From Natronolimnohabitans innermongolicus JCM 12255 (GTDB taxonomy: Archaea > Halobacteriota > Halobacteria > Halobacteriales > Natrialbaceae), in the NCBI RefSeq assembly GCF_000337215.1, contig NZ_AOHZ01000047.1, positions 62,001 to 126,000 of the forward strand: a stretch of DNA of 64,000 nucleotides. The letters run 5' to 3'. Position 1 is the first letter of the stretch. Each line of letters starts with the position of its first letter. This document shows, one piece after another, positions 1 through 64,000 of this stretch. Position numbers and translations under genes: made by a program. A model generated the notes under the pieces. That model searched no databases and had not been told where the DNA came from. It saw nothing but the letters and a program-made list of their open reading frames with translations.

Positions 1-1711
1 ATCGCGGCGCATCGGGATCGAACGGCCGCGCTAAGCTCTCGAAGGCTTTCTTCTTGTCCCAGCCCTGGAGTTTGCCGACCGCCGATTTGTCCTCGAGGTC
101 GTGATAGTCGAGTTTCGGCTCGGTGAGGTCCCACGCGTTCATCCCCTGTTCGGTGCGGAGGATGACGCTCGAGTACTCGTCGCTCGAACCGACGGAGCCG
201 ACGGTGATGTCCGAACAGAAGCCGGTGAAGTCGGCACACTCGTCACAGCCCTTGAGCGCGGCGTCGTGGAAGTTCTCGACGTCTTCCTCTACGATCATCT
301 CGCCGTCGTGATCGTAGACCATCAGCTTGCCGTGGAGGACGTCCATCTTGCCGATTTCGTCGGGCGAGACGTCGCGTTTCTCCTCGAGTTGCTCGCCGAT
401 GAGGCTGTAGTAGTTAAAGTTCTTCGTACACATCAGCGAGATCGTGTACTCGACCGCGCGGATGCCCTCGTTCTGTTTCTGGTAGTCCCACTCGAAGTCC
501 TGGAGCGCGCGGAGGCCTTCGATCTCGCAGGGCGTCCCCACGAGCGCGAGCGCGAGGTCGTCCCAGTCTTTGTCGGGAAGCTTGTGCTCCCACTGTTTGA
601 GGTCGAGGTTCCCCAGTGCGAGCGTCTGGTTGTAGACGGTGCCCGCATTCTCGATGAGTTCTTCTTCCGTGGTCGCGAGGAAGCTCTCGGCTTTCCAGGG
701 TTCGTCCTCGGATTCGGTTGCGATCAGCGCGCCGTCGATCTCGCCTTCCTCGAGTAACGTCGCGAGGATGCCGGTGACGACGCCGCCGTCCTGAGCGGCG
801 TCGGTCCAGTCGTCCTCGACCGTCGCGGAGAACTCCGTGATCGGGTCGCCGGCGCCTTTGACGTTGTCATCGCCGCCGGTGATCTTCCACTGGCGTTCGT
901 ACCGGAGGCCGCCGCGGGGACAGAAGTCCCAGCAGAGCGAACAGCCGGTACACATCTTGACGAGCTTTGGAAGGTCGTCCTCGCCGACGCCGATCGAGTC
1001 GGAGGGACAGGCGGCGACGCAGGTCCCACACTGGATACAACGGCCGTCGCCGATGACGGCCTCGTCCAGTTCCATGAACCAGGTCTTCTCGTCGGGCGTC
1101 TCGATGTCGTTCATCTCCGAGCGGATCGAGTACTCCGGCGTGTCGAGGTCGACGCCCTCGGGAACGCCGACGCGCGTGTCGGGGGCGTCGTCGTAGACGT
1201 CCTGGCTCACGTTCTCAGCGGGCTCGGTGAACTCGATGTCGCCGAGTTCGCCCGTCTCGTCGACGTTTGCAGCGCCCGCTCCGTCCGCGGCGATGCGCTT
1301 CTCGCCGCTCGAGTCAGCGTCGGCCGCGGGAGCCGTCTTCTCGCCGCACGTACAGGTGTCGGGCGAGCAGCTCTCGCCCTCACCGCCGGCGTCGATGGCG
1401 CCGTCGCGGGCGTGCTCGCTTCCTTCGCGGGAGCGCGGCGCAGCGCTGCCAGCGTCGGGGAACCGAACCGCTTCGTCGTCGTCGTCCGACTCCGGAACGC
1501 CCGGGAAATTGCGCTCCGAGGACCCGCTTCGCTCGTCCTCGCGGCTCGCGTGTCGCTTCTCGCTCGAGTTCCCGGGATCTTCGCGTCGCTTCGATCCCGC
1601 TGCTCCCGCTCGCTTCTTCGAGGACTCGCTTCGCTCGTCCTCGCGGCTCGCGGTTTCACCGCTCACTTTGTCCGAGACCTCCCTTCGGTCGGTCTCGCTA
1701 TCAATCCCCAT
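1..1711 (-). CDS. Coenzyme F420 hydrogenase/dehydrogenase beta-subunit family protein (FrhB/FpoF-like), 3' end outside window
   Basis: Iron-sulfur flavoprotein of the family that moves electrons between reduced F420 and iron-sulfur partners. The visible part is 570 residues and the C-terminus lies beyond the left edge. From about residue 225 there are two consecutive CxxCxxCxxxCP clusters (CIQCGTC and CTGCSLC), then FrhB N- and C-terminal domains with a third cysteine motif (CDEC...FCSDITVG). The first 220 residues are a low-complexity, charged, repeat-containing extension with a small CxxxxCxC motif, unusual for a family whose members mostly run 280-350 residues. The ATG overlaps the stop of the upstream siroheme reductase by 11 bases, so the two are probably co-translated. 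A partner role is inferred from this coupling. Confidence 0.85.
   Translation of the reverse strand, partial: MGIDSETDRREVSDKVSGETASREDERSESSKKRAGAAGSKRREDPGNSSEKRHASREDERSGSSERNFPGVPESDDDDEAVRFPDAGSAAPRSREGSEHARDGAIDAGGEGESCSPDTCTCGEKTAPAADADSSGEKRIAADGAGAANVDETGELGDIEFTEPAENVSQDVYDDAPDTRVGVPEGVDLDTPEYSIRSEMNDIETPDEKTWFMELDEAVIGDGRCIQCGTCVAACPSDSIGVGEDDLPKLVKMCTGCSLCWDFCPRGGLRYERQWKITGGDDNVKGAGDPITEFSATVEDDWTDAAQDGGVVTGILATLLEEGEIDGALIATESEDEPWKAESFLATTEEELIENAGTVYNQTLALGNLDLKQWEHKLPDKDWDDLALALVGTPCEIEGLRALQDFEWDYQKQNEGIRAVEYTISLMCTKNFNYYSLIGEQLEEKRDVSPDEIGKMDVLHGKLMVYDHDGEMIVEEDVENFHDAALKGCDECADFTGFCSDITVGSVGSSDEYSSVILRTEQGMNAWDLTEPKLDYHDLEDKSAVGKLQGWDKKKAFESLARPFDPDAPR
1517..1550. repeat. 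34-bp palindromic repeat, copy 1 (inside coding sequence)
   Basis: The unit starts cgaggac, continues cgcttcgctcg, then gtcctcg and ends with a gcggctcgcg tail. The arms CGAGGAC and GTCCTCG are reverse complements, so it can form a hairpin. It differs by one base from the copy at 1619-1652 and encodes ASREDERSGSS in the extension of the F420-family protein. Confidence 0.75.
1619..1652. repeat. 34-bp palindromic repeat, copy 2 (inside coding sequence)
   Basis: Second copy of the hairpin-forming unit seen at 1517-1550, in the same orientation and with a single mismatch. It encodes ASREDERSESS near residue 21 of the F420-family protein. Spacing between unit starts is 102 bp, so the reading frame is kept. 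Confidence 0.75.
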
Positions 1712-3401
1712 GGGCAACACCTCGTGCGACCGGGGCGTCGGCCCCTTGCATGATCCGTCGGAGTCGCTCGTTGTCGACGCGGCGGGTCCACTCGTAGAAC
1801 CGCTCGCCGTCGTCGCGCTCGTCGCCGTAGGCCTCAAAGAGTTGCTCGAGCGCCGGAAGCACCGACTGTGCGGGAACGGCGTTCTCTACCCAGTCTACGA
1901 ACTCGTTGTCGGCGCCCAGTGAGCCGCCGAGCCCGAAGTCCATCCCCTCGACGATGTTGTCGCCTTCCTCGTTGGTGCTGTTCTCGTCCTCGAGTTTGAC
2001 GGTCTCGCCGCGGAAGCCGATGTCGGCGATCTGGGGCTGGGCACACGAGGCCGAGCAGCCGGACATGTGCATCCTGATGGCGTCGATATCGTCGGGGACG
2101 TCGATACGTTCGTCGAGTTCGCGGGCCCAGCGTTTGGTTCGTTTCTTGGTCTCGATGATCGCGTAGTTACAGAACTCGTTGCCCGTACAGCCGACGGCGC
2201 CCCGCGAGAACGCACCGGGGTCCGGCTGGTAATCCTGGGCGAACGGCTCCGCCAGCAGGTCCTCGACGTTCTCCTCGGGGATGTGCGTGATGAGGAAGTT
2301 CTGGTCGGTCGCGAGGCGGACGGAGGCGTCCTCCGTGCCGTACTCCTTCGCGGCGCGAGCGGCCTCGGCGAACTCCTCGCCGCCCATGCGGCCGGCGATG
2401 ACGTTGAAGCCGACGTACGTGAGCCCGTCTTGCTTCTGGTCGTGGACGCCGACGTGGTCGCCCTGGTAGCCCTCCGTCAGCCCCTCGCCGCTTTCGGGGA
2501 GGTCGACGGTACAGCGGTCGCGGACCGCCTCCTCGAACGCCGAGGGGCCCATCTGCTCGACGAGGTAGCGCATGCGACAGACGCCGCGGTTGTTGCGGTC
2601 GCCGAGTTCCTTGAACGTCTGGGCGACGGCGCGACAGAACTCGACGGCGTCCTCGGGCTCGATGAAGACGTCGAGTTCGGAGGCCATCCGCGGGCCGTCG
2701 GAGAGGCCACCGCCGACGCGGGCGTGGAAGCCGTAGTGGTACTCGCCGCCCAGTTCTTTCTTCGCGGGAACCAGGCCGATGTCGTTGATCTGGGACTGCG
2801 CGCAGTCGTGGGCACAGCCCGTGATTGTGAGCTTGAACTTCCGTGGCAGGTTCGCGTACTCGCGATTGCCCGTGAAGAACTCCGAAACGGCGTCGACGAC
2901 CGGTTGTGCGTTGAAACACTCGTGGTCGCTGATGCCGGCCGCGGGACAACCCAGTACGTTCCGGGCCGAGTCGCCACAGCCCTGGACCGTCGTCAGGCCG
3001 ACCTCGTCGTAGCGGTCCCACATCTCCGGGACGTCCTCGATCCGGATCCAGTGTTTCTGGATGTCCTGTCGGGTCGTGATATCGAGGTAGGCGTCGCCCC
3101 AGAGTTCGTTTTGCTCCTCGCCGCCGTACTCCTCGGGAGCGACGGCCAGGTCGTCGGTCACTTCACCGATGACCGCGGCCTGCTCGGGCGTGAGCTTCCC
3201 GCCCGGGACCTTCGTCCGGATCATGAAGTATCCCTCCTGTTTCTGGGCGTACATGCCGGCCCACTTCAGGCGCTCCCACTCGCCGCCGCCGGCGCGCTCT
3301 TCGATTTCCTCGAAGGAAAGTCCGTCCTCGGCGTACTCGTAGACGTCGTCGATGACGTCGAGGGGGTGTTTGTTCTGCTTGTACTGCTCGGTCGTATTCA
3401 C
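1701..3401 (-). CDS. Siroheme-dependent nitrite/sulfite reductase, ferredoxin type
   Basis: Six-electron assimilatory reductase of nitrite to ammonia or sulfite to sulfide, 566 residues. The siroheme/4Fe-4S ligands are visible as C405-x5-C411 (CTGNEFC) and C449-x3-C453 (CSASC), matching the spacing of spinach nitrite reductase. The fold is duplicated, with an N-terminal half carrying GCAHDCAQ. The GTG at 3401 is preferred because it gives the N-terminus MNTTEQYKQNKHPLD and overlaps the stop of a 21-codon ORF as GTGA; a GTG three codons upstream is the alternative. The second siroheme reductase at the right edge (CTGTEFC...CTADCGQ) looks more like the haloarchaeal nitrite enzyme, so this copy may be the sulfite reductase. 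That assignment is inference. Confidence 0.9.
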   Translation of the reverse strand: MNTTEQYKQNKHPLDVIDDVYEYAEDGLSFEEIEERAGGGEWERLKWAGMYAQKQEGYFMIRTKVPGGKLTPEQAAVIGEVTDDLAVAPEEYGGEEQNELWGDAYLDITTRQDIQKHWIRIEDVPEMWDRYDEVGLTTVQGCGDSARNVLGCPAAGISDHECFNAQPVVDAVSEFFTGNREYANLPRKFKLTITGCAHDCAQSQINDIGLVPAKKELGGEYHYGFHARVGGGLSDGPRMASELDVFIEPEDAVEFCRAVAQTFKELGDRNNRGVCRMRYLVEQMGPSAFEEAVRDRCTVDLPESGEGLTEGYQGDHVGVHDQKQDGLTYVGFNVIAGRMGGEEFAEAARAAKEYGTEDASVRLATDQNFLITHIPEENVEDLLAEPFAQDYQPDPGAFSRGAVGCTGNEFCNYAIIETKKRTKRWARELDERIDVPDDIDAIRMHMSGCSASCAQPQIADIGFRGETVKLEDENSTNEEGDNIVEGMDFGLGGSLGADNEFVDWVENAVPAQSVLPALEQLFEAYGDERDDGERFYEWTRRVDNERLRRIMQGADAPVARGVAHGD

Positions 3402-3463
3402 TCGAACCACCGCCGGCGAGCGGCGCTGTCGTCCGACGTGGCCGTACCGTCACGAAAGACCAT
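3398..3463 (-). CDS. Possible 21-residue leader ORF before the siroheme reductase
   Basis: ATG at 3463 opens a 21-codon frame (MVFRDGTATSDDSAARRRWFE). Its TGA overlaps the GTG start of the downstream reductase as GTGA. A TATA-like tttacga on the minus strand lies 26 nt before the ATG, so a leaderless transcript would begin at this ORF. It may couple translation of the reductase or may simply be untranslated leader. No homologue is known to me. Confidence 0.35.
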   Translation of the reverse strand: MVFRDGTATSDDSAARRRWFE

Positions 3464-3483
3464 GGTTGTCAGGTCGACACGTC

Positions 3484-3493
3484 CCATTCGTAA
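3484..3493 (-). promoter_or_regulatory. TATA-like element for the siroheme reductase transcript
   Basis: Minus-strand tttacgaat centred about 26 nt before the ATG at 3463, the usual distance from an archaeal TATA box to the start site. The 291-bp space 3411-3701 otherwise holds only the leader ORF and no further coding signal. Confidence 0.4.
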
Positions 3494-3701
3494 ACCACCC
3501 GGCAATGGGGCGAATCGTGACGACGGTCGTTCGATCCGGCAAATAGCCCCGCATTTTAACGGTGGTTCGCTCGAGTGGTCTGTGAGACAGTCTCAGTGAT
3601 GCCGAAAAACGGGACAACACAGTTCGGTCGGCCGCCAGGCGTCGTCGATAGCAGAAAGGATAGCCGGTACCGAACAGTGATCGACGTCGAGTGTGACCCA
3701 C

Positions 3702-4277
3702 TCAGTCGAAACAGGCGACCGGCTCGCCACGCTGTCGAGGGTCGGGATCGAGTTCGGCCTCGTCCGCAAATCCGTCGTACCGTGCCCGAAGAACGATATT
3801 CTCGTCGACGTAGTAGGTGACTCGGGCGAGTCGGTTTGAACGCGGAGAGGCCTGTCGAAGCTGGGTCGTCAGTTCGTACGTGATCGAGACGAGGACGGCC
3901 TCGCGGTCAGTTTCCTCGTCGTCGTCGATCAGTTCCGACTCTCGGTCGTCGAGCTGGAACTCGAACTCGCGGGTCTCGGAGCCGTACTCTGCTATGTAAC
4001 CGTTGCGCCGATACGCCGCTTCGAATTCCTCGACGAACTCGACCGCGTCGTCGGAGAGCGATGCCAGTCGTTCGGGGTACGACGCCGGCTCGAGGGCCGC
4101 GTCGTCGTCGGACGGAGACGGTTCCGGGCGTTCGACATCGTCGCAGTCGTACTCGTCCGGCGAGACGGTATCTGCGGTCGTCTCGTCGGAGCTCGTGAAT
4201 TCGAAACAACCAGCAAGCGCAATCGAAACCGGAAGCGCCGACGCGAGGAGGGTGCGACGAGAACGAGGTTCGCGCAT
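3702..4277 (-). CDS. Haloarchaeal Tat lipoprotein of unknown function
   Basis: 191-residue exported lipoprotein. The N-terminus holds SRRTLL (twin arginine), a short hydrophobic stretch and the lipobox LAGC at about residues 20-23, as in haloarchaeal lipoproteins secreted by Tat and anchored by a lipid on cysteine. The mature part is acidic (several DDE/EEFE runs) with no recognised domain. It stands alone between the siroheme reductase and ftsY. A minus-strand TATA-like acatataatc at 4296-4305 lies about 25 nt before the start, indicating its own leaderless promoter. Confidence 0.75.
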   Translation of the reverse strand: MREPRSRRTLLASALPVSIALAGCFEFTSSDETTADTVSPDEYDCDDVERPEPSPSDDDAALEPASYPERLASLSDDAVEFVEEFEAAYRRNGYIAEYGSETREFEFQLDDRESELIDDDEETDREAVLVSITYELTTQLRQASPRSNRLARVTYYVDENIVLRARYDGFADEAELDPDPRQRGEPVACFD

Positions 4278-4295
4278 ACCGTAATGTCAGAGATT

Positions 4296-4305
4296 GATTA
4301 TATGT
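4296..4305 (-). promoter_or_regulatory. TATA box of the lipoprotein gene
   Basis: Minus-strand acatataatc lies about 25 nt before the ATG at 4277 in an AT-rich patch unlike the surrounding GC-rich DNA. The spacing fits a leaderless haloarchaeal promoter. Confidence 0.5.
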
Positions 4306-4414
4306 ACTTTTCGTATTCGATCGCCGACAGGTCAGCGTTAAACCGCAGAATGCGGTCAGGAATCGAGCCGCGGCGCTTTCGTCGAGTCGTCCGACAGTGA
4401 TCGGACTCGCGGTC

Positions 4415-4433
4415 GCGAAAAAACCGAACCGCG
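4415..4433 (-). terminator. T-rich terminator after ftsY
   Basis: Directly after the ftsY stop, the minus strand reads cggttcggttttttcgcg, a six-T run suited to intrinsic archaeal termination. There is no strong hairpin, as is usual in archaea. Confidence 0.5.
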
Positions 4434-5951
4434 TTACTCCTCGTTCGACCTGAGCAGTCGATCGACCATCTCGTCTGGGTCGAACGGTTCGATGTCGTCG
4501 TACCCCTGGCCGACGCCGAGGAAGAGGATCGGCTTCCCGGTAACGTGGGCAATCGAGATCGCCGCGCCGCCGTTGGAGTCGGCGTCGGCTTTCGTCAGGA
4601 TCGCGCCGTCGGTTTCGGCGGCGTCGTTGAACTCGCGAGCCCGGTTGACGGCGTCCTGGCCGGCTACGGCTTCGTCGACGAACAGCGTCATATCCGGATC
4701 GACGACGCGATCGATCTTCTCGAGTTGGTCCATCAGCCCCTCGTCGGTGTGGAGGCGACCGGCGGTGTCGCCGAGGACGATATCGATGTCGTTGGCTTCG
4801 GCGTACTCGACCCCGTCGTAGAGCACCGCAGCGGGGTCGCCACCCTGTTCGTGGGTGATGAGCTTCGTATCGAGGGCCTCGGCGTGCTCTTCGATCTGCT
4901 CGTTGGCACCCGCACGGTAGGTGTCGCCGTTTGCCATCACCGACGAGTAGCCCCGCTCCTCGAAGTAGCGGCTCAGTTTGGCGATCGAAGTGGTCTTTCC
5001 GACGCCGTTGACGCCGGTGAAGACGATCGTCACCGGTTTCTCCGCCTCGGCGATGCGCTCGTCGAAGTCGAACTGCCCGACGCTGATCACGTCGTAGATC
5101 GCGTCGGCCAGCGCGTCCTCGACGACCTCGCCCGTCGAGGTCGTGAAGGTCCGCGTCTCGCCGACCAGTTCGTCGCGGATGTTGTCGAGGATCTCCTCAG
5201 CGACGCCCATCTCGACGTCGCTCGAGAGCAACGCCATCTCGAGTTCGTGGAGCGGCCCCTCGAGGTCTTCCTCCTCGATGACGAACTTCCCTTTGACGAG
5301 CGAGCGAGCTTTGGTCCCGATGCCGGTACCGGCTTCGTCGTCGGTATCGGCTTCGGGCGCTTCGGCCGTCTCGTCCGCCGGAGCGTCGGCCGCCGATTCC
5401 GCCGTTTCGGACGCTGTCGCTTCGGCGGCCTTCTCGCGCTCGATCATCCCCTCGAGGTCGAGCCCGCCGCTGTCGGCGGCTTCTGGTTCGGGCTCGGGTT
5501 CAGTATCGGGCTCGGACTTGGTTTCCGATTCCGGCTCCGCCGCAGCCGTTTCCGCCTCGGGTTCAGTACCACGCTCGCTCTCGGTCGGCGCTGTCGTCCC
5601 GGCCTCGAGTCCGCCTTCGGCGGGTTCGTCGTCGGCGCCGCTGGCGGCCGTTTTACCGGTGGTATCTGGGGCTTCCGGCGTCGGTGCGGACGCCGCGTCC
5701 GTCCCGTCGGCGTCGGCCGACGCCTCCGGTACCGACTCCGCCTCGCTGTCGGCGTCGGGTTCGGGCTCCGGTTCGGAGTCGGATTCGAATTCGGAGTCTG
5801 CGTCGGATTCGGCGACGTCCGCCGACGCATCGGCCACCTCGGCGTCTGCATCGTCGAGTTCCTCGTCCTCGACCGCCTCGACGTTCTCCTCGGCGGCCTC
5901 TTCGGCGTCTTTCCGGAAGCTCCCGAGTTTCTTCTTCAGGTTGTCAAACAT
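4434..5951 (-). CDS. ftsY: Signal recognition particle receptor FtsY
   Basis: Membrane-associated SRP receptor GTPase that docks SRP-ribosome complexes at the translocon, 505 residues. Residues 1 to about 210 form an acidic A domain rich in E, D, A and S, longer than in most archaea. The NG domain follows, with G1 GVNGVGKTTS, the RAGA motif after it, G3 DTAGR, G4 TKAD and the closing GVGQGYDD motif. It heads the downstream end of an operon with prefoldin alpha (20 bp gap) and L18a. All are transcribed leftward, a linkage common in haloarchaea. Confidence 0.96.
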   Translation of the reverse strand: MFDNLKKKLGSFRKDAEEAAEENVEAVEDEELDDADAEVADASADVAESDADSEFESDSEPEPEPDADSEAESVPEASADADGTDAASAPTPEAPDTTGKTAASGADDEPAEGGLEAGTTAPTESERGTEPEAETAAAEPESETKSEPDTEPEPEPEAADSGGLDLEGMIEREKAAEATASETAESAADAPADETAEAPEADTDDEAGTGIGTKARSLVKGKFVIEEEDLEGPLHELEMALLSSDVEMGVAEEILDNIRDELVGETRTFTTSTGEVVEDALADAIYDVISVGQFDFDERIAEAEKPVTIVFTGVNGVGKTTSIAKLSRYFEERGYSSVMANGDTYRAGANEQIEEHAEALDTKLITHEQGGDPAAVLYDGVEYAEANDIDIVLGDTAGRLHTDEGLMDQLEKIDRVVDPDMTLFVDEAVAGQDAVNRAREFNDAAETDGAILTKADADSNGGAAISIAHVTGKPILFLGVGQGYDDIEPFDPDEMVDRLLRSNEE

Positions 5952-5971
5952 GGTAGACGTGGTGGTCGCCG

Positions 5972-6424
5972 TTACTCGTCGGCGTCAGGCTGGCCCTGCC
6001 CCATCTGCTGCATCTGCTGTTGCATCGCCTGCTGCTGGAGCTGCTGTGCCTGCTGTTCGAGCTCGCTGCTCTCGGTCTCGAGTTCGGCGATCTCCGAGTT
6101 AACCTCGTCGATGCGGTCGTCGAGGTTCTCCTTTTTGCTCTCCAGGGTGTCGACGGCGTCGTCTTCCTCGAGTTCCGCGGCGTAGTCGGCGCCGAGTTCG
6201 ACGATCACTTCGTCGATGTCCTCGATGCTCGCACGGAGGTAGGCGCCGCCGCCGATCGGCACCTGCACCGTCGAGTCGGTGTCGAGACTGTCGAGCGCCT
6301 CGATGGCCTCGTCGGTCTCGGTTTTCTGCTGCTGGATGGCCTCGACGTTCTCGTTCAAGGCTTCGATCTGTTCTTCGATCTCCTGTAGCTCCTGGGACAA
6401 CTGCTGTAGCTGTTGTTGACTCAT
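5972..6424 (-). CDS. pfdA: Prefoldin subunit alpha
   Basis: Cytosolic hexameric chaperone subunit (150 residues) that hands unfolded proteins to the thermosome. It has N-terminal and C-terminal coiled coils rich in Q, E and L joined by a beta-hairpin core (VQVPIGGGAYLRA), the standard alpha-subunit layout. The C-terminus is a Q/M-rich tail. The start ATG overlaps the last four bases of the upstream L18a gene, so the pair is translationally coupled. Confidence 0.95.
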   Translation of the reverse strand: MSQQQLQQLSQELQEIEEQIEALNENVEAIQQQKTETDEAIEALDSLDTDSTVQVPIGGGAYLRASIEDIDEVIVELGADYAAELEEDDAVDTLESKKENLDDRIDEVNSEIAELETESSELEQQAQQLQQQAMQQQMQQMGQGQPDADE

Positions 6425-6594
6425 TGGGTGACCTCCTCGAGTTCGATCTGCGTCCGCTTGAGCCCGTGTTGACTGCCGAGTCGAGAAAGGACGTATTCAC
6501 GGGCGACGTCCTCGTTTTCGGCATCGACCGTGGTTTCGAACTCCGCCTGACCGTCGCGGGCCTGAAACCGGCCGGTGACCGTAAACTGACTCAT
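6421..6594 (-). CDS. rpl18a: 50S ribosomal protein L18Ae (LX)
   Basis: 57-residue archaeal large-subunit protein beginning MSQFTVTGRFQARDG, with the characteristic AREYVLSRLGSQHGLKRTQIEL tail. An in-frame ATG three codons upstream (MVA-) is possible, but the MSQF start matches the family. It is first in the rpl18a-pfdA-ftsY operon, joining a ribosomal protein to co-translational folding and targeting factors. Confidence 0.93.
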   Translation of the reverse strand: MSQFTVTGRFQARDGQAEFETTVDAENEDVAREYVLSRLGSQHGLKRTQIELEEVTQ

Positions 6595-6689
6595 GGCTAC
6601 CACTCCGGCAGGCAGTCGGAAGAATGTTCCTTTCTCTCGAGGCCAGCGAGGCCGCGACGGCGATCGATTCGGGTCGATCGGCGGCCGTC

Positions 6690-7643
6690 TCAGATCTGGC
6701 CCGGCTTCCGGCCGGTCGTCCCGCCCATCGCCGCACTCGAGGAGCGCTTCGATTTCGTGATCGCGTCCGGGTCGATCCCGTCGAACTCCTCGGGAAGGTC
6801 GCCGTCGGTCGCGTACTTGTACAGCGCGGTCTTCGCGATCGCGACGGCGGCGTTCTGGATTACGAGCAACGCGCCGACGACGAGCAGCGTGGGGGCGATC
6901 GTGTAGACGATCACCGACGCCGGATCCGCGGCCAGGAGGAGGGGCGCGCCGATGCCGGCCGCGAGCGTCAGAAGGATCAACGGTAGGATCACGAGACCGA
7001 TCCCGAGCGTGACGCCGCCGGTCTCGCCCCAGGTCTCGCGGAAGGTGGTGATGCTCTCACGAAGCGACTGTCGAACGCCGCCCTCCTGGAAGACGATGAC
7101 GGGAACGATGAAGAACGTCATCATGAACCAGGCGGCGCCGGTGATCATCCGGACGAGCTGGGCGCCCCAGCCGTCCTGACTCTCGAGGGCGCGGAAGATC
7201 ATCCCGACGACGGCGCCGACGACGCCCCAGGCGAGGATCGTCCGTTTGGCCCGCCAGGCACCAGCGAGTCCGCTTCGGAGGCTCGTCTGCTCGCCGGCGA
7301 ACAGTTCGCCGACGGAGTAGACTAACGCGGCGCTGAAGAACGTCGCGATGGACGTCGCGGCGAACATCCCGAGAAACGACACGACGAGACCGAGCACCGT
7401 AAATGTCGTCTCGCCGGTGCCGTCGGCGAGGCCGGCGACCTGATCGAGGGCGGCCAGGCCGAACGTCGTCCCCAGCAGAGCGGCGGCGACGCCGACGATG
7501 AGGACGCCCATCCCGACGACGAGCGCGAGCCCGTACAGCAGCGGGAACGCCAGCAGCCACTTTTCGCGGCGGAGCACGCCGAGCGATGCCTTGGCGATTG
7601 CGAACCCGGTCTTGAACCGAGCGAGTATGGATTGGAGGGCCAT
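6690..7643 (-). CDS. DUF6159 family integral membrane protein
   Basis: 317-residue membrane protein starting MALQSILARFKTG. Six or so hydrophobic segments are visible (for example LLAFPLLYGLALVVGMGVLI, VIPVIVF-type and LLVVGALLVIQNAAVAIA regions), with the conserved surroundings of a glycerophosphoryl-diester-like DUF6159 architecture. The long frame extends far upstream, but the ATG at 7643 is the first one followed by family-like sequence. Function unknown. Its start faces the ASCH gene across a roughly 150-bp divergent promoter region. Confidence 0.75.
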   Translation of the reverse strand: MALQSILARFKTGFAIAKASLGVLRREKWLLAFPLLYGLALVVGMGVLIVGVAAALLGTTFGLAALDQVAGLADGTGETTFTVLGLVVSFLGMFAATSIATFFSAALVYSVGELFAGEQTSLRSGLAGAWRAKRTILAWGVVGAVVGMIFRALESQDGWGAQLVRMITGAAWFMMTFFIVPVIVFQEGGVRQSLRESITTFRETWGETGGVTLGIGLVILPLILLTLAAGIGAPLLLAADPASVIVYTIAPTLLVVGALLVIQNAAVAIAKTALYKYATDGDLPEEFDGIDPDAITKSKRSSSAAMGGTTGRKPGQI

Positions 7644-7797
7644 TCGTGTGCGATAGGTGTATCTACCAGAACATAACTCTTGGTGACATGATCCCGGGAG
7701 AGCAGGGACGAGAGACACCGCCACGTGGGCCGCGCAATTTCGACGGTGCCCCGACGAGGTGGCAAACGGTATCCGGATCGACGACGAACCGACGACC

Positions 7798-8109
7798 ATG
7801 AGCGAGCGCGATCCCGCCGACCTGTTACCGAGCGAGCGAATGCGAACGCAGGCCCTCGAGGGCGACATCACCCAGATCCACCGGGGCCACCAGTACGCCG
7901 ACGAGGGCGATACGTTCGCCGTCGAGGACACCACCTTCGAGGTGACCGACGTCACCGAACGAACGCTCGGCGATCTCACCGACGAGGACGCGCGGGCAGA
8001 GGGAATGGACGACCTCGAGGCCTATCGCGGCCTACTCGAGCGCGCCCACGACAATTTCGAGTGGGACGACGAGAGCGAGGTCGTCCGTCATCGGTTCGAG
8101 CCGCGGTAG
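7798..8109 (+). CDS. ASCH domain protein
   Basis: 103-residue protein starting MSERDPADLLPSERM. The core (ITQIHRGHQYADEGDTF...EVTDVTERTLGDLTDEDA) is the ASCH/PUA-like RNA-binding fold found widely in archaea. Some ASCH proteins bind or cleave RNA; a role here is not established. The in-frame ATG 13 codons upstream is disfavoured because the intervening sequence is not conserved-looking. It is divergent from the DUF6159 gene and 64 bp ahead of the dehydrogenase. Confidence 0.75.
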   Translation: MSERDPADLLPSERMRTQALEGDITQIHRGHQYADEGDTFAVEDTTFEVTDVTERTLGDLTDEDARAEGMDDLEAYRGLLERAHDNFEWDDESEVVRHRFEPR

Positions 8110-8173
8110 CGCACGGTCCCTCGAGAGCGAAGGAGTGGGAATACCTAACACGCTGGGCTGCGACAGCGCTCGT

Positions 8174-9184
8174 ATGCGCGTCGCGGCGTTCACCACCGAC
8201 GATTCCACCGACCTCGAGATACTCGACCGATCCGATCCGACGCCCGCCAGCGGGCAAGCCGTCGTCCGCGTCGAGGCGGCGGCGCTCAATCACCGCGATC
8301 TCTGGACGATCAGAGACGACCGACTCGAGCGCGACGACTTGCCGTTCGTTCCGGGCGGCGATCTGGCCGGCACCGTCGTCGAGACCGGACCGGACGTCTC
8401 GAGAGTCGGCGACGGCGATCGGGTCGTCCTCTGTCCGCTCGAGAGCTGCGGGACGTGTCGGTTCTGTCGCGAGGGGCCGGAGAACATGTGCGAGGCGTAC
8501 AGCAGCTACGACGGCGCGTTCGCCGAGCGGGCCCTCGTCGACGCGAGTCGACTCGTTCGGCTTCCCGATTCGGTCGACGTCGCCGACGCGGCGGCGCTCC
8601 CGATCGCCTACACGACCGCGTACCGAATGCTCAAACGGGGGGAGACGGCCGCGGGCGACCGCGTGTTCGTCCCCGGCGCGACCGGGGGCGTCGGCATCGC
8701 CGCGGTACAGCTCGCGTCGCTGCTCGGCGCCGAAACGGTCGGAACCTCGCGGTCGGCGACGAAACTCGAACGCGTCGCGGCCGCGGGGCTGGATCACGCG
8801 ATACACTCGAGCGACCCCGACGAGATTCGCGACGCGGTCGAGGAGATCGGCGACGTCGACGTGACGATCAACCACCTCGGCGGCCCCTACACGCGCCTCG
8901 GCGCCGACGTCCTCCGGACGAACGGAGCGATGGTCGTGTGCGGTCGAACCGCCGGTCGGTACCCCGAAATCGACGCGCGAGACCTCTACTTCGGACACAA
9001 GCGTATCCTGGGGAGCACGCTCGGCACCCAGCCCGACCTCGAGCGACTGGTTTCGTTCGCCGCGGACGGTCGACTCGAGCCGGTACTCGCCGACGAGTAC
9101 CCGATCGCGGAGGCGACTCGGGCGGTCCGGGCGATGGACGAGCGAGAACACGTCGGCAAACTCCTCATTAGACCGCAGGCGTAA
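8174..9184 (+). CDS. Medium-chain zinc-binding dehydrogenase/quinone oxidoreductase
   Basis: 336-residue NAD(P)H-dependent oxidoreductase starting MRVAAFTTDD. The four structural-zinc cysteines are intact (CGTCRFC...MC, about residues 93-107), and the cofactor-binding motif is GATGGVG. The usual first catalytic-zinc cysteine is replaced (ALNHRDLW), so the enzyme probably lacks a catalytic zinc, as in quinone-oxidoreductase-like members. Substrate unknown. It is monocistronic, followed by about 160 bp without genes before eIF6 on the other strand. Confidence 0.88.
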   Translation: MRVAAFTTDDSTDLEILDRSDPTPASGQAVVRVEAAALNHRDLWTIRDDRLERDDLPFVPGGDLAGTVVETGPDVSRVGDGDRVVLCPLESCGTCRFCREGPENMCEAYSSYDGAFAERALVDASRLVRLPDSVDVADAAALPIAYTTAYRMLKRGETAAGDRVFVPGATGGVGIAAVQLASLLGAETVGTSRSATKLERVAAAGLDHAIHSSDPDEIRDAVEEIGDVDVTINHLGGPYTRLGADVLRTNGAMVVCGRTAGRYPEIDARDLYFGHKRILGSTLGTQPDLERLVSFAADGRLEPVLADEYPIAEATRAVRAMDEREHVGKLLIRPQA

Positions 9185-9343
9185 GCGGGGCCGGTCGGTG
9201 GGGTAGTAACTGACGGCGTTGATGCGGCGACGGTCATCTGGGGTAGACCGGCGGAATCGCTACTCGAGAGGCGACGGCGACAGAAAGAGCGGCTCGAAAC
9301 GAACGAGAACGACTCGAGAACCGCGGTGCCGGCCGGTACGTGC

Positions 9344-10009
9344 TCAGTCGAGGTAGCCGAGCGCGTCCTCGATCCGTCCCAGTTCCGGTCCGGTCGTGTC
9401 CTCGCCGACGACGTAGCCGGCTTCGTTGGCGAGCAGCCCCGAGCCGACCAGCGGCGCGCCGTAGTTGACGGTGCCGACGTCGGCGCGGACGTCCAGACTC
9501 TCCTCGAGGAAGTCGAGTTCCTCGTCGGTCGCCTTCGGGTGACAGAGCACGCCGGAGTTGGTCGCGACCGCGGCGGTCCCGACGGTCCGAACGCCGGCGA
9601 GGTCGCCGCGCTCGACGGGGACGTCGAGCGTCTCCTTGACGATCTGGATCGCTTCGCGCGTCAGATCGGGGTGGACGTAGGCGCCGTAGTCGTTGGCCAG
9701 CACGACGTTGCCGGCGGCGTTGACGTTTCCGGGCAGTTCCGCGACGGGGACGTCGACTTCCGCCTCGAGCGTCTCGCGTTCGTACTCGAGAACGCGAGCG
9801 CTGACGAGCAGTCCGTTTTCGTTACCCGTCGCTAGCGCACCGACCGTCGAGGAGCCGCCGATGGTCGTCTGGACGGCGGGCACCTCGAGTTCGTCTGTCA
9901 GGTCGGCAACCACGTCGTCGTCGACGTCCGGGCGGACGAGTACGCACGAGTCGGTCGCGCGGGCGAAGACGCCGACGTAGGCCGACCCGGCGAAGGCGAG
10001 CCGTTGCAA
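9344..10009 (-). CDS. eif6: Translation initiation factor eIF6
   Basis: 221-residue ribosome anti-association factor that binds the 50S subunit. It shows the repeated pseudo-fivefold modules ([64 protein letters not shown]). The start is a TTG at 10009, since family members begin at this point (xxRxxFxGSxYVGVFAR). The TTG lies two bases after the L31e stop, so translation is coupled. Last gene of the L39e-L31e-eIF6 operon. Confidence 0.95.
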
Positions 10010-10011
10010 GT

Positions 10012-10290
10012 TTAGTCGGCGACCTCGGCCTCGACGACGGCCTCGCCTTCTTCGTCGAAGCGGGCCGCACGGACGCGAAGCTTTCGCGGCGGGTTCGATC
10101 GGCCGTTCGACCAGATCTCCTCGTTGATCGAGGGATCCAGACGGATGGCCTCTTCGTCGACCGCGAAGTGTTTCGCGAGGTGCTCGCGGACGAGTCGCAT
10201 TGCGAGATCCGCGGCCTCGTGGTTGGCCCCCTTCTTGACGTCTCGAAGCGGAACGGTAACGACGCGTTCTTCGAAATCACTCGCGCTCAT
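10012..10290 (-). CDS. rpl31e: 50S ribosomal protein L31e
   Basis: 92-residue large-subunit protein with the family core [14 protein letters not shown]...[20 protein letters not shown] and the basic [14 protein letters not shown] segment. It sits two bases after L39e and two before eIF6. The order L39e-L31e-eIF6 is conserved in archaea. Confidence 0.95.
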
Positions 10291-10292
10291 GA

Positions 10293-10445
10293 TTACTCGT
10301 CAGTGTCGTTGCGCCGCCAGTTTCGTCGCTTCGGATTCCGCTGGACTTCCATGTCGGTCTTCATCATGACCCAGGCCGGAACGCGGCTGTTCTGGTTCTC
10401 GAGTTTGGCAAGTCGCTTCTTCTTGCCCTTCGTTTTCTTACCCAT
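10293..10445 (-). CDS. rpl39e: 50S ribosomal protein L39e
   Basis: 50-residue basic protein of the exit tunnel ([21 protein letters not shown]...), ending [11 protein letters not shown]. It is one of the few strongly basic proteins in this acidic proteome. First gene of the L39e-L31e-eIF6 operon. A minus-strand gattttaag at 10471-10479 lies about 30 nt before its ATG and is the likely operon promoter. Confidence 0.95.
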
Positions 10446-10470
10446 AGTACCCGTCCGTAGCCCGCGGTGG

Positions 10471-10479
10471 CTTAAAATC
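10471..10479 (-). promoter_or_regulatory. TATA box of the L39e-L31e-eIF6 operon
   Basis: Minus-strand gattttaag lies about 30 nt before the L39e ATG. It is the only AT-rich block between this operon and the Tat-exported HExxH gene, and it fits a leaderless or near-leaderless transcript. Confidence 0.5.
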
Positions 10480-10558
10480 TTGTCCATCTCGCGACCGAGA
10501 GCGACCGACGCCGGCGCTCCCGCACGCACGCGGTCCGAGTCCGGTCCGGGTTCGTCGG

Positions 10559-11722
10559 TCACGAGTAGCCGATCGTCTCGAGATACCGCGTCGTGGCCTC
10601 GAGCGTCGCGTCGCTCAGTTCGGTCGTGTACTCCCACTCCGCGACGCCCTCGAGGCCGTCGTGGCGGTGGAACTCCTCGTGGTCGTAACAGCCGGTGCCG
10701 TGGAATCTGGTCCCGCCGCCGAACTCGTCCGGGCCGGCGTAGGCGGTCGCGATCGGCGAGACCCGCACCGTCGCGTCGTCGACTCGCGTCGCAGTGCCGA
10801 GGTCGTGGTCGCACCGCGTGCCGCCGATGTCCTCGGCGACGTCGCTCGAGACGAGCGTGTGGAGCACCTCGTGGATCGCCATATTTCGAGTGACCGGCCG
10901 CGAATCCCACCGCTCGGTGGCACCGACGTTCGCGACCGTCAGCGCGTCCGGCGTACTCCCGTCGCCGTCGCCGCCGTCGGCGCCGACTCTCGCGGTCGGC
11001 GACAGCGTGCCGCCGTAGCCGAGTCGGTGGTTGAACGGCGCCCAGGAGAGCAGCAGGTGGCAGGTTGCGGTCGCGGTCGCGTCCCGCGAGGTCGGCGCGA
11101 GTGCGTTCCGCTCCGCGAGTCGGTCGCGAAACCCCTCGAGGACGGTCTCGAGCGACGGCGAAACGGTTTCGGTCGGCCGCGAGACGGCCGACAACGGAAG
11201 GCGGACCGACTCGCCGCGCTCGACCTGCCATTCGAGATCCTCGAATCGCGAGCGCTCGCGAGCGTACGACAAAATCTGCGCTACGGCGTCGGAGACGGCC
11301 TCGAGGGCGTCTTCGTGGACCCCCGTCCAGTGGGTGCCGGCGCCGTCGGCGTCGAGGCCGTCCCGAAGGCGGACGTGCAATGGAACTGGGCCGGGGTAGA
11401 CGCGGATCCGGAGCGTCTCGTCCTCGAGGGGCGTCCGCGAACCGTCGGTGAGCGAGTCGTCCCGAAACCGACTCGTTCGGAGTCCCGAGACGGCACCCGC
11501 GCCGCCGAGCGAGACCAATAGCTCGCGACGCGTGACGGGGCTCGCGCTCGCTGCCGCGGAGACGACAGCGCGTGTGCGCGACGGCCGACGGGCCGAGGTC
11601 ACGGGAGACCGACGGCTGGCGCCGTCATCGTTGCGACTCGCTACATCGAGTATCCGTATCGATTTCGACCTTGCATGTTCCGTCTCACCGACAGGCGCCC
11701 GTCGCTTCGGGGCTACGGACAC
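10559..11722 (-). CDS. Tat-exported protein with HExxH zinc-protease-like motif
   Basis: Unrecognised 387-residue frame. A twin-arginine signal ([17 protein letters not shown]) is present about 64 residues in, so the true start is probably internal; GTG at 11602 is one candidate. In the C-terminal half, [13 protein letters not shown] has an HEVLH zinc-binding motif. It is followed by DHDLG about 18 residues later and by [16 protein letters not shown], which could supply further ligands. This suggests a secreted metallopeptidase. It lies 55 bp downstream of thpR on the same strand. Function is inferred from the motif only. Confidence 0.6.
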
Positions 11723-11777
11723 CGGGACGAACGATCACGGGAACCGGCGGCGAAGAAGTGAGACGACGCGACGACGA

Positions 11778-12335
11778 CTACTCGAGCGAGAACGATTCGA
11801 CCGTCGAGTAGATCGGGCCCGCATCCGTACGGACGCTTTCGGTCAGGTGAATTTCCTCGACGGTCATCTCGCCGATCGTCGGATCGCGCTCGCGGACGAG
11901 TTCCTGAACCTGCTCTTTTCCGCCGCCGTGTTCCATCCGCGCGAGCGTCACGTGCGGCGTGAAGTCGTGTGACTCCTCTTCGAACCCCATCGCCGTCGTG
12001 CGGTCTTCGACGGCCTCGTGGAGGCGGGTCAGCTCCTCGCCGCCCGTCTCGGCGCCGAACCAGATCACGCTGATGTAGTCGAGACTCGGGAACACCCCCA
12101 GTCCGCCGTAGCGAACGGTAAAGGGCTCGACCGCCGCGTCGGCGACGGCGGCCTCGAGTTCGCGCTCGAGGTCCGGCACGCGGCTCTCGTCGACCTCCCC
12201 GAGAAACTTCAGGGTGACGTGAGCCTGTCTGGGATCGGTGAAATTCAGTCCGCTCGCGCCGGTAAACTCGTCTTGCAAGTCGTCGACCGCATCCGCGAGG
12301 TCGTCGGGCAGGTCGACGCTGACGAACAGTCGCAT
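11778..12335 (-). CDS. thpR: RNA 2',3'-cyclic phosphodiesterase ThpR
   Basis: 185-residue 2H phosphoesterase that opens 2',3'-cyclic phosphates on RNA. Both catalytic HxT motifs are present (H39-V-T-L and H128-V-T-L). The start MRLFVSVDLPD is the family N-terminus, so the 23 extra upstream residues of the open frame are excluded. The gene is probably transcribed alone or with the HExxH gene downstream. Confidence 0.93.
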   Translation of the reverse strand: MRLFVSVDLPDDLADAVDDLQDEFTGASGLNFTDPRQAHVTLKFLGEVDESRVPDLERELEAAVADAAVEPFTVRYGGLGVFPSLDYISVIWFGAETGGEELTRLHEAVEDRTTAMGFEEESHDFTPHVTLARMEHGGGKEQVQELVRERDPTIGEMTVEEIHLTESVRTDAGPIYSTVESFSLE

Positions 12336-12463
12336 ACCAGCAGTCACACCGGGACGATAATGAATCGTGGTGACTTGCGGCCGCGTCGGCGCGATGGGGC
12401 TCACTCACACCGAAGAAGAACGCGAAATCGAGTTGTCATCACGAAACCGCGACTCGAGGCAGA

Positions 12464-13177
12464 TTACTCGAACTCGTCCTCGAGGTCGCTGAAGTCCTCG
12501 ATGACGTGGAAGCTGATCAGTTCGGCCGGCCCGTCCTGGGCCAGACCGGCGACGAGGCGTTCCTCCTCGGGGTCGTCGATCGTCACCGTCTCGGTGTTGC
12601 TCGGGCCGAGCATGGTCTCGTCGGTCGGCGACCCGTCGTCGTTGTCGGTTTCGGGATCGTCCTCCTCCGATGATTCCTCGGTGGACGAATCGGGGTCGTC
12701 GCCGTCGTCACCCTCGTCGTCGGTTTCGCCGTTCTCGTCGCTCGAGTCGTCTTCGGGATCGTCCTCGAGTTCGACGGTGACCTCGTAGTCGCCGCCGTCG
12801 GTCCAGACGTCGTCGTAGAACGCCGTCGTCTCGTCGTCCTCGTCCGCCTCGTCGTCATCGTCGGTCGCGGCCGCGAGGTCGAACGACTCCTCGAGGACCG
12901 TCTCGCCGTCGGGACCGACGATCTCGATCGTCCCGGCAACCGGCGATTCGTAGCCGTTGAAGACGTTGACGTCCTGCAGCGCGATATCGGCGAGGAAGTC
13001 GACGAGCGACGCACAGCCGGCCAGCGAGGCGAGCGTCGCGGTGCCGCCGGCGGCGACGAAGCCGCGCCGCGAGAGGACGGGATCGGATCGCGCGTCGGTC
13101 GCCGTCTCGGAGGCGTTGCTGGCGGGGGCGTCGTCGGAGGGCGATGCTGTCGGATCGGATCGTCGTGGCGGGGACAT
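12464..13177 (-). CDS. Acidic Tat lipoprotein of unknown function
   Basis: Exported lipoprotein of 237 residues from ATG 13177 (an ATG at 13207 is also open). After a disordered N-terminus comes SRRGFVAAGG (twin arginine) and the lipobox LAGC near residue 55. The mature part has a short beta-rich N-terminal segment (VNVFNGYESPVAGTIEIVGPDG), a very long D/E/S-rich acidic stretch, and a closing VEDFSDLEDEFE. Similar small surface lipoproteins are common in haloarchaea. Function not recognised. Confidence 0.7.
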   Translation of the reverse strand: MSPPRRSDPTASPSDDAPASNASETATDARSDPVLSRRGFVAAGGTATLASLAGCASLVDFLADIALQDVNVFNGYESPVAGTIEIVGPDGETVLEESFDLAAATDDDDEADEDDETTAFYDDVWTDGGDYEVTVELEDDPEDDSSDENGETDDEGDDGDDPDSSTEESSEEDDPETDNDDGSPTDETMLGPSNTETVTIDDPEEERLVAGLAQDGPAELISFHVIEDFSDLEDEFE

Positions 13178-13371
13178 GCCAGATGAGCGAATTACGTTAG
13201 CGTTCATAAACGTTCCCGTCGAGAGCAACCGGCGACGCCGGTCGGTCGTCGAGTCGTTTCGACGCGTCGAGTTCTCGTCGGCGGTACGGGTGCGAGTCGA
13301 CGCCGAACGCGGCCGGCCGCGGACTCTCGAGGTCGCAGCCCTTAACAGTCGTCATCGCTAGTTTCCCGTCA

Positions 13372-14298
13372 ATGACTGACCGAGAGGGCGATTCCGACCG
13401 CGACCGCGACCGCGGCCACCACTTCTCCGAAGGCGAGGGGTTCGACGATCCCTACGCGGAGTTCGACCTCGACCCGCCGGAACTCGACGTCGACCCCGCG
13501 AAGGTCGACCCCGTCGATTCGCGGGTCGTCACGGACACGCTGGACGAACACAGCATCGCCAACGAGGACGTCGACGCCGAAGAACTGCTCGACGTCGGGC
13601 TGAACTACATGCAGATCAACCGCTACGAGCAGGCCACCGACGCCTTCGAGCGGGTCGCGCAGTTCGCCGACGACGAGCGCGTCGAGCAGGAAGCGTGGGT
13701 GAACAAGGGCGTCGCCCACGCCGAACTCGAGGAGTACGACGAGGCGATCGGTGCCCACCGCGAGGCGCTGTCGATCGACGACGACAGCGAGCACGCCGCC
13801 ACCGCCGAGACGAACCTCGCCTACGCGCTCTGGGAGTTCGGCGAGACCGCCCAGGCGCTCGAGCACGCCGAACGCGCCGTCGAAATCGACGAGCGCTTCG
13901 GGCAGGGCTGGTACAACCGCGCCTTCTTCCTCTCCGAGCGCGGGCTGGCCGAGGAGGCGCTGCACTGTATCGACAACGCGATTCGGCTGGGGATGCGCAA
14001 CTCGCGGGTTCTCGAGGAAAAGGCCGAGATCCTGGAGGAACTCGGCGAGTACGACGAGGCCGAGGAGATCGCCGAGGAGGCAAACGAGATGCGCGAGCGG
14101 GCCGAACAGCGCGTCATGGAAGAGCGCCGCGAGATGCAAGGCGAGGGCCGCGCGGGCGACGGCCGAGACGTCTCCCCCCAGCGCCAGCAGGCGCGAGGGC
14201 AGGGCCGAGAACAGGGCCAGGGTCGACAGGGCGGGTTCGACGTCACCGACCCCGGCCGCGCCTCCGACCGCGACGGAGACGACTGGAGACTCGAGTAA
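13372..14298 (+). CDS. Tetratricopeptide repeat protein
   Basis: 308-residue soluble protein. Residues of about 75-235 contain four to five TPR-like helical pairs (LLDVGLNYMQINRYEQATDAF, AWVNKGVAHAELEEYDEAI and similar), a protein-interaction scaffold. The N-terminus is acidic and disordered; the C-terminus is a Q/R/G-rich tail (QRQQARGQGREQGQGRQGG), unusual for a haloarchaeal protein. The DUF424 gene starts three bases after its stop, so the two form an operon. Partner unknown. Confidence 0.85.
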   Translation: MTDREGDSDRDRDRGHHFSEGEGFDDPYAEFDLDPPELDVDPAKVDPVDSRVVTDTLDEHSIANEDVDAEELLDVGLNYMQINRYEQATDAFERVAQFADDERVEQEAWVNKGVAHAELEEYDEAIGAHREALSIDDDSEHAATAETNLAYALWEFGETAQALEHAERAVEIDERFGQGWYNRAFFLSERGLAEEALHCIDNAIRLGMRNSRVLEEKAEILEELGEYDEAEEIAEEANEMRERAEQRVMEERREMQGEGRAGDGRDVSPQRQQARGQGREQGQGRQGGFDVTDPGRASDRDGDDWRLE

Positions 14299-14301
14299 CG
14301 C

Positions 14302-14601
14302 ATGCTCGTCACCGAACGACAGACCGAAGAGGGGTTGCTCGTGTCCGTCTGCGACGAGGACGTCCTCGGCGAAACCTTCGAGACCGACGACATCTCGCTG
14401 ACCGTCACCGAGGAGTTCTACGGCGGCGAGTCGGTCGGGGACGAGGCCGTCGTCGACAGCCTCGCGCGGGCCAGCGTCGCCAACATCGTCGGCACCGAGG
14501 CCGTCGAACTCGCCATCGAGGAGGGCTTTATCGACGAGGCGAACGTCCTCGAGGTCGGCTCGACGCTGCACGCACAGTTGCTGCGGATGCAGCAGTTCTG
14601 A
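14302..14601 (+). CDS. DUF424 family protein
   Basis: 99-residue archaea-specific protein (MLVTERQTEEGLLVSVCDEDVLG...) with the family's conserved CDxDxLGxxF start and the ARASVANIVGTEAVELAIEEGFID segment. Biochemical role unknown. It is placed directly behind the TPR gene, a pairing that suggests joint function. Confidence 0.85.
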   Translation: MLVTERQTEEGLLVSVCDEDVLGETFETDDISLTVTEEFYGGESVGDEAVVDSLARASVANIVGTEAVELAIEEGFIDEANVLEVGSTLHAQLLRMQQF

Positions 14602-14733
14602 CGAGCAGGTATCAGCACTCGAGTCCGAACCGGAACGCTACGGAGACAGTCGCCGTTTGCAACGGGGAGACTTCTTCTCCGAGCAGAGCTGGCCAGTTCG
14701 ACGACCGCGATCTATCGAACGACATTCCTGGCA

Positions 14734-14749
14734 ACGTGGATTTCCACGT
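14734..14749. repeat. Perfect hairpin followed by cctcccc (IS-end-like)
   Basis: ACGTGGA, a TT loop, then TCCACGT, followed at once by cctccccaacc. Hairpins of this shape mark transposon ends of the IS200/IS605 group; no transposase remains nearby. Confidence 0.45.
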
Positions 14750-14775
14750 CCTCCCCAACCGATTCGTTCGCATTT

Positions 14776-14796
14776 GCGCGGCGCATAGCGCCGCGC
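14776..14796. repeat. Perfect 9-bp hairpin with ATA loop
   Basis: GCGCGGCGC, ATA, GCGCCGCGC. Very stable GC stem, 27 bp after the first hairpin and part of the same remnant-like block. Confidence 0.55.
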
Positions 14797-14995
14797 TCTC
14801 GCTCACTCATCCCTCGCGCACAGTTCTCGACACGCCCTCGCGGTGCTCGGGCTCGTCGCCGGCGCGCGCCGCCGCGCATTGGTACTCAGTTTGAGTGGGA
14901 ATAGCGAGGGGACAGTCTGGCGAGAGATAGCGAGATCGACCGGTAGAAGAGTTGAGATTCCTGTGGCGATGACGGACGGTGGTCGGACTCGAGCG

Positions 14996-15871
14996 CTACA
15001 GATCCGCGTTCTGGAACCGATAGTAGCCGATCGCGACGGGGACAAGCAGCCAGAGAAGCAAGACGACGGCGCTAAACCAGTCTTGTAGGAAGAACGGCGC
15101 GTCGCCCGCGTAGCGCTCGGCGGGCGTCATCGTCATCGCTTCGAAGTCCTCGAGGCCGAATCGGAACATGATAACGTCCATCTGCCCCTCGACGACGGTG
15201 TTCATCAGCGTCGTGTAGGCGGCGATCGGGTTGAGTTGTTCGACGAGGAGATACCAGGTCTCGGCCTCGACCGGCGGCCCCTCGTCGTAGATGAGGTAGT
15301 ACGGGCCGGCCGTAACGAGCTCCCAGAGGCCGACGAGGAGGATGTAGATACCGACGACCACCGCCATCGCCCGGCCGCGCGTCGAGACGCCCGCAGAGAC
15401 GCCGACCGCCAGACCGGTAAACGTCAGTCCGAACAGCACCGAGACGGCGGCGAAACCGAACCAGTCGGCGAACGGAACCGAGCCGAACAGCGCGGCGCCG
15501 AGGACGAGCGAGACGAGGAACGCGAGAACGACGGCCGTCCCGATAACGGCCATCCGTCCCAGTAGCTTGCCGAAGACGACGTCGGTCCGGTTCGGCGGGA
15601 GCCCGAGCAGGAGCTTGATGCTGCCCGAGCGGCGCTCGCCGACGACCGCCATGTAGCCGGCGATCAGCGCGGCGATGGGGATAATAATCTGCAGCGGAAG
15701 TCCGACGAAGGTGAGTACCTCGGCCGCGGTCGCCTCGTCGTCCGCAAACCAGATGCCGACGTAACCGATGGCGACGAAGCCGACGAGCAAGCCGATCAGC
15801 GCCCAGAGCAGTTTCGAACGGCCAGCGTCTTCGAACTCCTTTCGCGCGACGGTACCGATGTGGGAGCTCAT
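14996..15871 (-). CDS. ABC-2 type transporter permease
   Basis: 291-residue membrane subunit of an ABC exporter. It starts MSSHIGTVARKEFEDAGRSKLL, the typical opening of haloarchaeal ABC-2 permeases. It has about six transmembrane segments (LIGLLVGFVAIGYVGIWF, IIIPIAALIAGYMAVVG, LAFLVSLVLGAALFG, and others) and a large loop after the fifth. The ATG overlaps the stop of the ATPase gene by four bases (ATGA), so the two subunits are coupled. Substrate unknown. Confidence 0.92.
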   Translation of the reverse strand: MSSHIGTVARKEFEDAGRSKLLWALIGLLVGFVAIGYVGIWFADDEATAAEVLTFVGLPLQIIIPIAALIAGYMAVVGERRSGSIKLLLGLPPNRTDVVFGKLLGRMAVIGTAVVLAFLVSLVLGAALFGSVPFADWFGFAAVSVLFGLTFTGLAVGVSAGVSTRGRAMAVVVGIYILLVGLWELVTAGPYYLIYDEGPPVEAETWYLLVEQLNPIAAYTTLMNTVVEGQMDVIMFRFGLEDFEAMTMTPAERYAGDAPFFLQDWFSAVVLLLWLLVPVAIGYYRFQNADL

Positions 15872-16869
15872 TCGCTCACCTCCGAACTCGCGGCCGCGGC
15901 CCCCGTCGTCGCGTCCGCCGATTGCGCCGTTCCGGCGGTGTCCGCCCCGACCTCGCCGTCGCCGTTCGTCAGCGCCGTAAACAGCGTCTCGAGCGAGACG
16001 TCCTCGATCCGAACGTCGTCGACGGTCGCCCCCGCGTCGTCGAGGGCGACCACGGCGCCGGCTTTCGCCGCCGAATCGGTGACCGTACACTCGAGGGTGC
16101 GCCCGGTCGCGACGACCTCGGTGATGCCCGCGACCGCGGCGGCGTTCTCGCGGAACCGACCCGCGTCGCCGTCGGCGAGCGTTAGTTCCATCGTTCCGCC
16201 GCCGCCGACCGACTCCCGCAGCCCCTCGATGGTGTCGACGGCGACGAGTTCGCCCTCGTTCAGGACGCCGACGCGGTCGCAGACGGTCTCGACGTGCTCC
16301 AGAATGTGACTCGAGAAGAAGACCGTCGTTCCGCGTTCGGCCTCCGATCGGACGAGATCCTGCATCTCGCGGATGCCGTGGGGGTCGAGTCCGCTCGAGG
16401 GCTCGTCCATGATGAGCAAGTCGGGGTCGCCGACCAGCGCCATCCCGGTCGCGAGTCGCTGTCGCATCCCCTTGGAGTAGTCGCCGGCGGGGCGGGCGGC
16501 GTCTTCGGCGGAGAGACCGACGCGCTCGATGATCGCGTCCGGGTCGTTCGCCGCGTCCTTGGTCTGGATCGCGAACTCGACGTGGCGACGGCCCGAAAGG
16601 CGCGGGTAGATGTCGAACCCCTCTGGCAGGACGCCAACCCGGGGGCTGATCTCGTCGGCTTCGGCCTGTGCGTCGTAGCCGAGGACCGTCGCCGAGCCCG
16701 CGGTCGGCCGGGTGAAATCGAGGAGCATGTTGATCGTCGTCGACTTGCCGGCGCCGTTCGGCCCCAGAAAGCCGAACACCTCCCCGTCCCGCACCGTCAG
16801 GTTGAGTCCGTCGACGGCGGTCAACTCGCCGTACGTCTTCGTCAGTCCGGACGTCTCTATCGCAGCCAT
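15868..16869 (-). CDS. ABC transporter ATP-binding protein
   Basis: 333-residue ATPase that powers the adjacent ABC-2 permease. Motifs: Walker A GPNGAGKST (about 36-44), Q-loop region, signature YSKGMRQR, Walker B LLIMDEP and the H-loop SSH. The first 220 residues are the nucleotide-binding domain; the C-terminal 110 residues form a regulatory domain like that of DrrA/CcmA-type exporters, then an alanine/threonine-rich acidic tail. A TATA box lies 27 nt before the ATG. Confidence 0.93.
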   Translation of the reverse strand: MAAIETSGLTKTYGELTAVDGLNLTVRDGEVFGFLGPNGAGKSTTINMLLDFTRPTAGSATVLGYDAQAEADEISPRVGVLPEGFDIYPRLSGRRHVEFAIQTKDAANDPDAIIERVGLSAEDAARPAGDYSKGMRQRLATGMALVGDPDLLIMDEPSSGLDPHGIREMQDLVRSEAERGTTVFFSSHILEHVETVCDRVGVLNEGELVAVDTIEGLRESVGGGGTMELTLADGDAGRFRENAAAVAGITEVVATGRTLECTVTDSAAKAGAVVALDDAGATVDDVRIEDVSLETLFTALTNGDGEVGADTAGTAQSADATTGAAAASSEVSE

Positions 16870-16890
16870 TGAGGCAACTCAACACAGAAC

Positions 16891-16900
16891 GAGTATAAAA
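16891..16900 (-). promoter_or_regulatory. TATA box of the ABC exporter operon
   Basis: Minus-strand ttttatactc, centred 27 nt before the ATPase ATG. One of the clearest haloarchaeal TATA boxes in the window; it implies a leaderless mRNA. Confidence 0.65.
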
Positions 16901-17237
16901 GAGACGGGCCGCAGCTTCACGCTCAGAAGCCGTCGGCCGATTCGCCCAGCCCGTCCATTCCGATATCGACGAGACTCGATCTGTAAGGATTCAAGTATAG
17001 ATCGCTGAACATACACGACTACCAAACCAGTTTGGGGTTATTGATATGGACGCTGGGCCGGTATATGGAATTGGCAGGGCAGAGATGGCCGATCCCACCG
17101 CGACCCTGCCGAGGCACCCACCCACCACCCACCGAACCGATCTCTCCCTTTCCATGCGTTTCTGACGAACCCTGAGTCTGACGTGTTCGAGATCCGGACC
17201 GAAGGAGTGTTTTGTCTGGGGTCCCTGTTCTTCGGCA
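16901..17237. other. Intergenic region before sufS
   Basis: About 340 bp between two divergent promoters. Apart from the ABC TATA box and a CA/CC-rich stretch (ccacccaccaccc near 17110-17130), I see no gene, RNA or repeat. Confidence 0.5.
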
Positions 17238-18482
17238 ATGAGTCAACAGAACATCGAGCCGCTCGACGTCGCCGCCATCCGCGACGAGTTTCCCATCCTC
17301 GAGCGGGAGTTCGACGGCCAGCAGGTCGTCTACCTCGACAACGCGGCGACGACCCAGACCCCCGATGCGGTCGTCGACGCGATGAGCGACTACTACCGCC
17401 GATACAACTCGAACGTCCACCGGGGGATCCACCACCTGAGCCAGGAGGCGTCGATCGCCTACGAGGAGGCCCACGACCGCGTCGCCGACTTCATCAACGC
17501 CGACGGTCGGGAAGAGATCATCTTCACGAAGAACACGACCGAAAGCGAGAACTTGATCGCCTACTCGTGGGGACTGAACGAACTCGAGCCCGGCGACCGC
17601 GTGGTCCTCACGGAGATGGAACACCACGCCTCGCTGGTCACCTGGCAGCAGGTCGCCAAGCAGACGGGCGCCGACGTCGAGTACATCCGCGTCGACGACG
17701 ACGGTCGCCTGGACATGGACCACGCCCGCGAACTGATCGACGACGACGCAGCCATCGTCTCGGCGGTCCACGTCTCGAACACGCTCGGCACCGTCAACCC
17801 CGTCTCCGAACTGGCCGACCTCGCCCGCGAACACGGCGCGCTCTCCATCATCGACGGCGCCCAGGCCGTGCCGAACCGCCCGGTCGACGTAAGCGAGATC
17901 GGCGCCGACTTCTACGCCTTCTCGGGGCACAAGATGGCCGGCCCCACCGGCATCGGCGTCCTCTACGGCAAGCAGGAACTCCTCGAGGAGATGGAGCCGT
18001 ACCTCTACGGCGGCGGCATGATCCGCAAGGTCACCTTCGACGAGTCGACGTGGGGCGACCTCCCCTGGAAGTTCGAACCCGGCACGCCGCCCATCGCGGA
18101 GGCCGTCGGCCTCGAGGCCGCGATCGACTGGCTCGAGGAGATCGGCATGGACCGGATTCAGGCCCACGAGGAGGAGATCGCGCGCTACGCCTACGAACAA
18201 CTCGCAGCCGAGGGCGACGTCGAGATCTACGGCCCCGAGCCCGGCCCCGACCGCGGCGGCCTCGTGAGTTTCAACGTCGACGGCGTCCACGCCCACGACC
18301 TCGCCTCGATCATGAACGACCACACCGTCGCTGTCCGCGCCGGCGACCACTGTACCCAGCCGCTACACGACAAGCTGGGCGTGCCGGCGTCGACGCGTGC
18401 GTCCTTCTACGTCTACAACACGCGCGAGGAAGTCGACGCAATGGTCGAAGCGCTAGACGACGCGCGTCAGCTCTTTAGCTGA
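17238..18482 (+). CDS. sufS: Cysteine desulfurase SufS
   Basis: 414-residue PLP enzyme that takes sulfur from cysteine for iron-sulfur cluster assembly. The PLP lysine is K232 in SGHKMAGP. The persulfide cysteine is C372 in RAGDHCTQPL, the SufS-type (group II) loop. The scaffold/activator SufU is encoded 1.35 kb downstream on the same strand, separated by an HD hydrolase and a small membrane protein. SufBCD is not in the window. Confidence 0.95.
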   Translation: MSQQNIEPLDVAAIRDEFPILEREFDGQQVVYLDNAATTQTPDAVVDAMSDYYRRYNSNVHRGIHHLSQEASIAYEEAHDRVADFINADGREEIIFTKNTTESENLIAYSWGLNELEPGDRVVLTEMEHHASLVTWQQVAKQTGADVEYIRVDDDGRLDMDHARELIDDDAAIVSAVHVSNTLGTVNPVSELADLAREHGALSIIDGAQAVPNRPVDVSEIGADFYAFSGHKMAGPTGIGVLYGKQELLEEMEPYLYGGGMIRKVTFDESTWGDLPWKFEPGTPPIAEAVGLEAAIDWLEEIGMDRIQAHEEEIARYAYEQLAAEGDVEIYGPEPGPDRGGLVSFNVDGVHAHDLASIMNDHTVAVRAGDHCTQPLHDKLGVPASTRASFYVYNTREEVDAMVEALDDARQLFS

Positions 18483-18613
18483 CGCGCGGGACCGTCGATC
18501 TCGCGCTCCCTTCGCGATCACACCGGTCTGTTCCTTCCGTCGCGCCGCAATGTCTCGAGTTACATCGACTGCGGACGGAGCGTTTATTCCCCCGGTGGCG
18601 AAACACGACGCCG

Positions 18614-19258
18614 ATGCTCGACCTCGAGGCAGTTCGCACCTGCGCCCGCACCTACTTCGAGGGCGCTCCGCCGGCCCACGACTGGCACCACGTCCAGCGC
18701 GTCGAAGCGCTCGCCGAGACGCTCGTCGACCGCCACCCCGACTCGAGTGCCATCGACGATCGGGTCGTGTTTCTCGCCGTCGTCCTCCACGACATCGGAC
18801 GCGAAAAGGAAGACAGCGGTGAGATCGACGACCACGCCACCTGGGGGGCCGACGAAGCCAGCCGCATCCTCGAGGATCTCGAGGCCGACCCGGAGACGAT
18901 CGACCGCGTCCGACACTGCGTCCGCGCCCACCGCTACTCGAACGCGATCGAACCCGAGACGCTCGAGGCGAAGCTCGTCTCCGACGCGGACAACCTCGAC
19001 GCGCTCGGCGCGGTCGGAATCGCGCGGGTGTTCGCCCACGGCGGCGCGCTGGGCCAGCCGATGCACGACCCCGAAATTTCGCTCGCCGAGGACGAGACGG
19101 CCGCCGGGCGAACGCAGTACAACCACCTCCACAAGAAGATTCTCGACCTACCCGACCGAATGTATACGGACGTCGCGCGGCGTCTCGCGGACGAACGAGC
19201 GACGTTCGTCCGCACCTATCTCGAGCGGTTCGATCGGGAAATTACCGGTGAGCGGTAA
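18614..19258 (+). CDS. HD domain phosphohydrolase
   Basis: 214-residue protein of the HD superfamily. Metal ligands are seen in HDWHHVQRV (about 21-29), VLHDIGRE and CVRAHRYS, followed by DADNLDALGAVGIARVFAHGG, typical of the YedJ/uncharacterised HD group of archaea. It likely hydrolyses a nucleotide or phosphoester; substrate unknown. It lies between sufS and sufU, but no direct functional tie is known. Confidence 0.88.
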   Translation: MLDLEAVRTCARTYFEGAPPAHDWHHVQRVEALAETLVDRHPDSSAIDDRVVFLAVVLHDIGREKEDSGEIDDHATWGADEASRILEDLEADPETIDRVRHCVRAHRYSNAIEPETLEAKLVSDADNLDALGAVGIARVFAHGGALGQPMHDPEISLAEDETAAGRTQYNHLHKKILDLPDRMYTDVARRLADERATFVRTYLERFDREITGER

Positions 19259-19378
19259 CGTCTATCCCGAGCTATCGGCGCGTTGGCACACGCCGCGAGT
19301 AGCGACTACAAACAACAGAAAACTCACCTAGGGTTTTTCAATCTCGCGCTCGTACGATGCGGTGCCGAGGTGAGAACG

Positions 19379-19627
19379 ATGCAGGAGAACACCATCGGCC
19401 GTCCCGAACGGGACCCGTTCGAGACCCCGGTCGATGTTCTCGCCGAGGCCAGCCGGTACGATTTCCTGCTGGTGATCGTACCGATCGCGTTCGCGGTTGC
19501 GCTGGTCGCGGCATACGTCCTGAGCGTGTCAATAGTGCAAGCGATGGGCGTTGCGGCAGCGATCGGCGTGCTCGTGGTCATCGACGCCTGCTACCTCAAT
19601 CCCCCCATCGACCAGGGGTCGACGTAG
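19379..19627 (+). CDS. Small two-helix membrane protein
   Basis: 82-residue protein starting MQENTIGRPERDPFE, with two adjoining hydrophobic helices (FLLVIVPIAFAVALVAAYVL and VQAMGVAAAIGVLVVIDACYL) joined by a short SVSI turn. No recognised family. Small membrane proteins of this form are frequent in haloarchaea. It precedes sufU by about 200 bp. Confidence 0.55.
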   Translation: MQENTIGRPERDPFETPVDVLAEASRYDFLLVIVPIAFAVALVAAYVLSVSIVQAMGVAAAIGVLVVIDACYLNPPIDQGST

Positions 19628-19832
19628 CGGTACAGACCACAACCGTTCTCCACGGTCCGACCTCGAGTAGCCGCAAACACGGCGTTCGTTCGCGACCCGG
19701 CACGCGGTGTCAGCAAGCGTCTTATCCACTCGAACACCCCACGAGTACCGTCGCGGCGTCTCCACAGACGGCAGCGGTCGGTTCGCCGCCCCGGAACCCT
19801 TTTACAACGCTCTCGTCTATTCGTACGTAGCA

Positions 19833-20252
19833 ATGGGACTGGGCTCGGATATGTACAGACAGCAGATCCTCGATCACTACAAGAACCCCCGTAACTACGG
19901 GAAACTCGAGGATCCGACGTTCACCCACGTCGGCGAGAACCCGATGTGTGGCGACGAGATTCGCATGGACGTCAAACTCGACGAGGACGAGGAGACGATC
20001 GAACACGTGGCCTTCTCCGGCGACGGCTGTGCGATCAGCCAGGCTTCCGCGAGCATGCTCTCGACGGAGCTCGCGGGAACGTCCGTCGAGGAACTGCTCG
20101 AGATGGACCGCGACGACATCATCGACATGCTCGGCGTCGACATTTCGCCGATGCGGGTCAAGTGTGCCGTGCTGGCCGAGAAGGTGGCCCAGGACGGCGC
20201 CGAGATCTACATGGGCGAACTCGACAAGGAGAAGACGTCGACCGAGGACTGA
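19833..20252 (+). CDS. sufU: SufU-type iron-sulfur assembly scaffold/sulfurtransferase
   Basis: 139-residue IscU-fold protein that accepts sulfur from SufS. It starts MGLGSDMYRQQILDHYKNPRNYG. The three conserved cysteines are NPMCGDEI, GDGCAIS and VKCAVLA; with the Asp in CGD they form the zinc/cluster site. Length and the insert near GTSVEELLEMDRDD favour SufU over IscU. Upstream in-frame sequence lacks family similarity, so the ATG at 19833 is used. Confidence 0.93.
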   Translation: MGLGSDMYRQQILDHYKNPRNYGKLEDPTFTHVGENPMCGDEIRMDVKLDEDEETIEHVAFSGDGCAISQASASMLSTELAGTSVEELLEMDRDDIIDMLGVDISPMRVKCAVLAEKVAQDGAEIYMGELDKEKTSTED

Positions 20253-20335
20253 AACCGACGCTTCGATCGCCGCCGTCCCGACGGTTGTATTTTCCCGACA
20301 GTTGATTTATCGGCGATAGGAACGGGTCAGACACC

Positions 20336-20686
20336 GTGACGACGACGGATAGCTATTTGACACCGACTCGCGTAGAAATTTCGATGATCGTCCACACCCG
20401 TTCGTCGGCGTCCCGATCCGAAACGACCGTTACACAGACCGTTGTCGCTGCCGTCAGCGACGCCGAAGACTGTGACCTGCTGGCCCTGCCGCCGCTGTGG
20501 GACGTAATCGATTCCGAAGCGATGGACGTCCTGTTCGCACCGACCCGAACCGCCACGCCGCGAAGCGGACGACTCGAGTTTCAGTACGCAGGCTACGCGG
20601 TCGACGTCGAGATCGATACCGATTCCACCGTGACCGTCTCGGTCGAGGCGCTTGCCGACGGCGACGGTTCGATCGAAACGCGCTGA
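20336..20686 (+). CDS. HalOD1 output domain protein
   Basis: 116-residue protein made of one HalOD1 domain, recognised by LLALPPLWDVIDSEAMDVLFAP followed by GRLEFQYAGYAVDVE. HalOD1 is a haloarchaeal output module often found with sensor proteins; molecular activity unknown. The start is a GTG at 20336, with an ATG 16 codons later (MIVHTRSSAS) as alternative. Confidence 0.8.
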   Translation: MTTTDSYLTPTRVEISMIVHTRSSASRSETTVTQTVVAAVSDAEDCDLLALPPLWDVIDSEAMDVLFAPTRTATPRSGRLEFQYAGYAVDVEIDTDSTVTVSVEALADGDGSIETR

Positions 20687-20718
20687 ACGAAACCGGACGA
20701 AAAGAGCGGGGAGCCGGT

Positions 20719-21750
20719 CTACTCGGGCTTCAGCCCCTCGTCCTGGACGCGCATGACGGCCTCGCCGTCGGCGAGGTTCGGCGCGTCGACGAGGCGAACG
20801 ATCCGCTTGTCGCCCTTGGACTTGCGGAGGTAGATTCGGAACGTCGATTTGTGGCCGAGGATGTTGCCACCGATGGGCTGGGTCGGATCGCCGAAGAACG
20901 AGTCGGGGTTCGAGGCGACCTGGTTCGTGACGATGACGGCGGCGTTGTAGAGATTGCCGACCTTATCGAGGTCGTGGAGGTGTTTGTTGAGCTTCTGCTG
21001 TCGGTCCGCGAGTTCGCCACGGCCGACGTACTCGGCGCGGAAGTGGGCGGTCAGGGAGTCGACACAGAGCAGGCGAACCGGATACTCGGATTCTTCGTGC
21101 TCGCTGGCCAGTTCCTTGGCCTTCTCGGCCAGCAGCATCTGGTGGTTGGAGTTGAACGCCTTCGCGACGTGGATCTTGTCGAGCATGTCCTCAACGAGTG
21201 CGTCGACGGCGGCCTCGTCGGCGGCGCTGCCTTCGATCTCGCGGTCCTCGAGGGCCGCGTCGATCGCTTCGTCCGGCAGGCCGCGGACCATGTCGTCGAT
21301 TCGCTCGGGGCGGAACGTGTCCTCGCTGTCCACGAAGATGGTACTGCCGTGGAGGCCGCCGACTTCCTTTGGGAGCTGGACGTTGACGGCCATCTGGTGG
21401 GTGACCTGGGACTTACCGGCGCCGAACTCGCCGTAGACTTCGGTGATCGACTGGGTTTCGACGCCGCCGCCGAGCAGGTCGTCGACCTCGTCGATGTGCC
21501 AGGAGAGCTTGCCGATCTCGTTTCGTCGCTCGAGGACGGTCGATCCGGTTTCGAAGCCGCCGATGTCGGCGGCGTCGCGGGCCGCGCGGACGATGTCGCC
21601 GGCGGTGGACTCGCCGACGTCCGCCGTGTTCGAGAGTTCCGAGGGCGAGGCGACGGCGAGGCTCTGGAAGGAGTCGAAGCCTGCGTCGTGGAGTTTGTCT
21701 GCGGTAGCCGGGCCAACGCCGGGGAGGGTTTCGAGGTCTACGTCTGGCAT
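20719..21750 (-). CDS. radA: DNA repair and recombination protein RadA
   Basis: 343-residue archaeal RecA/Rad51 recombinase that forms filaments on single-stranded DNA. It has an N-terminal helix-hairpin-helix domain ([17 protein letters not shown]), Walker [10 protein letters not shown], Walker [12 protein letters not shown], and the L2 region ending with [20 protein letters not shown]. No intein is present. The ATG at 21750 ([11 protein letters not shown]) is the family start; nine further codons upstream are not conserved. Confidence 0.97.
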
Positions 21751-21962
21751 ATCAACTCCTTTCGCCGGACCCCCCATAAACCCTCGTTAACAGGGAAGTG
21801 AAAGTGAAAGTGCCAGCGGGGACGGGGGTAATTGCAGAGCGGGCCGTGAGTTTATCCGAGAAGGTGCGACGGCGCAGTTGTTCGAGGCGGTATCAGCGCA
21901 GTAGTTGGTCAGGCACAGGGGCAACAAAACGGACGCGACGGCGGATGGTAACGAACCGAACG

Positions 21963-23174
21963 TTACGAGCGCAGGTCGTCGCCGTCCCACTCGAGACAGG
22001 TCAGTCGGTCGTCCTCGGTGCCGACGAACAGTTCGGTTTCGCCGAGGGCGGGCGTTCCCGTAACGCCGACCTCGAGGTCGTGGAACCAGTGTAAGTCGCA
22101 GTCCTCGGCGTCGTCGGAGACGTCGACGCCGTACAGCGAGCCGGTTTCGTCGCCGATACAGCAGACGTCGCCGGCAACGACGGGACTCGAGGTGACCGGC
22201 CCGTCGAGTTCGACGCCCTTCTTCGAGAACACCCAGCCTCGGAGTTTGCGGCGGCCGAAGGTGGTGTCGGTGACGTGGAGGTAGCCGTCGTCCGCGCCGA
22301 CGAAGGTGGCGCCGGCGTCGGGGAGGACGGTCGGCGACGACGTAAACGAGCCCTGAATCTCGTAGGTGAACCACGACTGGCCGCTGTCTGTGTGGAGGGC
22401 GACGAGCGTGCCGGTGTCGTCGGCGACGTAGAGCCGATCCCCGACGAGCGTGGGGCCGTCGACGACCGAGCCGGAGATCGGCGCCGTCCATCGCTCGTCG
22501 CCGGTTTCGGCCGCGAGCGCGCGGACCGTCCCGTCGGCGGTGCCGACGTAGACGCGGTCGCCGTCGCCGCCGTTTTCGTCTGCCTCCATCCGCGCGTCCT
22601 CGAGTGAGAGCAAGTCGAGCGCCTCCTCGTCCGTCGGCGTTCGACCGCGCGGCTGAGCCTGATCCCGGTCGCGAACGGTGTCGACTGCGGGCGCGCCAAC
22701 CGCAGCCGAATCGGTCTCGTGCGTCCAGGCGAACTCGCCCGTCGTCGCCTCGAGCGCCGAGACGCCGCCGTCGTGGCTAGCGTAGAGTCGCGTTTCGTCC
22801 TCGTCGAGGGTGAGGGCCCCCGCGAGCGCGCCCGGAAGCGTCGCCTCCCACAACCGATCACCCCTCGCGGGATCGAGCGCGGAGACGGTGCCGTCGTCCG
22901 TGCCGAGATACAGTCGGTCGCGCGTGACGACCGGCGCGGTCGCGGTCGCCGCCGTCGTCTCGAACGTAAAGTGTCGCCGTCCCGTTTCGCGCTCGAGGGC
23001 GTACAGGTTGCCGCGAGTCGTTCCGACGAACACGGTGTCTCGGTCGAGTACCGGCGAGCCCGCCGGACCGGCGAGGTCGATCGTCCAGCGCTCCGTGACG
23101 CCGTCCGGCCCCTCGAGGTCGCGTCGGACGCCCGAGTGGCGACGGTCGCCCTTGAACTGGTTCCAGTCGGTCAC
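21963..23174 (-). CDS. PQQ-binding-like beta-propeller protein
   Basis: 403-residue protein with seven to eight repeated blades of the form DRxYVGTxDGTVxALDxxTGxxxW (for example RLYLGTDDGTVSALDPARGDRLW and RVYVGTADGTVRALAAETGDERW), a BamB/PQQ-like propeller. No signal peptide is seen, so it is probably cytoplasmic, unlike BamB. The start is a GTG (MTDWNQFKGDRRHSG). A disordered insert (RDRDQAQPRGRTPTDEEALDLL) interrupts the middle blades. Partner unknown. Confidence 0.85.
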   Translation of the reverse strand: MTDWNQFKGDRRHSGVRRDLEGPDGVTERWTIDLAGPAGSPVLDRDTVFVGTTRGNLYALERETGRRHFTFETTAATATAPVVTRDRLYLGTDDGTVSALDPARGDRLWEATLPGALAGALTLDEDETRLYASHDGGVSALEATTGEFAWTHETDSAAVGAPAVDTVRDRDQAQPRGRTPTDEEALDLLSLEDARMEADENGGDGDRVYVGTADGTVRALAAETGDERWTAPISGSVVDGPTLVGDRLYVADDTGTLVALHTDSGQSWFTYEIQGSFTSSPTVLPDAGATFVGADDGYLHVTDTTFGRRKLRGWVFSKKGVELDGPVTSSPVVAGDVCCIGDETGSLYGVDVSDDAEDCDLHWFHDLEVGVTGTPALGETELFVGTEDDRLTCLEWDGDDLRS

Positions 23175-23480
23175 TGTCCGGACGTTGCGAGCGAATCGCT
23201 ATAATCGGTGTGGAACGCGTCGCGATCGTACGGATCGCGTCGACCGTCGTCAGCGCCGAGTCGACGGTCTCAGTCGAGTGTTCGGCGTCGGTTACGAAAC
23301 TGCCCCGAGAGACCGGAAGCTACGGGGTTTTGGGAAATGTCGGCAGGGAAGGGACAACTGGTGTATGGCGCAGTTGGTGATGATGTGGCGTTGGTGGGAC
23401 CCTGCCGTACATACTGATTTACGGCCTAACCGGTCATACCTGTAGTGCCTGTACAATTTGGTATCCGCGCGCCGAACCGC
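23175..23480. other. Intergenic region with nested inverted repeats
   Basis: 306 bp between the propeller gene start and the pspAB stop. The stretch 23320-23410 is G/T-rich and lower in GC than its surroundings. It contains CGGCAGGG at 23341 pairing with CCCTGCCG at 23400, enclosing CAACTG/CAGTTG. It could be a small structured RNA; there is no other support. Confidence 0.3.
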
Positions 23481-24086
23481 TCACTCCCAGGGGTGGGTAC
23501 CGCTCGAACTCGGCCACAGCGGGTACCAGTACTCCTTTTCGCGCTCGATTTCGAGTTCGCCGTCGAGCGTCGCCTCGAGTTTGAACTCCGCACTCGAGTC
23601 GCGTTCGCGTCCGGGGCGGGGAGCGAAGGGGTAGAACCGACCGCGACGGAACGAGTAGATCCAGTAGGCGGGACCGTCCCGGTTTTCGTAGGCGAAGACG
23701 GCCGCGAGCAGCCGCGAGCCGTAGCCGTGCTCGATGAAGGTGTCCGCGGCGAAGTGCATGCTCGTGATCAGGTCCTCGGGGTCGTCGTCCTCGAGGACGA
23801 CCCAGTGGTAGCCGTGGTCGTCACTGGTGACCGAGAACTCGGTGCCGGTCTCCTCGCGGCCGGCCTCCAGGATGGCCTCGACCTCGTCGACGGCGTCGCG
23901 AAAGCTGCTCGAGTCGACGCCGGAGAAACAGAGCGCGCCGGCGTCGGCCGACTCGTAGCCGAGGTCGGCCTCCATCGTCAGGTAGGCGGTACTCATCCCG
24001 AAGAGGTCGTCGGGGTCGGCGTCGCGTCTGGCGTCGGTCTCGGCCCGCAGGCCGAGGACGGCGCGGAGTCCGTCGAGCAGTCCCAT
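23481..24086 (-). CDS. pspAB: PspA-associated protein PspAB
   Basis: 201-residue haloarchaeal protein starting MGLLDGLRAVLGL, with the conserved TAYLTMEADLGY, LCFSGVDSSSF and YWIYSFRRGRFYPFAP segments. The family is named for association with PspA stress proteins and with HtpX, which is indeed the next gene upstream here (105 bp gap, same strand). It probably acts in membrane-stress response. Molecular role unknown. Confidence 0.82.
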   Translation of the reverse strand: MGLLDGLRAVLGLRAETDARRDADPDDLFGMSTAYLTMEADLGYESADAGALCFSGVDSSSFRDAVDEVEAILEAGREETGTEFSVTSDDHGYHWVVLEDDDPEDLITSMHFAADTFIEHGYGSRLLAAVFAYENRDGPAYWIYSFRRGRFYPFAPRPGRERDSSAEFKLEATLDGELEIEREKEYWYPLWPSSSGTHPWE

Positions 24087-24191
24087 ACCCACTGTGAGGG
24101 AGGCGACCCCTTAGAATGGAATGGGTTCGAATCGGCCGGGGAAAGGAGAAGGAAGGACGGGTGCGACCGACGCCCCGGGCAGCCGCGGCGA

Positions 24192-25076
24192 TCAGGACGC
24201 CGCGAGTTCGCCCTCGAGCTGGCGGAGCTGTTCGATGCGTTTCTCGGTCGGCGGGTGGGTGCTGAACAGCTGCCCGACGATGCCGGACTTGATCGGGATG
24301 ATGAAGAAGGCGTTCATCTCGGCTTCTTCGCGCATATCTTCCTTCGGGACCTTGTCCATCTGTCCGGAGATTTTCATGAGCGCGGAGGCGAGCGCCGACG
24401 GATTGCCGGTGATGGCGGCCGCGCCGCGGTCGGCGGAGTATTCGCGGTACCGCGAGAGCGCTCGGATGAGCAGGTAGCTGATGATCCAGACGACCAGCGA
24501 GACGAGGATGGCGACCATGATTCCGGCGCCGCCTTTCCCGCCGCGGTTGTGACCGCCGCCGAAGAAGGCTCCCCAGCGGACGATCATGAACGCGATCGTC
24601 GAGAGGAACGAGGCGATGGTCATCACCATCATGTCCCGGTTCTTGACGTGGGCGAGTTCGTGGGCGAGTACGCCGTCGAGTTCGTCCCGGTCGAGGGTTC
24701 GCATGAGTCCCGTCGTCACCGCGACGGCGGCGTTTTGCTGATTGCGCCCGGTTGCGAACGCGTTTGGGACGTTCGAGTCGATGACGGCGACTTTCGGCTT
24801 CGGGAGGTCGGCCTGCTGGGAGAGCCGTTCGATCGAGCCGTGAAGCTGCGGGTACTCGTCGGCCGAAACCGTCTTCGCGCCCATGCTTTTGAGGGTGAGC
24901 GTGTCGCTGAAGTAGTACTGGACCAGCGACATGCCGCCAAAGAGCATGGCGAAGACGATGAGACCGCCGCCCATGTAGGTCGTGAGCACACCCGCGAAGA
25001 CGATGTACAGCGCGAACAGCAAAAACATCGTCAGGAACATTCGGAATCGAAGTCCCCAGTCCGCCTGCCAGTTCAT
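24192..25076 (-). CDS. htpX: Membrane zinc metalloprotease HtpX
   Basis: 294-residue M48 protease that degrades misfolded membrane proteins. Two N-terminal transmembrane helices (FRMFLTMFLLFALYIVFAGVL and following), the zinc motif HELAH in VLAHELAHVKNRD, two further helices, and the third ligand region SADRGAA. The ATG at 25076 (MNWQADWGLRFRM) is the family start. A minus-strand acttatc TATA box 28 nt upstream implies a leaderless transcript that continues into pspAB. Confidence 0.94.
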   Translation of the reverse strand: MNWQADWGLRFRMFLTMFLLFALYIVFAGVLTTYMGGGLIVFAMLFGGMSLVQYYFSDTLTLKSMGAKTVSADEYPQLHGSIERLSQQADLPKPKVAVIDSNVPNAFATGRNQQNAAVAVTTGLMRTLDRDELDGVLAHELAHVKNRDMMVMTIASFLSTIAFMIVRWGAFFGGGHNRGGKGGAGIMVAILVSLVVWIISYLLIRALSRYREYSADRGAAAITGNPSALASALMKISGQMDKVPKEDMREEAEMNAFFIIPIKSGIVGQLFSTHPPTEKRIEQLRQLEGELAAS

Positions 25077-25475
25077 ACTCCCGTCTAGGGAGCGCGACGG
25101 GATAAGTGTCACCGACGCGTTCGCGAACTGACGTATACAATACCACACACGTTTCGGCGCCGGCAGCCGAACCCCTTCGTTTCGCATGGAGACTCCGGGA
25201 CGCGGTCACGTCTGACACGACCGTATCGACGGCCGTCTGACGCGTGGCTGACGGTTCGGCGCGTGGCTCGAGCGGCGCCGGTCGAACTCGATCGATCGAC
25301 GTCGAACGCTGTGGTGGATCGTCCCCCCTCGTTTCGCGTGGACGAGCGTGACTATCAGCCGACTGGATACCGACGGTCGGCGACGGAGGCGAAACGGGGT
25401 CGGCGACCGACGGCGGTACCGAAGTCGGCGGGCCGGAGCACGCCGCTTAACTCGCTTAGGTTCCAAGCGGTGGCC
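25077..25475. other. Divergent intergenic region htpX / nmd3
   Basis: 399 bp. It holds the minus-strand TATA acttatc (25101-25107) for htpX and a plus-strand gcttaact (25445-25452) 27 nt before nmd3. The middle is ordinary GC-rich sequence with no supported gene, although long open frames cross it. Confidence 0.55.
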
Positions 25476-26681
25476 ATGACTGAATCGCGTGCGTTCTGTC
25501 CCCGTTGCGGGGACCCCGTCCCCGACCGGTCGGCGAGCGACGCCGACGGCGAGGGGACCGCTGCGGATCCCCTTCGACCCGGCGCCGACGTCGAACTCTG
25601 TGACGCCTGTTACTTCGAGGGCTTCGACTTCATCGACGCGCCGGATCGAATCGACGTCCGCGTCTGTGCCCAGTGTGGAGCGGTCCACCGCGGCAATCGG
25701 TGGGTCGACGTCGGCGCACAGGACTACACTGACATCGCCATCGAGGAGGTCAGCGAAGCGCTGGCCGTCCACGTCGACGTCGACGACGTCGCCTGGCAGG
25801 TCGAACCCGAACAGATCGACGAGAACACCATCCGGATGTACTGTTACTTCACGGGAGTCGTCCGCGAGACGCCCGTCGAGGAACAGGTGATGATTCCCGT
25901 CAAGATCGCCCGACAGACCTGTTCGCGCTGTGGCCGCATCGCCGGGGACTACTACGCCAGTATCGTCCAGATCCGCGCCGAGGACCGCACTCCGACGACC
26001 GAGGAGATGGATCGTGCGAAAGAAATCGCGAACCAGGTCGTCGCCGACATGGAGGCGACGGGCGACCGAAACGCCTTCATCACCGAGATCGGCGAAGTCG
26101 ACGAGGGGCTGAACATGAAGGTCTCGACCAACAAGATCGGCAAAAAGATCTCGAACAAGATGGTCGAGGAGTTCGGCGGTACCGTCAACGACGCCGAAAC
26201 CCTCGTTACCGAGGACGAGGACGGCAACGAGGTCTATCGCGTCACCTTCGCCGTTCGCCTGCCACCATACATCCCCGGCGACGTCATCGACCTCGCCGAC
26301 GACGACGGCGGCCCCGTGATCGTCCGCAGCGCCCACGGCAATCTGAAGGGGGTTCGCGCGACCACCGGCGAGCGCTACGAGGCGAGCTACGAGGAAGGGA
26401 ATTCGCCCGACGCGCGCAAACTCGGACGACTAGCGGACGCCGAGGAAACCACGGTCGTCACCGTGGAGGACGAAAACGCCGTGCAGGTGCTCGACCCCGA
26501 AACCTACCAGGCCGAAACCGTCTCGCGACCGGACTACTTCGATTCCGACGCGCAGACCGCACCCGTCCTGAAGAGTCGCGCGGGCCTCCACATCCTTCCC
26601 GATCCGGACCCCGATACGGGCGACGACGCGGACGAGACCGACTACTACGACCCGTACGAACACCGCGACGACGATGACTGA
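25476..26681 (+). CDS. nmd3: NMD3-related 60S/50S subunit export-type protein
   Basis: 401-residue archaeal homologue of eukaryotic Nmd3, thought to bind the large ribosomal subunit. Zinc ribbons are formed by CPRCGDP, CDACYF, CAQCGAV and CSRCGRI. Middle and C-terminal beta-rich domains include GLNMKVSTNKIGKKISNKMVEEFGGTV, and an acidic tail ends EHRDDDD. ATG at 25476 (MTESRAFCPRCG) is chosen; the longer open frame has no family similarity. It overlaps the downstream methyltransferase by 8 bp, suggesting a joint ribosome/tRNA operon. Confidence 0.93.
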   Translation: MTESRAFCPRCGDPVPDRSASDADGEGTAADPLRPGADVELCDACYFEGFDFIDAPDRIDVRVCAQCGAVHRGNRWVDVGAQDYTDIAIEEVSEALAVHVDVDDVAWQVEPEQIDENTIRMYCYFTGVVRETPVEEQVMIPVKIARQTCSRCGRIAGDYYASIVQIRAEDRTPTTEEMDRAKEIANQVVADMEATGDRNAFITEIGEVDEGLNMKVSTNKIGKKISNKMVEEFGGTVNDAETLVTEDEDGNEVYRVTFAVRLPPYIPGDVIDLADDDGGPVIVRSAHGNLKGVRATTGERYEASYEEGNSPDARKLGRLADAEETTVVTVEDENAVQVLDPETYQAETVSRPDYFDSDAQTAPVLKSRAGLHILPDPDPDTGDDADETDYYDPYEHRDDDD

Positions 26682-27915
26682 CGAACCGGACGCGACGGCC
26701 GAGGACGCCCTCGAGCGGGTCGCGACCGACGCGCCGCTGGCGGTCATCGTCGAAAAGACCCGCGCGGAGACGGCCATCGAGTCGCTGCGCGCCGAGGGCG
26801 TCTACGACGACTCGAGACGCGTTCGCGAGAGCGCCGCCGAAACGCGCTCGAACGCGGGCGACGACGGCGACGGGACCGCCGAGACCGTCGAGACGATCGC
26901 CCTCCCGGTCACCGACCCGCCGACCGAGACGCGCGTGCTCGACGTCGCCCGGCAGGTCGATCCCGAGCCGCGAAGCCCCGACCTCGAGGACCTGCTGGCC
27001 GCCCGGGGCTGGAGCGACGTCGAACTCGAGGCCGCGCCGGGCTCGTGGGCCGTGATCGGCTCCGTGATCCTCGTGACCGTTCCCGAGGACTGTCCCGACG
27101 AGGCGGCGGTCGGCGAGGCCCTCCTCGAACTCCACGGCGAGGCCGACAGCGTGCTGGCCGACGAGGGGATCGAAAACGACGGCGAGGCGGGCACCCACCG
27201 CGAGCCCCGGACGCGACTCATCGCCGGCGAGCGCGATACCGAGACGATCCACACCGAACACGGCACGCGGTACGGCCTCGATCCCGCGAGCGTGATGTTC
27301 TCGCCGGGAAACCAGGCCGAGCGCGCGCGGATGGCCGACGTCTGCGACGACGGAGAGCTCGTCTTCGACATGTTCGCCGGCATCGGCTACTTCACGCTCC
27401 CGATGGCCCGCGCCGGCGCGCGGGTGACCGCGACCGAGATCAACCCCACCGCGTTTCGCTACCTGCTCGAGAACGCCGTGCTCAACGACGTCGGCGACCG
27501 CGTCGACGCCTACATGACCGACTGTCGCGACCTCGCCGGCGAGATCGACGCCGACCGCGTGGTGATGGGCTACTACGGCAGCAGCGAGGGAGACGGGACG
27601 GGCGGCGACGATCGCGGCGGTAGCAGTGACGCCAGCGACGCCAGCGATGCTAACGACGCCAACGACGGCGAACACGGCACCAGAACCGACGAAGCCCGCG
27701 ACTTCCTCCCCGACGCCCTCGAGGCGCTGTCCCCCGGTGGCGTCGTCCACTACCACGAGGCGACGCCCGAATCGCGACTCTGGGAGCGCCCGCTCGCACG
27801 ACTCGAGGCGGCCGCTGAGGACACCGGTCGCGAACTCGAGGTACTCGAAAAACGCCGCGTTAAGAGCCACAGCGCCGGCGTCGCGCACGTCGTCGTCGAC
27901 GCGCGGTTCGACTAA
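26674..27915 (+). CDS. Trm5/Taw2-family tRNA methyltransferase
   Basis: 413-residue class I SAM-dependent enzyme acting on G37 of tRNA, either N1-methylation (Trm5) or wybutosine-type ACP transfer (Taw2). Seen: LIAGERDTETIHTEHGTRYGLDPASVMFSPGN, SAM motif VFDMFAGIGYFTLPMA, ATEINPTAFRYLLEN, and VMGYYGSS where Trm5 has an NLP-type motif. The last point favours Taw2. A nine-base repeat insert encodes (S/N)DA units at about residues 317-331. Coupled to nmd3 by an 8-bp overlap. Confidence 0.85.
   Translation: MTDEPDATAEDALERVATDAPLAVIVEKTRAETAIESLRAEGVYDDSRRVRESAAETRSNAGDDGDGTAETVETIALPVTDPPTETRVLDVARQVDPEPRSPDLEDLLAARGWSDVELEAAPGSWAVIGSVILVTVPEDCPDEAAVGEALLELHGEADSVLADEGIENDGEAGTHREPRTRLIAGERDTETIHTEHGTRYGLDPASVMFSPGNQAERARMADVCDDGELVFDMFAGIGYFTLPMARAGARVTATEINPTAFRYLLENAVLNDVGDRVDAYMTDCRDLAGEIDADRVVMGYYGSSEGDGTGGDDRGGSSDASDASDANDANDGEHGTRTDEARDFLPDALEALSPGGVVHYHEATPESRLWERPLARLEAAAEDTGRELEVLEKRRVKSHSAGVAHVVVDARFD
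27622..27667 (+). repeat. In-frame 9-bp tandem repeat
   Basis: Imperfect units of GACGCCAGC / GAYGCYAAC give SDASDASDANDANDG in a loop after the substrate motif of the tRNA methyltransferase. It is a slippage-type expansion that does not break the frame. Confidence 0.6.
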
Positions 27916-27996
27916 CGCTGCGTCCGGCCTGCGTCCGAAGTCACGGCCAGCCCGACGGTCGTGACATTCATACCGGTGCGGAGAGTGCCAACAACT

Positions 27997-28083
27997 ATGG
28001 ATCGAAATCAGGTCATCGCACTCACGTTCGCGATCCTCATGATGACGTCGATGGTCGCGATGGGTGCACTCGCCGCACTGTAG
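27997..28083 (+). CDS. 28-residue hydrophobic peptide
   Basis: Tiny ORF MDRNQVIALTFAILMMTSMVAMGALAAL, a charged start followed by one transmembrane helix that fills the rest. Peptides of this pattern recur in haloarchaeal genomes as far as I recall, which is why it is included despite its size. It lies 81 bp after the tRNA methyltransferase. Role unknown. Confidence 0.5.
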   Translation: MDRNQVIALTFAILMMTSMVAMGALAAL

Positions 28084-28202
28084 CGTCTTCCGCTCGTTTT
28101 CGACCGCCGTCTCACAACCGCTTCGGTGAGCGGCCGGCGACGGGTCGCAACGACCGGTGATCACCGACCGCCGACCACCGATCGTCACGAACCACTACCG
28201 AT

Positions 28203-30098
28203 CTAGCCGTCCGTATCCCAGACATCCGCTACCGGACTCGAGGAAGACGAAGAGCGGCTGGAACGCCTCGAGCGTCGAGAGCGCGATCCCGCGCTAGATT
28301 CGGACGCGGACCCGGACCCAGCGCCGGACTCCCCCTTCGATCCCGAGCGGCCCGCTCGCGACGAGTTTCCGCCCGAATCCGTCTGACGATGGCCGGCGCC
28401 GCTCGAGTTCGGGAGCCCCGAAACGGCCGCCCGCGGCTGGAACGCGGGCAGATCGGGCTGGTCCATCCGATCGACTTGCGCCTCGAACCAGTCGGGCATA
28501 TCCGTCTGCGCGCGATCGAACAGGTCGAGCAGACTCGAGTCGGCGAGATACGTCGCGCCGTAATCGTCGGGCGCCCGAACCACTCGGCCGCAGGCCTGGA
28601 TGACCGTTCGCAGGGCGGTCCGGTAGTACCACGCCCACTGGCCCTCCTCGAGTCGGTGGGCGACCCGCGAGTCGCCGGTGTTGAGAAACGGCGCCTTACA
28701 GAGGACCTGCCACCGACAGAGGTCGCCTTTCAGGTCGAGCGCCTCCTCCATCTTCACCGAGACGAAGACGTCGGGATCGTCGCTTGCTTTCCAGCCGTCC
28801 AGCGCGGCGTCGCGACCGTCGCGGTCGTGCGTGCGAACGCGGTCGCCGACGCCGAAATCGGCGAGCAGCTCGGCGAGTCGCTCCTGAATGCTGTAGGAGT
28901 GAGCGTGGATCAGCCCTTTCTCGTCGGGGTGGCGTTGCATGAGCCGGACGATCGTGCGGGCGATCTTCGGCGTCGTCTCGTCGCGGTGTTCGTAGGTCAT
29001 CTTCCCCTGAGTCACGTCGTACAGCGGCCGGTTCTCGACGGGGAAGGTGTGCTCGACGTCGACCAGCGCGACGGTGGCGGGGTCGAGCCCGACCTGCCGG
29101 CAGAACGCGTCCTTGTTGAGGATCGTCGCCGACAGCAGCGCGAATCTGTTCCCGCGGTCCCAGACGGTGTGCTGGAGGTACTTCTCGGGACTCATCGGTT
29201 TGATCGTCAGCGGTCCGCCGGCGGGTTCGTCGTCACCGTCGCGGCGTTCTCGACGGGCGCTCGAGGGGTCGGACTGGTCGACCAGCCACGTCGTCGGACT
29301 CTGGGGGTCGCGGTAGTCGGAGACGAACCAGTCGAGTTCGCCGATCAGCTCCTGGAGCCGGTCGCGCTCGCGCACCTCGCCGGGCGTCAGCGAGTCCTGC
29401 GAGAGCAAGTCGTCCTTCCGGCGCGAACACTGCTGGGAGAGCGCCTCGGCGTATCTGACCGCGCGGTCGAGGTCGTCGACCTCGGGGACGCGCAACTCGT
29501 CCCAGAACGGCACCGTTCGCGGCCCGAGCTGGATCGTCGCGTACATTTCGGCCCACTCGGCCAGCCCGTGGGCCTCGTCGACGACGACGACGTCGCGCTT
29601 GCGAAAGACCTCGCTGCCCGCCGTTTGCATGAAGTACGCGAGCGTCATCGCCGCGATCGAGCGGTTCGACGCGATGGCTCGGTCGGAGAAGTACGGACAC
29701 CGATGCTTGACCGAGCAGTCGTAGCCTCGCTCGCGAACGCAGGGGGCCTGATTGACCGGCGTGTTGCGCTCGTCGGGGAGAATACAGCTGTAGTTCGACT
29801 TCCCGCGGATGACGTTCAGATCGGCGAGCAGGTCGTCCGCCGCGACGTCGTCCAGTTGTGAGACCTGCGGCGTCGTGTAGTAGGCGCCGGTCGCGTCGCT
29901 GGGGTCGGCGTCGTCGATCTCGCGGGCACAACCCGCGATCGCGCGGGCCAGCAGGGACTTGCCGCTCCCGGTCGGCGCGCGTACCAGGACGACCTCGTTG
30001 CCGGCCGCGAACGCGTCGCGAATGTCTCGCAGCGCCTGTTCCTGGGCGCCGCGGTAGCTCGGCGCGGGGAACGCCTCGAAGATCCGCTCGGGATTCAC
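28203..30098 (-). CDS. XPD/Rad3-like superfamily 2 DNA helicase
   Basis: 631-residue ATP-dependent helicase from GTG 30098 (NPERIFEAFPAPSYRGAQEQAL). Walker A APTGSGKS at 41-48, four cysteines C105, C120, C128, C134 as in the XPD iron-sulfur domain, and DEAH at 174-177. Helicase C-terminal motifs include GLIHAHSYSIQERL and QACGRVVRAPDDYG. The last 70 residues are a Ser/Gly/Arg tail with SRSRRSRRSSRSS, odd in an acidic proteome. It probably acts in DNA repair. It is related to but distinct from canonical XPD. Confidence 0.88.
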   Translation of the reverse strand: MNPERIFEAFPAPSYRGAQEQALRDIRDAFAAGNEVVLVRAPTGSGKSLLARAIAGCAREIDDADPSDATGAYYTTPQVSQLDDVAADDLLADLNVIRGKSNYSCILPDERNTPVNQAPCVRERGYDCSVKHRCPYFSDRAIASNRSIAAMTLAYFMQTAGSEVFRKRDVVVVDEAHGLAEWAEMYATIQLGPRTVPFWDELRVPEVDDLDRAVRYAEALSQQCSRRKDDLLSQDSLTPGEVRERDRLQELIGELDWFVSDYRDPQSPTTWLVDQSDPSSARRERRDGDDEPAGGPLTIKPMSPEKYLQHTVWDRGNRFALLSATILNKDAFCRQVGLDPATVALVDVEHTFPVENRPLYDVTQGKMTYEHRDETTPKIARTIVRLMQRHPDEKGLIHAHSYSIQERLAELLADFGVGDRVRTHDRDGRDAALDGWKASDDPDVFVSVKMEEALDLKGDLCRWQVLCKAPFLNTGDSRVAHRLEEGQWAWYYRTALRTVIQACGRVVRAPDDYGATYLADSSLLDLFDRAQTDMPDWFEAQVDRMDQPDLPAFQPRAAVSGLPNSSGAGHRQTDSGGNSSRAGRSGSKGESGAGSGSASESSAGSRSRRSRRSSRSSSSSSPVADVWDTDG

Positions 30099-30541
30099 CG
30101 TTCGATGTACGGCGGGGCCCACCCCTAAAGGCTGCGGACCGACGCCCGCCGCGATGGGGTCGACTGGCGGGTTGGGACTCGGCTCTCGGTCTCGAATCCA
30201 CACCCTACCCGTAACAAGCTATTACTTCCTGGAACGGGACAGTAGCGTGCAGATTACAATCAGGTAATCCGACTTCTGTCCGGACACGGAAGGACGATTC
30301 GACGACGGTGCACCGCGGCGCCAGCCGGCCCGCGGTCGCGGTCGAATCGCCATCCTTCCGCCGCGGTCGTCGAACCGTCCTGGTCGCACTCCGGTTTCGA
30401 CGATCGACGGTCGCGTCGTGGCTCACGCGTCAGTCAGCGATCACACGGCGGCTGCGATACCCGCGCTCACGGAGATCGCAGCCGCCATCAGGTCTGCCCG
30501 TCGTTTTTTCCGATCCCGGCCGTCTCGAGTCCGAGCCGTCG
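30099..30541. other. Intergenic region upstream of the helicase
   Basis: About 440 bp between the helicase start and the stop of the zinc-finger gene (both leftward). Frames here are arginine-rich with no acidic bias, unlike genuine genes of this genome. I see no RNA, repeat or supported ORF. Confidence 0.45.
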
Positions 30542-30787
30542 CTACTGTGCGCGCAATTTCGACGTCTCCCCGTCGACTTGCTCCAGCCGACCGACGTCCG
30601 CGGCCGTCGGTTCGTCGGGTAGCGCCGCGATACAGGGATAACACAGCAGGTGGTCGGAGCCGTCGGCCAACTCGAGGGTCATCGCCGTCCCGTCACTCCC
30701 GTCGTCCTGCCCGAACGTCCAGAGGTTAGCGATTCCGCCAGCGACCGAGATCGGACGCCCGCAGCCGTCACAGGAGTCGTTTGCCAT
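30542..30787 (-). CDS. Small CxxC zinc-finger-like protein
   Basis: 81-residue protein with two metal-binding pairs, CDGCG at residues 6-10 and CYPC at about 49-52, enclosing a short beta segment (TAMTLELADGSDHLLCYPC). This is a haloarchaeal treble-clef/zinc-ribbon type. The C-terminus is acidic. It is likely a regulatory or binding protein; function unknown. It is divergent from the YkgJ gene across a region containing a strong hairpin. Confidence 0.72.
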   Translation of the reverse strand: MANDSCDGCGRPISVAGGIANLWTFGQDDGSDGTAMTLELADGSDHLLCYPCIAALPDEPTAADVGRLEQVDGETSKLRAQ

Positions 30788-30836
30788 ACTCGAGTGTCCG
30801 GGCCGGACGGTGAAAGTCGTTCCCCCGAAAGCCCCT

Positions 30837-30861
30837 GACAGGGGTAGCGGCTACCCCTGTC
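30837..30861. repeat. Perfect 11-bp inverted repeat
   Basis: GACAGGGGTAG, CGG loop, CTACCCCTGTC, in the divergent region between the zinc-finger gene and the YkgJ gene. It could be an operator or an RNA hairpin. It lies about 50 nt upstream of the leftward gene and 200 nt upstream of the rightward one. Confidence 0.6.
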
Positions 30862-31064
30862 ATCCCCTTTTAGCCCCTCCCGAAAGCACCCACGTACGCC
30901 ATCGTGTGTGGCGTTCGTGGCCCCTTTCAGTCCCGCCCGGGGTCGTTCGATCCGCCGGCCGAAACGACCGGAACCAGCCGAGCGATCGAATCCGGTTGCG
31001 TCGGTGAGCCAGTGACGAACGCTCCGGCCGACCGGTTATCCCGCCTCGCATCGTACGGCCGCCC

Positions 31065-32027
31065 ATGGAGGTGCACTGCGAGGGCTGTGCCGGCTGCTGT
31101 ATGGACTGGCGACCGCTGCTCGAGGAGGCCGACTCCGACCGCAGTCAGCGACGGTCACCCTTCGATCGTGACGCCGACGACGGGACCTCGAGAGCGCCGC
31201 TCGACGGCGATACCAACTTCGTCCCGCTGACTCGCGAGGAGGTCCGCGGCTTCCTCGACGACGGGATGGCCGCGGCGCTGACGCCGCGGTTCTGGCGGGC
31301 GCGAGACGAGGCGGAAGGCGTCGAGATCGACGGCCACAGCGTGGCCGCCGTCGCGGGACGGCCCGTCTTTTTCGTCGGGCTCCGAAAGCCGCCGAAGCCG
31401 GTCGCGCCGTTCGATCGCGACGAGCCGTCCTGGCTGCCGACCTGCGTCTTTCTCGATCCCGAGACGCTGCAGTGTCGCATCCACGACAGCGACCGCTTCC
31501 CCGACGAGTGCGGGGCCTATCCGGCGCACAATCTCGCCCTCGAGCAGGAGACCGAGTGCGAACGCGTCGAGGACGCCTTCGGCGGAGAGCGGTTGCTCGA
31601 TGACGGCGACGACGACGTGCCCGCCGATCTCGACGGCTTGCTACTCGGCTCGCAGGCGCTGGGTGCGAAGCTGTTTGCACACCCGAACTCGGACGCCCTC
31701 GAGGGGATCGTCGAGCGCGCGGCGGCCGGCGAACTCACCGCGGCGGACCGCGCGGAGTGTCTCGCCGTCGCCGCGGCCTCGAGTCCGGGGACGCTCGCGA
31801 TCTCGGACCACCACTACGAGTGGGGCCGCGAGCGGACGCTCGAGGCGACGGCCGACGACGGATCGACCGAGCGGGACGACGGCGCCGACTCGTGGGTCGG
31901 AGCCGCCATCGACGAGTGGTACCGCCGCTCCCGGACCGGCGAGTCGGTTCCATCACCGTCGGTTGCCGACGAGATCGAGACGGCACGCGGCGCGCCGGAG
32001 ACCCCCGGCTGGGACGCCCTCGAGTAG
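31065..32027 (+). CDS. YkgJ family cysteine-cluster protein
   Basis: 320-residue protein of the YkgJ (UPF0153) group, predicted iron-sulfur or zinc binding. It opens MEVHCEGCAGCC (C5, C8, C11, C12) and has the second cluster half C...C...HDSDRFPDECGAYP. The domain is split by an acidic insert, and a long C-terminal region (about 150 residues) is specific to haloarchaea. Role unknown, possibly an electron carrier or protein-modification factor. Monocistronic by spacing. Confidence 0.82.
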   Translation: MEVHCEGCAGCCMDWRPLLEEADSDRSQRRSPFDRDADDGTSRAPLDGDTNFVPLTREEVRGFLDDGMAAALTPRFWRARDEAEGVEIDGHSVAAVAGRPVFFVGLRKPPKPVAPFDRDEPSWLPTCVFLDPETLQCRIHDSDRFPDECGAYPAHNLALEQETECERVEDAFGGERLLDDGDDDVPADLDGLLLGSQALGAKLFAHPNSDALEGIVERAAAGELTAADRAECLAVAAASSPGTLAISDHHYEWGRERTLEATADDGSTERDDGADSWVGAAIDEWYRRSRTGESVPSPSVADEIETARGAPETPGWDALE

Positions 32028-32133
32028 TCGGTAGCCGCGTACCGCAGTTGTCGGGCGGCCACCACGCGGGGCGAATCGTCTCGCCGACTCGAACGGACAA
32101 AAAGCGACTCGAGAACGCGGAGGCGAACTGCGG

Positions 32134-32307
32134 TCAGTCGGATTTGATCTCCTCGAACTTGCTCAGCAGTTCCTCCGCAGACTCGCCAGAATCGTACTCC
32201 ACCGTTCCGTGATAGATCGTGCGCTCGTCGTCGAAGTCGGCGTCGACCGTTGACGCTTGCTTCTCGCGGCGCTCGTGTTCGTCCTCGTCATAGGCACCCA
32301 TTGACAT
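32134..32307 (-). CDS. DUF5786 family protein
   Basis: 57-residue haloarchaeal protein starting MSMGAYDEDEHERREK and ending SAEELLSKFEEIKSD; strongly acidic. The family is restricted to halophiles and of unknown function. A TATA-like patch at 32341-32347 lies 36 nt upstream. It is divergent from the DUF5784 gene, sharing a 73-bp promoter region. The two families may be regulated together. Confidence 0.82.
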   Translation of the reverse strand: MSMGAYDEDEHERREKQASTVDADFDDERTIYHGTVEYDSGESAEELLSKFEEIKSD

Positions 32308-32380
32308 GGTAAGTACAACCATGTTGGTTCGTCCCGCACATTAATGTAACGGTCCTTCATATCAGTTCGGCGGCTAACAC

Positions 32381-33430
32381 GTGACGCGTAAGACGTATGG
32401 CTATACGCGCGCTAGATGGACCGTGGCACGGCCGCTTCGCTTTCGGTATTCGCCCTCGTCCTGGAGCGAACAGGACGTTCGACACGATATCCTCCAGCCG
32501 CTGCGTTCGAACATCGGCGCCCGCGCAGTAGCGCCGCGATTCGGGATCGGCGCCGACTGGGAGACACACCGCTTCGAGATGCAAAACGGCGACGTTGCTC
32601 TCTTCGCGCGAAACGGCCAAGAAGCCTACTGGATGGGCAACACGGAGACGCCCTCCTCGCTGTGGAAGACGGACAAGTTCGGCTGGGAGGAGGTCCCCTA
32701 TCACGTCTCGCGCTGGACCCAGCGGGAACTGCTCGCGACGCTCCACGAGACCGATCCGTGGCTCGCCGACTACCCGCACATTTCGTGGTTTTTCCTCCCC
32801 GTCTTCATGTCGAAAGACGGCCGCGAGTCGACGCGAGCGTTCTTCCGACAACACGCCGCCGGCTTCCCTGACGCCGGCCGCCGGGAGACGACGCGGTTCT
32901 TCGAGGAGTTCCTCGCGACGGGCGTACTGGACGAGTACCGGAACGTCATGGCCGGGAAACTGGGAACCAGCGACCACGTCGACCGCGTCCGGATGAGCGC
33001 CGCGATGGGCGAGTTCATCGCCGCGAAGATTCTTAGCGACGCAGCGTACGCGGTCACGCCGGAGATCGAGGTCACCACCGGCCACTCGCTCGACTTCCGC
33101 GCGAAAAACGGCGAGACCAACGTCCTCGTCGAGGTAACCCGCCCCCAGCCCCCGAAGAACCGCTCCGCCTCGGGACCCGTCGCCGCCGTCCGCGAGACCG
33201 CCGAGACCAAGACCAACGGCCAGCTGGCTGAACACGGCGGCGGCGCCGTCCTCTTCGTCGACTGTTCTTCGTTCCGCGACGACACCTGGAACGCCATCCG
33301 CGCCGAACAGCCGGACGTTCCCCACCGACCCGCCGTCGTCTACCGCGCTCGCCCGAACGGCCGCATCGAGGGCTACCGAAAGGGAGCGGTGCCGCTCGAA
33401 CTCGAGGGTGCGATCGACCTGCTGGACTGA
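32381..33430 (+). CDS. DUF5784 family protein, possible nuclease-like C-terminus
   Basis: 349-residue haloarchaeal protein from GTG 32381 (TRKTYGYTRARWTVARPLRFRYSP). The N-terminal two-thirds is rich in aromatic residues (WKTDKFGWEEVPYHVSRW). The C-terminal part has GHSLDFRAKNGETNVLVEVTRPQPP, an arrangement (D...E-x-T after a beta hairpin) resembling PD-(D/E)xK nuclease cores but without the lysine. Function unknown. Nothing in the neighbourhood suggests a restriction system. Confidence 0.8.
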   Translation: MTRKTYGYTRARWTVARPLRFRYSPSSWSEQDVRHDILQPLRSNIGARAVAPRFGIGADWETHRFEMQNGDVALFARNGQEAYWMGNTETPSSLWKTDKFGWEEVPYHVSRWTQRELLATLHETDPWLADYPHISWFFLPVFMSKDGRESTRAFFRQHAAGFPDAGRRETTRFFEEFLATGVLDEYRNVMAGKLGTSDHVDRVRMSAAMGEFIAAKILSDAAYAVTPEIEVTTGHSLDFRAKNGETNVLVEVTRPQPPKNRSASGPVAAVRETAETKTNGQLAEHGGGAVLFVDCSSFRDDTWNAIRAEQPDVPHRPAVVYRARPNGRIEGYRKGAVPLELEGAIDLLD

Positions 33431-33533
33431 TCGCGAGCGTCGACCGTTCGCGTGTACCTGCTTCGGTCCGTGACCGACACGAGACCGTGTAGGTTGGGAT
33501 ACGTATTTGGTAGACGATAACAATGGCCATCAT

Positions 33534-34595
33534 ATGCGCGCAGCAGTCCTCGAAGAACACGGCGAACCGCTCTCGATCGAAGACGTCGACGCCCCGGAGC
33601 CGGATCCGCGCGGTGCGGTGGTCGAAGTCGAAGCCTGCGGCGTCTGTCGCAGCGACTGGCACGGCTGGCAGGGCGACTGGGGCTGGCTCGGCCTCGAGAC
33701 GCAGCCGGGACAGATCCTGGGCCACGAGCCCGCCGGCCACGTCGTCGCCGTCGGTGACGACGTCGAGAACGTCTCGGAGGGCGACCACGTCGCCGTGCCG
33801 TTCAATCTGGGCGACGGAACCTGTCACGAGTGCCGGCGCGGGCACTCGAACACCTGCGAGAACGTAATGCCGCTTGGCTTCGTCCCGCCCGTCCAGGGCG
33901 CGTTCGCCGAGCAGGTCCACGTTCCCGCCGCCGACCACAACCTCGTCTCCCTCCCCGACGGCGTCTCGTCGGTCGACATGGCCGGGCTGGGCTGTCGGTT
34001 CATGACCTCGTTTCACGCGCTCGCCCACCGCGCCGACGTGAGCGCGGGCGACTGGGTCTCGGTCCACGGCGTCGGCGGCGTCGGCCTCTCGGCGGTCCAC
34101 ATCGCCGACGCCCTCGGCGCGAACGTGATCGCCGTCGACCTCAAAGACGAGAAACTCGAGCACGCGACGGAACTCGGCGCCGTCGAAACGGTCAACGCGG
34201 CCGATGTCGATAACGTCGCCGCGGAGGTCAAGGCGATCGCCGACGGCGGCGCGAACGTCTCGATGGACGCGCTCGGAATCGAGACGACCTCCCAGAACTC
34301 CGTCCAAAGCCTCGGCAACCGCGGCCAGCACCTCCAGGTCGGGCTCACCACGCAGGACGAACAGGGGATGATTTCCGTCCCCTCCGATGCGATGGTGATG
34401 CAAGAAATCGAGTTCATCGGCTCGCTCGGCATGCCGCCGACCCGCTACGACGAGATCTTCCGGATGGTCGCGACCGGCAAACTCCGCCCCGCCGACGTCG
34501 TCTCCGAGACGATCGGCCTCGAGGACGTCACGGCGAAACTCGAGGCGATGACAGACTACGAAACCGAGGGCATTCCGGTCATCGACGAGTTCTGA
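33534..34595 (+). CDS. Zinc-dependent alcohol dehydrogenase
   Basis: 353-residue medium-chain dehydrogenase starting MRAAVLEEHGEPLSIEDV. Catalytic zinc ligands are visible (ACGVCRSDWH and GHEPAGHV). The structural lobe reads GDGTCHECRRGHSNTC, with only three of the usual four cysteines; an Asp sits at the first position. Cofactor motif is GVGGVG, followed by an acidic residue (VDLKD) that favours NAD. A tacgtattt TATA-like box is about 28 nt upstream. Substrate unknown. Confidence 0.9.
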   Translation: MRAAVLEEHGEPLSIEDVDAPEPDPRGAVVEVEACGVCRSDWHGWQGDWGWLGLETQPGQILGHEPAGHVVAVGDDVENVSEGDHVAVPFNLGDGTCHECRRGHSNTCENVMPLGFVPPVQGAFAEQVHVPAADHNLVSLPDGVSSVDMAGLGCRFMTSFHALAHRADVSAGDWVSVHGVGGVGLSAVHIADALGANVIAVDLKDEKLEHATELGAVETVNAADVDNVAAEVKAIADGGANVSMDALGIETTSQNSVQSLGNRGQHLQVGLTTQDEQGMISVPSDAMVMQEIEFIGSLGMPPTRYDEIFRMVATGKLRPADVVSETIGLEDVTAKLEAMTDYETEGIPVIDEF

Positions 34596-34683
34596 TCGCG
34601 GGCGGTCTCCCCGTTCGACGGTGATCGACGGACGGGGCAATCGAAGCTATCTCCGTTCCTGATAGTCGCGTGGTACCGAGTAG

Positions 34684-34692
34684 CATATTTAT
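34684..34692 (+). promoter_or_regulatory. TATA box of the cupredoxin gene
   Basis: catatttat, centred about 32 nt before the ATG at 34721, in an AT-rich patch within GC-rich flanks. Confidence 0.5.
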
Positions 34693-34720
34693 TTCCATAC
34701 CAGGCGAAGCAATACTGCCC

Positions 34721-35689
34721 ATGAAGGGTGAACACGACTACAGAAACGCTGGTTTAGCATCGATTACGCCAAGGATCGATCGACGACGGCTGTTGCAGGT
34801 CCTCGGTGCAGGCGCAGCCGTGACGCTGGGAACGAACGCTGTCGCTGCCGGTCCGACACTGCAACAAGACGAGATTCCGCCGGATCAGTCCGGTGACGGA
34901 ATTCACCCCGTGTTCGGCTTCTCGGCGCTCGCGATGGACGTCGATCCACCGGTCGAGCCGGATCACGTCGTCGACGCGATGATTCAACCCCGCGAGGACC
35001 GCGAGATCCCGGAGTTCTTCTTCGAGCCGACGGGGCTGTACGTCGAGCCGGGCGACACCGTCCAGTTCAGACTCGTCACGCCGCACCACTCCGTGACAGC
35101 GTACCACCCCGCACAGGGACAGCTACCGCGAGTTCCGGACGACGTTCCGCCGTTTTCCTCGCCCGTGTTGCCGGTGAACGCCTACTGGCTCTACACGTTC
35201 GAGCAGCCGGGCGTGTACGACATGCACTGCGGTCCGCACGAGATCTTCGGCCACGTGATGCGGATCGTCGCGGGCGAGGCGACGGGTCCCGGTGCGGAAC
35301 CGGTTCCTGAGCCCGAAACCATGGCCGAACCGAACGGCGATGGCGGAGAGATGGCCGACGAAAACGGGCCTCGCCAACACGGCGACGGCCACGAGGACGG
35401 CCCGCACGATCACGAGGACGGCCCGCACGACCACGAGAACGGGCCTCACCAACACGGCGACGGCCACCACAACAACGGGAACGGGTCGAACGGGGACGGA
35501 GCAGAGCCAGACGAGGACGACGCGGGACCACCGGATGACGCCGAGGGGGAGGGCCCCGAACTCCGACCCCCGGTCGGCGCTGCGCTGACCGTCCTCGGCG
35601 ACTCGGCGCTCGAGCCCGAGCGAATTATCGAGGAGGAGACGGTCTCTTGGGAGGAGATCGACGACGCGAACAAGGAGCTCGTGCTCTGA
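34721..35689 (+). CDS. Tat-exported cupredoxin-like protein with His-rich tail
   Basis: 322-residue secreted protein. A Tat signal (DRRRLLQVLGAGAAV) at about 20-33 is followed by one cupredoxin domain (about 95-190) with THH/TAYH in the first ligand loop and YDMHCGPHEIFGHVM in the second. C170 and H173 match blue-copper ligands, but the usual methionine position holds H178, with M180 two residues later. Residues 220-275 are a metal-binding-like run of HGDGHEDGPHDH repeats, then an acidic region and a short C-terminal domain. Probably a cell-surface copper protein. Confidence 0.8.
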   Translation: MKGEHDYRNAGLASITPRIDRRRLLQVLGAGAAVTLGTNAVAAGPTLQQDEIPPDQSGDGIHPVFGFSALAMDVDPPVEPDHVVDAMIQPREDREIPEFFFEPTGLYVEPGDTVQFRLVTPHHSVTAYHPAQGQLPRVPDDVPPFSSPVLPVNAYWLYTFEQPGVYDMHCGPHEIFGHVMRIVAGEATGPGAEPVPEPETMAEPNGDGGEMADENGPRQHGDGHEDGPHDHEDGPHDHENGPHQHGDGHHNNGNGSNGDGAEPDEDDAGPPDDAEGEGPELRPPVGAALTVLGDSALEPERIIEEETVSWEEIDDANKELVL

Positions 35690-35896
35690 AACGCGCGTCC
35701 GAACCGTCGAAGCTCTCCGACGCGTTCACCAAGCGGACGAGGCTGTGCAATTTGCCGGCTCTCGGTCGGACAGTCGTACGCGAAACGCAACCCTATCGTA
35801 CGAGGGCGGTAGGGCTCTCCGGTTTGAGATCGTCGCAGGGAGTGAGAACTGAGCGAGCGGCGAAAGCGAGAAGCCAGCGCGAAAAATCGTCGGTCG

Positions 35897-36184
35897 TTAG
35901 AACGAAACGGCGTCGGGCGCGTACGGGCTACCGACCGGTGTCGGGTCGCGGTCGCTGTAGCCGACGCGGCCGACGGCCTTGTCGCTGACCGCACAGTAGA
36001 CGGAAGCGCGCGCCTCCTCCGGGGACTCGAAGGTTTCTGACTCGAGGCGGGCGAGTACATCGCCGACCGTCTCGGACCCGTTGGGTAGTTCGAGGGTCCG
36101 ATCGCCGTATTCGTCGATCAGTTCCTCGGTCGTGGCGGGATACTCGTGGTCGTCGATGACGTCGCCGGTGCCATTGAGCAGCAT
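35897..36184 (-). CDS. DUF5789 family protein (copy 1)
   Basis: 95-residue haloarchaeal protein from ATG 36184 (MLLNGTGDVIDDHEYPATTEELIDEYGD). The motif YPATTEELIDEYG...GSETVGDVL and the tail VGRVGYSDRDP...F match the second copy at 49904 (TTTEEVLAEFGD, VGRPRYADR). A minus-strand tttataat at 36209-36217 lies 29 nt before this ATG, which decides against the longer frame. Function unknown. Confidence 0.82.
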   Translation of the reverse strand: MLLNGTGDVIDDHEYPATTEELIDEYGDRTLELPNGSETVGDVLARLESETFESPEEARASVYCAVSDKAVGRVGYSDRDPTPVGSPYAPDAVSF

Positions 36185-36208
36185 TACACCTGAACTACTG
36201 TGAACGAT

Positions 36209-36217
36209 AATTATAAA
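36209..36217 (-). promoter_or_regulatory. TATA box of DUF5789 copy 1
   Basis: Minus-strand tttataatt centred 29 nt before the ATG at 36184. It decides the start codon and implies a leaderless mRNA. Confidence 0.6.
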
Positions 36218-36369
36218 CATTGTCCATATACGTTTCTTAGGCGCACTGTATACCTAATATTCTTTAATGAGGCTAGAGTGGAGTGAGGGGACGGGCAGCG
36301 TTCGGACGAATTCGACGGCGAGCCCCGTGAAGAAACGCCTTTGGGACCGCGCGCCGTCCGACCGGACAG

Positions 36370-37152
36370 ATGCCTTACGCCGACCTGCACGTCCACACGA
36401 CGCGCTCGGACGGGAGCCTCGAGTTCGAGGAAGTGCCGGACGCCGCCCGCGAGAACGACGTGGCCGTCGTCGCGATAACCGACCACGACCGGCTGCAGCC
36501 GATCGACGAGCCGATCGCAGAGCGCGACGGCGTGACGATCGTCAGCGGGATCGAACTGCGGGTCGAGACGCCCTACGGCGAGCGCGTCGACCTGCTGGGG
36601 TACGGCGTCGAGCCGACGGCGGAACTCGAGGGAATCGTCAAGCGCATCCAGCGCAATCGGATCGAGCGCGGTCAGGCGATCGTCGACTGCGTTGAGTCCC
36701 GACTCGGGATCGACCTCGGCGTCACCGTCGAGGACGGCTTCGGCCGCCCGCACGTCGCGCGGGCGATCGATGCCCACCCGGACACCGACTACGACTACGG
36801 GGACGCCTTCGCCGAACTCATCGGCAACGGCGAACCGTGTTTCGTCGCGCGGGACGTTCCCTCCTTCGAGCGAGGGCTGGCGGCGCTCTCGAGTGCGAGC
36901 CACCTCGTCTCGCTGGCGCATCCGCTTCGGTACGCCGATCCGGAGGCGGCGCTCGGGCTGACCGCCGAGCCCGCCCTCGAGGCCGTCGAACTGCACTACC
37001 CCTACGATCGGGACGACGTCGACCCCGATATCGTCGAGGACGCGATCGAGCGCAACGACCTGTTGACGACCGGCGGAACCGACGCCCACGAGTACGAACT
37101 GGGCGTCGCCGGACTCTCTCGGGCCGCCTACGATCGTATAGAGCTATCATAA
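36370..37152 (+). CDS. PHP domain phosphoesterase
   Basis: 260-residue metal-dependent phosphoesterase of the PHP family. Ligand motifs ADLHVHTTRSDGS (N-terminus), ITDHD, GIELR, HPLRYAD and GGTDAHE are all in place. Members include histidinol phosphatase-like and nano-RNase/5'-3' exonuclease-like enzymes; the size and motifs suit a nucleic-acid or nucleotide 3',5'-phosphatase. Substrate is not assignable. The DUF6757 gene follows after 61 bp on the same strand. Confidence 0.88.
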   Translation: MPYADLHVHTTRSDGSLEFEEVPDAARENDVAVVAITDHDRLQPIDEPIAERDGVTIVSGIELRVETPYGERVDLLGYGVEPTAELEGIVKRIQRNRIERGQAIVDCVESRLGIDLGVTVEDGFGRPHVARAIDAHPDTDYDYGDAFAELIGNGEPCFVARDVPSFERGLAALSSASHLVSLAHPLRYADPEAALGLTAEPALEAVELHYPYDRDDVDPDIVEDAIERNDLLTTGGTDAHEYELGVAGLSRAAYDRIELS

Positions 37153-37213
37153 TCGCGTTACAATCCTGGCCGATAGCGGAGGGTTCAATGCAACGTGGTT
37201 CCAACCCGTGGGT

Positions 37214-37378
37214 ATGCACTGTCACTACTGTGACCGCGAGGCCGCATTCGCCGCCGAGTCGGACGGGCTCAAGGTCGGTCTCTGTGAAGAACACTTCCGC
37301 GAGCGGTTACAGGAACTCGCCGAAGCTGACGGACTCGAGACCCTGAAAGAGAAGGTCGACGTCGACCGCGCGGAGTAG
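37214..37378 (+). CDS. DUF6757 family small zinc-finger-like protein
   Basis: 54-residue protein MHCHYCDREAAFAAESDGLKVGLCEEHF..., with CHYC and CEEH forming a probable zinc site, then a charged helix ending KEKVDVDRAE. Recognised by its N-terminal pattern, common to haloarchaea. It may be cotranscribed with the PHP gene. Role unknown. Confidence 0.8.
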   Translation: MHCHYCDREAAFAAESDGLKVGLCEEHFRERLQELAEADGLETLKEKVDVDRAE

Positions 37379-37416
37379 GGTCGCGACGAAGAGACGGTCG
37401 TGCTACCGATACTCGC

Positions 37417-37770
<354 letters not shown>

Positions 37771-37819
37771 TTAAAAGTATATACTCGTTGATGTTCGAAC
37801 GACGCCGGAACGCGGTCGG

Positions 37820-38674
37820 TCACGGCTCGGGCGTGTCGCTGGTGGCTGCCGTGTCGCCGGTGGCCGCCGCGTCGCCGACGCCGCGACGCTCGAGGCGATC
37901 GTCGAGCAGTTCGCGCACCCAGACGGCGAAGCCGTGGTCGCGGCCGTGGGTCCAGATGGCTTTCTGCTGGAGGACGTCGGGGAGGTCGCTCTCCTCGACG
38001 CTGCCGGCCACGACGGCCTCGCGGTCGGTCATCAGCAACTGTCCCGGCCACTCGGAGTAGACCGCGTTGGTCGTCCGGAGGTCGGGCGAGACGACGACGT
38101 CGGCGTCCGGCGCGATTTCGAGGAACTCGTCTCTGTACTCGTCGGCCGGGACTTCGATGTACACCTCGACATCGCGGTCGGCGGCCGACGCGAGCGCCTC
38201 GCCGACCCGATCGTCGACGACCGCCGGTTCGGGAACGAGATAGTGGATCGATTCGGTGGCCTCCTCGAGGAAGACGACGACGCGGTCGGTCACGTGTTCG
38301 TTCTGGTTGATCGACCACATCCCCTCGTCGTCCCTCGACTCCGGTTTCTCGACCTGTTTGAGCGCGTTTTCGGCGGCGTCGATCCGCGAATCGTAGTCCT
38401 CGCGGAGCCGTCGGCAGGCCATCTGGACCGGAACGGCCGCGTACTCGCGCGGTTCGGATTGCTGGACGTTGACCAGCCCCTTGCGCTCGAGTCGTTCGAT
38501 GGTGTCGTACACCCGGGATCGCGGCACGTCCGCGACCTGGCTGACCTCCTTTGCGGTTCCCGTGGAAATCCGCGTCAGCGCGACGAAACACCGGGCCTCG
38601 TACTCCGTTAGTCCCAGAGATTCGAGACTTGTCACTGCTTCTTCGGCTGTTGACACAGCAGAATATCCGTTCAT
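37820..38674 (-). CDS. TrmB family transcriptional regulator
   Basis: 284-residue regulator. The N-terminal winged helix (about 18-85) reads LGLTEYEARCFVALTRISTGTAKEVSQVADVPRSRVYDTIERLERKGL in outline, followed by a phospholipase-D-like effector/dimer domain and a variable alanine-rich tail. TrmB proteins typically control sugar or central carbon genes. A minus-strand TATA-like cttttag at 38681-38687 is only about 10 nt from the ATG, so the GTG at 38656 (STAEEAVTSLESLGL) may be the true start. Confidence 0.85.
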   Translation of the reverse strand: MNGYSAVSTAEEAVTSLESLGLTEYEARCFVALTRISTGTAKEVSQVADVPRSRVYDTIERLERKGLVNVQQSEPREYAAVPVQMACRRLREDYDSRIDAAENALKQVEKPESRDDEGMWSINQNEHVTDRVVVFLEEATESIHYLVPEPAVVDDRVGEALASAADRDVEVYIEVPADEYRDEFLEIAPDADVVVSPDLRTTNAVYSEWPGQLLMTDREAVVAGSVEESDLPDVLQQKAIWTHGRDHGFAVWVRELLDDRLERRGVGDAAATGDTAATSDTPEP

Positions 38675-38679
38675 AGCGG

Positions 38680-38892
38680 CTAAAAGTCACGGCTTTCGAC
38701 AGCCACGTCGGGCCCGTCCGACGTATTCGACCCGAGCGACGATCGGAGAGGACGAAACGAGGTACTGCCACACGGACAGCCGTTGACGCTGCCGATCGGA
38801 TGGATCTCGCCCTCGCTCGAGAGCCAGACCGCGAGGACCCGCCCGCACTCCGTACAGCTCGCGGCACCCCGTGAACGCGTCTGTGTACTCAT
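38680..38892 (-). CDS. Small zinc-ribbon protein
   Basis: 70-residue protein starting MSTQTRSRGAASCTECGRVLAVW, with CTEC and CPCGST pairs forming a probable zinc ribbon and a serine-rich tail. It is immediately upstream of the TrmB gene (5-bp gap, same strand). It is likely a haloarchaeal zinc-ribbon protein of unknown function. Confidence 0.65.
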   Translation of the reverse strand: MSTQTRSRGAASCTECGRVLAVWLSSEGEIHPIGSVNGCPCGSTSFRPLRSSLGSNTSDGPDVAVESRDF

Positions 38893-39387
38893 ACAACTGG
38901 TTCCACTGACGGAACGGATAAGTCGACCGTGAGTTGGGGGAGAACACGAGCGCCGGTACTCCGATCGAAACACCGGACCCTCCTTCGGCCGAGTCGGCTC
39001 TGCCGTTTCGGTTTCCCCGGACGTGAGGCTGGTCGAGAATGTCGTCGACAGCTCGGAACCAGCCCGGCGGCAGCCAGCACGCTCGTTGACTCCCGACAGG
39101 AGAACGTCGATTCGGAGTACTTTGGTTCGGAGGTGGCTATCGACGATCCTGTCGTTTTCACGCCGCCGATCACAAACACCTTCGTAGAGACCCCACACGG
39201 TGCAGTCGACTCGTCGAATCCAGGAGGGTCAAGGACGGCTTCGACGACATCACGTTCTCGCGACGCGAACGCTACTCGTCAACGTCGGTCCACACGCCCG
39301 AGGCCGCCGATTTCGTCACTGCCGAGAGCCGGGCGTTCTCACCGCGATGCGAACCCGTATAGATGCTCGCGAATACACCTATCCCAG
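38893..39387. other. Intergenic region before the aldehyde dehydrogenase
   Basis: About 495 bp. Open frames cross it, but none has the acidic composition or motif content of the genuine genes. One frame ending at 39363 (DGFDDITFSRRERYSS...) looks slightly protein-like and could be a gene remnant. No repeat or RNA seen. Confidence 0.4.
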
Positions 39388-41001
39388 ATGACAATCGAAA
39401 CAGGATCGGAACCGACGGCGGATCCGCTCCCGGCGACGTCGCTGTCCCGCGACCGACTCGCGGCGCTGTCGGCGCGGATCGACGCCGAGACCGACGCGGC
39501 GATCGCCGTTCGAGCGCCGGCGACCGACGTCGAGATCGGCGCCGTGCCGGACTGCGACGAGCGAGACGTCGAACGAGCCGTCGACGAGGCCCGCAGGGCA
39601 CAGGAGAAGTGGGACGAAACGCCGATCGACGAGCGCGTCGCGATCGTCGAGCGGTTCGGCGACCTCGTCCTCGAGCACCGCGAGCGACTGCTCGACTGCC
39701 TCCAACTCGAGACCGGAAAGTCGCGCCAGAACGCCGTCGAGGAGGTCCTCGACGTTCCGTTGACCTGCTCGTACTACGCTGCGATGGGGGCCGACGCGAT
39801 CGCCGAGCAGCGCCGACGCGGCGCGGTTCCGCCGGCGACGACCGCCCGCGTGACGACCGAACCGGTCGGCGTCGTCGGCGCGATCTCGCCGTGGAACTAC
39901 CCGTTGACGCTCGCGATGACCGACGCGATCCCGGCGCTCGTCGCCGGCAACGCCGTCGTCCTCAAGCCCGACGAGAAGACGCCGTTTACCGCCCTCGTGC
40001 TCGCGGATCTGCTCGAGCGGGCGGGACTGCCCGACGGCGTCTTCCGGATCGTCACCGGTCGCGGGGCGAGCGTCGGGCCGGCGCTGATCGACCGCGTCGA
40101 CTACGTCACGTTCACCGGCAGCACCGCGACGGGGCGGACGGTCGCCGAGCGGGCCGGCCGCAACCTGATCGGCTGCTCGCTCGAACTCGGCGGGAAGAAC
40201 CCCTTGCTCGTGCTCGACGACGCCGACGTCGAGACGGCCGCCCGCGGCGCGGTCCAGGCCTGTTTCACCAACGCCGGCCAGCTCTGTCTCGCCGCCGAGC
40301 GCCTCTACGTCGACGAGTCGGTGTTCGACGCGTTCCTCGACGCGTTCGTCGGCGAGACGCGCCGCCTCACGATCGGCACCGGCTTCGACTACGCGGACGA
40401 CGTCGGCTCGCTGATCGACGGCGACCAGCTCGAGCGCGTCGAGTCCCACGTCGAGGGGGCCCTCGAGGCCGGCGCCTCGGTCCTCACCGGCGGTCGTCGC
40501 CGTCCCGACGTCGGCCCCTTCTGTTACGAGCCGACGATTCTGACCGACGTCGACCCCGAGGCGGCGGTCGCAAACGAGGAGACGTTCGGCCCCGTCGTCT
40601 CTGTCGAGTCGGTCCCCGACGCCGAGACCGCGGTCGAACGAGCGAACGACTCCGACTACGGGCTGACCGCGAGCGTCTGGACGGGCGACCGCGAGCGCGG
40701 TGTCGAGGTCGCCCGCGAGATCGACTGCGGCACCGTCTGCGTCAACGACGCCTACGTCTCCGGCTGGGCGGCCGTCGACGCGCCGATGGGCGGGTTCGAC
40801 GACTCCGGGCTCGGCCGCCGCCACGGCCGCGAGGGGATCGAACGCTACCTCGAGTCCCGGACGATCGCCGCCTCGCGGATCGGTCCCCTCGACGCGCCGC
40901 CGGGCGTGCCGGCGTCGTGGTACGCCCGCGGAATGGTCGCGCTGACGCGACTCCAGCGCCGACTGTCGTCGCTGCCGCGACCCGGGAGGTGGGGCCGATG
41001 A
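39388..41001 (+). CDS. NAD(P)-dependent aldehyde dehydrogenase
   Basis: 537-residue ALDH superfamily enzyme oxidising an aldehyde to the acid. General base E266 in LELGGKNP, nucleophile C300 in GQLCLAAE, cofactor region FTGSTATGR, and ISPWNYPL are all conserved; it resembles succinate-semialdehyde dehydrogenases. The C-terminus carries an extra basic/hydrophobic tail (WYARGMVALTRLQRRL...). ATG at 39388; its stop overlaps the start of the acyl-reductase-like gene by four bases, so both probably act on the same substrate. Confidence 0.92.
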   Translation: MTIETGSEPTADPLPATSLSRDRLAALSARIDAETDAAIAVRAPATDVEIGAVPDCDERDVERAVDEARRAQEKWDETPIDERVAIVERFGDLVLEHRERLLDCLQLETGKSRQNAVEEVLDVPLTCSYYAAMGADAIAEQRRRGAVPPATTARVTTEPVGVVGAISPWNYPLTLAMTDAIPALVAGNAVVLKPDEKTPFTALVLADLLERAGLPDGVFRIVTGRGASVGPALIDRVDYVTFTGSTATGRTVAERAGRNLIGCSLELGGKNPLLVLDDADVETAARGAVQACFTNAGQLCLAAERLYVDESVFDAFLDAFVGETRRLTIGTGFDYADDVGSLIDGDQLERVESHVEGALEAGASVLTGGRRRPDVGPFCYEPTILTDVDPEAAVANEETFGPVVSVESVPDAETAVERANDSDYGLTASVWTGDRERGVEVAREIDCGTVCVNDAYVSGWAAVDAPMGGFDDSGLGRRHGREGIERYLESRTIAASRIGPLDAPPGVPASWYARGMVALTRLQRRLSSLPRPGRWGR

Positions 41002-42080
41002 GCGCCGCGCCCGCGGTCTTGCTCACCGGCTTTCCCGGCTTCCTCGGCTCGGCGCTGGTCGAGCGGCTGCTCGAGCGCGGCGACGGCCCGATCGCCTGCC
41101 TCGTCCAGCCGCGGTATCGGGATCACGCCGAGCGGCGGGCGGCCGACCTCGCCGGGGCGGACGGCGAGTCGATTCGGCTCTACGAGGGCGACATCACCGA
41201 GCCGAACCTCGGGCTCGACGACGCCGACCTCGAGGGGCTCGCGTCGGTCGCCGAACTGTACCACCTCGCGGCGGTCTACGACCTCGCGGTCGAGTCCGAC
41301 CTCGCGGAGGCGGTGAACGTCCGCGGGACTGAACACGTCCTCGACGTCGCCGAGGCCCTCGAGGTCGACCGGTTTCAGTACGTCAGCACCTGTTACGTCA
41401 GCGGCCGGTACGACGGGGTCTTCACCGAGGACCACCTCCGGGAGGGCCAGTCGTTCAACAACCACTACGAGCGCACGAAGTACGAGGCCGAGGTCGCCGT
41501 CCAAGCGCGGATGGCCGAGGGGCTTCCCGCGACGATCTATCGGCCGGCGATCGTCGTCGGGGACAGCGAGACCGGCGAGACCGGAAAGTACGACGGGCCC
41601 TACTACCTGATCAGGCTGCTCCTCTCCCAGCCGTCGTGGTGTTCGATCACGACGCGTTTTCCCGGTTCGCCCGGCGCCGAACTCAACGTCGTGCCGCGGG
41701 ACTTCGTCGTCGACGCGATCACGCATCTGAGCGGCCGCGACGACGCCGTCGGCGAGGTCTACCAACTCTGCGATCCCGCCCCGCTTTCGGTGCCGGAGTT
41801 CGTCGACGCGGTCGCCGACGCGATCGGACACCGCGTCGTCTCCGTCCCGGCCTCGAAACGGCTCTCGAAGGGGCTACTCGAGGCCGCCGCGGATCGAGGC
41901 CTGCCCGCCGAACCCGCGACGCTCGACTACCTCGACCACCCGACGCGGTACGCCTGTCCGAACGCGAGGCGAGCGCTCGCGGGGACGGGGATCGAGTGCC
42001 CGCCCGTGGCGTCCTACGTCGCCGACCTCGTCGCGTTCCTCCGGGAGAACCCCGACGTCGGCGACGAGGCGATGGTCTAG
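40998..42080 (+). CDS. Extended SDR / acyl-reductase-like (NAD_binding_4) protein
   Basis: 360-residue extended short-chain dehydrogenase. Nucleotide motif TGFPGFLGS at residues 10-18, catalytic YERTK (YxxxK), and YHLAAVYDL resemble the male-sterility/fatty-acyl-CoA reductase and polyketide-terminal-reductase group. It may reduce an activated acid or modify an isoprenoid/lipid. It starts inside the stop of the aldehyde dehydrogenase gene (ATGA), which argues for a linked aldehyde metabolism. Confidence 0.82.
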   Translation: MSAAPAVLLTGFPGFLGSALVERLLERGDGPIACLVQPRYRDHAERRAADLAGADGESIRLYEGDITEPNLGLDDADLEGLASVAELYHLAAVYDLAVESDLAEAVNVRGTEHVLDVAEALEVDRFQYVSTCYVSGRYDGVFTEDHLREGQSFNNHYERTKYEAEVAVQARMAEGLPATIYRPAIVVGDSETGETGKYDGPYYLIRLLLSQPSWCSITTRFPGSPGAELNVVPRDFVVDAITHLSGRDDAVGEVYQLCDPAPLSVPEFVDAVADAIGHRVVSVPASKRLSKGLLEAAADRGLPAEPATLDYLDHPTRYACPNARRALAGTGIECPPVASYVADLVAFLRENPDVGDEAMV

Positions 42081-42165
42081 CTCGGTCGACCTGCGTGCGT
42101 CGGTTCGCCAAAGCGCAGGCCGCGTCGAGCGCATCGCTTTTGCAGCCACCGTCGAATGAACGCGT

Positions 42166-43179
42166 ATGGACCTCACTCACCGTCCCCGCCGACTCCGCCA
42201 GGACCGCGTCCGGGGCCTCGTCAGCGAGACGAGCCTCGAGCCGACGGATCTCATCGCGCCGATCTTCGTCGACGCGACGACGGACGAGCGCGTCCCGATC
42301 GAGTCGATGCCCGGCCACGAACGCGTCCCGATCGACGAGGCCGTCGCCCGCGTCGAGGAGGTCCGCGAGACCGGCGTCGAAGCCGTGATGGTGTTCGGCA
42401 TCCCGGCGTCGAAAGATCCCGAGGGGAGCCGCGCCTGGGCCGAAGACGGCGTCGTCCAGGAGGCGACCCGACGGATCAGCGCGGAGACGGACGCCTACGT
42501 CATCACCGACGTCTGTCTCTGTGAGTACACCGACCACGGCCACTGCGGCCCGCTCGAGGCGGAACTCCGCGGGGATACCGACGTCGGCGAGGGCGGCCCC
42601 GCCTGCGATCCGACGCTGACCGTCGACAACGACGCGACTCTCGGGGCGCTCGATCGGATCGCCGTCTCCCACGCGGAGGCGGGCGCGGACATGATCGCGC
42701 CGAGTGGCATGATGGACGGCATGGTCGCCGCGATCCGCGAGGGGCTGGATCGCGACGGCTTCGAACACGTGCCGATCATGAGCTACGCCGCGAAGTACGA
42801 GAGCGCCTTCTACGGCCCGTTTCGAGACGCTGCCGATGGCGCTCCCTCCTTCGGCAACCGCCGGCACTACCAGATGGACCCCGCGAACGCCCGGGAAGCG
42901 CTGCGCGAGGTCCGCCTCGACGTCGAGCAGGGCGCCGACGTGCTGATGGTCAAACCCGCCCTGCCGTACCTGGATATCGTCGGGTCCCTCCGCCGCGAGT
43001 TCGATCATCCCGTCGCCGCCTACAACGTCTCCGGCGAGTACGCCATGCTCCACGCCGCCGCCGAGAAGGGGTGGCTCGAACTCGAGGCGGTCGCCCTCGA
43101 GTCGCTGCTGTCGATCAAGCGGGCGGGTGCGGACCTGATCTTGACGTACTTCGCGGAGGACGTCGCGGCGGAACTGTGA
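42166..43179 (+). CDS. hemB: Delta-aminolevulinic acid dehydratase (porphobilinogen synthase)
   Basis: 337-residue enzyme joining two 5-aminolevulinate molecules into porphobilinogen for heme, siroheme and cobalamin. The two Schiff-base lysines are K210 (SYAAKYES) and K263 (MVKPALPY). The zinc site is C117, C119, C127 in [11 protein letters not shown], so this is a zinc-type enzyme. hemL lies 3.2 kb downstream in the same direction, with the ammonium transporter between. Confidence 0.96.
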
Positions 43180-43572
43180 ACGCAGTACCGTTCGGTTCGA
43201 CCCAGCCACCGTAGTGGATAGCGAGTTCGACGATGACGAGCGTCTCGAGTCGACGACGGAGACCCACATTCTGACGAACGTCCAGCCGCCTCCTTCGGCG
43301 GGTGTCACAGTGGCAACATCTGCCGCGCGCACGGTTGCTCGCTCGGCTACCGAGGAATATCGTTCTCTATCGACGTACTGTCCGCTGACGGCGAGTTTTT
43401 CGCAGTGGACAAAGAGAGAATATATAACCACGTCTCGAAAAATCCTCGAGATCGAACGGCCTTATATACATTAAACCACCTCTAGATTTCTCCGAACGTC
43501 CCTATTACCCCAGACTATCTGGACGTACATCAACGCTAATCCTTATATGAAGATGGTCCATGAGCATCAGAC
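43180..43572. other. Intergenic region with several AT-rich promoter-like boxes
   Basis: 393 bp upstream of the amt operon. AT-rich blocks gaatatataacc (about 43417-43430), ccttatatacatt (about 43460) and ccttatatga (43541-43550) suggest multiple or regulated promoters. The last is spaced 27 nt from the leader ORF start. No gene is supported here. Confidence 0.5.
43542..43549 (+). promoter_or_regulatory. TATA box of the amt-glnK transcript
   Basis: cttatatg, centred 27 nt before GTG 43573, the spacing of a leaderless haloarchaeal promoter. It implies that the mRNA begins at the leader ORF and not at amt itself. Confidence 0.55.
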
Positions 43573-43671
43573 GTGACTCAGAAGACAACCAACGTCGAAG
43601 TTGGATCGTTCGTGGACAAGCGTCCACCAATAGTCGATAGTGGAACGGAATTCGTCGGGGTGATCGCGTGA
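43573..43671 (+). CDS. Possible 32-residue leader ORF before amt-glnK
   Basis: GTG at 43573 opens [18 protein letters not shown]..., 32 residues ending in GVIA. Its TGA overlaps the GTG start of amt as GTGA, so translation would be coupled. The TATA box 27 nt upstream makes it the first codon of the mRNA. The arrangement is the same as before the siroheme reductase at the left end. It could instead be untranslated leader. Confidence 0.35.
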
Positions 43672-45464
43672 TCGATCCGACCCTCCTCGAGGTAACGACC
43701 GGGGACCTCGAGTCGCTCGCGACGGGGATCAACCTCGTCTGGATGCTGGTGGCGACGTTCCTGATCTTCTTCATGCACGCCGGCTTCGCGATGCTCGAGG
43801 CGGGCCAGGTCCGCTCGAAGAACGTCGCGAACCAGCTGACGAAGAACATGCTGACCTGGGCGGTCGGCGTCTTCGTGTTCTTCGTGATCGGGATGGGCGT
43901 CTCGAACAACGTCGGTGCGATGCTCGGCGGCGGCGAGTCTGCCGCGTGGACGCAGTTCGCGCTCGATCCGAGCGGCGAGATGGTCGAGTTGCTCTTCAGC
44001 GCGGTGTTCGCGATGACCGCCGCGACGATCGTCTCCGGTGCGGTCGCGGGCCGCGCGAGACTTCGCGCGTACGTCATCTACACGTTCTTGCTCGCCGCGG
44101 TCATCTACCCCGTCGTCGCGGGGATGGTCTGGTACGGCGGCGACCCGCCGATCCTGACCGATCTCGGCTTTTCCGACTTCGCGGGCGGGATGGTCGTCCA
44201 CGGCGTCGGCGGCGTCGCCGGCCTCACGGCGGCCTGGATCCTCGGGGCTCGCATGGACAAGTACAACAGCGACGGCAGCGTCAACATCATCCCCGGCCAC
44301 TCGATGACTTTCGCCGTGCTGGGGACGCTGATCCTCTGTTTCGGCTGGTTCGGCTTCAACGTCGGAACGGCCGCGACCGTCATCGGCGACGGATTCGAAC
44401 TCGCCGCCTTCGACATCGTCGGCCGCGTCGCGATCGTGACCGCCCTCGGGATGGGACTCGGCGCACTCGGCGCTTCTACCGTCTCGATTGCACTGAACGG
44501 CAAGGTCGACACGCTCTACGTCGCGAACGGCATGCTCGCCGGCCTCGTCGGCGTCACCGGCCCGACCGACCTCATCACCCCCGTGGGTGCGATCGCGATC
44601 GGCTTCCTCGCCGGCGCCCAGCTACCGATCGTCTTCAAGTTCGTCGAGCAGAAGCTCAAGATCGACGACGTCTGTGCGGTCTTCCCGGTTCACGGAACCG
44701 CAGGGATGCTCGGACTGATCATCTACCCACTGTGGTCCGTCGAGGGGTCGGCCATCGGCGGTAGTGTTATCTCGGGGGGCATCCTCTCGATCGAGGCCAG
44801 CGCGTTCGGTCCGCAGATCCTCGGCGTCGCCGCGATCACGATCTGGACGGTCGCCGCGACCGCCGCCGTCTGGGGCGTGCTCAAGATGCTGGGTCAGGCC
44901 CGCGTCACCTCCGAACACGAACGCGACGGACTCGACCTCGCCGAACACGGCGTCGACACCTACCCCGAGTTCGGACAGCCCGACGTCGCGACCGACGGCG
45001 GCCCAGCGCCGTTCCGCACCGACGGCGGCTCCGACGATGACGACCGCGTCATCCGCACCGATGGAGGCGAACGACTCGAGGACGCCGAACTCCGTACCGA
45101 CGGGGGCGCGCCCAACGACGGCGAACTCAAGCTGATCACCGCGATCATCCGCCCCGACCGCCTCGGCGCGGTCAAGCAGGCTCTCGCCGAGACCGGCGCA
45201 CCGTCGCTGACCGTCACCAACGTCTCCGGCCGCGGCTCCCAGCCCGCAAAGAAGGGCCAGTGGCGCGGCGAGGAGTACACGGTCGACCTCCACCAGAAGG
45301 TCAAAATCGAGTGCGTCGTCGCCGACATCCCCGCCGAGGACGTCGTCGAGGCCATCGGCGAGGCGGCAAACACCGGCGAGCCGGGCGACGGGAAAATCTT
45401 CGTGATCCCCGTCGAAGACGCCTACCAGGTCCGCACCGGAAACACCGGCCAGGACGCGGTCTGA
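43668..45464 (+). CDS. amt: Ammonium transporter Amt fused to a P-II (GlnK) domain
   Basis: 598-residue fusion. Residues 1-410 are an 11-helix Amt channel with the twin pore histidines H178 (VVHGVGG) and H342 (FPVHGTAG). After the usual cytoplasmic tail ([19 protein letters not shown]) a linker holds four TDGG repeats. Residues 487-590 are a complete P-II/GlnK domain ([19 protein letters not shown]), with T-loop RGEEYTVD. Tyr537 equals canonical Tyr51, and the closing [22 protein letters not shown] is intact. Haloarchaea normally keep amt and glnK as separate neighbouring genes, so the channel here carries its own gate regulator. Confidence 0.93.
44993..45120 (+). repeat. TDGG-repeat linker in the Amt-GlnK fusion
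   Basis: Coding repeat giving ATDGG, RTDGG, RTDGG, RTDGG spaced 8-15 residues apart with D/E-rich spacers. It forms a flexible, acidic linker between membrane channel and P-II domain. Confidence 0.6.
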
Positions 45465-45485
45465 CGGAACGCTTCGGTCGGACAC

Positions 45486-45504
45486 CGATTTTCCTGTTTT
45501 TTCG
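45486..45504 (+). terminator. T-rich terminator after amt
   Basis: gattttcctgttttttcg about 20-40 bp after the stop, a T-rich tract typical of archaeal termination. Confidence 0.5.
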
Positions 45505-46420
45505 CTCCGGAGACCGATCCGGACGTTGATTCGGCTCGCGTCGACTCGAGACCCCACACTCCCGTTCAGGGGAGTGTCGTTACCTCCACTATATAAATTA
45601 AACATCATTCGAAGTTGGGTATGTGATAGTCATTATCGCGTATTATTCATCGGTGTTCAACGGAAATGCTTATAATCGGGACGGGCCACAGAAAGGTACG
45701 TGATCGGAACGACAACCGCTACCACAGCACCGACCGCGGCACCCGTCCGTCGATCGGGAGCGGCGCAGTCGGTACGTGCGACTGCGGCGGGGAGGAACAC
45801 GATTCGCTCTCCGACGAGCGAGATCGTTCCGTCCACGAGTGCGCGGCCGCGAGTCGACGGCCACCTCCACTTCCGGTGCGAGGGGGCCGTCGCGACGCGT
45901 CGTGACGCTATAGTAGTCAGTGAAAGTCAATGCACACCCGATCGCAGGATGGCGTTGCGATCGGTGTGTAAATCGTTTCACTGACTACTATAGTTGCGAG
46001 GTATCGAACGGCGAGCGACGGACTCGAGCGCTCGCGGAGAGCGATGATCGCTGCGTTCGGACAGGCGAGTCCGGACTGGAGGGTACCTAGGCAGGGTCGC
46101 GCGGCCGTCAGAGCGCGCGCCCACCGACGCGCGTTCCGCGAATTCGTTCGCGCGGCCCGCCTCGCTGCCCTCGGTCGGCATACTCTCCGGACGGTTCGTC
46201 CGGACTTCGACGCCCGCTCCGAACCGGGCGTCGACGGCCGCCGCGTCGTATCGGCGGCCACCACGATCCGGTGACTCACTGTGGGTTCGATCGTGTCACC
46301 CTCACTGGATTCGTGTTTTTCGCGGTAGAACGTACTCCAACGGAGCGATCCGCGAGTAATGACGCCCCCTCGCGAGCGAACCTCGGTACTACTTTCCCGT
46401 CCCGTTGCTAAGGCTGGGAT
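45505..46420. other. 916-bp gene-poor region between amt and hemL
   Basis: AT-rich around 45580-45680 (ctatataaattaaac; cttataatc), then GC-rich. It contains the MITE-like palindrome at 45908-45993. A 94-codon frame from GTG 45700 starts 27 nt after a TATA-like box, but is arginine/serine-rich and runs into the palindrome. No other gene is supported. Confidence 0.45.
45908..45993. mobile_element. 86-bp MITE-like palindromic element
   Basis: The outer arms are CTATAGTAGTCAGTGAAA and its exact reverse complement at the other end (18 bp). Inside is a second palindrome, CACACcCGATCGCA paired with TGCGATCGGTGTG. The whole 86 bp can fold into one long hairpin. Terminal inverted repeats without coding capacity are the mark of a MITE; no clear target duplication is visible. 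Confidence 0.7.
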
Positions 46421-47695
46421 ATGAACCACGACAACTCACGCGAGCTGTACGACCGGGCGCTGTCGGTGCTGCCCGGCGGAGTCAATTCGGCGGTTCGTGC
46501 GGCCGTCGAGCCGTATCCGTTCTTCGTCCAGAAGGGCGACAACGGCCACGTCATCGACGCGGACGGCAACCGCTACGTCGACTGGGTGATGGGCCTCGGT
46601 CCGCTTCTTCTGGGGCACAATCTGCCCGAACCGGTCCAGGCCGGCATCCAGCAGAAGGCCAGCGAGGGGCCGATGTACGGCACCCCGACGGAGGTCGAGG
46701 TCGACCTCGCCGAGTTCGTCGTTCGTCACGTGCCGAGCGTCGAGAAGATTCGGTTCGTGAACTCGGGCACCGAAGCGACTACCTCGGCGGTCCGACTTGC
46801 CCGGGGGTACACCGGCCGGAACAAGATCGTCGTCAACCAGGGCGGCTACCACGGCGCCCAGGAGTCGACGCTGGTCGAGGGCGACGCCGAAAATCCGAAA
46901 CCCTCCTCGGCGGGCATCCCGCAGTCGTTCGCCGAACACACGATTCCCGTGCCGTTCAACGACGAGGAGGCGGTGCGAGACGTCTTCGAGAAACACGGTG
47001 ACGACGTCGCAGCCGTTCTCACGGAACCGATTCTGGGCAACTACGGTATCGTCCACCCCGAGGACGGCTACCACGAGTTCCTCCGCGAGATCACCGAGGA
47101 ACACGGCTCCCTGCTCGTCTTCGACGAGGTCATCACCGGCTTCCGCGTCGGCGGTCTGGGCTGTGCCCAGAGCGAGTTCGACGTTACGCCCGACCTGACG
47201 ACGTTCGGAAAGATCATCGGGGGCGGCTTCCCCGTCGGCGCCATCGGCGGCCGCGCCGAGATCATCGAGCAGTTCGCTCCGTCTGGTCCGGTCTTCCAGG
47301 CCGGCACCTTCTCCGGCCACCCCGTCACGATGGCCGCCGGCCTCGAGACCCTGCAGTTCGCCGCCGAGAACGACGTCTACGCCCACGTCGACGGCCTCGG
47401 TGACCGCCTTCGCGACGGACTCGAGGATATCGTCGCCGATCAGGCACCCGAGTACACCGTCGCCGGAACCGCCAGCATGTTCAAGGTGATCTTCACCCGC
47501 GACGGCGAGGCGCCGACGAACGCCGCCGACGTCAAAAACGCCGAAACGGATCGCTGGCGGCGCATCTTCTGGGGCCAGATGAAAGACCGGGGCATCTACC
47601 TCTCACAGAACCAGTTCGAGTGTCAGTTCGTCAGCTACGGCCACACCGACGAGGACGTCGAACGGACGCTCGAGGCGTACAAAGAGGCGCTGTAG
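46421..47695 (+). CDS. hemL: Glutamate-1-semialdehyde 2,1-aminomutase
   Basis: 424-residue PLP enzyme producing 5-aminolevulinate in the C5 pathway. PLP lysine K264 in [14 protein letters not shown], substrate-site [15 protein letters not shown], and the N-terminal [11 protein letters not shown] are diagnostic. It supplies HemB, encoded 3.2 kb upstream. In many haloarchaea the two are closer; here amt-glnK and a MITE-like element lie between. Confidence 0.96.
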
Positions 47696-47859
47696 GAACC
47701 GCCCGCTTCGAACACGAGTGACGGACCGGTCGAACGGTGACGACTGTCACACCGTGAGTACGGGGGACTCGAGGGGAGCGACGACGGTGTCGGACTCGAT
47801 GCGCTACGGCGGGGTTCCGAACACCGAGAGACGCCCCGCGGGAGCGGTTCAAACAGCAG

Positions 47860-48534
47860 ATGAGGACGCACGTCGACGAGATCGGCTGGGCGCGGCTCAT
47901 CGAGCGGTTGCTGTATCTCTTTCCGCCGGTGGTCGGCGTCGGTATCGTCGGCGTGCTCCGAGACGCCGAACCGGGCGTCCCCGGGCTCCAGTTCGCGCTG
48001 TTTCTCGTCAGCGCGTTCGGGTATACGGTCCTGACGCTCGGCCTTCTCGTCGCCATCTTCTTCGACGCGCGGCGGATCCGTCGGCGACCGCGGGCCAGCG
48101 GCAACTGGGCGCCGAACCCGTGGCTGAACGCCGCCGCGGCGCTCGTCTCGGCACCGCTCGCGGGCGTCGTCTACCTCGCGCGGCGCCACAGACGATTCGG
48201 AACGCAACCCGGCTGGTCGGGCTGGTGGCTCGTCGTGGCGGTTTCGATCGGAACGACGGCGTTCGGGCTCGCTACCGCCGTGATCGCGATCGTGTTTACC
48301 ATCCCGGGGCTGCTCCGCGCCAGCATCGGCCTCGCCGGTGCGATCGCCTTCGGCTCGTTTCCGATCGCGATCCACCAGGACGCGGCCTACGTCTGTACGC
48401 ACGGACGCTCCTGGCGGCCGAATCCGGGACTGTACCTCGGTATCGCCTTTCTGAGTCTCTCGATTCCGCCGCTGCAGCCACTCGTCGCGGGCTACTATCT
48501 CCTCCGGCGTCGCAGGGAGCTCGGGACGCCCTGA
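47860..48534 (+). CDS. Six-helix integral membrane protein, unknown
   Basis: 224-residue protein (MRTHVDEIGWARLIERLLYLFPP) with hydrophobic segments at about 16-35, 45-68, 92-106, 122-147, 150-170 and 190-213. Positively charged loops (DARRIRRRPRASGNW, RRHRRFG) suggest their cytoplasmic side. No family recognised. Its stop is 16 bp from the stop of the convergent histidine kinase gene. Confidence 0.65.
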   Translation: MRTHVDEIGWARLIERLLYLFPPVVGVGIVGVLRDAEPGVPGLQFALFLVSAFGYTVLTLGLLVAIFFDARRIRRRPRASGNWAPNPWLNAAAALVSAPLAGVVYLARRHRRFGTQPGWSGWWLVVAVSIGTTAFGLATAVIAIVFTIPGLLRASIGLAGAIAFGSFPIAIHQDAAYVCTHGRSWRPNPGLYLGIAFLSLSIPPLQPLVAGYYLLRRRRELGTP

Positions 48535-48550
48535 CGAATCCACGCGACGG

Positions 48551-49768
48551 TCACTCCACGTTCGTCAAAAGCAGCGAGTTCCCAGACCGCTCGAGCGCCG
48601 CCCTCTCTTCGGTCTCGGCGCCGTCGCGGTTCCGGCCGCCACCGTCGGCCACCGCGGGAATCTCGACCGCGAACGTGCTCCCGTCGGCGCTCGTCTCGAC
48701 GAGTTCGACCGCACCGTCGTATCGGGTCGCGAGCTGGTCGACCAGATACAGGCCCAGTCCGTGGGTACTGCCGCGGCGCTCGACGCGCTCGAACAACGAC
48801 TCGCGCGTCGAATCGGGAATACCAGGGCCGTTATCGGCGATTTCGACGCGAACGGCGTCCGGTCCGGGATCGACCGTAACCGACACTCGCGGCGTCGCGG
48901 CGTCGTTGTGCTCGACTGCGTTCGCGAGGAGATTGGCGAACACGCGGGCGAGCAAGTCGTCGGCCCGAACGAACACGTCGTCGGGAATCGACGTCTCGAC
49001 CTCGATAGGGCCCCGCTTGTGCTCGAGCTTTCGGACTTCGCCTCGCAGGATTCGGGAGAGATCCACCGGCTCGAGTTGAAACGAGCCGTCCGTCGTTTGC
49101 AACAGCACGCGCACGTCGTCGATCACCGTCGCCATCTCGTCGGACTCCTCGATTACGATGTCCGCCCACTCGCGAGACTGCTCGTCCAGCGGGGCCTCGT
49201 CGCGAAGCAGCATCGCGTAGCCGTTGATCACCGTCGCGGTGTTCAACACTTCGTGGCGAAGAACGCTGTTGAGGTAGTCGAGGTAATCCCGCTGGTCCTC
49301 GAGATAGTCCGCCCGAAGCGTGGCCCGTTCGGCAGCCAGCGCGCGTTCGACGGCCTGTGCCTCGAGACAGCCGATACCCAGACCGACGCCGGCACCGAGA
49401 GCGACCGCCCAGCGGAGCCACGCGAGCACTTCTGCCAGTCCGCCGGTCGGCATCACGAGAACGAGCGCGAAATTGATCGCTACGAAGAGTATCGAGCCGC
49501 CGAAACACCAGCCGAGAATTCGCGAATAGCGAGTCGAGGGAAGCGATGAAGTACGAAGCCAGTAGCCCCCGAAGACGATGCCAGCGACGAACGGCGCCGT
49601 CGTGACGACGCCGACCACGAACTGCCCTTCGAAGAGCAGCGGCGATGCGAACGCGAACAACAGGACGACCTCCGCGACCAGCGCGGTCGTCAGTAGTGCA
49701 CCGAATCCGACGACGATCGCCGGAATCCGTTCGCTGTCGACGAATCGACCGCTCGCTGGCCACTGCAT
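48551..49768 (-). CDS. Membrane sensor histidine kinase
   Basis: 405-residue kinase from ATG 49768 (MQWPASGRFVDSERIP); an ATG 11 codons upstream is possible. The N-terminal 155 residues hold five or so transmembrane helices without a recognised sensor domain. The dimerisation/phospho-acceptor helix has LRHEVLNTATVINGYA (H-box), followed by N box FANLLANAVEHN, G1 DNGPGIP and G2 HGLGLYLV. No response regulator is encoded nearby, as is common for haloarchaeal kinases. Confidence 0.88.
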   Translation of the reverse strand: MQWPASGRFVDSERIPAIVVGFGALLTTALVAEVVLLFAFASPLLFEGQFVVGVVTTAPFVAGIVFGGYWLRTSSLPSTRYSRILGWCFGGSILFVAINFALVLVMPTGGLAEVLAWLRWAVALGAGVGLGIGCLEAQAVERALAAERATLRADYLEDQRDYLDYLNSVLRHEVLNTATVINGYAMLLRDEAPLDEQSREWADIVIEESDEMATVIDDVRVLLQTTDGSFQLEPVDLSRILRGEVRKLEHKRGPIEVETSIPDDVFVRADDLLARVFANLLANAVEHNDAATPRVSVTVDPGPDAVRVEIADNGPGIPDSTRESLFERVERRGSTHGLGLYLVDQLATRYDGAVELVETSADGSTFAVEIPAVADGGGRNRDGAETEERAALERSGNSLLLTNVE

Positions 49769-49903
49769 ACACTGGCAATCCAGGTCGGTTTTGTTAGGCA
49801 TTCCGGCCGTTTCGACTCGAGTCGAACGGGGAGTCGACGCGAACGCCGTGCCAGTCGTTTGCAGGCTGTAGCTCTTTCCCCTCGATACTGATAGGGCTCT
49901 CCG

Positions 49904-50233
49904 ATGAGCCACATCGATGACACCGCCGACGAGGTTCGATCGCTCGAGGTCGGAACCGTCAGTCAGCTGTTCGACGAGACGACGTTCCCGACGACGACCG
50001 AGGAGGTCCTCGCGGAGTTCGGCGATGTCGAGATCAGCTACCCGACCGAGTCGGATACGCTCGAGACGATCCTCGAGACCTCGGGTCACGAGACCTACGG
50101 GACGCGGGACGAACTCGAGTTGGCGATCCTGAACGGCGTGCGACGGGACGCCGTCGGTCGGCCGCGCTACGCCGACCGCGGCGACAGCCCGCACGAGACC
50201 GACGAGCACGTGCGGACACAACAGTCGTTCTGA
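49904..50233 (+). CDS. DUF5789 family protein (copy 2)
   Basis: 109-residue acidic haloarchaeal protein. SQLFDETTFPTTTEEVLAEFGDVEISYP and AILNGVRRDAVGRPRYADRGDSP match the family and the copy at 35897. It is followed 8 bp later by the first DUF892 gene on the same strand, so the three genes to 51347 form an operon. DUF5789 may have a role in stress response by association (inference). Confidence 0.82.
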   Translation: MSHIDDTADEVRSLEVGTVSQLFDETTFPTTTEEVLAEFGDVEISYPTESDTLETILETSGHETYGTRDELELAILNGVRRDAVGRPRYADRGDSPHETDEHVRTQQSF

Positions 50234-50241
50234 GAGCGCCA

Positions 50242-50853
50242 ATGAGCGCCACAACGACCGCCGCGCGCGACGCGCTGACGGCTCAGCTAGAACGGCTGTA
50301 CTACATCGAGCGGACGCTGCAGTCGGAGCTCGAGACGCTCTCGAACGACGTCGAGATTCAGACGTTAGACGACATCCGCGCCCTGCAGTGTCGCGAGCAG
50401 CTCCAGTACGCGATCGACGGCCACCGCGAGGAGACCGAGACCCACCTCGAGCGGATCGAACGGGCCTTCGACGCCCTCGACGAGGAGCCAGACGGCCGTC
50501 CGGTTCCCGAACTCGACGGCCTGATCGCCGACAAAGAGGCGTTCAACAACGTCGTTCTGAACGACGCGCTCCGGCCGCTTTATTACATGCAGACGGTGCT
50601 CGAACTCGAAGCGATCGAGTGTACCGTCTACGAGACGACGATCGCGCTCGCCGGCGCGCTTCCCGACGACGTCGGCGACGAGGTCGTCGACGCGCTCCGG
50701 GACAACTACGACGACGAGCGCGAACTGCGGACGGAACTCGAGGACCTGACCGAGAGCGAGGCCGTCCGGGAGCTGCTGGCCGCGAGTCCGATCGACGACG
50801 CGCCGCGAGAGTCGCTCGACCGCGCCTGGCGGAGGGATCCCGATCGACCATGA
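50242..50853 (+). CDS. Ferritin-like DUF892 family protein (copy 1)
   Basis: 203-residue four-helix-bundle protein of the YciE/YciF (DUF892) type. Helices with ERLYYIERTLQSELETL, HREETETHLERIERAFDAL and LYYMQTVLELEAIECTVYETTIAL carry spaced E/H residues that could bind a di-iron centre. Bacterial relatives are stress-induced. Overlaps the second DUF892 gene by four bases (ATGA). Confidence 0.82.
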   Translation: MSATTTAARDALTAQLERLYYIERTLQSELETLSNDVEIQTLDDIRALQCREQLQYAIDGHREETETHLERIERAFDALDEEPDGRPVPELDGLIADKEAFNNVVLNDALRPLYYMQTVLELEAIECTVYETTIALAGALPDDVGDEVVDALRDNYDDERELRTELEDLTESEAVRELLAASPIDDAPRESLDRAWRRDPDRP

Positions 50854-51347
50854 ACGTCGAAACGATCGAAGACCTGTTCGGCAGTCGGCTTCAGCGCGCC
50901 TACTACGCCGAGCGCACCCACGCGGAGTTATGCTCGGAGATGGCCGCGGACGCGACGGCCGGCGACTTCCGCGACCTGCTCGAGGACCATCGGACGGAGA
51001 CCGACGATCAAATCGGCCGCCTCGAGGACGTCTTCGCGGCGCTCGGTCGCCGTCCGCGGGCGAGTCGCACCCGAACGGTCGACGGGCTGGTCGAATCGTG
51101 GCACCAACACGCCGAGGCGGCGGACGAACCGGCCGTCCCGGGCGCCCTCGAGATCGCGCTGATGGCGGAGCGACTCGAGGTCAGGACCTACGAGTCGCTG
51201 CTGAGGCTCGCCGGACGGCTGGCCTACGCCGACGACGTCGTCGAACCGCTCGAGACGAACCTCGCCGAAGAACGGGCGGCCCTGGAGGCCCTGGAGACGA
51301 TCCAGACCGAGCGTCCGGTACTCGAGGCGGTCGGCATAACCGAGTGA
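50850..51347 (+). CDS. Ferritin-like DUF892 family protein (copy 2)
   Basis: 165-residue paralogue of the preceding gene, starting MNVETIEDLFGSRLQRAYYAERTHAEL. Helix residues HRTETDDQIGRLEDVF and EIALMAERLEVRTYESLLRLA retain the E/H pattern. The pair probably forms a hetero- or homo-oligomer involved in oxidative or metal stress (inference from family). Confidence 0.82.
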   Translation: MNVETIEDLFGSRLQRAYYAERTHAELCSEMAADATAGDFRDLLEDHRTETDDQIGRLEDVFAALGRRPRASRTRTVDGLVESWHQHAEAADEPAVPGALEIALMAERLEVRTYESLLRLAGRLAYADDVVEPLETNLAEERAALEALETIQTERPVLEAVGITE

Positions 51348-51497
51348 GCGAAAAAAGGTTCGGTACGATCAGCCGAGGACGAACCGATTCGGCGTCGGTC
51401 GATTCCCGGACGATCGGATACCGAGATCGCCTCGAATCGACGATCGGCCCGTGACTCGTCATTCCGGTAGCGCGTCGAATCCCGCTTCGGTGTCCCG

Positions 51498-51989
51498 CTA
51501 GCGCTCGACGGCGAACCGGTCGTACCGCGCTCGATACCCCGCGAGCCGACCGACCGGAGCGGTCGCCGCCGCGAGCCCCCGCTGCAGCCCGACGGGAAGC
51601 GCCGCGAGGGCGAACTCCTCGCGGTAGGCGTCGGCGAGGACCGCGAGCTGGAGCGGTCCCGGCAGCCCCCAGCCGTTGGTCTTCCCCTGGCGGGCGAGGC
51701 CGAACAGCGTCTCGAACAGCCGGTGGATCTCGAGCGCCGGGCTGAGCTCGATCTCGGTGCGGACCGGCTCGTCGCCGTCGTTCCAGATGGTGTAATCGGT
51801 GCCGGCAGGCACGCCGAACGCGGTGCCCGGCGTCGCCGTCCACTCGTCGAATGAAGTACGGCAGGCGGCTGCAGGCACCGTCACTTCGTCGAAACCCGTC
51901 GAAGGAATCGTATCGAGCCGCGACGGCGACGTCCGCAGTGTCGGTGGCCATTCGACCGACGGACGCGTCGTCGTCGAACTGTCCGACAA
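51498..51989 (-). pseudogene. Truncated cupin-type gene
   Basis: 163-codon frame whose last 100 codons (VPAGTDYTIWNDGDEP...IHRLFETLFGLARQGKTNGWGLPGPLQLAVLADAYREEF) look like the C-terminal half of a haloarchaeal/bacterial cupin protein. The N-terminal half that should carry the metal-binding histidines is replaced by unrelated serine/threonine-rich sequence. The GCS2 gene begins 86 bp away on the other strand, so the missing part is not simply frameshifted. Probably a gene fragment. Confidence 0.6.
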
Positions 51990-52074
51990 CTACGTGAGAA
52001 CGATCGGGGCGACCGGAACGGCGGCGAGGGCCACCTCACGGCCCCCGCCCCGCGACAGCGAGCCCGCTCTGAGT

Positions 52075-53172
52075 ATGAACACGAGTATCGAAGTCGAGTA
52101 CTGGGTGATCGACACGGACGGCAAACTGACGACGCCGGGCGCACTGGCGGACGTCTCCGAACACACCGAACGCGAGTTCGTCGAGCCGCTGTTCGAGCTG
52201 AAGACGCCGCCCTGCGAGACCGTCGACGAACTCCGGCGGACGTTCGTCGACCAGTTCGAGACGGTTCTCTCGCGGGCGGCCGAGGTGGACAAGCGACTGG
52301 TGCCACTCGGGACGCCGATCAACTGCGATCCGATCGCGCTCCGCCCCGACGAGCGCGGTCGGATCCAGAAGGAGGTTATCGGCGACGACTTCGCCTACGC
52401 GAAGTACTGTGCCGGCACGCACGTCCACGTCGAGAAGCGAAACGTCACTGACCAGCTCAACACGCTGATCGCACTCGACGCCGCGCTCGCGCTGGTCAAC
52501 TCCTCGCCGTACCTCCGCGGCGAGCGACTCGCCAACAGCGCCCGCGCGTACTGCTACCGGAAGAAGAGCTACGAGGAGTTCCCGAAACACGGCCAGCTCT
52601 GGCGCTACGTCGACACCGTCGGCGAGTGGCGCCGTCGCCTCGAGCACCGCTACGACGAGTTCGAAGCCGCCGCCGTCGAGGCGGGTATCGACGAGGCGAC
52701 CGTCGCGGAACACTTCTCGCCCGACGACGTCGTCTGGACACCGGTTCGACTCCGCGACAGCATGCCGACTGTCGAGTGGCGCTCGCCGGACGCCGCGCTG
52801 CCGAGTCAGGTGCTCCGGCTGGCGACCGAACTCGAGATGGTGATGGAGGAGATCCACCACACGAACGTCGAAATCGAAGCCGAGAGCGACCCGCGAGACG
52901 CCGGCCACGTGACGGCCGACGGCGTCAGGCTTCCGGCGTTCGAGACGGCCTGTGACTACGCCGAGGCTGCGATGCTCGATGGCCTCGAGTCCGACGCCGT
53001 CGCCCGCTACCTCGATCGCATGGGCTTTTCAGTGGGCGACTACCACCCGATCGCCACGCGCATCGACGGCCGCCAGTACGTGACCAAAAGCGACGCCCGC
53101 GACCTGCGCCTGGAGTACGCGAACCTGCTCGAGGAGGACGTTGCAGAGTTGAGCGAGGCGCTCGAGGTCTGA
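52075..53172 (+). CDS. Glutamate-cysteine ligase family 2 (GCS2) protein
   Basis: 365-residue carboxylate-amine ligase of the YbdK/GCS2 family, likely making gamma-glutamylcysteine, the main thiol of haloarchaea, or a related amide. The glutamine-synthetase-like fold shows IEVEYWVIDTDGKL, FELKTPPCETVDELR, AGTHVHVEKR, NSSPYLRGERL and VEWRSPDAALPSQVLR. ATG at 52075 is the family start; the upstream open frame is not conserved. It lies next to the DUF892 ferritin-like genes, in keeping with redox-stress defence. Confidence 0.87.
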   Translation: MNTSIEVEYWVIDTDGKLTTPGALADVSEHTEREFVEPLFELKTPPCETVDELRRTFVDQFETVLSRAAEVDKRLVPLGTPINCDPIALRPDERGRIQKEVIGDDFAYAKYCAGTHVHVEKRNVTDQLNTLIALDAALALVNSSPYLRGERLANSARAYCYRKKSYEEFPKHGQLWRYVDTVGEWRRRLEHRYDEFEAAAVEAGIDEATVAEHFSPDDVVWTPVRLRDSMPTVEWRSPDAALPSQVLRLATELEMVMEEIHHTNVEIEAESDPRDAGHVTADGVRLPAFETACDYAEAAMLDGLESDAVARYLDRMGFSVGDYHPIATRIDGRQYVTKSDARDLRLEYANLLEEDVAELSEALEV

Positions 53173-53187
53173 CGCGGGAACAGCGGA

Positions 53188-54042
53188 TCAGACGAAGCCG
53201 ACGATGAAGGCGAGCCCCATCCCGATCAGGACGACGGCCGTGATCGTCGGCAGGTACGGCGTGAATCGTTCGATCCGCTCGCGGTGGTGTTCGTAGCCCG
53301 CGATCAACAGCAGCGTCGGCAGGATGATCGCGACGATGACGGCCAGCGAGTAGAGCAGCATCAACTCGAGACAGAGTTCGGTGCCGGCGCCGGTACAGAT
53401 CGCCAGGATCTGAATGGGTTCTTCGTGGGCGAATCCGAGCAGCAGGGCCGTCGTTCCCAGTGCTAGCAGGCCGCGTTCGGCGTGTTCCTCGCTCAGGTGC
53501 TGGTGGCCGCCGCCGAACGGGAGCGCGGCGCGGACGCGCTCGAGGACGCCGCCGTTGTGATCGTGTGCGTGCGTCTGTCCGTGGTCGTGGGCGCCGTGTG
53601 CGCCCTCGTGTTCGCGGTGGGCGTCCGCTCCGCCGTCGGTATGGTGGGCGTGTGAGTCGTCGTGCTCGTGGTCATGCCCGCGTTCGTGCTCGTGGTGGTC
53701 GTGTTCGTGTTCGTTACCATGCAGTTCCTCACCGAACCCGTGTCCGTGGCCGCCGTGGCGGTACTCGTGAATCCCCAGCAGGATCAACAGCGTGCCGGCG
53801 ACGTAGCCGAGCCACGGCCCCTCCGCGAAGTCGGCGAACGCGCTGAACCAGAAGTAGGCCACCACGAGCGCGACGCTGCTGACGAGGTGGCCGACGCCGA
53901 GGATCAGCGCCGCGAGGGTGCCGTAGAACCACCGTCGCTGTTTGGTGAGCGCGTACGTCGCGGCGATCGGCCAGCCGTGGTCCGGCAGAACGCCGTGGAC
54001 GAACCCGATCGCAACGACGCCGAGGACGATTCCGATCTCCAT
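53188..54042 (-). CDS. NicO/RcnA-type nickel (cobalt) transporter
   Basis: 284-residue membrane protein, start MEIGIVLGVVAIGFVHGVLPDHGW. Conserved HGVLPDH in helix 1 and GFAHEEPIQILAIC in a later helix are the metal-binding motifs of the family. Six to seven helices are split by a long His/Asp-rich cytoplasmic loop (about 105-170, many HEHDHHEHE units) that probably buffers Ni or Co. Direction (uptake or efflux) cannot be read from sequence. LarE, a nickel-cofactor enzyme, is encoded 2 kb away. Confidence 0.88.
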   Translation of the reverse strand: MEIGIVLGVVAIGFVHGVLPDHGWPIAATYALTKQRRWFYGTLAALILGVGHLVSSVALVVAYFWFSAFADFAEGPWLGYVAGTLLILLGIHEYRHGGHGHGFGEELHGNEHEHDHHEHERGHDHEHDDSHAHHTDGGADAHREHEGAHGAHDHGQTHAHDHNGGVLERVRAALPFGGGHQHLSEEHAERGLLALGTTALLLGFAHEEPIQILAICTGAGTELCLELMLLYSLAVIVAIILPTLLLIAGYEHHRERIERFTPYLPTITAVVLIGMGLAFIVGFV

Positions 54043-54178
54043 ACGAAAACAGCAACGCTATCGGCGTATACAGGTTGTTAGGAGGGATTTCGGGAGATCG
54101 TAATACTGGTGCTAAATATTGTTAACCGTTGGCGTTCGGATGCCAGGGAGAAGTACCATTCCGCGTCCAGTTGCTAGC

Positions 54179-54748
54179 TCAGTTCCCCTGACCGTACTCG
54201 TACTCCTCCTCGGGATCTTCGACGCCCTCGGTGCGGGAGCCAACCCAGGCGCCGAGCGAGAGGCCGTAGACGAGGTGCCCCGCGTGGAACAGCGCGAGTT
54301 CGTCCGCCTCGAGGCGAATGTCGAGCAGTTCCTTCAGCATAATCTGCGAGCCAAACGCCGAGAGCGCCATACCGAAGATCGACCCCCAGACGATGCCGCG
54401 TTGTTCCGGTTCGATCGAGCGTTCGGCGTCTTGCAGGGCGAACAGTCCGCCGAAGATCGCGCCCGCCTGAATCCCGTAGACGAAGTGAAGGAGCAAGCCG
54501 GCGACGGGGTGGTCTTCGGGATCGTCGCCCGTGACGTACTGCGAGTAGAAGTTCGCCGACGGCGGCAGCGATCGCAGGATCGGCAGCCGAAACGCCGTCA
54601 TGATGATCGTCGCGACGAACCCCGCCTGTAGCCCCCGAACGGCGGCGTAGAAGGCGTGTTCCGCGCGGGACTGACGGGCCATCGCACTCGGCCCCTCCTT
54701 GGCGTCGCTCGTCGACCGCCACTGTCGGAGTCGATCTGAGACGGACAT
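54179..54748 (-). CDS. Integral membrane protein, unknown
   Basis: 189-residue protein starting MSVSDRLRQWRSTSDAK, with four hydrophobic segments (LQAGFVATIIMTAFRLPIL, GLLLHFVYGIQAGAIFGGLFAL, IVWGSIFGMALSAFGSQIML, HLVYGLSLGAWVGS). The glycine-rich pairs resemble small membrane proteins of the DUF1440/DUF6789 sort. An acidic C-terminal tail follows. It could be cotranscribed with the nickel transporter downstream (136-bp gap). Confidence 0.65.
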   Translation of the reverse strand: MSVSDRLRQWRSTSDAKEGPSAMARQSRAEHAFYAAVRGLQAGFVATIIMTAFRLPILRSLPPSANFYSQYVTGDDPEDHPVAGLLLHFVYGIQAGAIFGGLFALQDAERSIEPEQRGIVWGSIFGMALSAFGSQIMLKELLDIRLEADELALFHAGHLVYGLSLGAWVGSRTEGVEDPEEEYEYGQGN

Positions 54749-54877
54749 GATGCTCTCTGTACACCTACCACGAACGGAGACTTAACAGCCCGGCGTGCAG
54801 TGGACGGGTGCTCGAGTCCGCGACCGACTTCCGATCCGAACTGCCGGAACGTCTTTGTTGGGAGACGATAAGTTCGT

Positions 54878-55708
54878 GTGGAGACGATGAAACGTCCGAT
54901 CGACGGCCCGTCGACCGCCGCCGGAGCGTACGTCGGCGCGGGCTGTACGGCGCTGGGACGGAACGCGGGCGTCGACTGGGGGTTCGCGCTCGCAGCCGGG
55001 ATGCTCGTCGGCGTCGTCGTCGCGGTTGCGACCGGCCATCGAACCGCCCTCTGGACCGGGCTTGGACGCCGCCGGCTCCAGGTCGTTCCGGTGGCCGTCC
55101 CAGCAGTCGGAGCGCTTGGACTGATTCTCGCCGATGAATACGGGCACAGCGGAGCCGTCCCGCTGTCGGTACTCGCTTGGCTAGTCGCGTTCGTGATCGT
55201 CGGTAGTGCGTTCTGGGCGGCCGTCACAAACGCCTACGCGGCCCACGCCGCCGGGGAAGTGCGAACGACCTGGACCGCGAACGCGGGTTCAGTCGCGCGT
55301 CGCCGACGGATCGGACTCACCGTTCTCTACGGAAGCGGCTGTGTCGTCGCGTTCGTCGCGAGCGCGCTGTACGGCGTTCCGACGGTCGTGCCGACCGCCT
55401 TCGCCGGCGCGACGGTCAGTTCGTGGATCGCAATCGACCGGACGCGCGTGTACGAGGCCTGCGAGGGCGGGCTTCGCTACACCGACGCCGGCGCGTCGGT
55501 CACGCAATTCGTTCCGTGGAGCCGATTCGGCGAGATTCGTGAGACCGACGACGCGGTCGTCCTCGAGCGCCGGTGGTGGCTCGACGAGCGAATGGCCGAC
55601 GGCGACGTACCACCGAACGCGCGCGAGGCGTTGCGAGAGGGGCTCCGCGCGGACCACTCGAGTTCGGCCGCGACCCGAAGCGAGTGGGGGCGCGAGTCGG
55701 ACTGGTAG
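54878..55708 (+). CDS. Multi-pass membrane protein with cytoplasmic C-terminal domain
   Basis: 276-residue protein from GTG 54878 (ATG 54887 possible). Five to six hydrophobic helices occupy residues of about 12-190. The soluble C-terminal part has IAIDRTRVYEACEGGLRYTDAGAS...VPWSRFGEIRETDDAVVLERRWW, reminiscent of bacterial PH-like domains in membrane proteins. Not otherwise recognised. Divergent from the preceding membrane gene. Confidence 0.62.
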   Translation: METMKRPIDGPSTAAGAYVGAGCTALGRNAGVDWGFALAAGMLVGVVVAVATGHRTALWTGLGRRRLQVVPVAVPAVGALGLILADEYGHSGAVPLSVLAWLVAFVIVGSAFWAAVTNAYAAHAAGEVRTTWTANAGSVARRRRIGLTVLYGSGCVVAFVASALYGVPTVVPTAFAGATVSSWIAIDRTRVYEACEGGLRYTDAGASVTQFVPWSRFGEIRETDDAVVLERRWWLDERMADGDVPPNAREALREGLRADHSSSAATRSEWGRESDW

Positions 55709-55748
55709 GAGGCGACCGGTTTGTACGCCGGGCCACACAATCCGTGCG

Positions 55749-56048
55749 ATGGTGTATCTGTACGCCGAACACGTGATCGACGACTACGAGCGGTGGGTAC
55801 GCCACCACGAGGCCAACGCCGAGACGCGGGCGGCCCACGGCTCGCTCGGAACGCAGGTGTTTCGCACGCGCGACGAACAGGCCGATCGAACGACGCTGCT
55901 CGTCATCCAGGAAATCGACGACGACCGACTCGAGGAGGCGCTCGACTACTTCGGCTCCGAGGAGTTTCGGGCGACGCTGGAAGACGCCGGCGTCATCGAG
56001 GTTCGTGACGCGGGACTGCTCGATCGGGTACACCTTCAGGACGCCTGA
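55749..56048 (+). CDS. Dimeric alpha/beta-barrel (ABM-like) protein
   Basis: 99-residue protein (MVYLYAEHVIDDYERWVRHHEANAETRAAHGSLGTQVFR...) with the beta-alpha-beta-beta pattern of the antibiotic-biosynthesis-monooxygenase/EthD-like superfamily. It is expected to be a homodimer; substrate unknown. It follows the membrane gene by 40 bp on the same strand and precedes larE by 140 bp. Confidence 0.7.
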   Translation: MVYLYAEHVIDDYERWVRHHEANAETRAAHGSLGTQVFRTRDEQADRTTLLVIQEIDDDRLEEALDYFGSEEFRATLEDAGVIEVRDAGLLDRVHLQDA

Positions 56049-56187
56049 TTCGGTACCCGTCTCGACGGCAGAAATCACGGGCGATCGCGGTTTCGGTGGA
56101 CCGACGGACGGTGGTCCACACGGGCGCGCTACGCGGCGAACGACTCGGGACACTGCACTTTTGCACCTCGGTCACGAACGACGGGCC

Positions 56188-57003
56188 ATGACGACGCTCG
56201 AGGCGAAACTCGAGGCCGCTCGCGAGGATCTCGCGGCCCACGACGGCGCGCTGATCGCCTTCTCCGGCGGGGTCGACTCGAGCGTCGTGGCCGCCCTCGC
56301 CCGCGACGCCCTGGGTGCGGACGCGATCGCCTGTACCGCCAGCAGCGAGACGCTGCCCGCGGCCGAACTCGAGGACGCAAAGCGGGTCGCCGACGAGATC
56401 GGCATCCGTCACGAGATCGTCTCGTTCTCCGAACTCGAGAGCGACGCCTTCGTCGAGAACGACGACGAGCGCTGCTATCACTGCCGAACGATGCGTCTGG
56501 GAGAGATGCTCGAGACCGCCCGCGAGTTCGGCGTCGAAACGGTCTGTGACGGCACCAACGCCGACGATCCGGGCGCGGGCCACCGCCCCGGCCTGCGGGC
56601 CGTCGAGGAACTCGAGGTCCACTCGCCGCTGCTGGCTCACGGGATCACCAAAGACGAGGTTCGCGAGATCGCCGCCCGATACGACCTCTCCGTGGCGGAT
56701 AAGCCCTCGATGGCCTGTCTCTCCTCGCGGATTCCGACCGGCCTCGCGGTCACCGAAGCGAGGCTCGACCGCGTCGAGCGAGCCGAGGTCCTGCTCCGCC
56801 AGTGGGGGTTCGACCAGTTTCGCGTCCGCGACCACGACGGTCTCGCCCGCATCGAGGTCGCCCCGGACGAACTCGAGCGCGCGTTGACCCACGAGTTCGC
56901 CGAAACGGTCCGCGAAGAGCTATCCGACCTCGGCTTCGATCACGTGACGCTCGATCTCCACGGCTACCGGACGGGAAGCGTCAGTCCCGCGGCCGACGAC
57001 TGA
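56188..57003 (+). CDS. larE: ATP-dependent sacrificial sulfur transferase LarE
   Basis: 271-residue PP-loop enzyme that gives sulfur to the nickel-pincer nucleotide cofactor of lactate racemase-type enzymes. PP-loop SGGVDSSVV at about 26-34, RCYHCRTMRL, DGTNADDPGAGHRPGLRA, and KPSMACLSSRIPTG with the sacrificial cysteine. LarB and LarC are not in the window. ATG at 56188 (MTTLEAKLEAAREDL) fits the family; upstream codons do not. Confidence 0.9.
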   Translation: MTTLEAKLEAAREDLAAHDGALIAFSGGVDSSVVAALARDALGADAIACTASSETLPAAELEDAKRVADEIGIRHEIVSFSELESDAFVENDDERCYHCRTMRLGEMLETAREFGVETVCDGTNADDPGAGHRPGLRAVEELEVHSPLLAHGITKDEVREIAARYDLSVADKPSMACLSSRIPTGLAVTEARLDRVERAEVLLRQWGFDQFRVRDHDGLARIEVAPDELERALTHEFAETVREELSDLGFDHVTLDLHGYRTGSVSPAADD

Positions 57004-57200
57004 CTCGCACGCGGTCGACCACCCCGCTTCCGTCCCCGAATTCGATATCGTCCGCATTGTCCGCGGTGGGTACAACGTTCACCAAAGAGACACCGACAGT
57101 ACGCGGATAAAATCCATCATTGGTGTAGTTTCTGTACTAGCGTACGGAAATATTGCACAATTCGATACGGACGTAGCACTCGGGTCAGTATCGGTGGATA

Positions 57201-57557
57201 ATGGACGCCGACGTGCCGCTCGAATGGAGCACGGAAGAGTCGCGGACGTATTCCCCGGCCGACACCGATCGCGAAATGGAGTATCGGACGTACCACCACG
57301 AGTCGGGCGATATCCGGCTGAAGGTCGCTCCGGCCTCGCTCGACGGCGAGGACCACCCAGGCTACGCGCTGACCGCGACGACCTACCCCGGACTCGACCT
57401 CTCCGAGACGATTCGGATCAGAACCGTACTCACGTTCGAACGCTGCGAGCGGATCGCTCGCCAGTTCATGGATCTCTTCTCCGCCAGCTACGACGGCCCC
57501 GGCTCGCTCGAGGACGCGCTGGACTACGCCTACGAGCGGACACGAGAACACCGCTGA
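57201..57557 (+). CDS. Haloarchaeal hypothetical protein
   Basis: 118-residue soluble protein, start MDADVPLEWSTEESRTYSPADTDR. Beta-rich middle (YHHESGDIRLKVAPASL) and a helical end (ERIARQFMDLFSASYDGPGSLEDALDYAYERTREHR). The acidic composition and codon use match true genes, so it is judged real. No family assigned. An AT-rich patch (ggaaatattgcac) lies 45 nt upstream. Confidence 0.65.
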   Translation: MDADVPLEWSTEESRTYSPADTDREMEYRTYHHESGDIRLKVAPASLDGEDHPGYALTATTYPGLDLSETIRIRTVLTFERCERIARQFMDLFSASYDGPGSLEDALDYAYERTREHR

Positions 57558-57596
57558 CGCGGTCTGGACGGGCCGAGTCGGAACACCGACGGCCGG

Positions 57597-59204
57597 TCAC
57601 GCCGTACGGATCTCGAACCGTGCACCACCGACTGCGCTTTCGGTCACCGAGACCGTCCACTCGTGGGCGTCGGCGATCCGCGCGACCGTTGCGAGGCCGA
57701 TCCCGGTTCCGTCTTCGTTCGTCGTGTAACCGAGCGAGAGTACGCGCTCGCGGTCCTCCGGCGGGATCCCCGGCCCGTCGTCCGCGACGTAAAATCCGGG
57801 CTCGCGCTCGAGCGTGCCGACGCGAATCGAGACGGGAGGGGCGTCGTCGCCGCCATCGGCGCCGTCGCCGGAGACGGCTCGAGGCGTCGATCCGTGTTCC
57901 ACCGCGTTACGAAAGAGGTTCTCGAACAGCTGTCGGAGTCGGCTTCGGTCCGCAGCGAAGACCACGTCGTCGTCGATCACCATCGCGGCCGACTCGTCGT
58001 CGATCATCTGCCACGCGTCGGTAGCGACGCCGGCGAGGCTCACCGACTCGGTCTCGGCGATCGTCTGTCCGGCCCTGGCGAGCGAGAGCAGATCGTCGAT
58101 CAGCGCCTCCATTCGATCGAGTGCGGCGTCGATCTCCGCGAGCGGCTGCTCGCTTCGTTCGGGGTGCGTTTTCGCCTCCTCGAGGTAGCCCTGGGCGATC
58201 GTCAGCGGATTTCGTAGGTCGTGGGAGACGATGCTCGCGAACTCGTCGAGACGGTCGTTCTGCGTCTCGAGTTCCCGCTGTTGTGCGCGCAGTTGGGCTT
58301 CTCGCTCGGCGCGGTCGAGTATCGCACTCGAGGCTGCGGCGAGCAGTCTGGCGGCGGAGACGTCGATCTCGTCGAAGGCGTTCGGCGTCGTCGAGCCGAC
58401 ATTGAGGACGCCGTGGTCGCCGAGCGGAAGGATAATCTCACTTCGGACGACCGTCTCCGGATTGTATCGTTCCAGCTGGTCGTGAAGATCGGCGTACGTC
58501 CGTCCTACACCGTCGTCGAAGACCTGCCACGAGAGACTGTTCCCCGGCTCGTACGTCGGAACGTCGTCGAACAGCGCCCGACCCTCGTCGGTCACCGCTA
58601 CCGGCTCGAGGGCGTGTTCGTCGTCGTCGTACAACCAGACGCCGGCGAGCGTCATCTCGAGTTCGGATGCGGCGAGTCGGACGGTCAGCTCGCAGACGTC
58701 GTCTCTGTCCGTGGCGTCGACGAACTCGCTCGTCGCTCGCTGCAGCGATTCGATGCGCTCGGAGCGTCGCTGCATCTGTACGTCGTACAGGCCGACGAGG
58801 ACGCCGCCGAGAACGCCGCCGGTCACGGCCGTTGCCAACTGAAACGGGGCGTCGGACGGAAGGTGGCCGGCGAGATACTGGTGGGCGCCGATCGTCCCGA
58901 CGAGAAGACCCATCCCTACCGCGCCGACGAAGACCCACTGGACTAGCCGAGAAGCGTAGGCCGCCGAGAGATCGCTTCGTGCCGTCCAGTAACCGACGGA
59001 GACGAGCAGCAGCGAGAGGATCATCGGAACGCCGGCACCGATGACGGTCGCGAGCAGCGGTTTGTCGTGTGCGACGACGTGGATTCCGTGGATAGACGCC
59101 AACAGGAGTCCGACAACGACGAGGACGGTCGCTGCCGCTCGTTTCGACAGGTGAGCGGTCGGGCGCCGCGTCAACGCGGCCGTCTGAATCGAGCGAAGAG
59201 CCAT
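57597..59204 (-). CDS. Sensor histidine kinase with GAF domain
   Basis: 535-residue membrane kinase. Four to five helices in residues 20-160, then a GAF domain (about 175-305: LTVRLAASELEMTLAGVWLYDDDEH ... SEIILPLGDHGVLNVGSTTPNAFDE), a coiled linker, and HisKA with FASIVSHDLRNPLTIAQGYL (phospho-acceptor H). ATPase motifs: LFRNAVEHG, DDGPGIPPED and GTGIGLATV. No cognate regulator nearby. Its start faces a 250-bp spacer before the TRAP operon stop. Confidence 0.92.
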   Translation of the reverse strand: MALRSIQTAALTRRPTAHLSKRAAATVLVVVGLLLASIHGIHVVAHDKPLLATVIGAGVPMILSLLLVSVGYWTARSDLSAAYASRLVQWVFVGAVGMGLLVGTIGAHQYLAGHLPSDAPFQLATAVTGGVLGGVLVGLYDVQMQRRSERIESLQRATSEFVDATDRDDVCELTVRLAASELEMTLAGVWLYDDDEHALEPVAVTDEGRALFDDVPTYEPGNSLSWQVFDDGVGRTYADLHDQLERYNPETVVRSEIILPLGDHGVLNVGSTTPNAFDEIDVSAARLLAAASSAILDRAEREAQLRAQQRELETQNDRLDEFASIVSHDLRNPLTIAQGYLEEAKTHPERSEQPLAEIDAALDRMEALIDDLLSLARAGQTIAETESVSLAGVATDAWQMIDDESAAMVIDDDVVFAADRSRLRQLFENLFRNAVEHGSTPRAVSGDGADGGDDAPPVSIRVGTLEREPGFYVADDGPGIPPEDRERVLSLGYTTNEDGTGIGLATVARIADAHEWTVSVTESAVGGARFEIRTA

Positions 59205-59457
59205 CGTTAGGACCTATCGAAGCGGAGAAGAGCAACGCGACACCAGGCCTCTCGAGGCGTCATCTCGTCGCGGTGACGAGCACGGTGACGGTCGTGCGAC
59301 AGCACTTCCCGCGATAGCCGAAATAACGGAACAAACGGGTAATAGCGTTGTGGTTACCCGTCAAACGACGGGATCGCTCACGCGGTCCGTCGTCGCTCGA
59401 TCTCGGTGATCGCTGCCACCGGCAAACCGATCACCGAAAAGCCGCTCCGGATCCGTC

Positions 59458-60747
59458 TCAGGCCAGCACGTTCAGTTCGGGGAAGATGAAGAACAGCGAC
59501 CAGACCCCGATCAGCATCGCAAGGTACGGCAGCGCCTCGTAGGTCACCTCCATGTAGTCGATGTCGGTGATGCCGCTGATGATGTAGAGGTTCAGTCCGT
59601 ACGGCGGCGTGATGAAGCCGATCGCGTCGCTGATGATGAAGATGATCGCCCACGTAACGGGGTCCAGACCCAGCTCCATCGCGGCCGGCGTCAGCAGCGG
59701 CACCGTCAGCGCGATGTTCGGAACCGACGCCAGCACCGAGCCCGTCGCCAGCATGATCACCATCATGGCGAGGATGATGAGCCACGGCTCGCCGAGCGAG
59801 AGGATGGCCTCGCTGACGGCGTCCTGAATGCCGAGATACGAGAGGTTCTGCTGGATCGCGACCGCGACGACGACGATCGGGAGGATGACGCCGATCAACA
59901 GCAGCGACGTGAAGGTAGCGCTGACGACCTGCTCAAGTCGGGTGATCTTGCCGAGCGCGACGGCCGAAAGCAGGATGTAGAAGACCGCGACGGCCGCGGC
60001 CTCCGAGGGCGTAAAGAGCCCGACGTAGATCCCGCCGAGCAGGATGACGATCGTCCCGAGTCCGACCTTGGCTTCCCAGGCGGTTTTGAGAACCCGCCGA
60101 GCCTGGAACTCGAACTCCGAGCTGTCCATTCCGTAGTCGTGGCGCTGCGAAAGCGCGGTGTTGACGACGACGAGACCGATCAGGATCGCGATACCGGGGA
60201 CGATTCCCGCGATGAACATGTCGGGGACGGAGACGCCGTACATCACGCCGTAGACGATCAGCAGGACCGATGGCGGGAGCACCGTGCCGACGATGCCGCC
60301 GGAAGCGATCGTCGCCGCGGCGTAGGAGTCGTCGTAGCCCTCCCTGTCCATGACGGGGTGGAGCGCCTTCCCGACGGAAGCAGTCGTCGCCGCGTTCGAG
60401 CCCGTAATCGCCGAGAAGACCGCCGAGCAGCCGATCGACGTGTTACCGGTGCTGCCGGGAAGCCAGCCGATACAGGCCCGCGAGAACTCGATGATCTCCT
60501 CGGAGATTCGCGCCCGGTTGATCAGGTCGCCGACGAGCACGAACAGCGGAATCGCGACGTAGGTGAAGCTCTCGAGTTCGCTGAAGGCGAGGACGCTCAC
60601 GTTGCTCACCGGGAAGCCGGGGCTGAGCGCGTGGAACCCGACCGCCCACAGGCCGAAGACGAGGAAGATCTGTACCCCGAGGACGAACAGCGCGGCACAG
60701 AGCAGCGTCAGCAAGAGCAGGGCCAGTTCGGGGCTCAGTTCGATCAT
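59458..60747 (-). CDS. dctM: TRAP transporter large permease (DctM)
   Basis: 429-residue membrane subunit with about 12-14 helices and the DctM hallmarks FPVSNVSVLAFSELESFTYVAIPLFVLVGDL near the N-terminus, TGSNAATTASVGKALHPVM, and FITPPYGLNLYIISGI near the C-terminus. It uses an ion gradient (Na+ expected in halophiles) to import an organic acid. Overlaps DctQ by four bases; last gene of the dctP-dctQ-dctM operon. Confidence 0.94.
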   Translation of the reverse strand: MIELSPELALLLLTLLCAALFVLGVQIFLVFGLWAVGFHALSPGFPVSNVSVLAFSELESFTYVAIPLFVLVGDLINRARISEEIIEFSRACIGWLPGSTGNTSIGCSAVFSAITGSNAATTASVGKALHPVMDREGYDDSYAAATIASGGIVGTVLPPSVLLIVYGVMYGVSVPDMFIAGIVPGIAILIGLVVVNTALSQRHDYGMDSSEFEFQARRVLKTAWEAKVGLGTIVILLGGIYVGLFTPSEAAAVAVFYILLSAVALGKITRLEQVVSATFTSLLLIGVILPIVVVAVAIQQNLSYLGIQDAVSEAILSLGEPWLIILAMMVIMLATGSVLASVPNIALTVPLLTPAAMELGLDPVTWAIIFIISDAIGFITPPYGLNLYIISGITDIDYMEVTYEALPYLAMLIGVWSLFFIFPELNVLA

Positions 60748-61454
60748 CGGTTCTCACCTCCCGAGTCGGCGTCGACGGTGGCAGCGTCGCCATCGGCAGC
60801 GTCAGCAGCGGGAGCGTCGTCAGCGACGACGTCCTCGTCCGCACCGCCCGCGTCGCTCGCGAACGATCGCTCCTCGAGTTCGATCGACGCGTCGGGCGAG
60901 ATCGACTCGCCGCTCCGGTATCGCCGGGTCACGTGAACGATCTCCTGGAGCACCCGCAGGAGGATCAGCGCCGTCCCGACGGGCACCGCGAGATAGAACA
61001 GCGTGTCGGGAATCGAGGTGCCGACGACGATGCGTCCCGCCTCCACGGATCGCTCGAGTTCGGGGATCGAGTACCAGAAGATCGTCCCGACGACGACGAA
61101 CCACAGGAGCCACTCGACCCAGTACATGACGTAGTTGCGCCGGGCCGACCACTGCTCTCTGAGCAGGGTAAATCGCAGGTGCGAGGAGTGACGCACCGCG
61201 AAGGCCGCGCTCAGCCAGGTGATCCAGATGAACAGCCCCTCGATGACCTCGAGCCCCCAGACGAACTGGGTGCCCCGGAGCGTCCGGTTGACGACGTCGA
61301 CGAAGACGAGGACGGTGACCACCGCGAGCAAGACGAGCGCGACGTAGCCCTCGAAGTAGCGCTCGAGGCTCGTCCGCAGGTCGCCGTCGCGGGCGCCCGT
61401 GAGGAACCGGTCGATGGCGGAGACGGCGGCGTTAGATTCGGTCAAGGTACTCAC
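60744..61454 (-). CDS. dctQ: TRAP transporter small permease (DctQ)
   Basis: 236-residue subunit with four helices (VALVLLAVVTVLVFVDVVNR, LFIWITWLSAAFAVRHSSHLRF, LLWFVVVGTIFWYSIPELERS and LFYLAVPVGTALILLRVLQE). An unusually long acidic/alanine-rich tail of about 60 residues is typical of a halophile. Its start lies 23 bp inside the DctP coding sequence, showing tight coupling. Confidence 0.92.
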   Translation of the reverse strand: MSTLTESNAAVSAIDRFLTGARDGDLRTSLERYFEGYVALVLLAVVTVLVFVDVVNRTLRGTQFVWGLEVIEGLFIWITWLSAAFAVRHSSHLRFTLLREQWSARRNYVMYWVEWLLWFVVVGTIFWYSIPELERSVEAGRIVVGTSIPDTLFYLAVPVGTALILLRVLQEIVHVTRRYRSGESISPDASIELEERSFASDAGGADEDVVADDAPAADAADGDAATVDADSGGENR

Positions 61455-62694
61455 CCCACCAGGCGTCGACGGTCACGTCCGCGGCCGACTCCGGCACGTC
61501 CGATTCGCGGGCGATTTCGTAGATGTATTCGTAGAAATCCTCGGTCGGGACGTCGAGATCGAGGTCGGCAACACGTTCGCGTTCGGTCTCGTACAGTTCG
61601 GGATTGTCCATCGGATCGACTCGCTCGCGCCAGGCCTCGAGCTCGTCGTCCTCGAGGACGTTGACGGTGATCCCCTGTTCCGCGTAATCCGTCCCTTCCG
61701 GCGGCGGATCGTCGTGACCGACGCGGTCGTCGATGACCTCGTCGGCCTGTTGGATCGCCTCCTCGGTCAGTTCGCGGGTGACGTCGGCGATGAGTTCGCG
61801 ATGGTCCGCGGGGAGTCCCTGCAGCCAGTCCGTACTGGCCCACATAACGCCCTGTCCGCACATGAACTCGACGAGCGTCACCTGATCCATCACCTCGCCC
61901 ATGCCGCCGGCGAGGCCGACGCCGGACCACGTCTCGAGGCCGTGGACGACGCCCGTGTCCATCCCCTGGACGGTGTCGCCCCACGAGAGTTCGGGGGCCG
62001 TTGCCCCCCACTCCTCCAGGGCGACCTTCGGCGGGCGCGAGGCGGTTCGACGGATTCGAATCCCCTCGAGGTCCTCGGGCGTGCGGACGCGGCCGCCGGC
62101 GATCTCGGTCGCATCCGGCGAGAGCAGGAGGTTCCGCAGCTCCGGCGTCCAGCCGTAGAAGGGGACGATTCCGTACCGCTGTGCGAACGGGACCCAGTAC
62201 TGCTCCCAGATCCGCTCATCGAACAGCGTGTACGACAGCGCGGCTCGACTCGGGAACGTGTACGGAAGCAACCAGACGTTGTTCTCCGGCCAGAAGTTCG
62301 TCCCGTTGCCGATCGAGCCGTAGCCGGCCTCGACGATTCCCCGTTCGGCCTTGCCGCCGCAGGTGCTGCTGTCACAGACCTGGTTCTCGCCGAGCAGGCT
62401 CATCTGCACGTCGCCGTCGGAACGGTCCTCGAGTGCCTCGCTGATCGCCCACCCCGGCGAGGGCGAGACGCAGTCCATGCAGTGACCGCCCTCGTGGGCG
62501 AACGTTCCCGCGGTGAACTCGGTGGTGTCGCCGCCGCCCTCGCCGGTGGCGAGTTCGATACAGCCCGCGGTCGCACCTGCCGTCGCGATCGCGCCGAGCG
62601 AGCCGAGATAGGCTCGCCGGGTCGGACCGCCGTCGTCGGTCGGTTGTCGAACAGTGCCGTCGCTCTCGTCGGTCTCGTCGGGTGTACTAATCAC
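61432..62694 (-). CDS. dctP: TRAP transporter solute-binding lipoprotein (DctP)
   Basis: 420-residue extracellular binding protein. Tat-lipoprotein signal TRRAYLGSLGAIATAGATAGC. The DctP-type core includes RTPEDLEGIRIRR and the ligand-site region SRPPKVALEEWGATAPELSWGDTVQGMDTGVVHGLE, where TRAP proteins bind carboxylates. Four extra cysteines near the N-terminus (HCMDC, CDSSTC) are unusual for this family. The binding target cannot be assigned. First gene of the operon, divergent from the 53-residue ORF. Confidence 0.92.
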   Translation of the reverse strand: MISTPDETDESDGTVRQPTDDGGPTRRAYLGSLGAIATAGATAGCIELATGEGGGDTTEFTAGTFAHEGGHCMDCVSPSPGWAISEALEDRSDGDVQMSLLGENQVCDSSTCGGKAERGIVEAGYGSIGNGTNFWPENNVWLLPYTFPSRAALSYTLFDERIWEQYWVPFAQRYGIVPFYGWTPELRNLLLSPDATEIAGGRVRTPEDLEGIRIRRTASRPPKVALEEWGATAPELSWGDTVQGMDTGVVHGLETWSGVGLAGGMGEVMDQVTLVEFMCGQGVMWASTDWLQGLPADHRELIADVTRELTEEAIQQADEVIDDRVGHDDPPPEGTDYAEQGITVNVLEDDELEAWRERVDPMDNPELYETERERVADLDLDVPTEDFYEYIYEIARESDVPESAADVTVDAWWGEYLDRI

Positions 62695-63014
62695 GAGTAT
62701 CGTCGGTGATTCGCGTACGGTGTTCGATAGACGAACAGACCGGTCGATTAGTCTCTGTTATGCAACTCGATACGGGCTACTGATCACTTACTGAAGGAGA
62801 CAGAAAACATCTGTGCTTGAGTTGGCGATTCAGGCGACGAAACGTGGCAGAGTACGCTCGTTCTCACCCGCGAACTGACCGTTCGTGCGAGATCGTAACA
62901 TCGGTCCCGAGTTACACAGTACCGTGCGAAAATTACTCAATAACGATTGTTAGTTTTCGAATGGAGAAGTAAATTTGCGAAACGATAAATAGTTCCGGCG
63001 ACTACGATTCCTGT
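62695..63014. other. AT-rich divergent promoter region
   Basis: 320 bp between dctP (leftward) and the 53-residue ORF (rightward). Clearly AT-richer than the genome average, especially 62920-62995 (aaattactcaataacgattgttag, aagtaaatttgcgaaacgataaat). It holds the ORF's TATA box gataaat at 62984-62990. No gene is seen. Confidence 0.55.
62984..62990 (+). promoter_or_regulatory. TATA box of the 53-residue ORF
   Basis: gataaat centred 28 nt before the ATG at 63015, the spacing of a leaderless haloarchaeal promoter in a strongly AT-rich setting. Confidence 0.55.
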
Positions 63015-63176
63015 ATGAGCACGCACGAATCATCCACCCAGTACGCCGCCGACGCGGTCACCGTCGACGCGACCGATCCGGACACCCCCGACGACGTTCC
63101 CGTCTACCTGCCCGGAACGCCGACGCTCTCCGGGATCGCCTGGGTCGAGCGCTTCGTCGACGAGTACCTTCGGTAA
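63015..63176 (+). CDS. 53-residue acidic protein, leaderless
   Basis: ATG at 63015 gives MSTHESSTQYAADAVTVDATDPDTPDD..., ending ERFVDEYLR. The promoter spacing and acidic composition support a real small gene. No family recognised. It is convergent with the siroheme reductase at the right edge (126 bp between stops) and divergent from the TRAP operon. Confidence 0.55.
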   Translation: MSTHESSTQYAADAVTVDATDPDTPDDVPVYLPGTPTLSGIAWVERFVDEYLR

Positions 63177-63302
63177 CTCGACCCGTCCGTCGGCCAGTTG
63201 ATCGCCGAATCGCCGATCGTCTCCTCGCCCGAAACGGTCCCGTTCGAACGAGACTCGAGAACAGTCGTTTCGACCGGCGCCTCGTCGATTTGCTCGAGCG
63301 AA

Positions 63303-64000
63303 CTAGTCGTCCGACGGCGCCGCCGTCTCCTCGGTGGCCGCCGCGGCCGACTCCGTCTCCGCGAACGGATACCACGACTGTTTGGCGTCGTCCATGTACG
63401 GCGCCTCGAAGTCGGTTTCTTCGGGTTCACAGAACTCTATTAGCTGCTCGGTCGCCGTCGCTTCGACCCACTGACGGAACGTCTGTCCCGCTTTGCGGTG
63501 GGCGGCGAATGCCTCGAGGAGGTTCCGGATCGCACCGGGGGCCTCGTCGGCCGGCACGCGCTGTTGGACCCACTCGACGAACGATGGTTCTTCACCGATC
63601 CCGCCGCCGACGCCGATGTCGAACGCTTCGACCATCTCGCCGTTCTTCCGGGCGCGCATTCCCTGGAGACCGATGTCCGCGGTCATCGCCTGCCCGCAGT
63701 CGGCCGTACAGCCCGAGTAGTGCATCTTGATCTTCTCGACGTCGTCGGGGAGATCGACGTTTTCGTTGAGCCAGCGCAGCATGCGGGCCATCCGAGCTTT
63801 CGTCTCGGTCAGCGCGATCGAACAGAACTCCGTGCCGGTACAGGCCATCGCACCGCGCTCGAACGGGCTGGGTTCGGGCTGGTACTCCGAGAGCAGCGGT
63901 TCCGCGAGGAGATCCTCGAGGTCGTCCTCGTGGACGTCGACGACGACGGGGTTCTGGCGCCGGGTGAGCCGGAGTTCGCCGGAGCCGTACTCGTCCGCCA
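63303..64000 (-). CDS. Siroheme nitrite (or sulfite) reductase, N-terminal part outside window
   Basis: C-terminal 232 residues of a second ferredoxin-type siroheme reductase. Cluster ligands are visible in ACTGTEFCSIALTETK and SGCTADCGQAMTADIG. The CGQ after the last pair and the ADIGLQGMRARKNGE segment recall assimilatory nitrite reductase. An extra C-terminal extension of about 60 residues (WYPFAETES..., then an alanine/glutamate tail) distinguishes it from the copy at 1701. Its left-hand paralogue has the F420-family partner; this one's neighbours lie outside the window. Confidence 0.88.
   Translation of the reverse strand, partial: ADEYGSGELRLTRRQNPVVVDVHEDDLEDLLAEPLLSEYQPEPSPFERGAMACTGTEFCSIALTETKARMARMLRWLNENVDLPDDVEKIKMHYSGCTADCGQAMTADIGLQGMRARKNGEMVEAFDIGVGGGIGEEPSFVEWVQQRVPADEAPGAIRNLLEAFAAHRKAGQTFRQWVEATATEQLIEFCEPEETDFEAPYMDDAKQSWYPFAETESAAAATEETAAPSDD

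Follow-up and report, generated by a model that had tools for sequence, protein, structure and literature searches.

Two overlapping genes at the left end of the window, i.e., the whole stretch of 64,000 nucleotides of Natronolimnohabitans innermongolicus JCM 12255 analysed here, probably encode a two-subunit F420H2-dependent sulfite reductase that would convert sulfite to sulfide. This reading is based on the linkage and overlap of the two genes, the similarity of one product to F420 enzymes with invariant cysteine and glycine motifs, the sulfite-type residues of the other product, and the presence of cofE and npdG in the genome.

Organization and conservation of the gene pair

The siroheme sulfite reductase subunit (SIR, aFsr-alpha-like) is encoded at 1701..3410 on the minus strand and comprises 569 aa from GTG 3410, with an alternative start at GTG 3401, three codons inside; Pfam recognised NIR_SIR and NIR_SIR_ferr in two copies each. 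The predicted F420H2-oxidase subunit (aFsr-beta-like, FrhB-family) starts at ATG 1711 on the same strand and occupies 1..1711 in the window, extending a further 68 nt, up to and including its stop codon, beyond the left edge (stop at G000:C47:61933; L002 9933); the full gene encodes 592 aa. The TGA of SIR overlaps the ATG of the FrhB gene by exactly 11 nt (1701..1711, minus strand), as had been stated in the original prediction, and the two are overlapping genes in different frames rather than one fused polypeptide. The overlapping start may couple translation, by which both subunits would be produced together.

The FrhB-like protein begins with a low-complexity N-terminal extension (1061..1711, minus strand), followed by a 2x[4Fe-4S] ferredoxin domain (Fer4 dicluster, residues 260-309 in the numbering of P0001; 911..1060, minus strand), FrhB_FdhB_N, and FrhB_FdhB_C (104..550, minus strand), as assigned by Pfam. 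The two CxxCxxCxxxCP clusters noted before were found in this protein and coincide with the Fer4 dicluster. The extension measures about 88-260 aa in type A members, most of which carry a Cys motif in it, and a conserved block is positioned ahead of the ferredoxin domain.

Conservation of the pair across Halobacteria, on which the original prediction had staked itself, was observed. Among 392 Halobacteria genomes, FrhB was present in 126 (approximately one-third), and 148 of the 150 FrhB matches listed for these genomes were positioned downstream of SIR, on the same strand and within 6 kb, which excludes chance pairing. In 40/43 named haloarchaeal loci, the overlap between the FrhB ATG and the SIR stop amounts to 8 or 11 nt; two of the others have a GTG start at 8 nt, and in one the frame scan yielded no FrhB. 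The ATG overlap was also seen in all 12 type A loci sampled from whole genomes, and the 8 or 11 nt overlap is kept down to 71% SIR identity. An overlap of 11 nt is likewise present in the RefSeq annotation of Haloferax mediterranei, where the pair, WP_004060645.1 and WP_004060643.1, is located on a plasmid. The SIR-FrhB pair is, therefore, a tightly conserved unit in haloarchaea. Neighbourhood clustering revealed no obvious recurrent sulfur gene as a further operon partner. The recurrent neighbours, judged by eye, resemble housekeeping genes (FtsY-like, prefoldin-like).

The products of the two genes could be operon neighbours that form no stable complex, in which case SIR would use free ferredoxin and the FrhB-like protein would only reduce ferredoxin with F420H2. 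Membership of SIR in the ferredoxin-dependent NirA/Sir class favours this explanation, as does a second K-x-K SIR of the same genome, encoded on contig C80, which has no FrhB partner and which also counts against the proposed role, since it could fulfil this role independently of FrhB. Nevertheless, the near one-to-one linkage and the kept overlap suggest a fixed stoichiometry, and two ferredoxin clusters are already contained within the FrhB subunit, which renders the absence of a complex unlikely.

Class and substrate signature of the siroheme subunit

The best solved relatives of SIR are plant nitrite reductase (NiR) and MtNirA (1zj8), to which it aligns over its full length, whereas its alignment to Fsr-C/Dsr is weak; moreover, its AF2 model (pLDDT 74) was assigned the NirA fold by Foldseek. 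SIR is thus of the NirA/assimilatory type and not of the Dsr type. The proposal that the pair is a split Fsr by descent was therefore rejected, SIR belonging to a different branch, and the pair represents an analogous pairing on another sulfite-reductase branch. The CX5C...CX3C motif given for aSir/Fsr (PMC10229431) is present as C408-X5-C414 and C452-X3-C456 (2043..2189, minus strand) and was invariant in 32/32 aligned sequences; these are the intact residues C405/C411/C449/C453 of the original prediction, which had been counted from GTG 3401.

The predicted sulfite-binding residues Arg, Arg, Lys, Lys (R65, R150, K191, and K193, the latter two in K-F-K), which were assigned on the basis of the four-residue definition of anion binding (PMC10229431, PMC9295563), span 2832..3218 on the minus strand and were found in 31/31 type A SIRs. 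The sulfite-type K191-x-K193 was shared by all of these and by 7/7 type B SIRs, versus Lys-x-Asn in 9/9 siroheme reductases adjacent to NasA, which argues for sulfite as the substrate. One of the latter enzymes, carrying K-F-N, is encoded beside NasA in the same genome, at the right edge of the window.

These data bear on the part of the original prediction in which F420H2 would donate electrons to sulfite or nitrite. A conserved, overlapping unit of an F420H2-oxidase module and a siroheme reductase is supported, alongside cofE, npdG, and the retained Fe-S and FrhB motifs, with F420H2 as the putative donor; the nitrite part is disfavoured. The same complex with nitrite as its physiological substrate, i.e., an F420H2-driven nitrite reductase comparable to the Fsr group II enzymes of ANME, would agree with the RefSeq name of SIR ('ferredoxin--nitrite reductase'), with plant NiRs as its nearest solved structures, and with the frequent reduction of both anions by siroheme enzymes; against it stand the K-x-K signature, the separate NasA-linked enzyme, and several pair-bearing genomes for which no NasA match was present among the matches listed, and nitrite appears quite unlikely. 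Sequence-based substrate calls can fail, as Fsr group II reduces nitrite and not sulfite with F420H2 (PMC9295563); this specificity, and the nitrite reductase activity of Methanocaldococcus jannaschii Fsr, a sulfite enzyme (PMC10202398), count against the sulfite reading.

A second Cys tetrad, C145/C155/C199/C203, was detected in the N-terminal repeat of SIR (2802..2978, minus strand) and was invariant in 31/31 type A sequences. Comparison of the N-half with the C-half of SIR aligned C199-X3-C203 with C452-X3-C456, and the tetrad may possibly bind an extra Fe-S cluster. Type B SIRs, which contain at least three of the four cysteines, are fused to two rhodanese domains, and the FrhB gene abuts in these loci. 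A type B example is WP_015323307.1/WP_015323306.1 of Natronococcus occultus. The fusion of sulfur-transfer domains to SIR with retention of the FrhB partner indicates sulfur chemistry. It is conceivable, albeit doubtful, that haloarchaea possess a two-branch family (A and B) of F420H2-driven sulfur oxyanion reductases, in which the type B rhodaneses would pass sulfane sulfur or sulfite, e.g., derived from thiosulfate, directly to siroheme, and the pseudo-symmetric N-half Cys set, complete in A, may in either branch bind an Fe-S cluster fed by the F420 module. In the accessible parts of the literature searched, no paper was found that links rhodanese, sulfite reductase, and F420 in haloarchaea. 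Both the rhodanese-fused branch and the second tetrad yield specific and falsifiable predictions.

The predicted F420 module and the proposed reaction

Phmmer matched the FrhB-like protein to Fsr (7np8, 7npa), the FrhB-family chain 8riu_B, and FrhB structures, which are the nearest sequences of its core, and the cluster cysteines and glycine motifs were invariant in 27 FrhB sequences. The AF2 model of this subunit was poor (pLDDT 45) and was left unused. Genes for F420 biosynthesis (cofE) and for an F420:NADP oxidoreductase (npdG) are present in the genome. In a tree with long branches and limited sampling, the three FrhB types of haloarchaea (A, B, and C) formed one separate clan relative to methanogen sequences, and because this clan is distant from characterised FpoF, the hydride donor could differ from F420H2. 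Some members of the FrhB family, such as chlorophyll-type reductases, work without F420, and the FrhB family model also matched Synechococcus among the controls, which, together with the distance from FpoF, fits with the FrhB-like protein being an adapter to ferredoxin or another carrier, F420 not being involved. Such an adapter is very unlikely, considering that the best FrhB matches are F420 enzymes (Fsr, FrhB) and that both F420 biosynthesis and NpdG are encoded in the genome.

In the proposed F420H2-dependent sulfite reductase, the FAD of the FrhB-like subunit would receive a hydride from F420H2, and the subunit would split it into single electrons. These would reach SIR by way of the [4Fe-4S] cluster of the FrhB-like subunit and its two ferredoxin clusters at the N-terminus; in SIR, the siroheme-[4Fe-4S] centre would use six electrons to reduce sulfite to sulfide. 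NADPH could regenerate F420H2 through NpdG. The purpose of the pair may be sulfide supply or sulfite detoxification. Sulfate assimilation is not supported as its setting: sat-type ATP sulfurylase (PF01747) had no match in this genome, which counts against the proposed enzyme, and was missing from all FrhB-bearing genomes except one (G338), leaving the label 'assimilatory' unproven. A CysD-like protein of this genome scored under curated cut-offs.

According to a review of open haloarchaeal annotations, halophilic archaea are credited with just one reported F420-dependent reaction, and what the cofactor does in them is enigmatic (PMC8305020); the pair, given its occurrence in about a third of the genomes, provides a concrete and widespread candidate for such a reaction. 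The literature search revealed no reported assay for any haloarchaeal aFsr, including the pair studied here. Genetics are available for Haloferax mediterranei, which has a separate nitrate-assimilation pathway. Its plasmid copy of the pair renders the F420/sulfite question directly testable.

Comparison with known systems

The pairing itself is not new, as Susanti and Mukhopadhyay (2012) predicted a SIR-FrhB unit from genomes as 'aFsr', with Halogeometricum borinquense, Halorhabdus utahensis, Halalkalicoccus jeotgali, and Haloterrigena turkmenica listed in the legend (PMC3448663, in the portion available). Like aFsr in that portion, the pair described here is haloarchaeal and combines an aSir-type alpha subunit (NIR_SIR/NIR_SIR_ferr twice, CX5C...CX3C, and a full-length NirA/NiR match) with an adjacent Fsr-N-like beta subunit (FrhB with two N-terminal ferredoxin-type [4Fe-4S] centres). 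The beta subunit of aFsr is said there to group with FpoF/FGltS(I)-alpha in trees; the same portion covers few genomes and describes no overlap, K-x-K, N-half Cys tetrad, or rhodanese-fused branch. As far as the available parts of the published accounts extend, the type B branch, the second Cys tetrad of SIR, the near-absence of sat-type ATP sulfurylase, and the plasmid location in Haloferax mediterranei go beyond them. The rhodanese-NirA fusions of Halobacteria reported as cluster 195.2 are probably the alpha subunit of type B loci, and the accessible part of that account leaves an FrhB partner unmentioned (PMC11237513).

Fsr group I (M. jannaschii, M. thermolithotrophicus; 7np8, 7npa) likewise contains an F420H2-oxidase module, two N-terminal [4Fe-4S] centres, and a siroheme reductase, and shares with SIR an identical set of four anion-binding residues. 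However, it is a single chain, whereas SIR is encoded by a separate gene, and its Fsr-C half is Dsr-like and bears peripheral ferredoxin clusters, in contrast to the four-domain NirA/aSir type of SIR. Fsr group II (ANME-2c; PMC9295563) and, by prediction, the present pair are both F420H2-driven siroheme oxyanion reductases, but the former is fused and its anion site is altered (an Arg lost, others Lys), whereas the pair keeps the full sulfite-type set. MtNirA/SirA (1zj8) and plant ferredoxin-NiR (2akj, 3b0g) have the fold and the full-length alignment in common with SIR, but are ferredoxin-dependent and lack an FrhB partner; in the alignment with SIR, tobacco NiR shows K-x-N, and the Cys tetrad of the N-half is missing from it. 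Finally, FpoF/FqoF, FrhB, and 8riu_B illustrate how an F420 module with FAD and [4Fe-4S] serves varied partner enzymes, as proposed here, while the FrhB types of haloarchaea (A, B, and C) stand in a separate clan, and type A is distinguished by its long N-terminal extension.

Organization and conservation of the gene pair

At its left edge, the minus strand of the window encodes a siroheme reductase of 569 aa (1701-3410) with two NIR_SIR and two NIR_SIR_ferr domains (Pfam), and downstream of it an FrhB-family protein of 592 aa, counted from the ATG at 1711-1709, with a 2x[4Fe-4S] ferredoxin domain, FrhB_FdhB_N and FrhB_FdhB_C. The FrhB gene extends 68 nt past the window, to a stop at position 9933 of locus L002. 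Its ATG overlaps the reductase TGA (1703-1701), and the 11-nt overlap originally proposed could be seen at 1711-1701. The reductase cysteines named in the original prediction are likewise present, but their numbering is off by three relative to the full 569-aa frame, because the reductase had been started at the GTG at 3401. The N-terminal extension of FrhB contains two 37-nt direct repeats (1514-1550 and 1616-1652; 95% identical) coding for REDERS-type peptides, and other Natrialbaceae have similar peptides in the corresponding extension; the 20-nt core of the repeats has only two further occurrences in the genome when up to 2 mismatches are allowed.

PF04432 is present in 126 of 392 Halobacteria genomes (47 of 86 genera). 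Among the 150 best-scoring PF04432 matches in these genomes, on which the FrhB count rests, 148 are directly preceded by a siroheme reductase gene on the same strand, which bears out the conservation that the original prediction had put up for checking. The reductase-linked loci listed fall into two types. Type A, to which the window's pair belongs, occurs in 118 genomes, with reductases at least 71% identical to that of the window and FrhB open frames of 476-905 aa (mostly 500-770). The FrhB ATG overlaps the reductase stop by 8 or 11 nt in all 12 type A loci drawn from whole genomes, and in 40 of 43 named haloarchaeal loci (GTDB contigs from Natrialbaceae, Haloarculaceae, Haladaptatus, Halarchaeum and others); of the remaining three loci, two start at a GTG (8 nt) and one (L116) yielded no FrhB in the frame scan. 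The 11-nt overlap is also annotated by RefSeq in Haloferax mediterranei pHME505. The reductase frame is split into two shorter frames in genome G323 (L081) and holds one TAA in G050 and G089, with the FrhB frame intact in all three, reflecting either assembly errors or decay.

The N-terminal repeat of the reductase carries a second cysteine tetrad (C145, C155, C199, C203), a candidate cluster-binding site, invariant in 31/31 type A sequences and missing from the single K-x-N bacterial row of the alignment; in an N-half/C-half profile comparison, C199-X3-C203 aligns with C452-X3-C456.

Electron donor and substrate

The FrhB core matches the structures of 8riu_B, Fsr (the single-chain methanogen enzyme), the Fsr relative 9tn7 and FrhB, and 27 FrhB sequences show no or almost no variation in the QDGG(V/L)VT motif, the TPC and MCT cysteines and the C..C pair. 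Together with cofE and npdG, both encoded in the genome with scores above curated cut-offs, these features suggest F420H2 as the likely electron donor.

The Fsr anion site consists of Arg, Arg, Lys and Lys (PMC10229431; PMC9295563), and the window's reductase carries R65, R150, K191 and K193, each conserved in 31/31 type A sequences; P-R-K-[F/L]-K is kept in all seven type B proteins inspected. The original prediction had left nitrite as an option, against which argue the K-x-K motif of the pair's reductases versus K-F-N in all nine NasA-adjacent siroheme reductases (nine genomes), and a separate NasA-linked enzyme in the same genome. The latter, a K-F-N nitrite-type reductase on the minus strand (window 63303-64000, continuing at L138 9303-11180), adjoins NasA (L138 11512-13686), which passes the haloarchaeal NasA model, and constitutes the nitrate-assimilation locus of this genome. 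Several pair-bearing genomes (e.g., G043, G045 and G064) are moreover among those listed without a NasA match. On this one-residue signature and its context, the substrate of the pair would be sulfite rather than nitrite, with the caution, prompted by group II Fsr (PMC9295563), that such sequence-based assignments can fail. A third, K-W-K reductase lacking an FrhB partner (G000:C80:21013-22242; L139 8872-10695) is possibly a ferredoxin-dependent sulfite reductase; it keeps all four N-half cysteines, and the K-x-N reductase one, as read from the sequences.

No match to the sat-type ATP sulfurylase (PF01747) was found in this genome; the family was detected in just 11 of the 392 genomes, G338 being the only one of these to carry FrhB as well. 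PAPS_reduct matches in the genome are weak, and the top-scoring protein matches CysD models below cut-off. Thiosulfate, organosulfonates and environmental sulfite are candidate sulfite sources.

Rhodanese-fused and stand-alone loci

Type B comprises 30 loci in 29 genomes, eight of which have type B alone among the matches listed. Its reductase, approximately 45-54% identical to that of the window, lies within an open frame of approximately 800-980 aa; the FrhB frame is usually approximately 410-440 aa, and its ATG abuts the reductase stop (offsets -1 to +3). In all seven type B reductases inspected, a long N-terminal segment ahead of the siroheme reductase appears to consist of two rhodanese-like domains, which Pfam confirms in one (PF00581, two stretches), and RefSeq names the Natronococcus occultus copy, which sits beside nosZ, rhodanese-like. 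Equivalents of C155, C199 and C203 are kept, as read from the sequences, and the C145 position varies. In the type B loci L069-L075 and L141, FrhB often terminates in a conserved LNPARVHQYEEWC tail.

G105 and G242 hold stand-alone FrhB genes (type C; L076 4800-6083 and L077), which have no siroheme reductase in their vicinity; the L076 gene adjoins genes on its own strand for an FAD-binding oxidoreductase and a short-chain dehydrogenase. A matching stretch on Halopiger xanaduensis pHALXA01 has no listed gene. In the FrhB tree, types A, B and C form a single haloarchaeal clan, with B as one clade (99/96) and C grouping with type A; relations to methanogen FrhBs are unsure because of several long branches.

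Relation to known systems

The pair is real and conserved and, as judged from sequence, probably a functional F420H2:sulfite oxidoreductase. Exactly this two-gene haloarchaeal unit was named aFsr by Susanti and Mukhopadhyay in 2012, 'assimilatory' being a structural label in that paper (PMC3448663). It was still termed putative in 2022 (PMC9295563), and no aFsr assay was found in the open-access literature; the pair belongs to this already published kind. Rhodanese-NirA fusions in Halobacteria have been noted as well (PMC11237513), whereas the FrhB partner seen here in type B is not mentioned in the available portion of that source. Beyond these descriptions, the present analysis contributes the distinction between sulfite and nitrite as substrate, the rhodanese-fused branch, the second cysteine tetrad in the N-half and a tractable host.

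Follow-up and report, generated by a model that had tools for sequence, protein, structure and literature searches.

A pseudoazurin-like haloarchaeal cupredoxin with a histidine in the axial methionine position

The 64,000-nucleotide stretch of Natronolimnohabitans innermongolicus JCM 12255 analyzed here (the window) encodes a 322-residue cupredoxin of pseudoazurin type, in which a histidine, His178, aligns with the axial methionine. We consider it probable, with moderate confidence, that the protein is an exported one-electron carrier of haloarchaea with a natural axial-histidine (His3Cys) copper site; the carrier function is proposed by analogy with the family. The copper would be held by His123, Cys170 and His173, with His178 in the axial place of Met. 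Compared with a thioether, an axial imidazole is the harder and stronger donor; it would be expected to shift the copper site toward tetragonal, green-to-red character and to alter its potential, and may render the site pH-sensitive. From the ligand set, a perturbed (green, red or type-2-like) copper site may fairly be inferred.

The axial ligand is a classic tuning knob of type 1 copper, mostly studied in mutants. Judged from its sequence, the His3Cys protein looks like a variant of a pseudoazurin-like cupredoxin, with an axial histidine of a kind better known from laboratory mutants. A natural, conserved exchange of Met for His, set beside closely related Met-bearing proteins of the same order, constitutes a ready-made comparison for shifts of copper-site type in evolution and provides natural Met/His pairs for a site otherwise altered in the laboratory. 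Among the open-access literature matches listed, none described a natural cupredoxin that combines an axial His with an N-loop His. According to PMC4059628, the natural green and red sites known by 2014 were only a few, and nitrosocyanin was then the sole T2-class (red) cupredoxin characterized in detail.

The features of the gene and its product are collected in the table below. The open reading frame also has an alternative, longer GTG start at 34670. The position of the TATA-like element, which was assigned by eye without a promoter tool, fits the ATG start at 34721 rather than this GTG, because it lies 28-37 bases ahead of the ATG. The element suggests that the gene has its own promoter, with a leader that would be short or absent. 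The product consists of a putative signal (residues 21-43), a conserved IHPVFGF segment, the barrel (to about residue 190), a linker (about 195-280) and a C-terminal segment (283-322). The RRRLLQ of the signal, which we take to be a Tat motif, points to export.

Features of the axial-histidine cupredoxin gene and its predicted product in the window
Feature	Positions	Strand	Basis or observation
Pseudoazurin-like cupredoxin with axial His, 322 aa	34721..35689 (stop codon included)	+	ORF; Pfam/NCBIfam and PDB sequence searches
TATA-like element CATATTTATT	34684..34693	+	28-37 bases 5' of the ATG; direct reading of the sequence
Putative twin-arginine-type signal, residues 21-43 (RRRLLQ and hydrophobic stretch)	34781..34849	+	Read by eye, without a signal-peptide predictor
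Conserved N-terminal IHPVFGF segment and cupredoxin barrel, residues 61-194	34901..35302	+	Family alignments, AlphaFold2, structural matches
His122-His123	35084..35089	+	His123 is the predicted N-loop ligand, aligned with the His of pseudoazurin KGHNV
His129	35105..35107	+	87/87 relatives; opposite a gap in the pseudoazurin alignment
His169 (C-1)	35225..35227	+	His in 19/22 axial-His members and 0/65 others
Cys170, predicted copper thiolate ligand	35228..35230	+	87/87
His173 (C+3), predicted second equatorial His	35237..35239	+	87/87
His178 (C+8), axial position	35252..35254	+	Pseudoazurin alignment; Met 64, His 22, Thr 1 of 87
Met180, variable position	35258..35260	+	M9 G6 A3 V2 I1 F1 in 22 axial-His members
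Linker, residues 203-262	35327..35506	+	Very low model confidence, pLDDT 52-58
His-rich part of linker, residues 219-250	35375..35470	+	Sequence
Conserved C-terminal helical segment, residues 283-322 (...RPPVGAALTVL... to VSWEEIDDANKELVL)	35567..35686	+	pLDDT 92-98

The cupredoxin fold that had been proposed in a sequence-only reading of the gene was confirmed in the predicted models. AlphaFold2 gave the cupredoxin domain a mean pLDDT of 96.4, and this domain model matched both plastocyanin (PDB 2plt; Z 13.5, 93 aligned residues, rmsd 1.5) and pseudoazurin (1paz; Z 13.3). The model of the mature protein (residues 28..252 of the model) matched pseudoazurin 4bwu over 123 of 123 residues (VIA-align; Z 15.2, rmsd 2.5). 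The best PDB sequence matches were likewise pseudoazurins, with E values of 1.3e-7 for the single sequence and 4.1e-15 for a family profile of 83 rows. Among the NCBIfam models the best match was pseudoazurin TIGR02375 (E 1.3e-7), at 31.3 bits against a curated cut-off of 109.85. The score for PF00127 was below the gathering cut-off of 21.2 bits (15.8 for the full length, 18.4 for the domain only), and that for halocyanin TIGR03102 (13.6 bits) was far below its cut-off of 93.8; at E <= 0.01, these two models were matched by 82 and 81, respectively, of the 83 rows of the family alignment. A single cupredoxin domain was detected in the protein by the Pfam scan.

The protein shares with the pseudoazurins (TIGR02375; PDB 2jkw, 4bwu) the fold with C-terminal helices, the N-loop His, the Cys, the C+3 His and the loop spacing. 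In the predicted model the barrel is followed by packed C-terminal helices, and residues 283-322 are modelled as the equivalent of those of pseudoazurin. Unlike the pseudoazurins, it carries an axial His in place of Met, so that their His2CysMet ligand set is broken at C+8, as well as a His at C-1, the N-terminal IHPVFGF segment and a long linker of low model confidence. The halocyanins (TIGR03102) are also a haloarchaeal plastocyanin-like family; they normally have Met at C+8, unlike the window protein.

In both the phmmer and the profile alignments, His123, Cys170, His173 and His178 are paired with the N-loop His, the Cys, the second His and the axial Met of pseudoazurin. The Met at the C+8-equivalent position of pseudoazurin is the axial copper ligand. 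The numbering given earlier for Cys170, His173, His178 and Met180 agrees with the 322-residue translation, and the suggestion that a histidine takes the axial methionine place is upheld by these alignments. By alignment, His178 is the likely axial residue. Met180 had been considered as a candidate axial ligand and was ruled out by the pseudoazurin alignment together with the variability of its position: with residue 180 free to vary across the 22 axial-His proteins, Met180 fails as a conserved axial ligand.

Relatives were drawn mostly from 125 family genomes and 391 class genomes, with four loci from named records. The 110 domain matches represented 94 distinct domains (identical ones counted once), of which 87 were used after seven short rows had been dropped. 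Among these 87 haloarchaeal relatives, C+8 was Met in 64, His in 22 and Thr in one, a sample rather than a census, as at most 10 candidates per genome were scored and part of the weaker matches were retrieved as loci. Cys170, His173 and His129 were invariant, while His123 was present in 86 of the 87. The axial His occurred across genomes with five family codes (f1, f3, f4, f6, f9) and in all four of the named records (Natronorubrum texcoconense, N. halalkaliphilum, Halopiger goleimassiliensis and Halogranum rubrum). By the alignment, the replacement of the axial Met by His is conserved. In a phylum-wide search at E <= 1e-15, 38 of 392 genomes were matched, and among those listed (at most 10 candidates per genome) none lay beyond the same order.

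A second histidine, at C-1, distinguished the axial-His proteins from the others: it was present in 19 of the 22 and in none of the other 65, and three axial-His members have Tyr there. His122 was found in 20 of the 22 and in 15 of the 65. The axial-Met haloarchaeal sister groups (e.g., L019-L031, L056, L057) share the general architecture, the PHE..G loop and a similar C-terminal segment; they differ in having Met at C+8 and mostly Tyr, Leu, Met, Asn or Phe at C-1. His169 adjoins the Cys and occurs for the most part together with His178; it would probably lie at the electron-transfer surface, where it might tune partner docking or electron exit.

In the best tree (87 rows, 133 columns, ligand columns omitted), the axial His needs five changes, of which the starred, well-supported branches force one, and a single axial-His clade is not rejected by the AU test (p 0.141). 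The data set is small, with 133 columns for 87 rows, and the tool issued a warning. On these sequences, the axial His of the pseudoazurin-like family may have had one origin or several. The C-1 His needs four changes. Although the histidines at C-1 and C+8 mostly occur together, the test of their pairing was nonsignificant (one independent pair on starred branches, five overall; sign test p 1) because there are too few independent changes. One of the axial-His proteins with Tyr at C-1 (L059, genome G392) has a neighbourhood (locus L124) in common with that of L008, and a change of the C-1 residue within one orthologous group is therefore likely.

The motif C-x-P-H-E-x-x-G-H was found at 36 places in 33 of 391 genomes; a reversed control pattern gave 8 matches. 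Twenty of these places belong to the pseudoazurin-like family (18 read in sequence; G113:C10 and G117 assigned from coordinates) and five to other cupredoxins. The remaining 11, close in number to the control, were not shown to be cupredoxins; nine of them, including L158, whose motif is interrupted by a stop, were judged by eye, and the other two (G110:C1:2921602 and G113:C56:20009) were counted unread. Four of the five other cupredoxins (L165-L168, from genomes G119, G015, G082 and G081) are C-terminal domains of lipoprotein-like open frames of 506-555 codons, in which the axial-His domain (CCIPHEAAGHVGRIDVE or ..RVDVE) follows a His-bearing linker. The one scanned (L166) was matched by DUF5059 and Copper-bind. 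With Cys at C-1, this group apparently represents a second, independent axial-His type. A 150-codon lipoprotein-like halocyanin with CIPHEMDGH (L164:1715-2164, genome G122), which matches Copper-bind, is a third type. From motif and sequence reading across these three types, the axial His seems to have arisen repeatedly as a solution among haloarchaeal cupredoxins.

The sequence-only reading had also described a His-rich repeat tail and suggested that it could load or buffer metal. Ten histidines do occur in residues 220-250; "many" is a generous term for two HGDG and two PHDH words, and the stretch is an internal linker rather than a tail, because about 40 conserved residues come after it. 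Like the barrel, these are confidently modelled (pLDDT 96, 98, 98 and 92 in the last four blocks of the AlphaFold2 model of the mature protein). The His-rich insert sits between the pseudoazurin barrel and the C-terminal helices, since the match to 4bwu spans 123 of 123 residues. The linker, in which D, G, N, P and H abound, would join the two as a flexible acidic element. The 22 axial-His proteins differ in how many histidines follow the barrel, with counts between 0 and 13. The proposed role as a conserved metal loader was abandoned, given this variation in His content and the low model confidence of the linker.

Genes surrounding the cupredoxin, called with an in-house composition heuristic, encode a DEAD_2/Helicase_C_2 helicase, DUF7531, DUF5784, an alcohol dehydrogenase, DUF5789, a PHP protein, a ferredoxin and TrmB. 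In a comparison of 25 loci from 22 genomes (three genomes twice), the helicase was near the gene in at least 15 of the 22 genomes and the alcohol dehydrogenase (33534-34592) in at least four, these counts being lower bounds owing to unequal flank lengths. Between 28206 and 38674 of the window, the helicase, DUF7531, DUF5784, DUF5789, PHP and ferredoxin genes are partly common to f1 and f6 genomes, and the helicase also to f9. The ferredoxin, third gene downstream and on the opposite strand, is probably unrelated to the cupredoxin. An operon or functional partner was rejected: the adjoining genes are housekeeping-like, several stand at the same place in relatives, and none is an evident electron-transfer partner. 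The gene thus occupies a conserved chromosomal place rather than an evident electron-transfer operon.

Nor was an association found with nirK, which scored over the cut-off in 11 of 22 axial-His genomes and in 9 of 22 comparators, and which was absent at that cut-off from the genome of the window. The comparators were chosen from the same genera, and all but two of them (G098, G101) were covered by the motif search for the axial His. A link to denitrification was rejected on this distribution. Because neither the neighbourhood nor nirK gave a partner, the general reading of an exported one-electron carrier with an axial-His site was kept.

The protein could also be an ordinary blue copper carrier, in which His178 occupies the axial place with weak or no coordination and three strong ligands form a normal type 1 centre. 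Type 1 copper sites tolerate weak or absent axial ligands, and here both the fold and all three equatorial ligands are preserved. A laboratory counterpart of the exchange points the same way: in the laccase lacTT, the axial M460H mutation shifted the potential very little (371 vs 357 mV) and cut the efficiency 400-fold, according to PMC6487685, which also cites, by title, the same axial change in a laboratory mutant of azurin (M121H). The direction of potential tuning is therefore unpredictable, and an axial His may bring no benefit. Unlike M460H, however, the His of the present family is natural and conserved. C+8 is restricted to His or Met, rather than being a free mix (a single Thr among the 87), across five family codes, and the axial His recurs in other cupredoxins, which suggests that His was selected as a ligand. 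We regard the ordinary blue carrier as an unlikely alternative. A copper store, chaperone or buffer, in which the His-rich linker and extra histidines load or hold metal and the cupredoxin domain acts as a sink, would draw on the histidines of residues 220-250, on the 13 in the tail of L005 and on the extra ones at 122, 129 and 169. The His-rich stretch is nevertheless limited to some members, 11 of the 22 axial-His proteins having no His after the barrel, and no recognized copper-handling gene turned up among the nine neighbours in the window that were scanned or compared; such a role is improbable.

The remaining alternative is catalytic: His169 and His129 would form a second metal site in a single-domain nitrite- or NO-type enzyme, perhaps a trimer. 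In NirK, the His beside the type 1 Cys is a type 2 copper ligand, and the third type 2 His is supplied by another domain. Three NirK sequences (L131-L133) taken from the surveyed genomes show an HNVDSH or HNVDFH N loop and the HC pair, to be compared with H123-x5-H129 and H169-C170 in the window protein. The second type 2 His of NirK is at +5 from the N-loop His, whereas His129 is at +6, and with one cupredoxin domain the window protein lacks the domain that would provide the third. Moreover, His129 occurs in all 87 relatives, whether or not they have His169, and so need not belong to such a site; the distribution of nirK speaks against it as well. Nitrosocyanin (PDB 1iby), a trimer, lends the idea its other support, as its C95/H98/H103 have, by count, the same C+3/C+8 spacing as C170/H173/H178. 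The parallel with nitrosocyanin is a partial one, since the window family keeps His123 where nitrosocyanin has Glu60, a copper ligand. As His123 is retained in 86 of 87 relatives, the likely site is His3Cys, unlike the His2Cys-Glu of nitrosocyanin. The hhalign comparison of the window family with nitrosocyanin was weak (probability 5.4%, E 0.007) and stopped before H103, and nitrosocyanin was absent among the 50 structural matches listed for the window-protein models. A catalytic site is, in our view, improbable.

Extending the preferred reading of an axial-His electron carrier, one may speculate, as a tentative and rather doubtful proposal, that haloarchaea evolved more than once a natural His3Cys class, with an axial His often coupled to a C-1 His and a copper site that is retuned or gated by pH and might react with NO or nitrite, intermediate between the blue copper proteins and red nitrosocyanin.

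Two relatives depart from the common pattern. Contig C60 of the source genome (G000; L039, about 3171-3461) carries a second relative as a C-terminal half (CPPHEGMGMGMGMRIVV) whose axial loop has a GM repeat; the search reported no N-terminal half to go with it, and this is probably a truncated gene. At locus L051 (genome G293), the axial His is accompanied by the replacement of His123 by Arg (PHRSV) with retention of His122, and the ligand set may have shifted.
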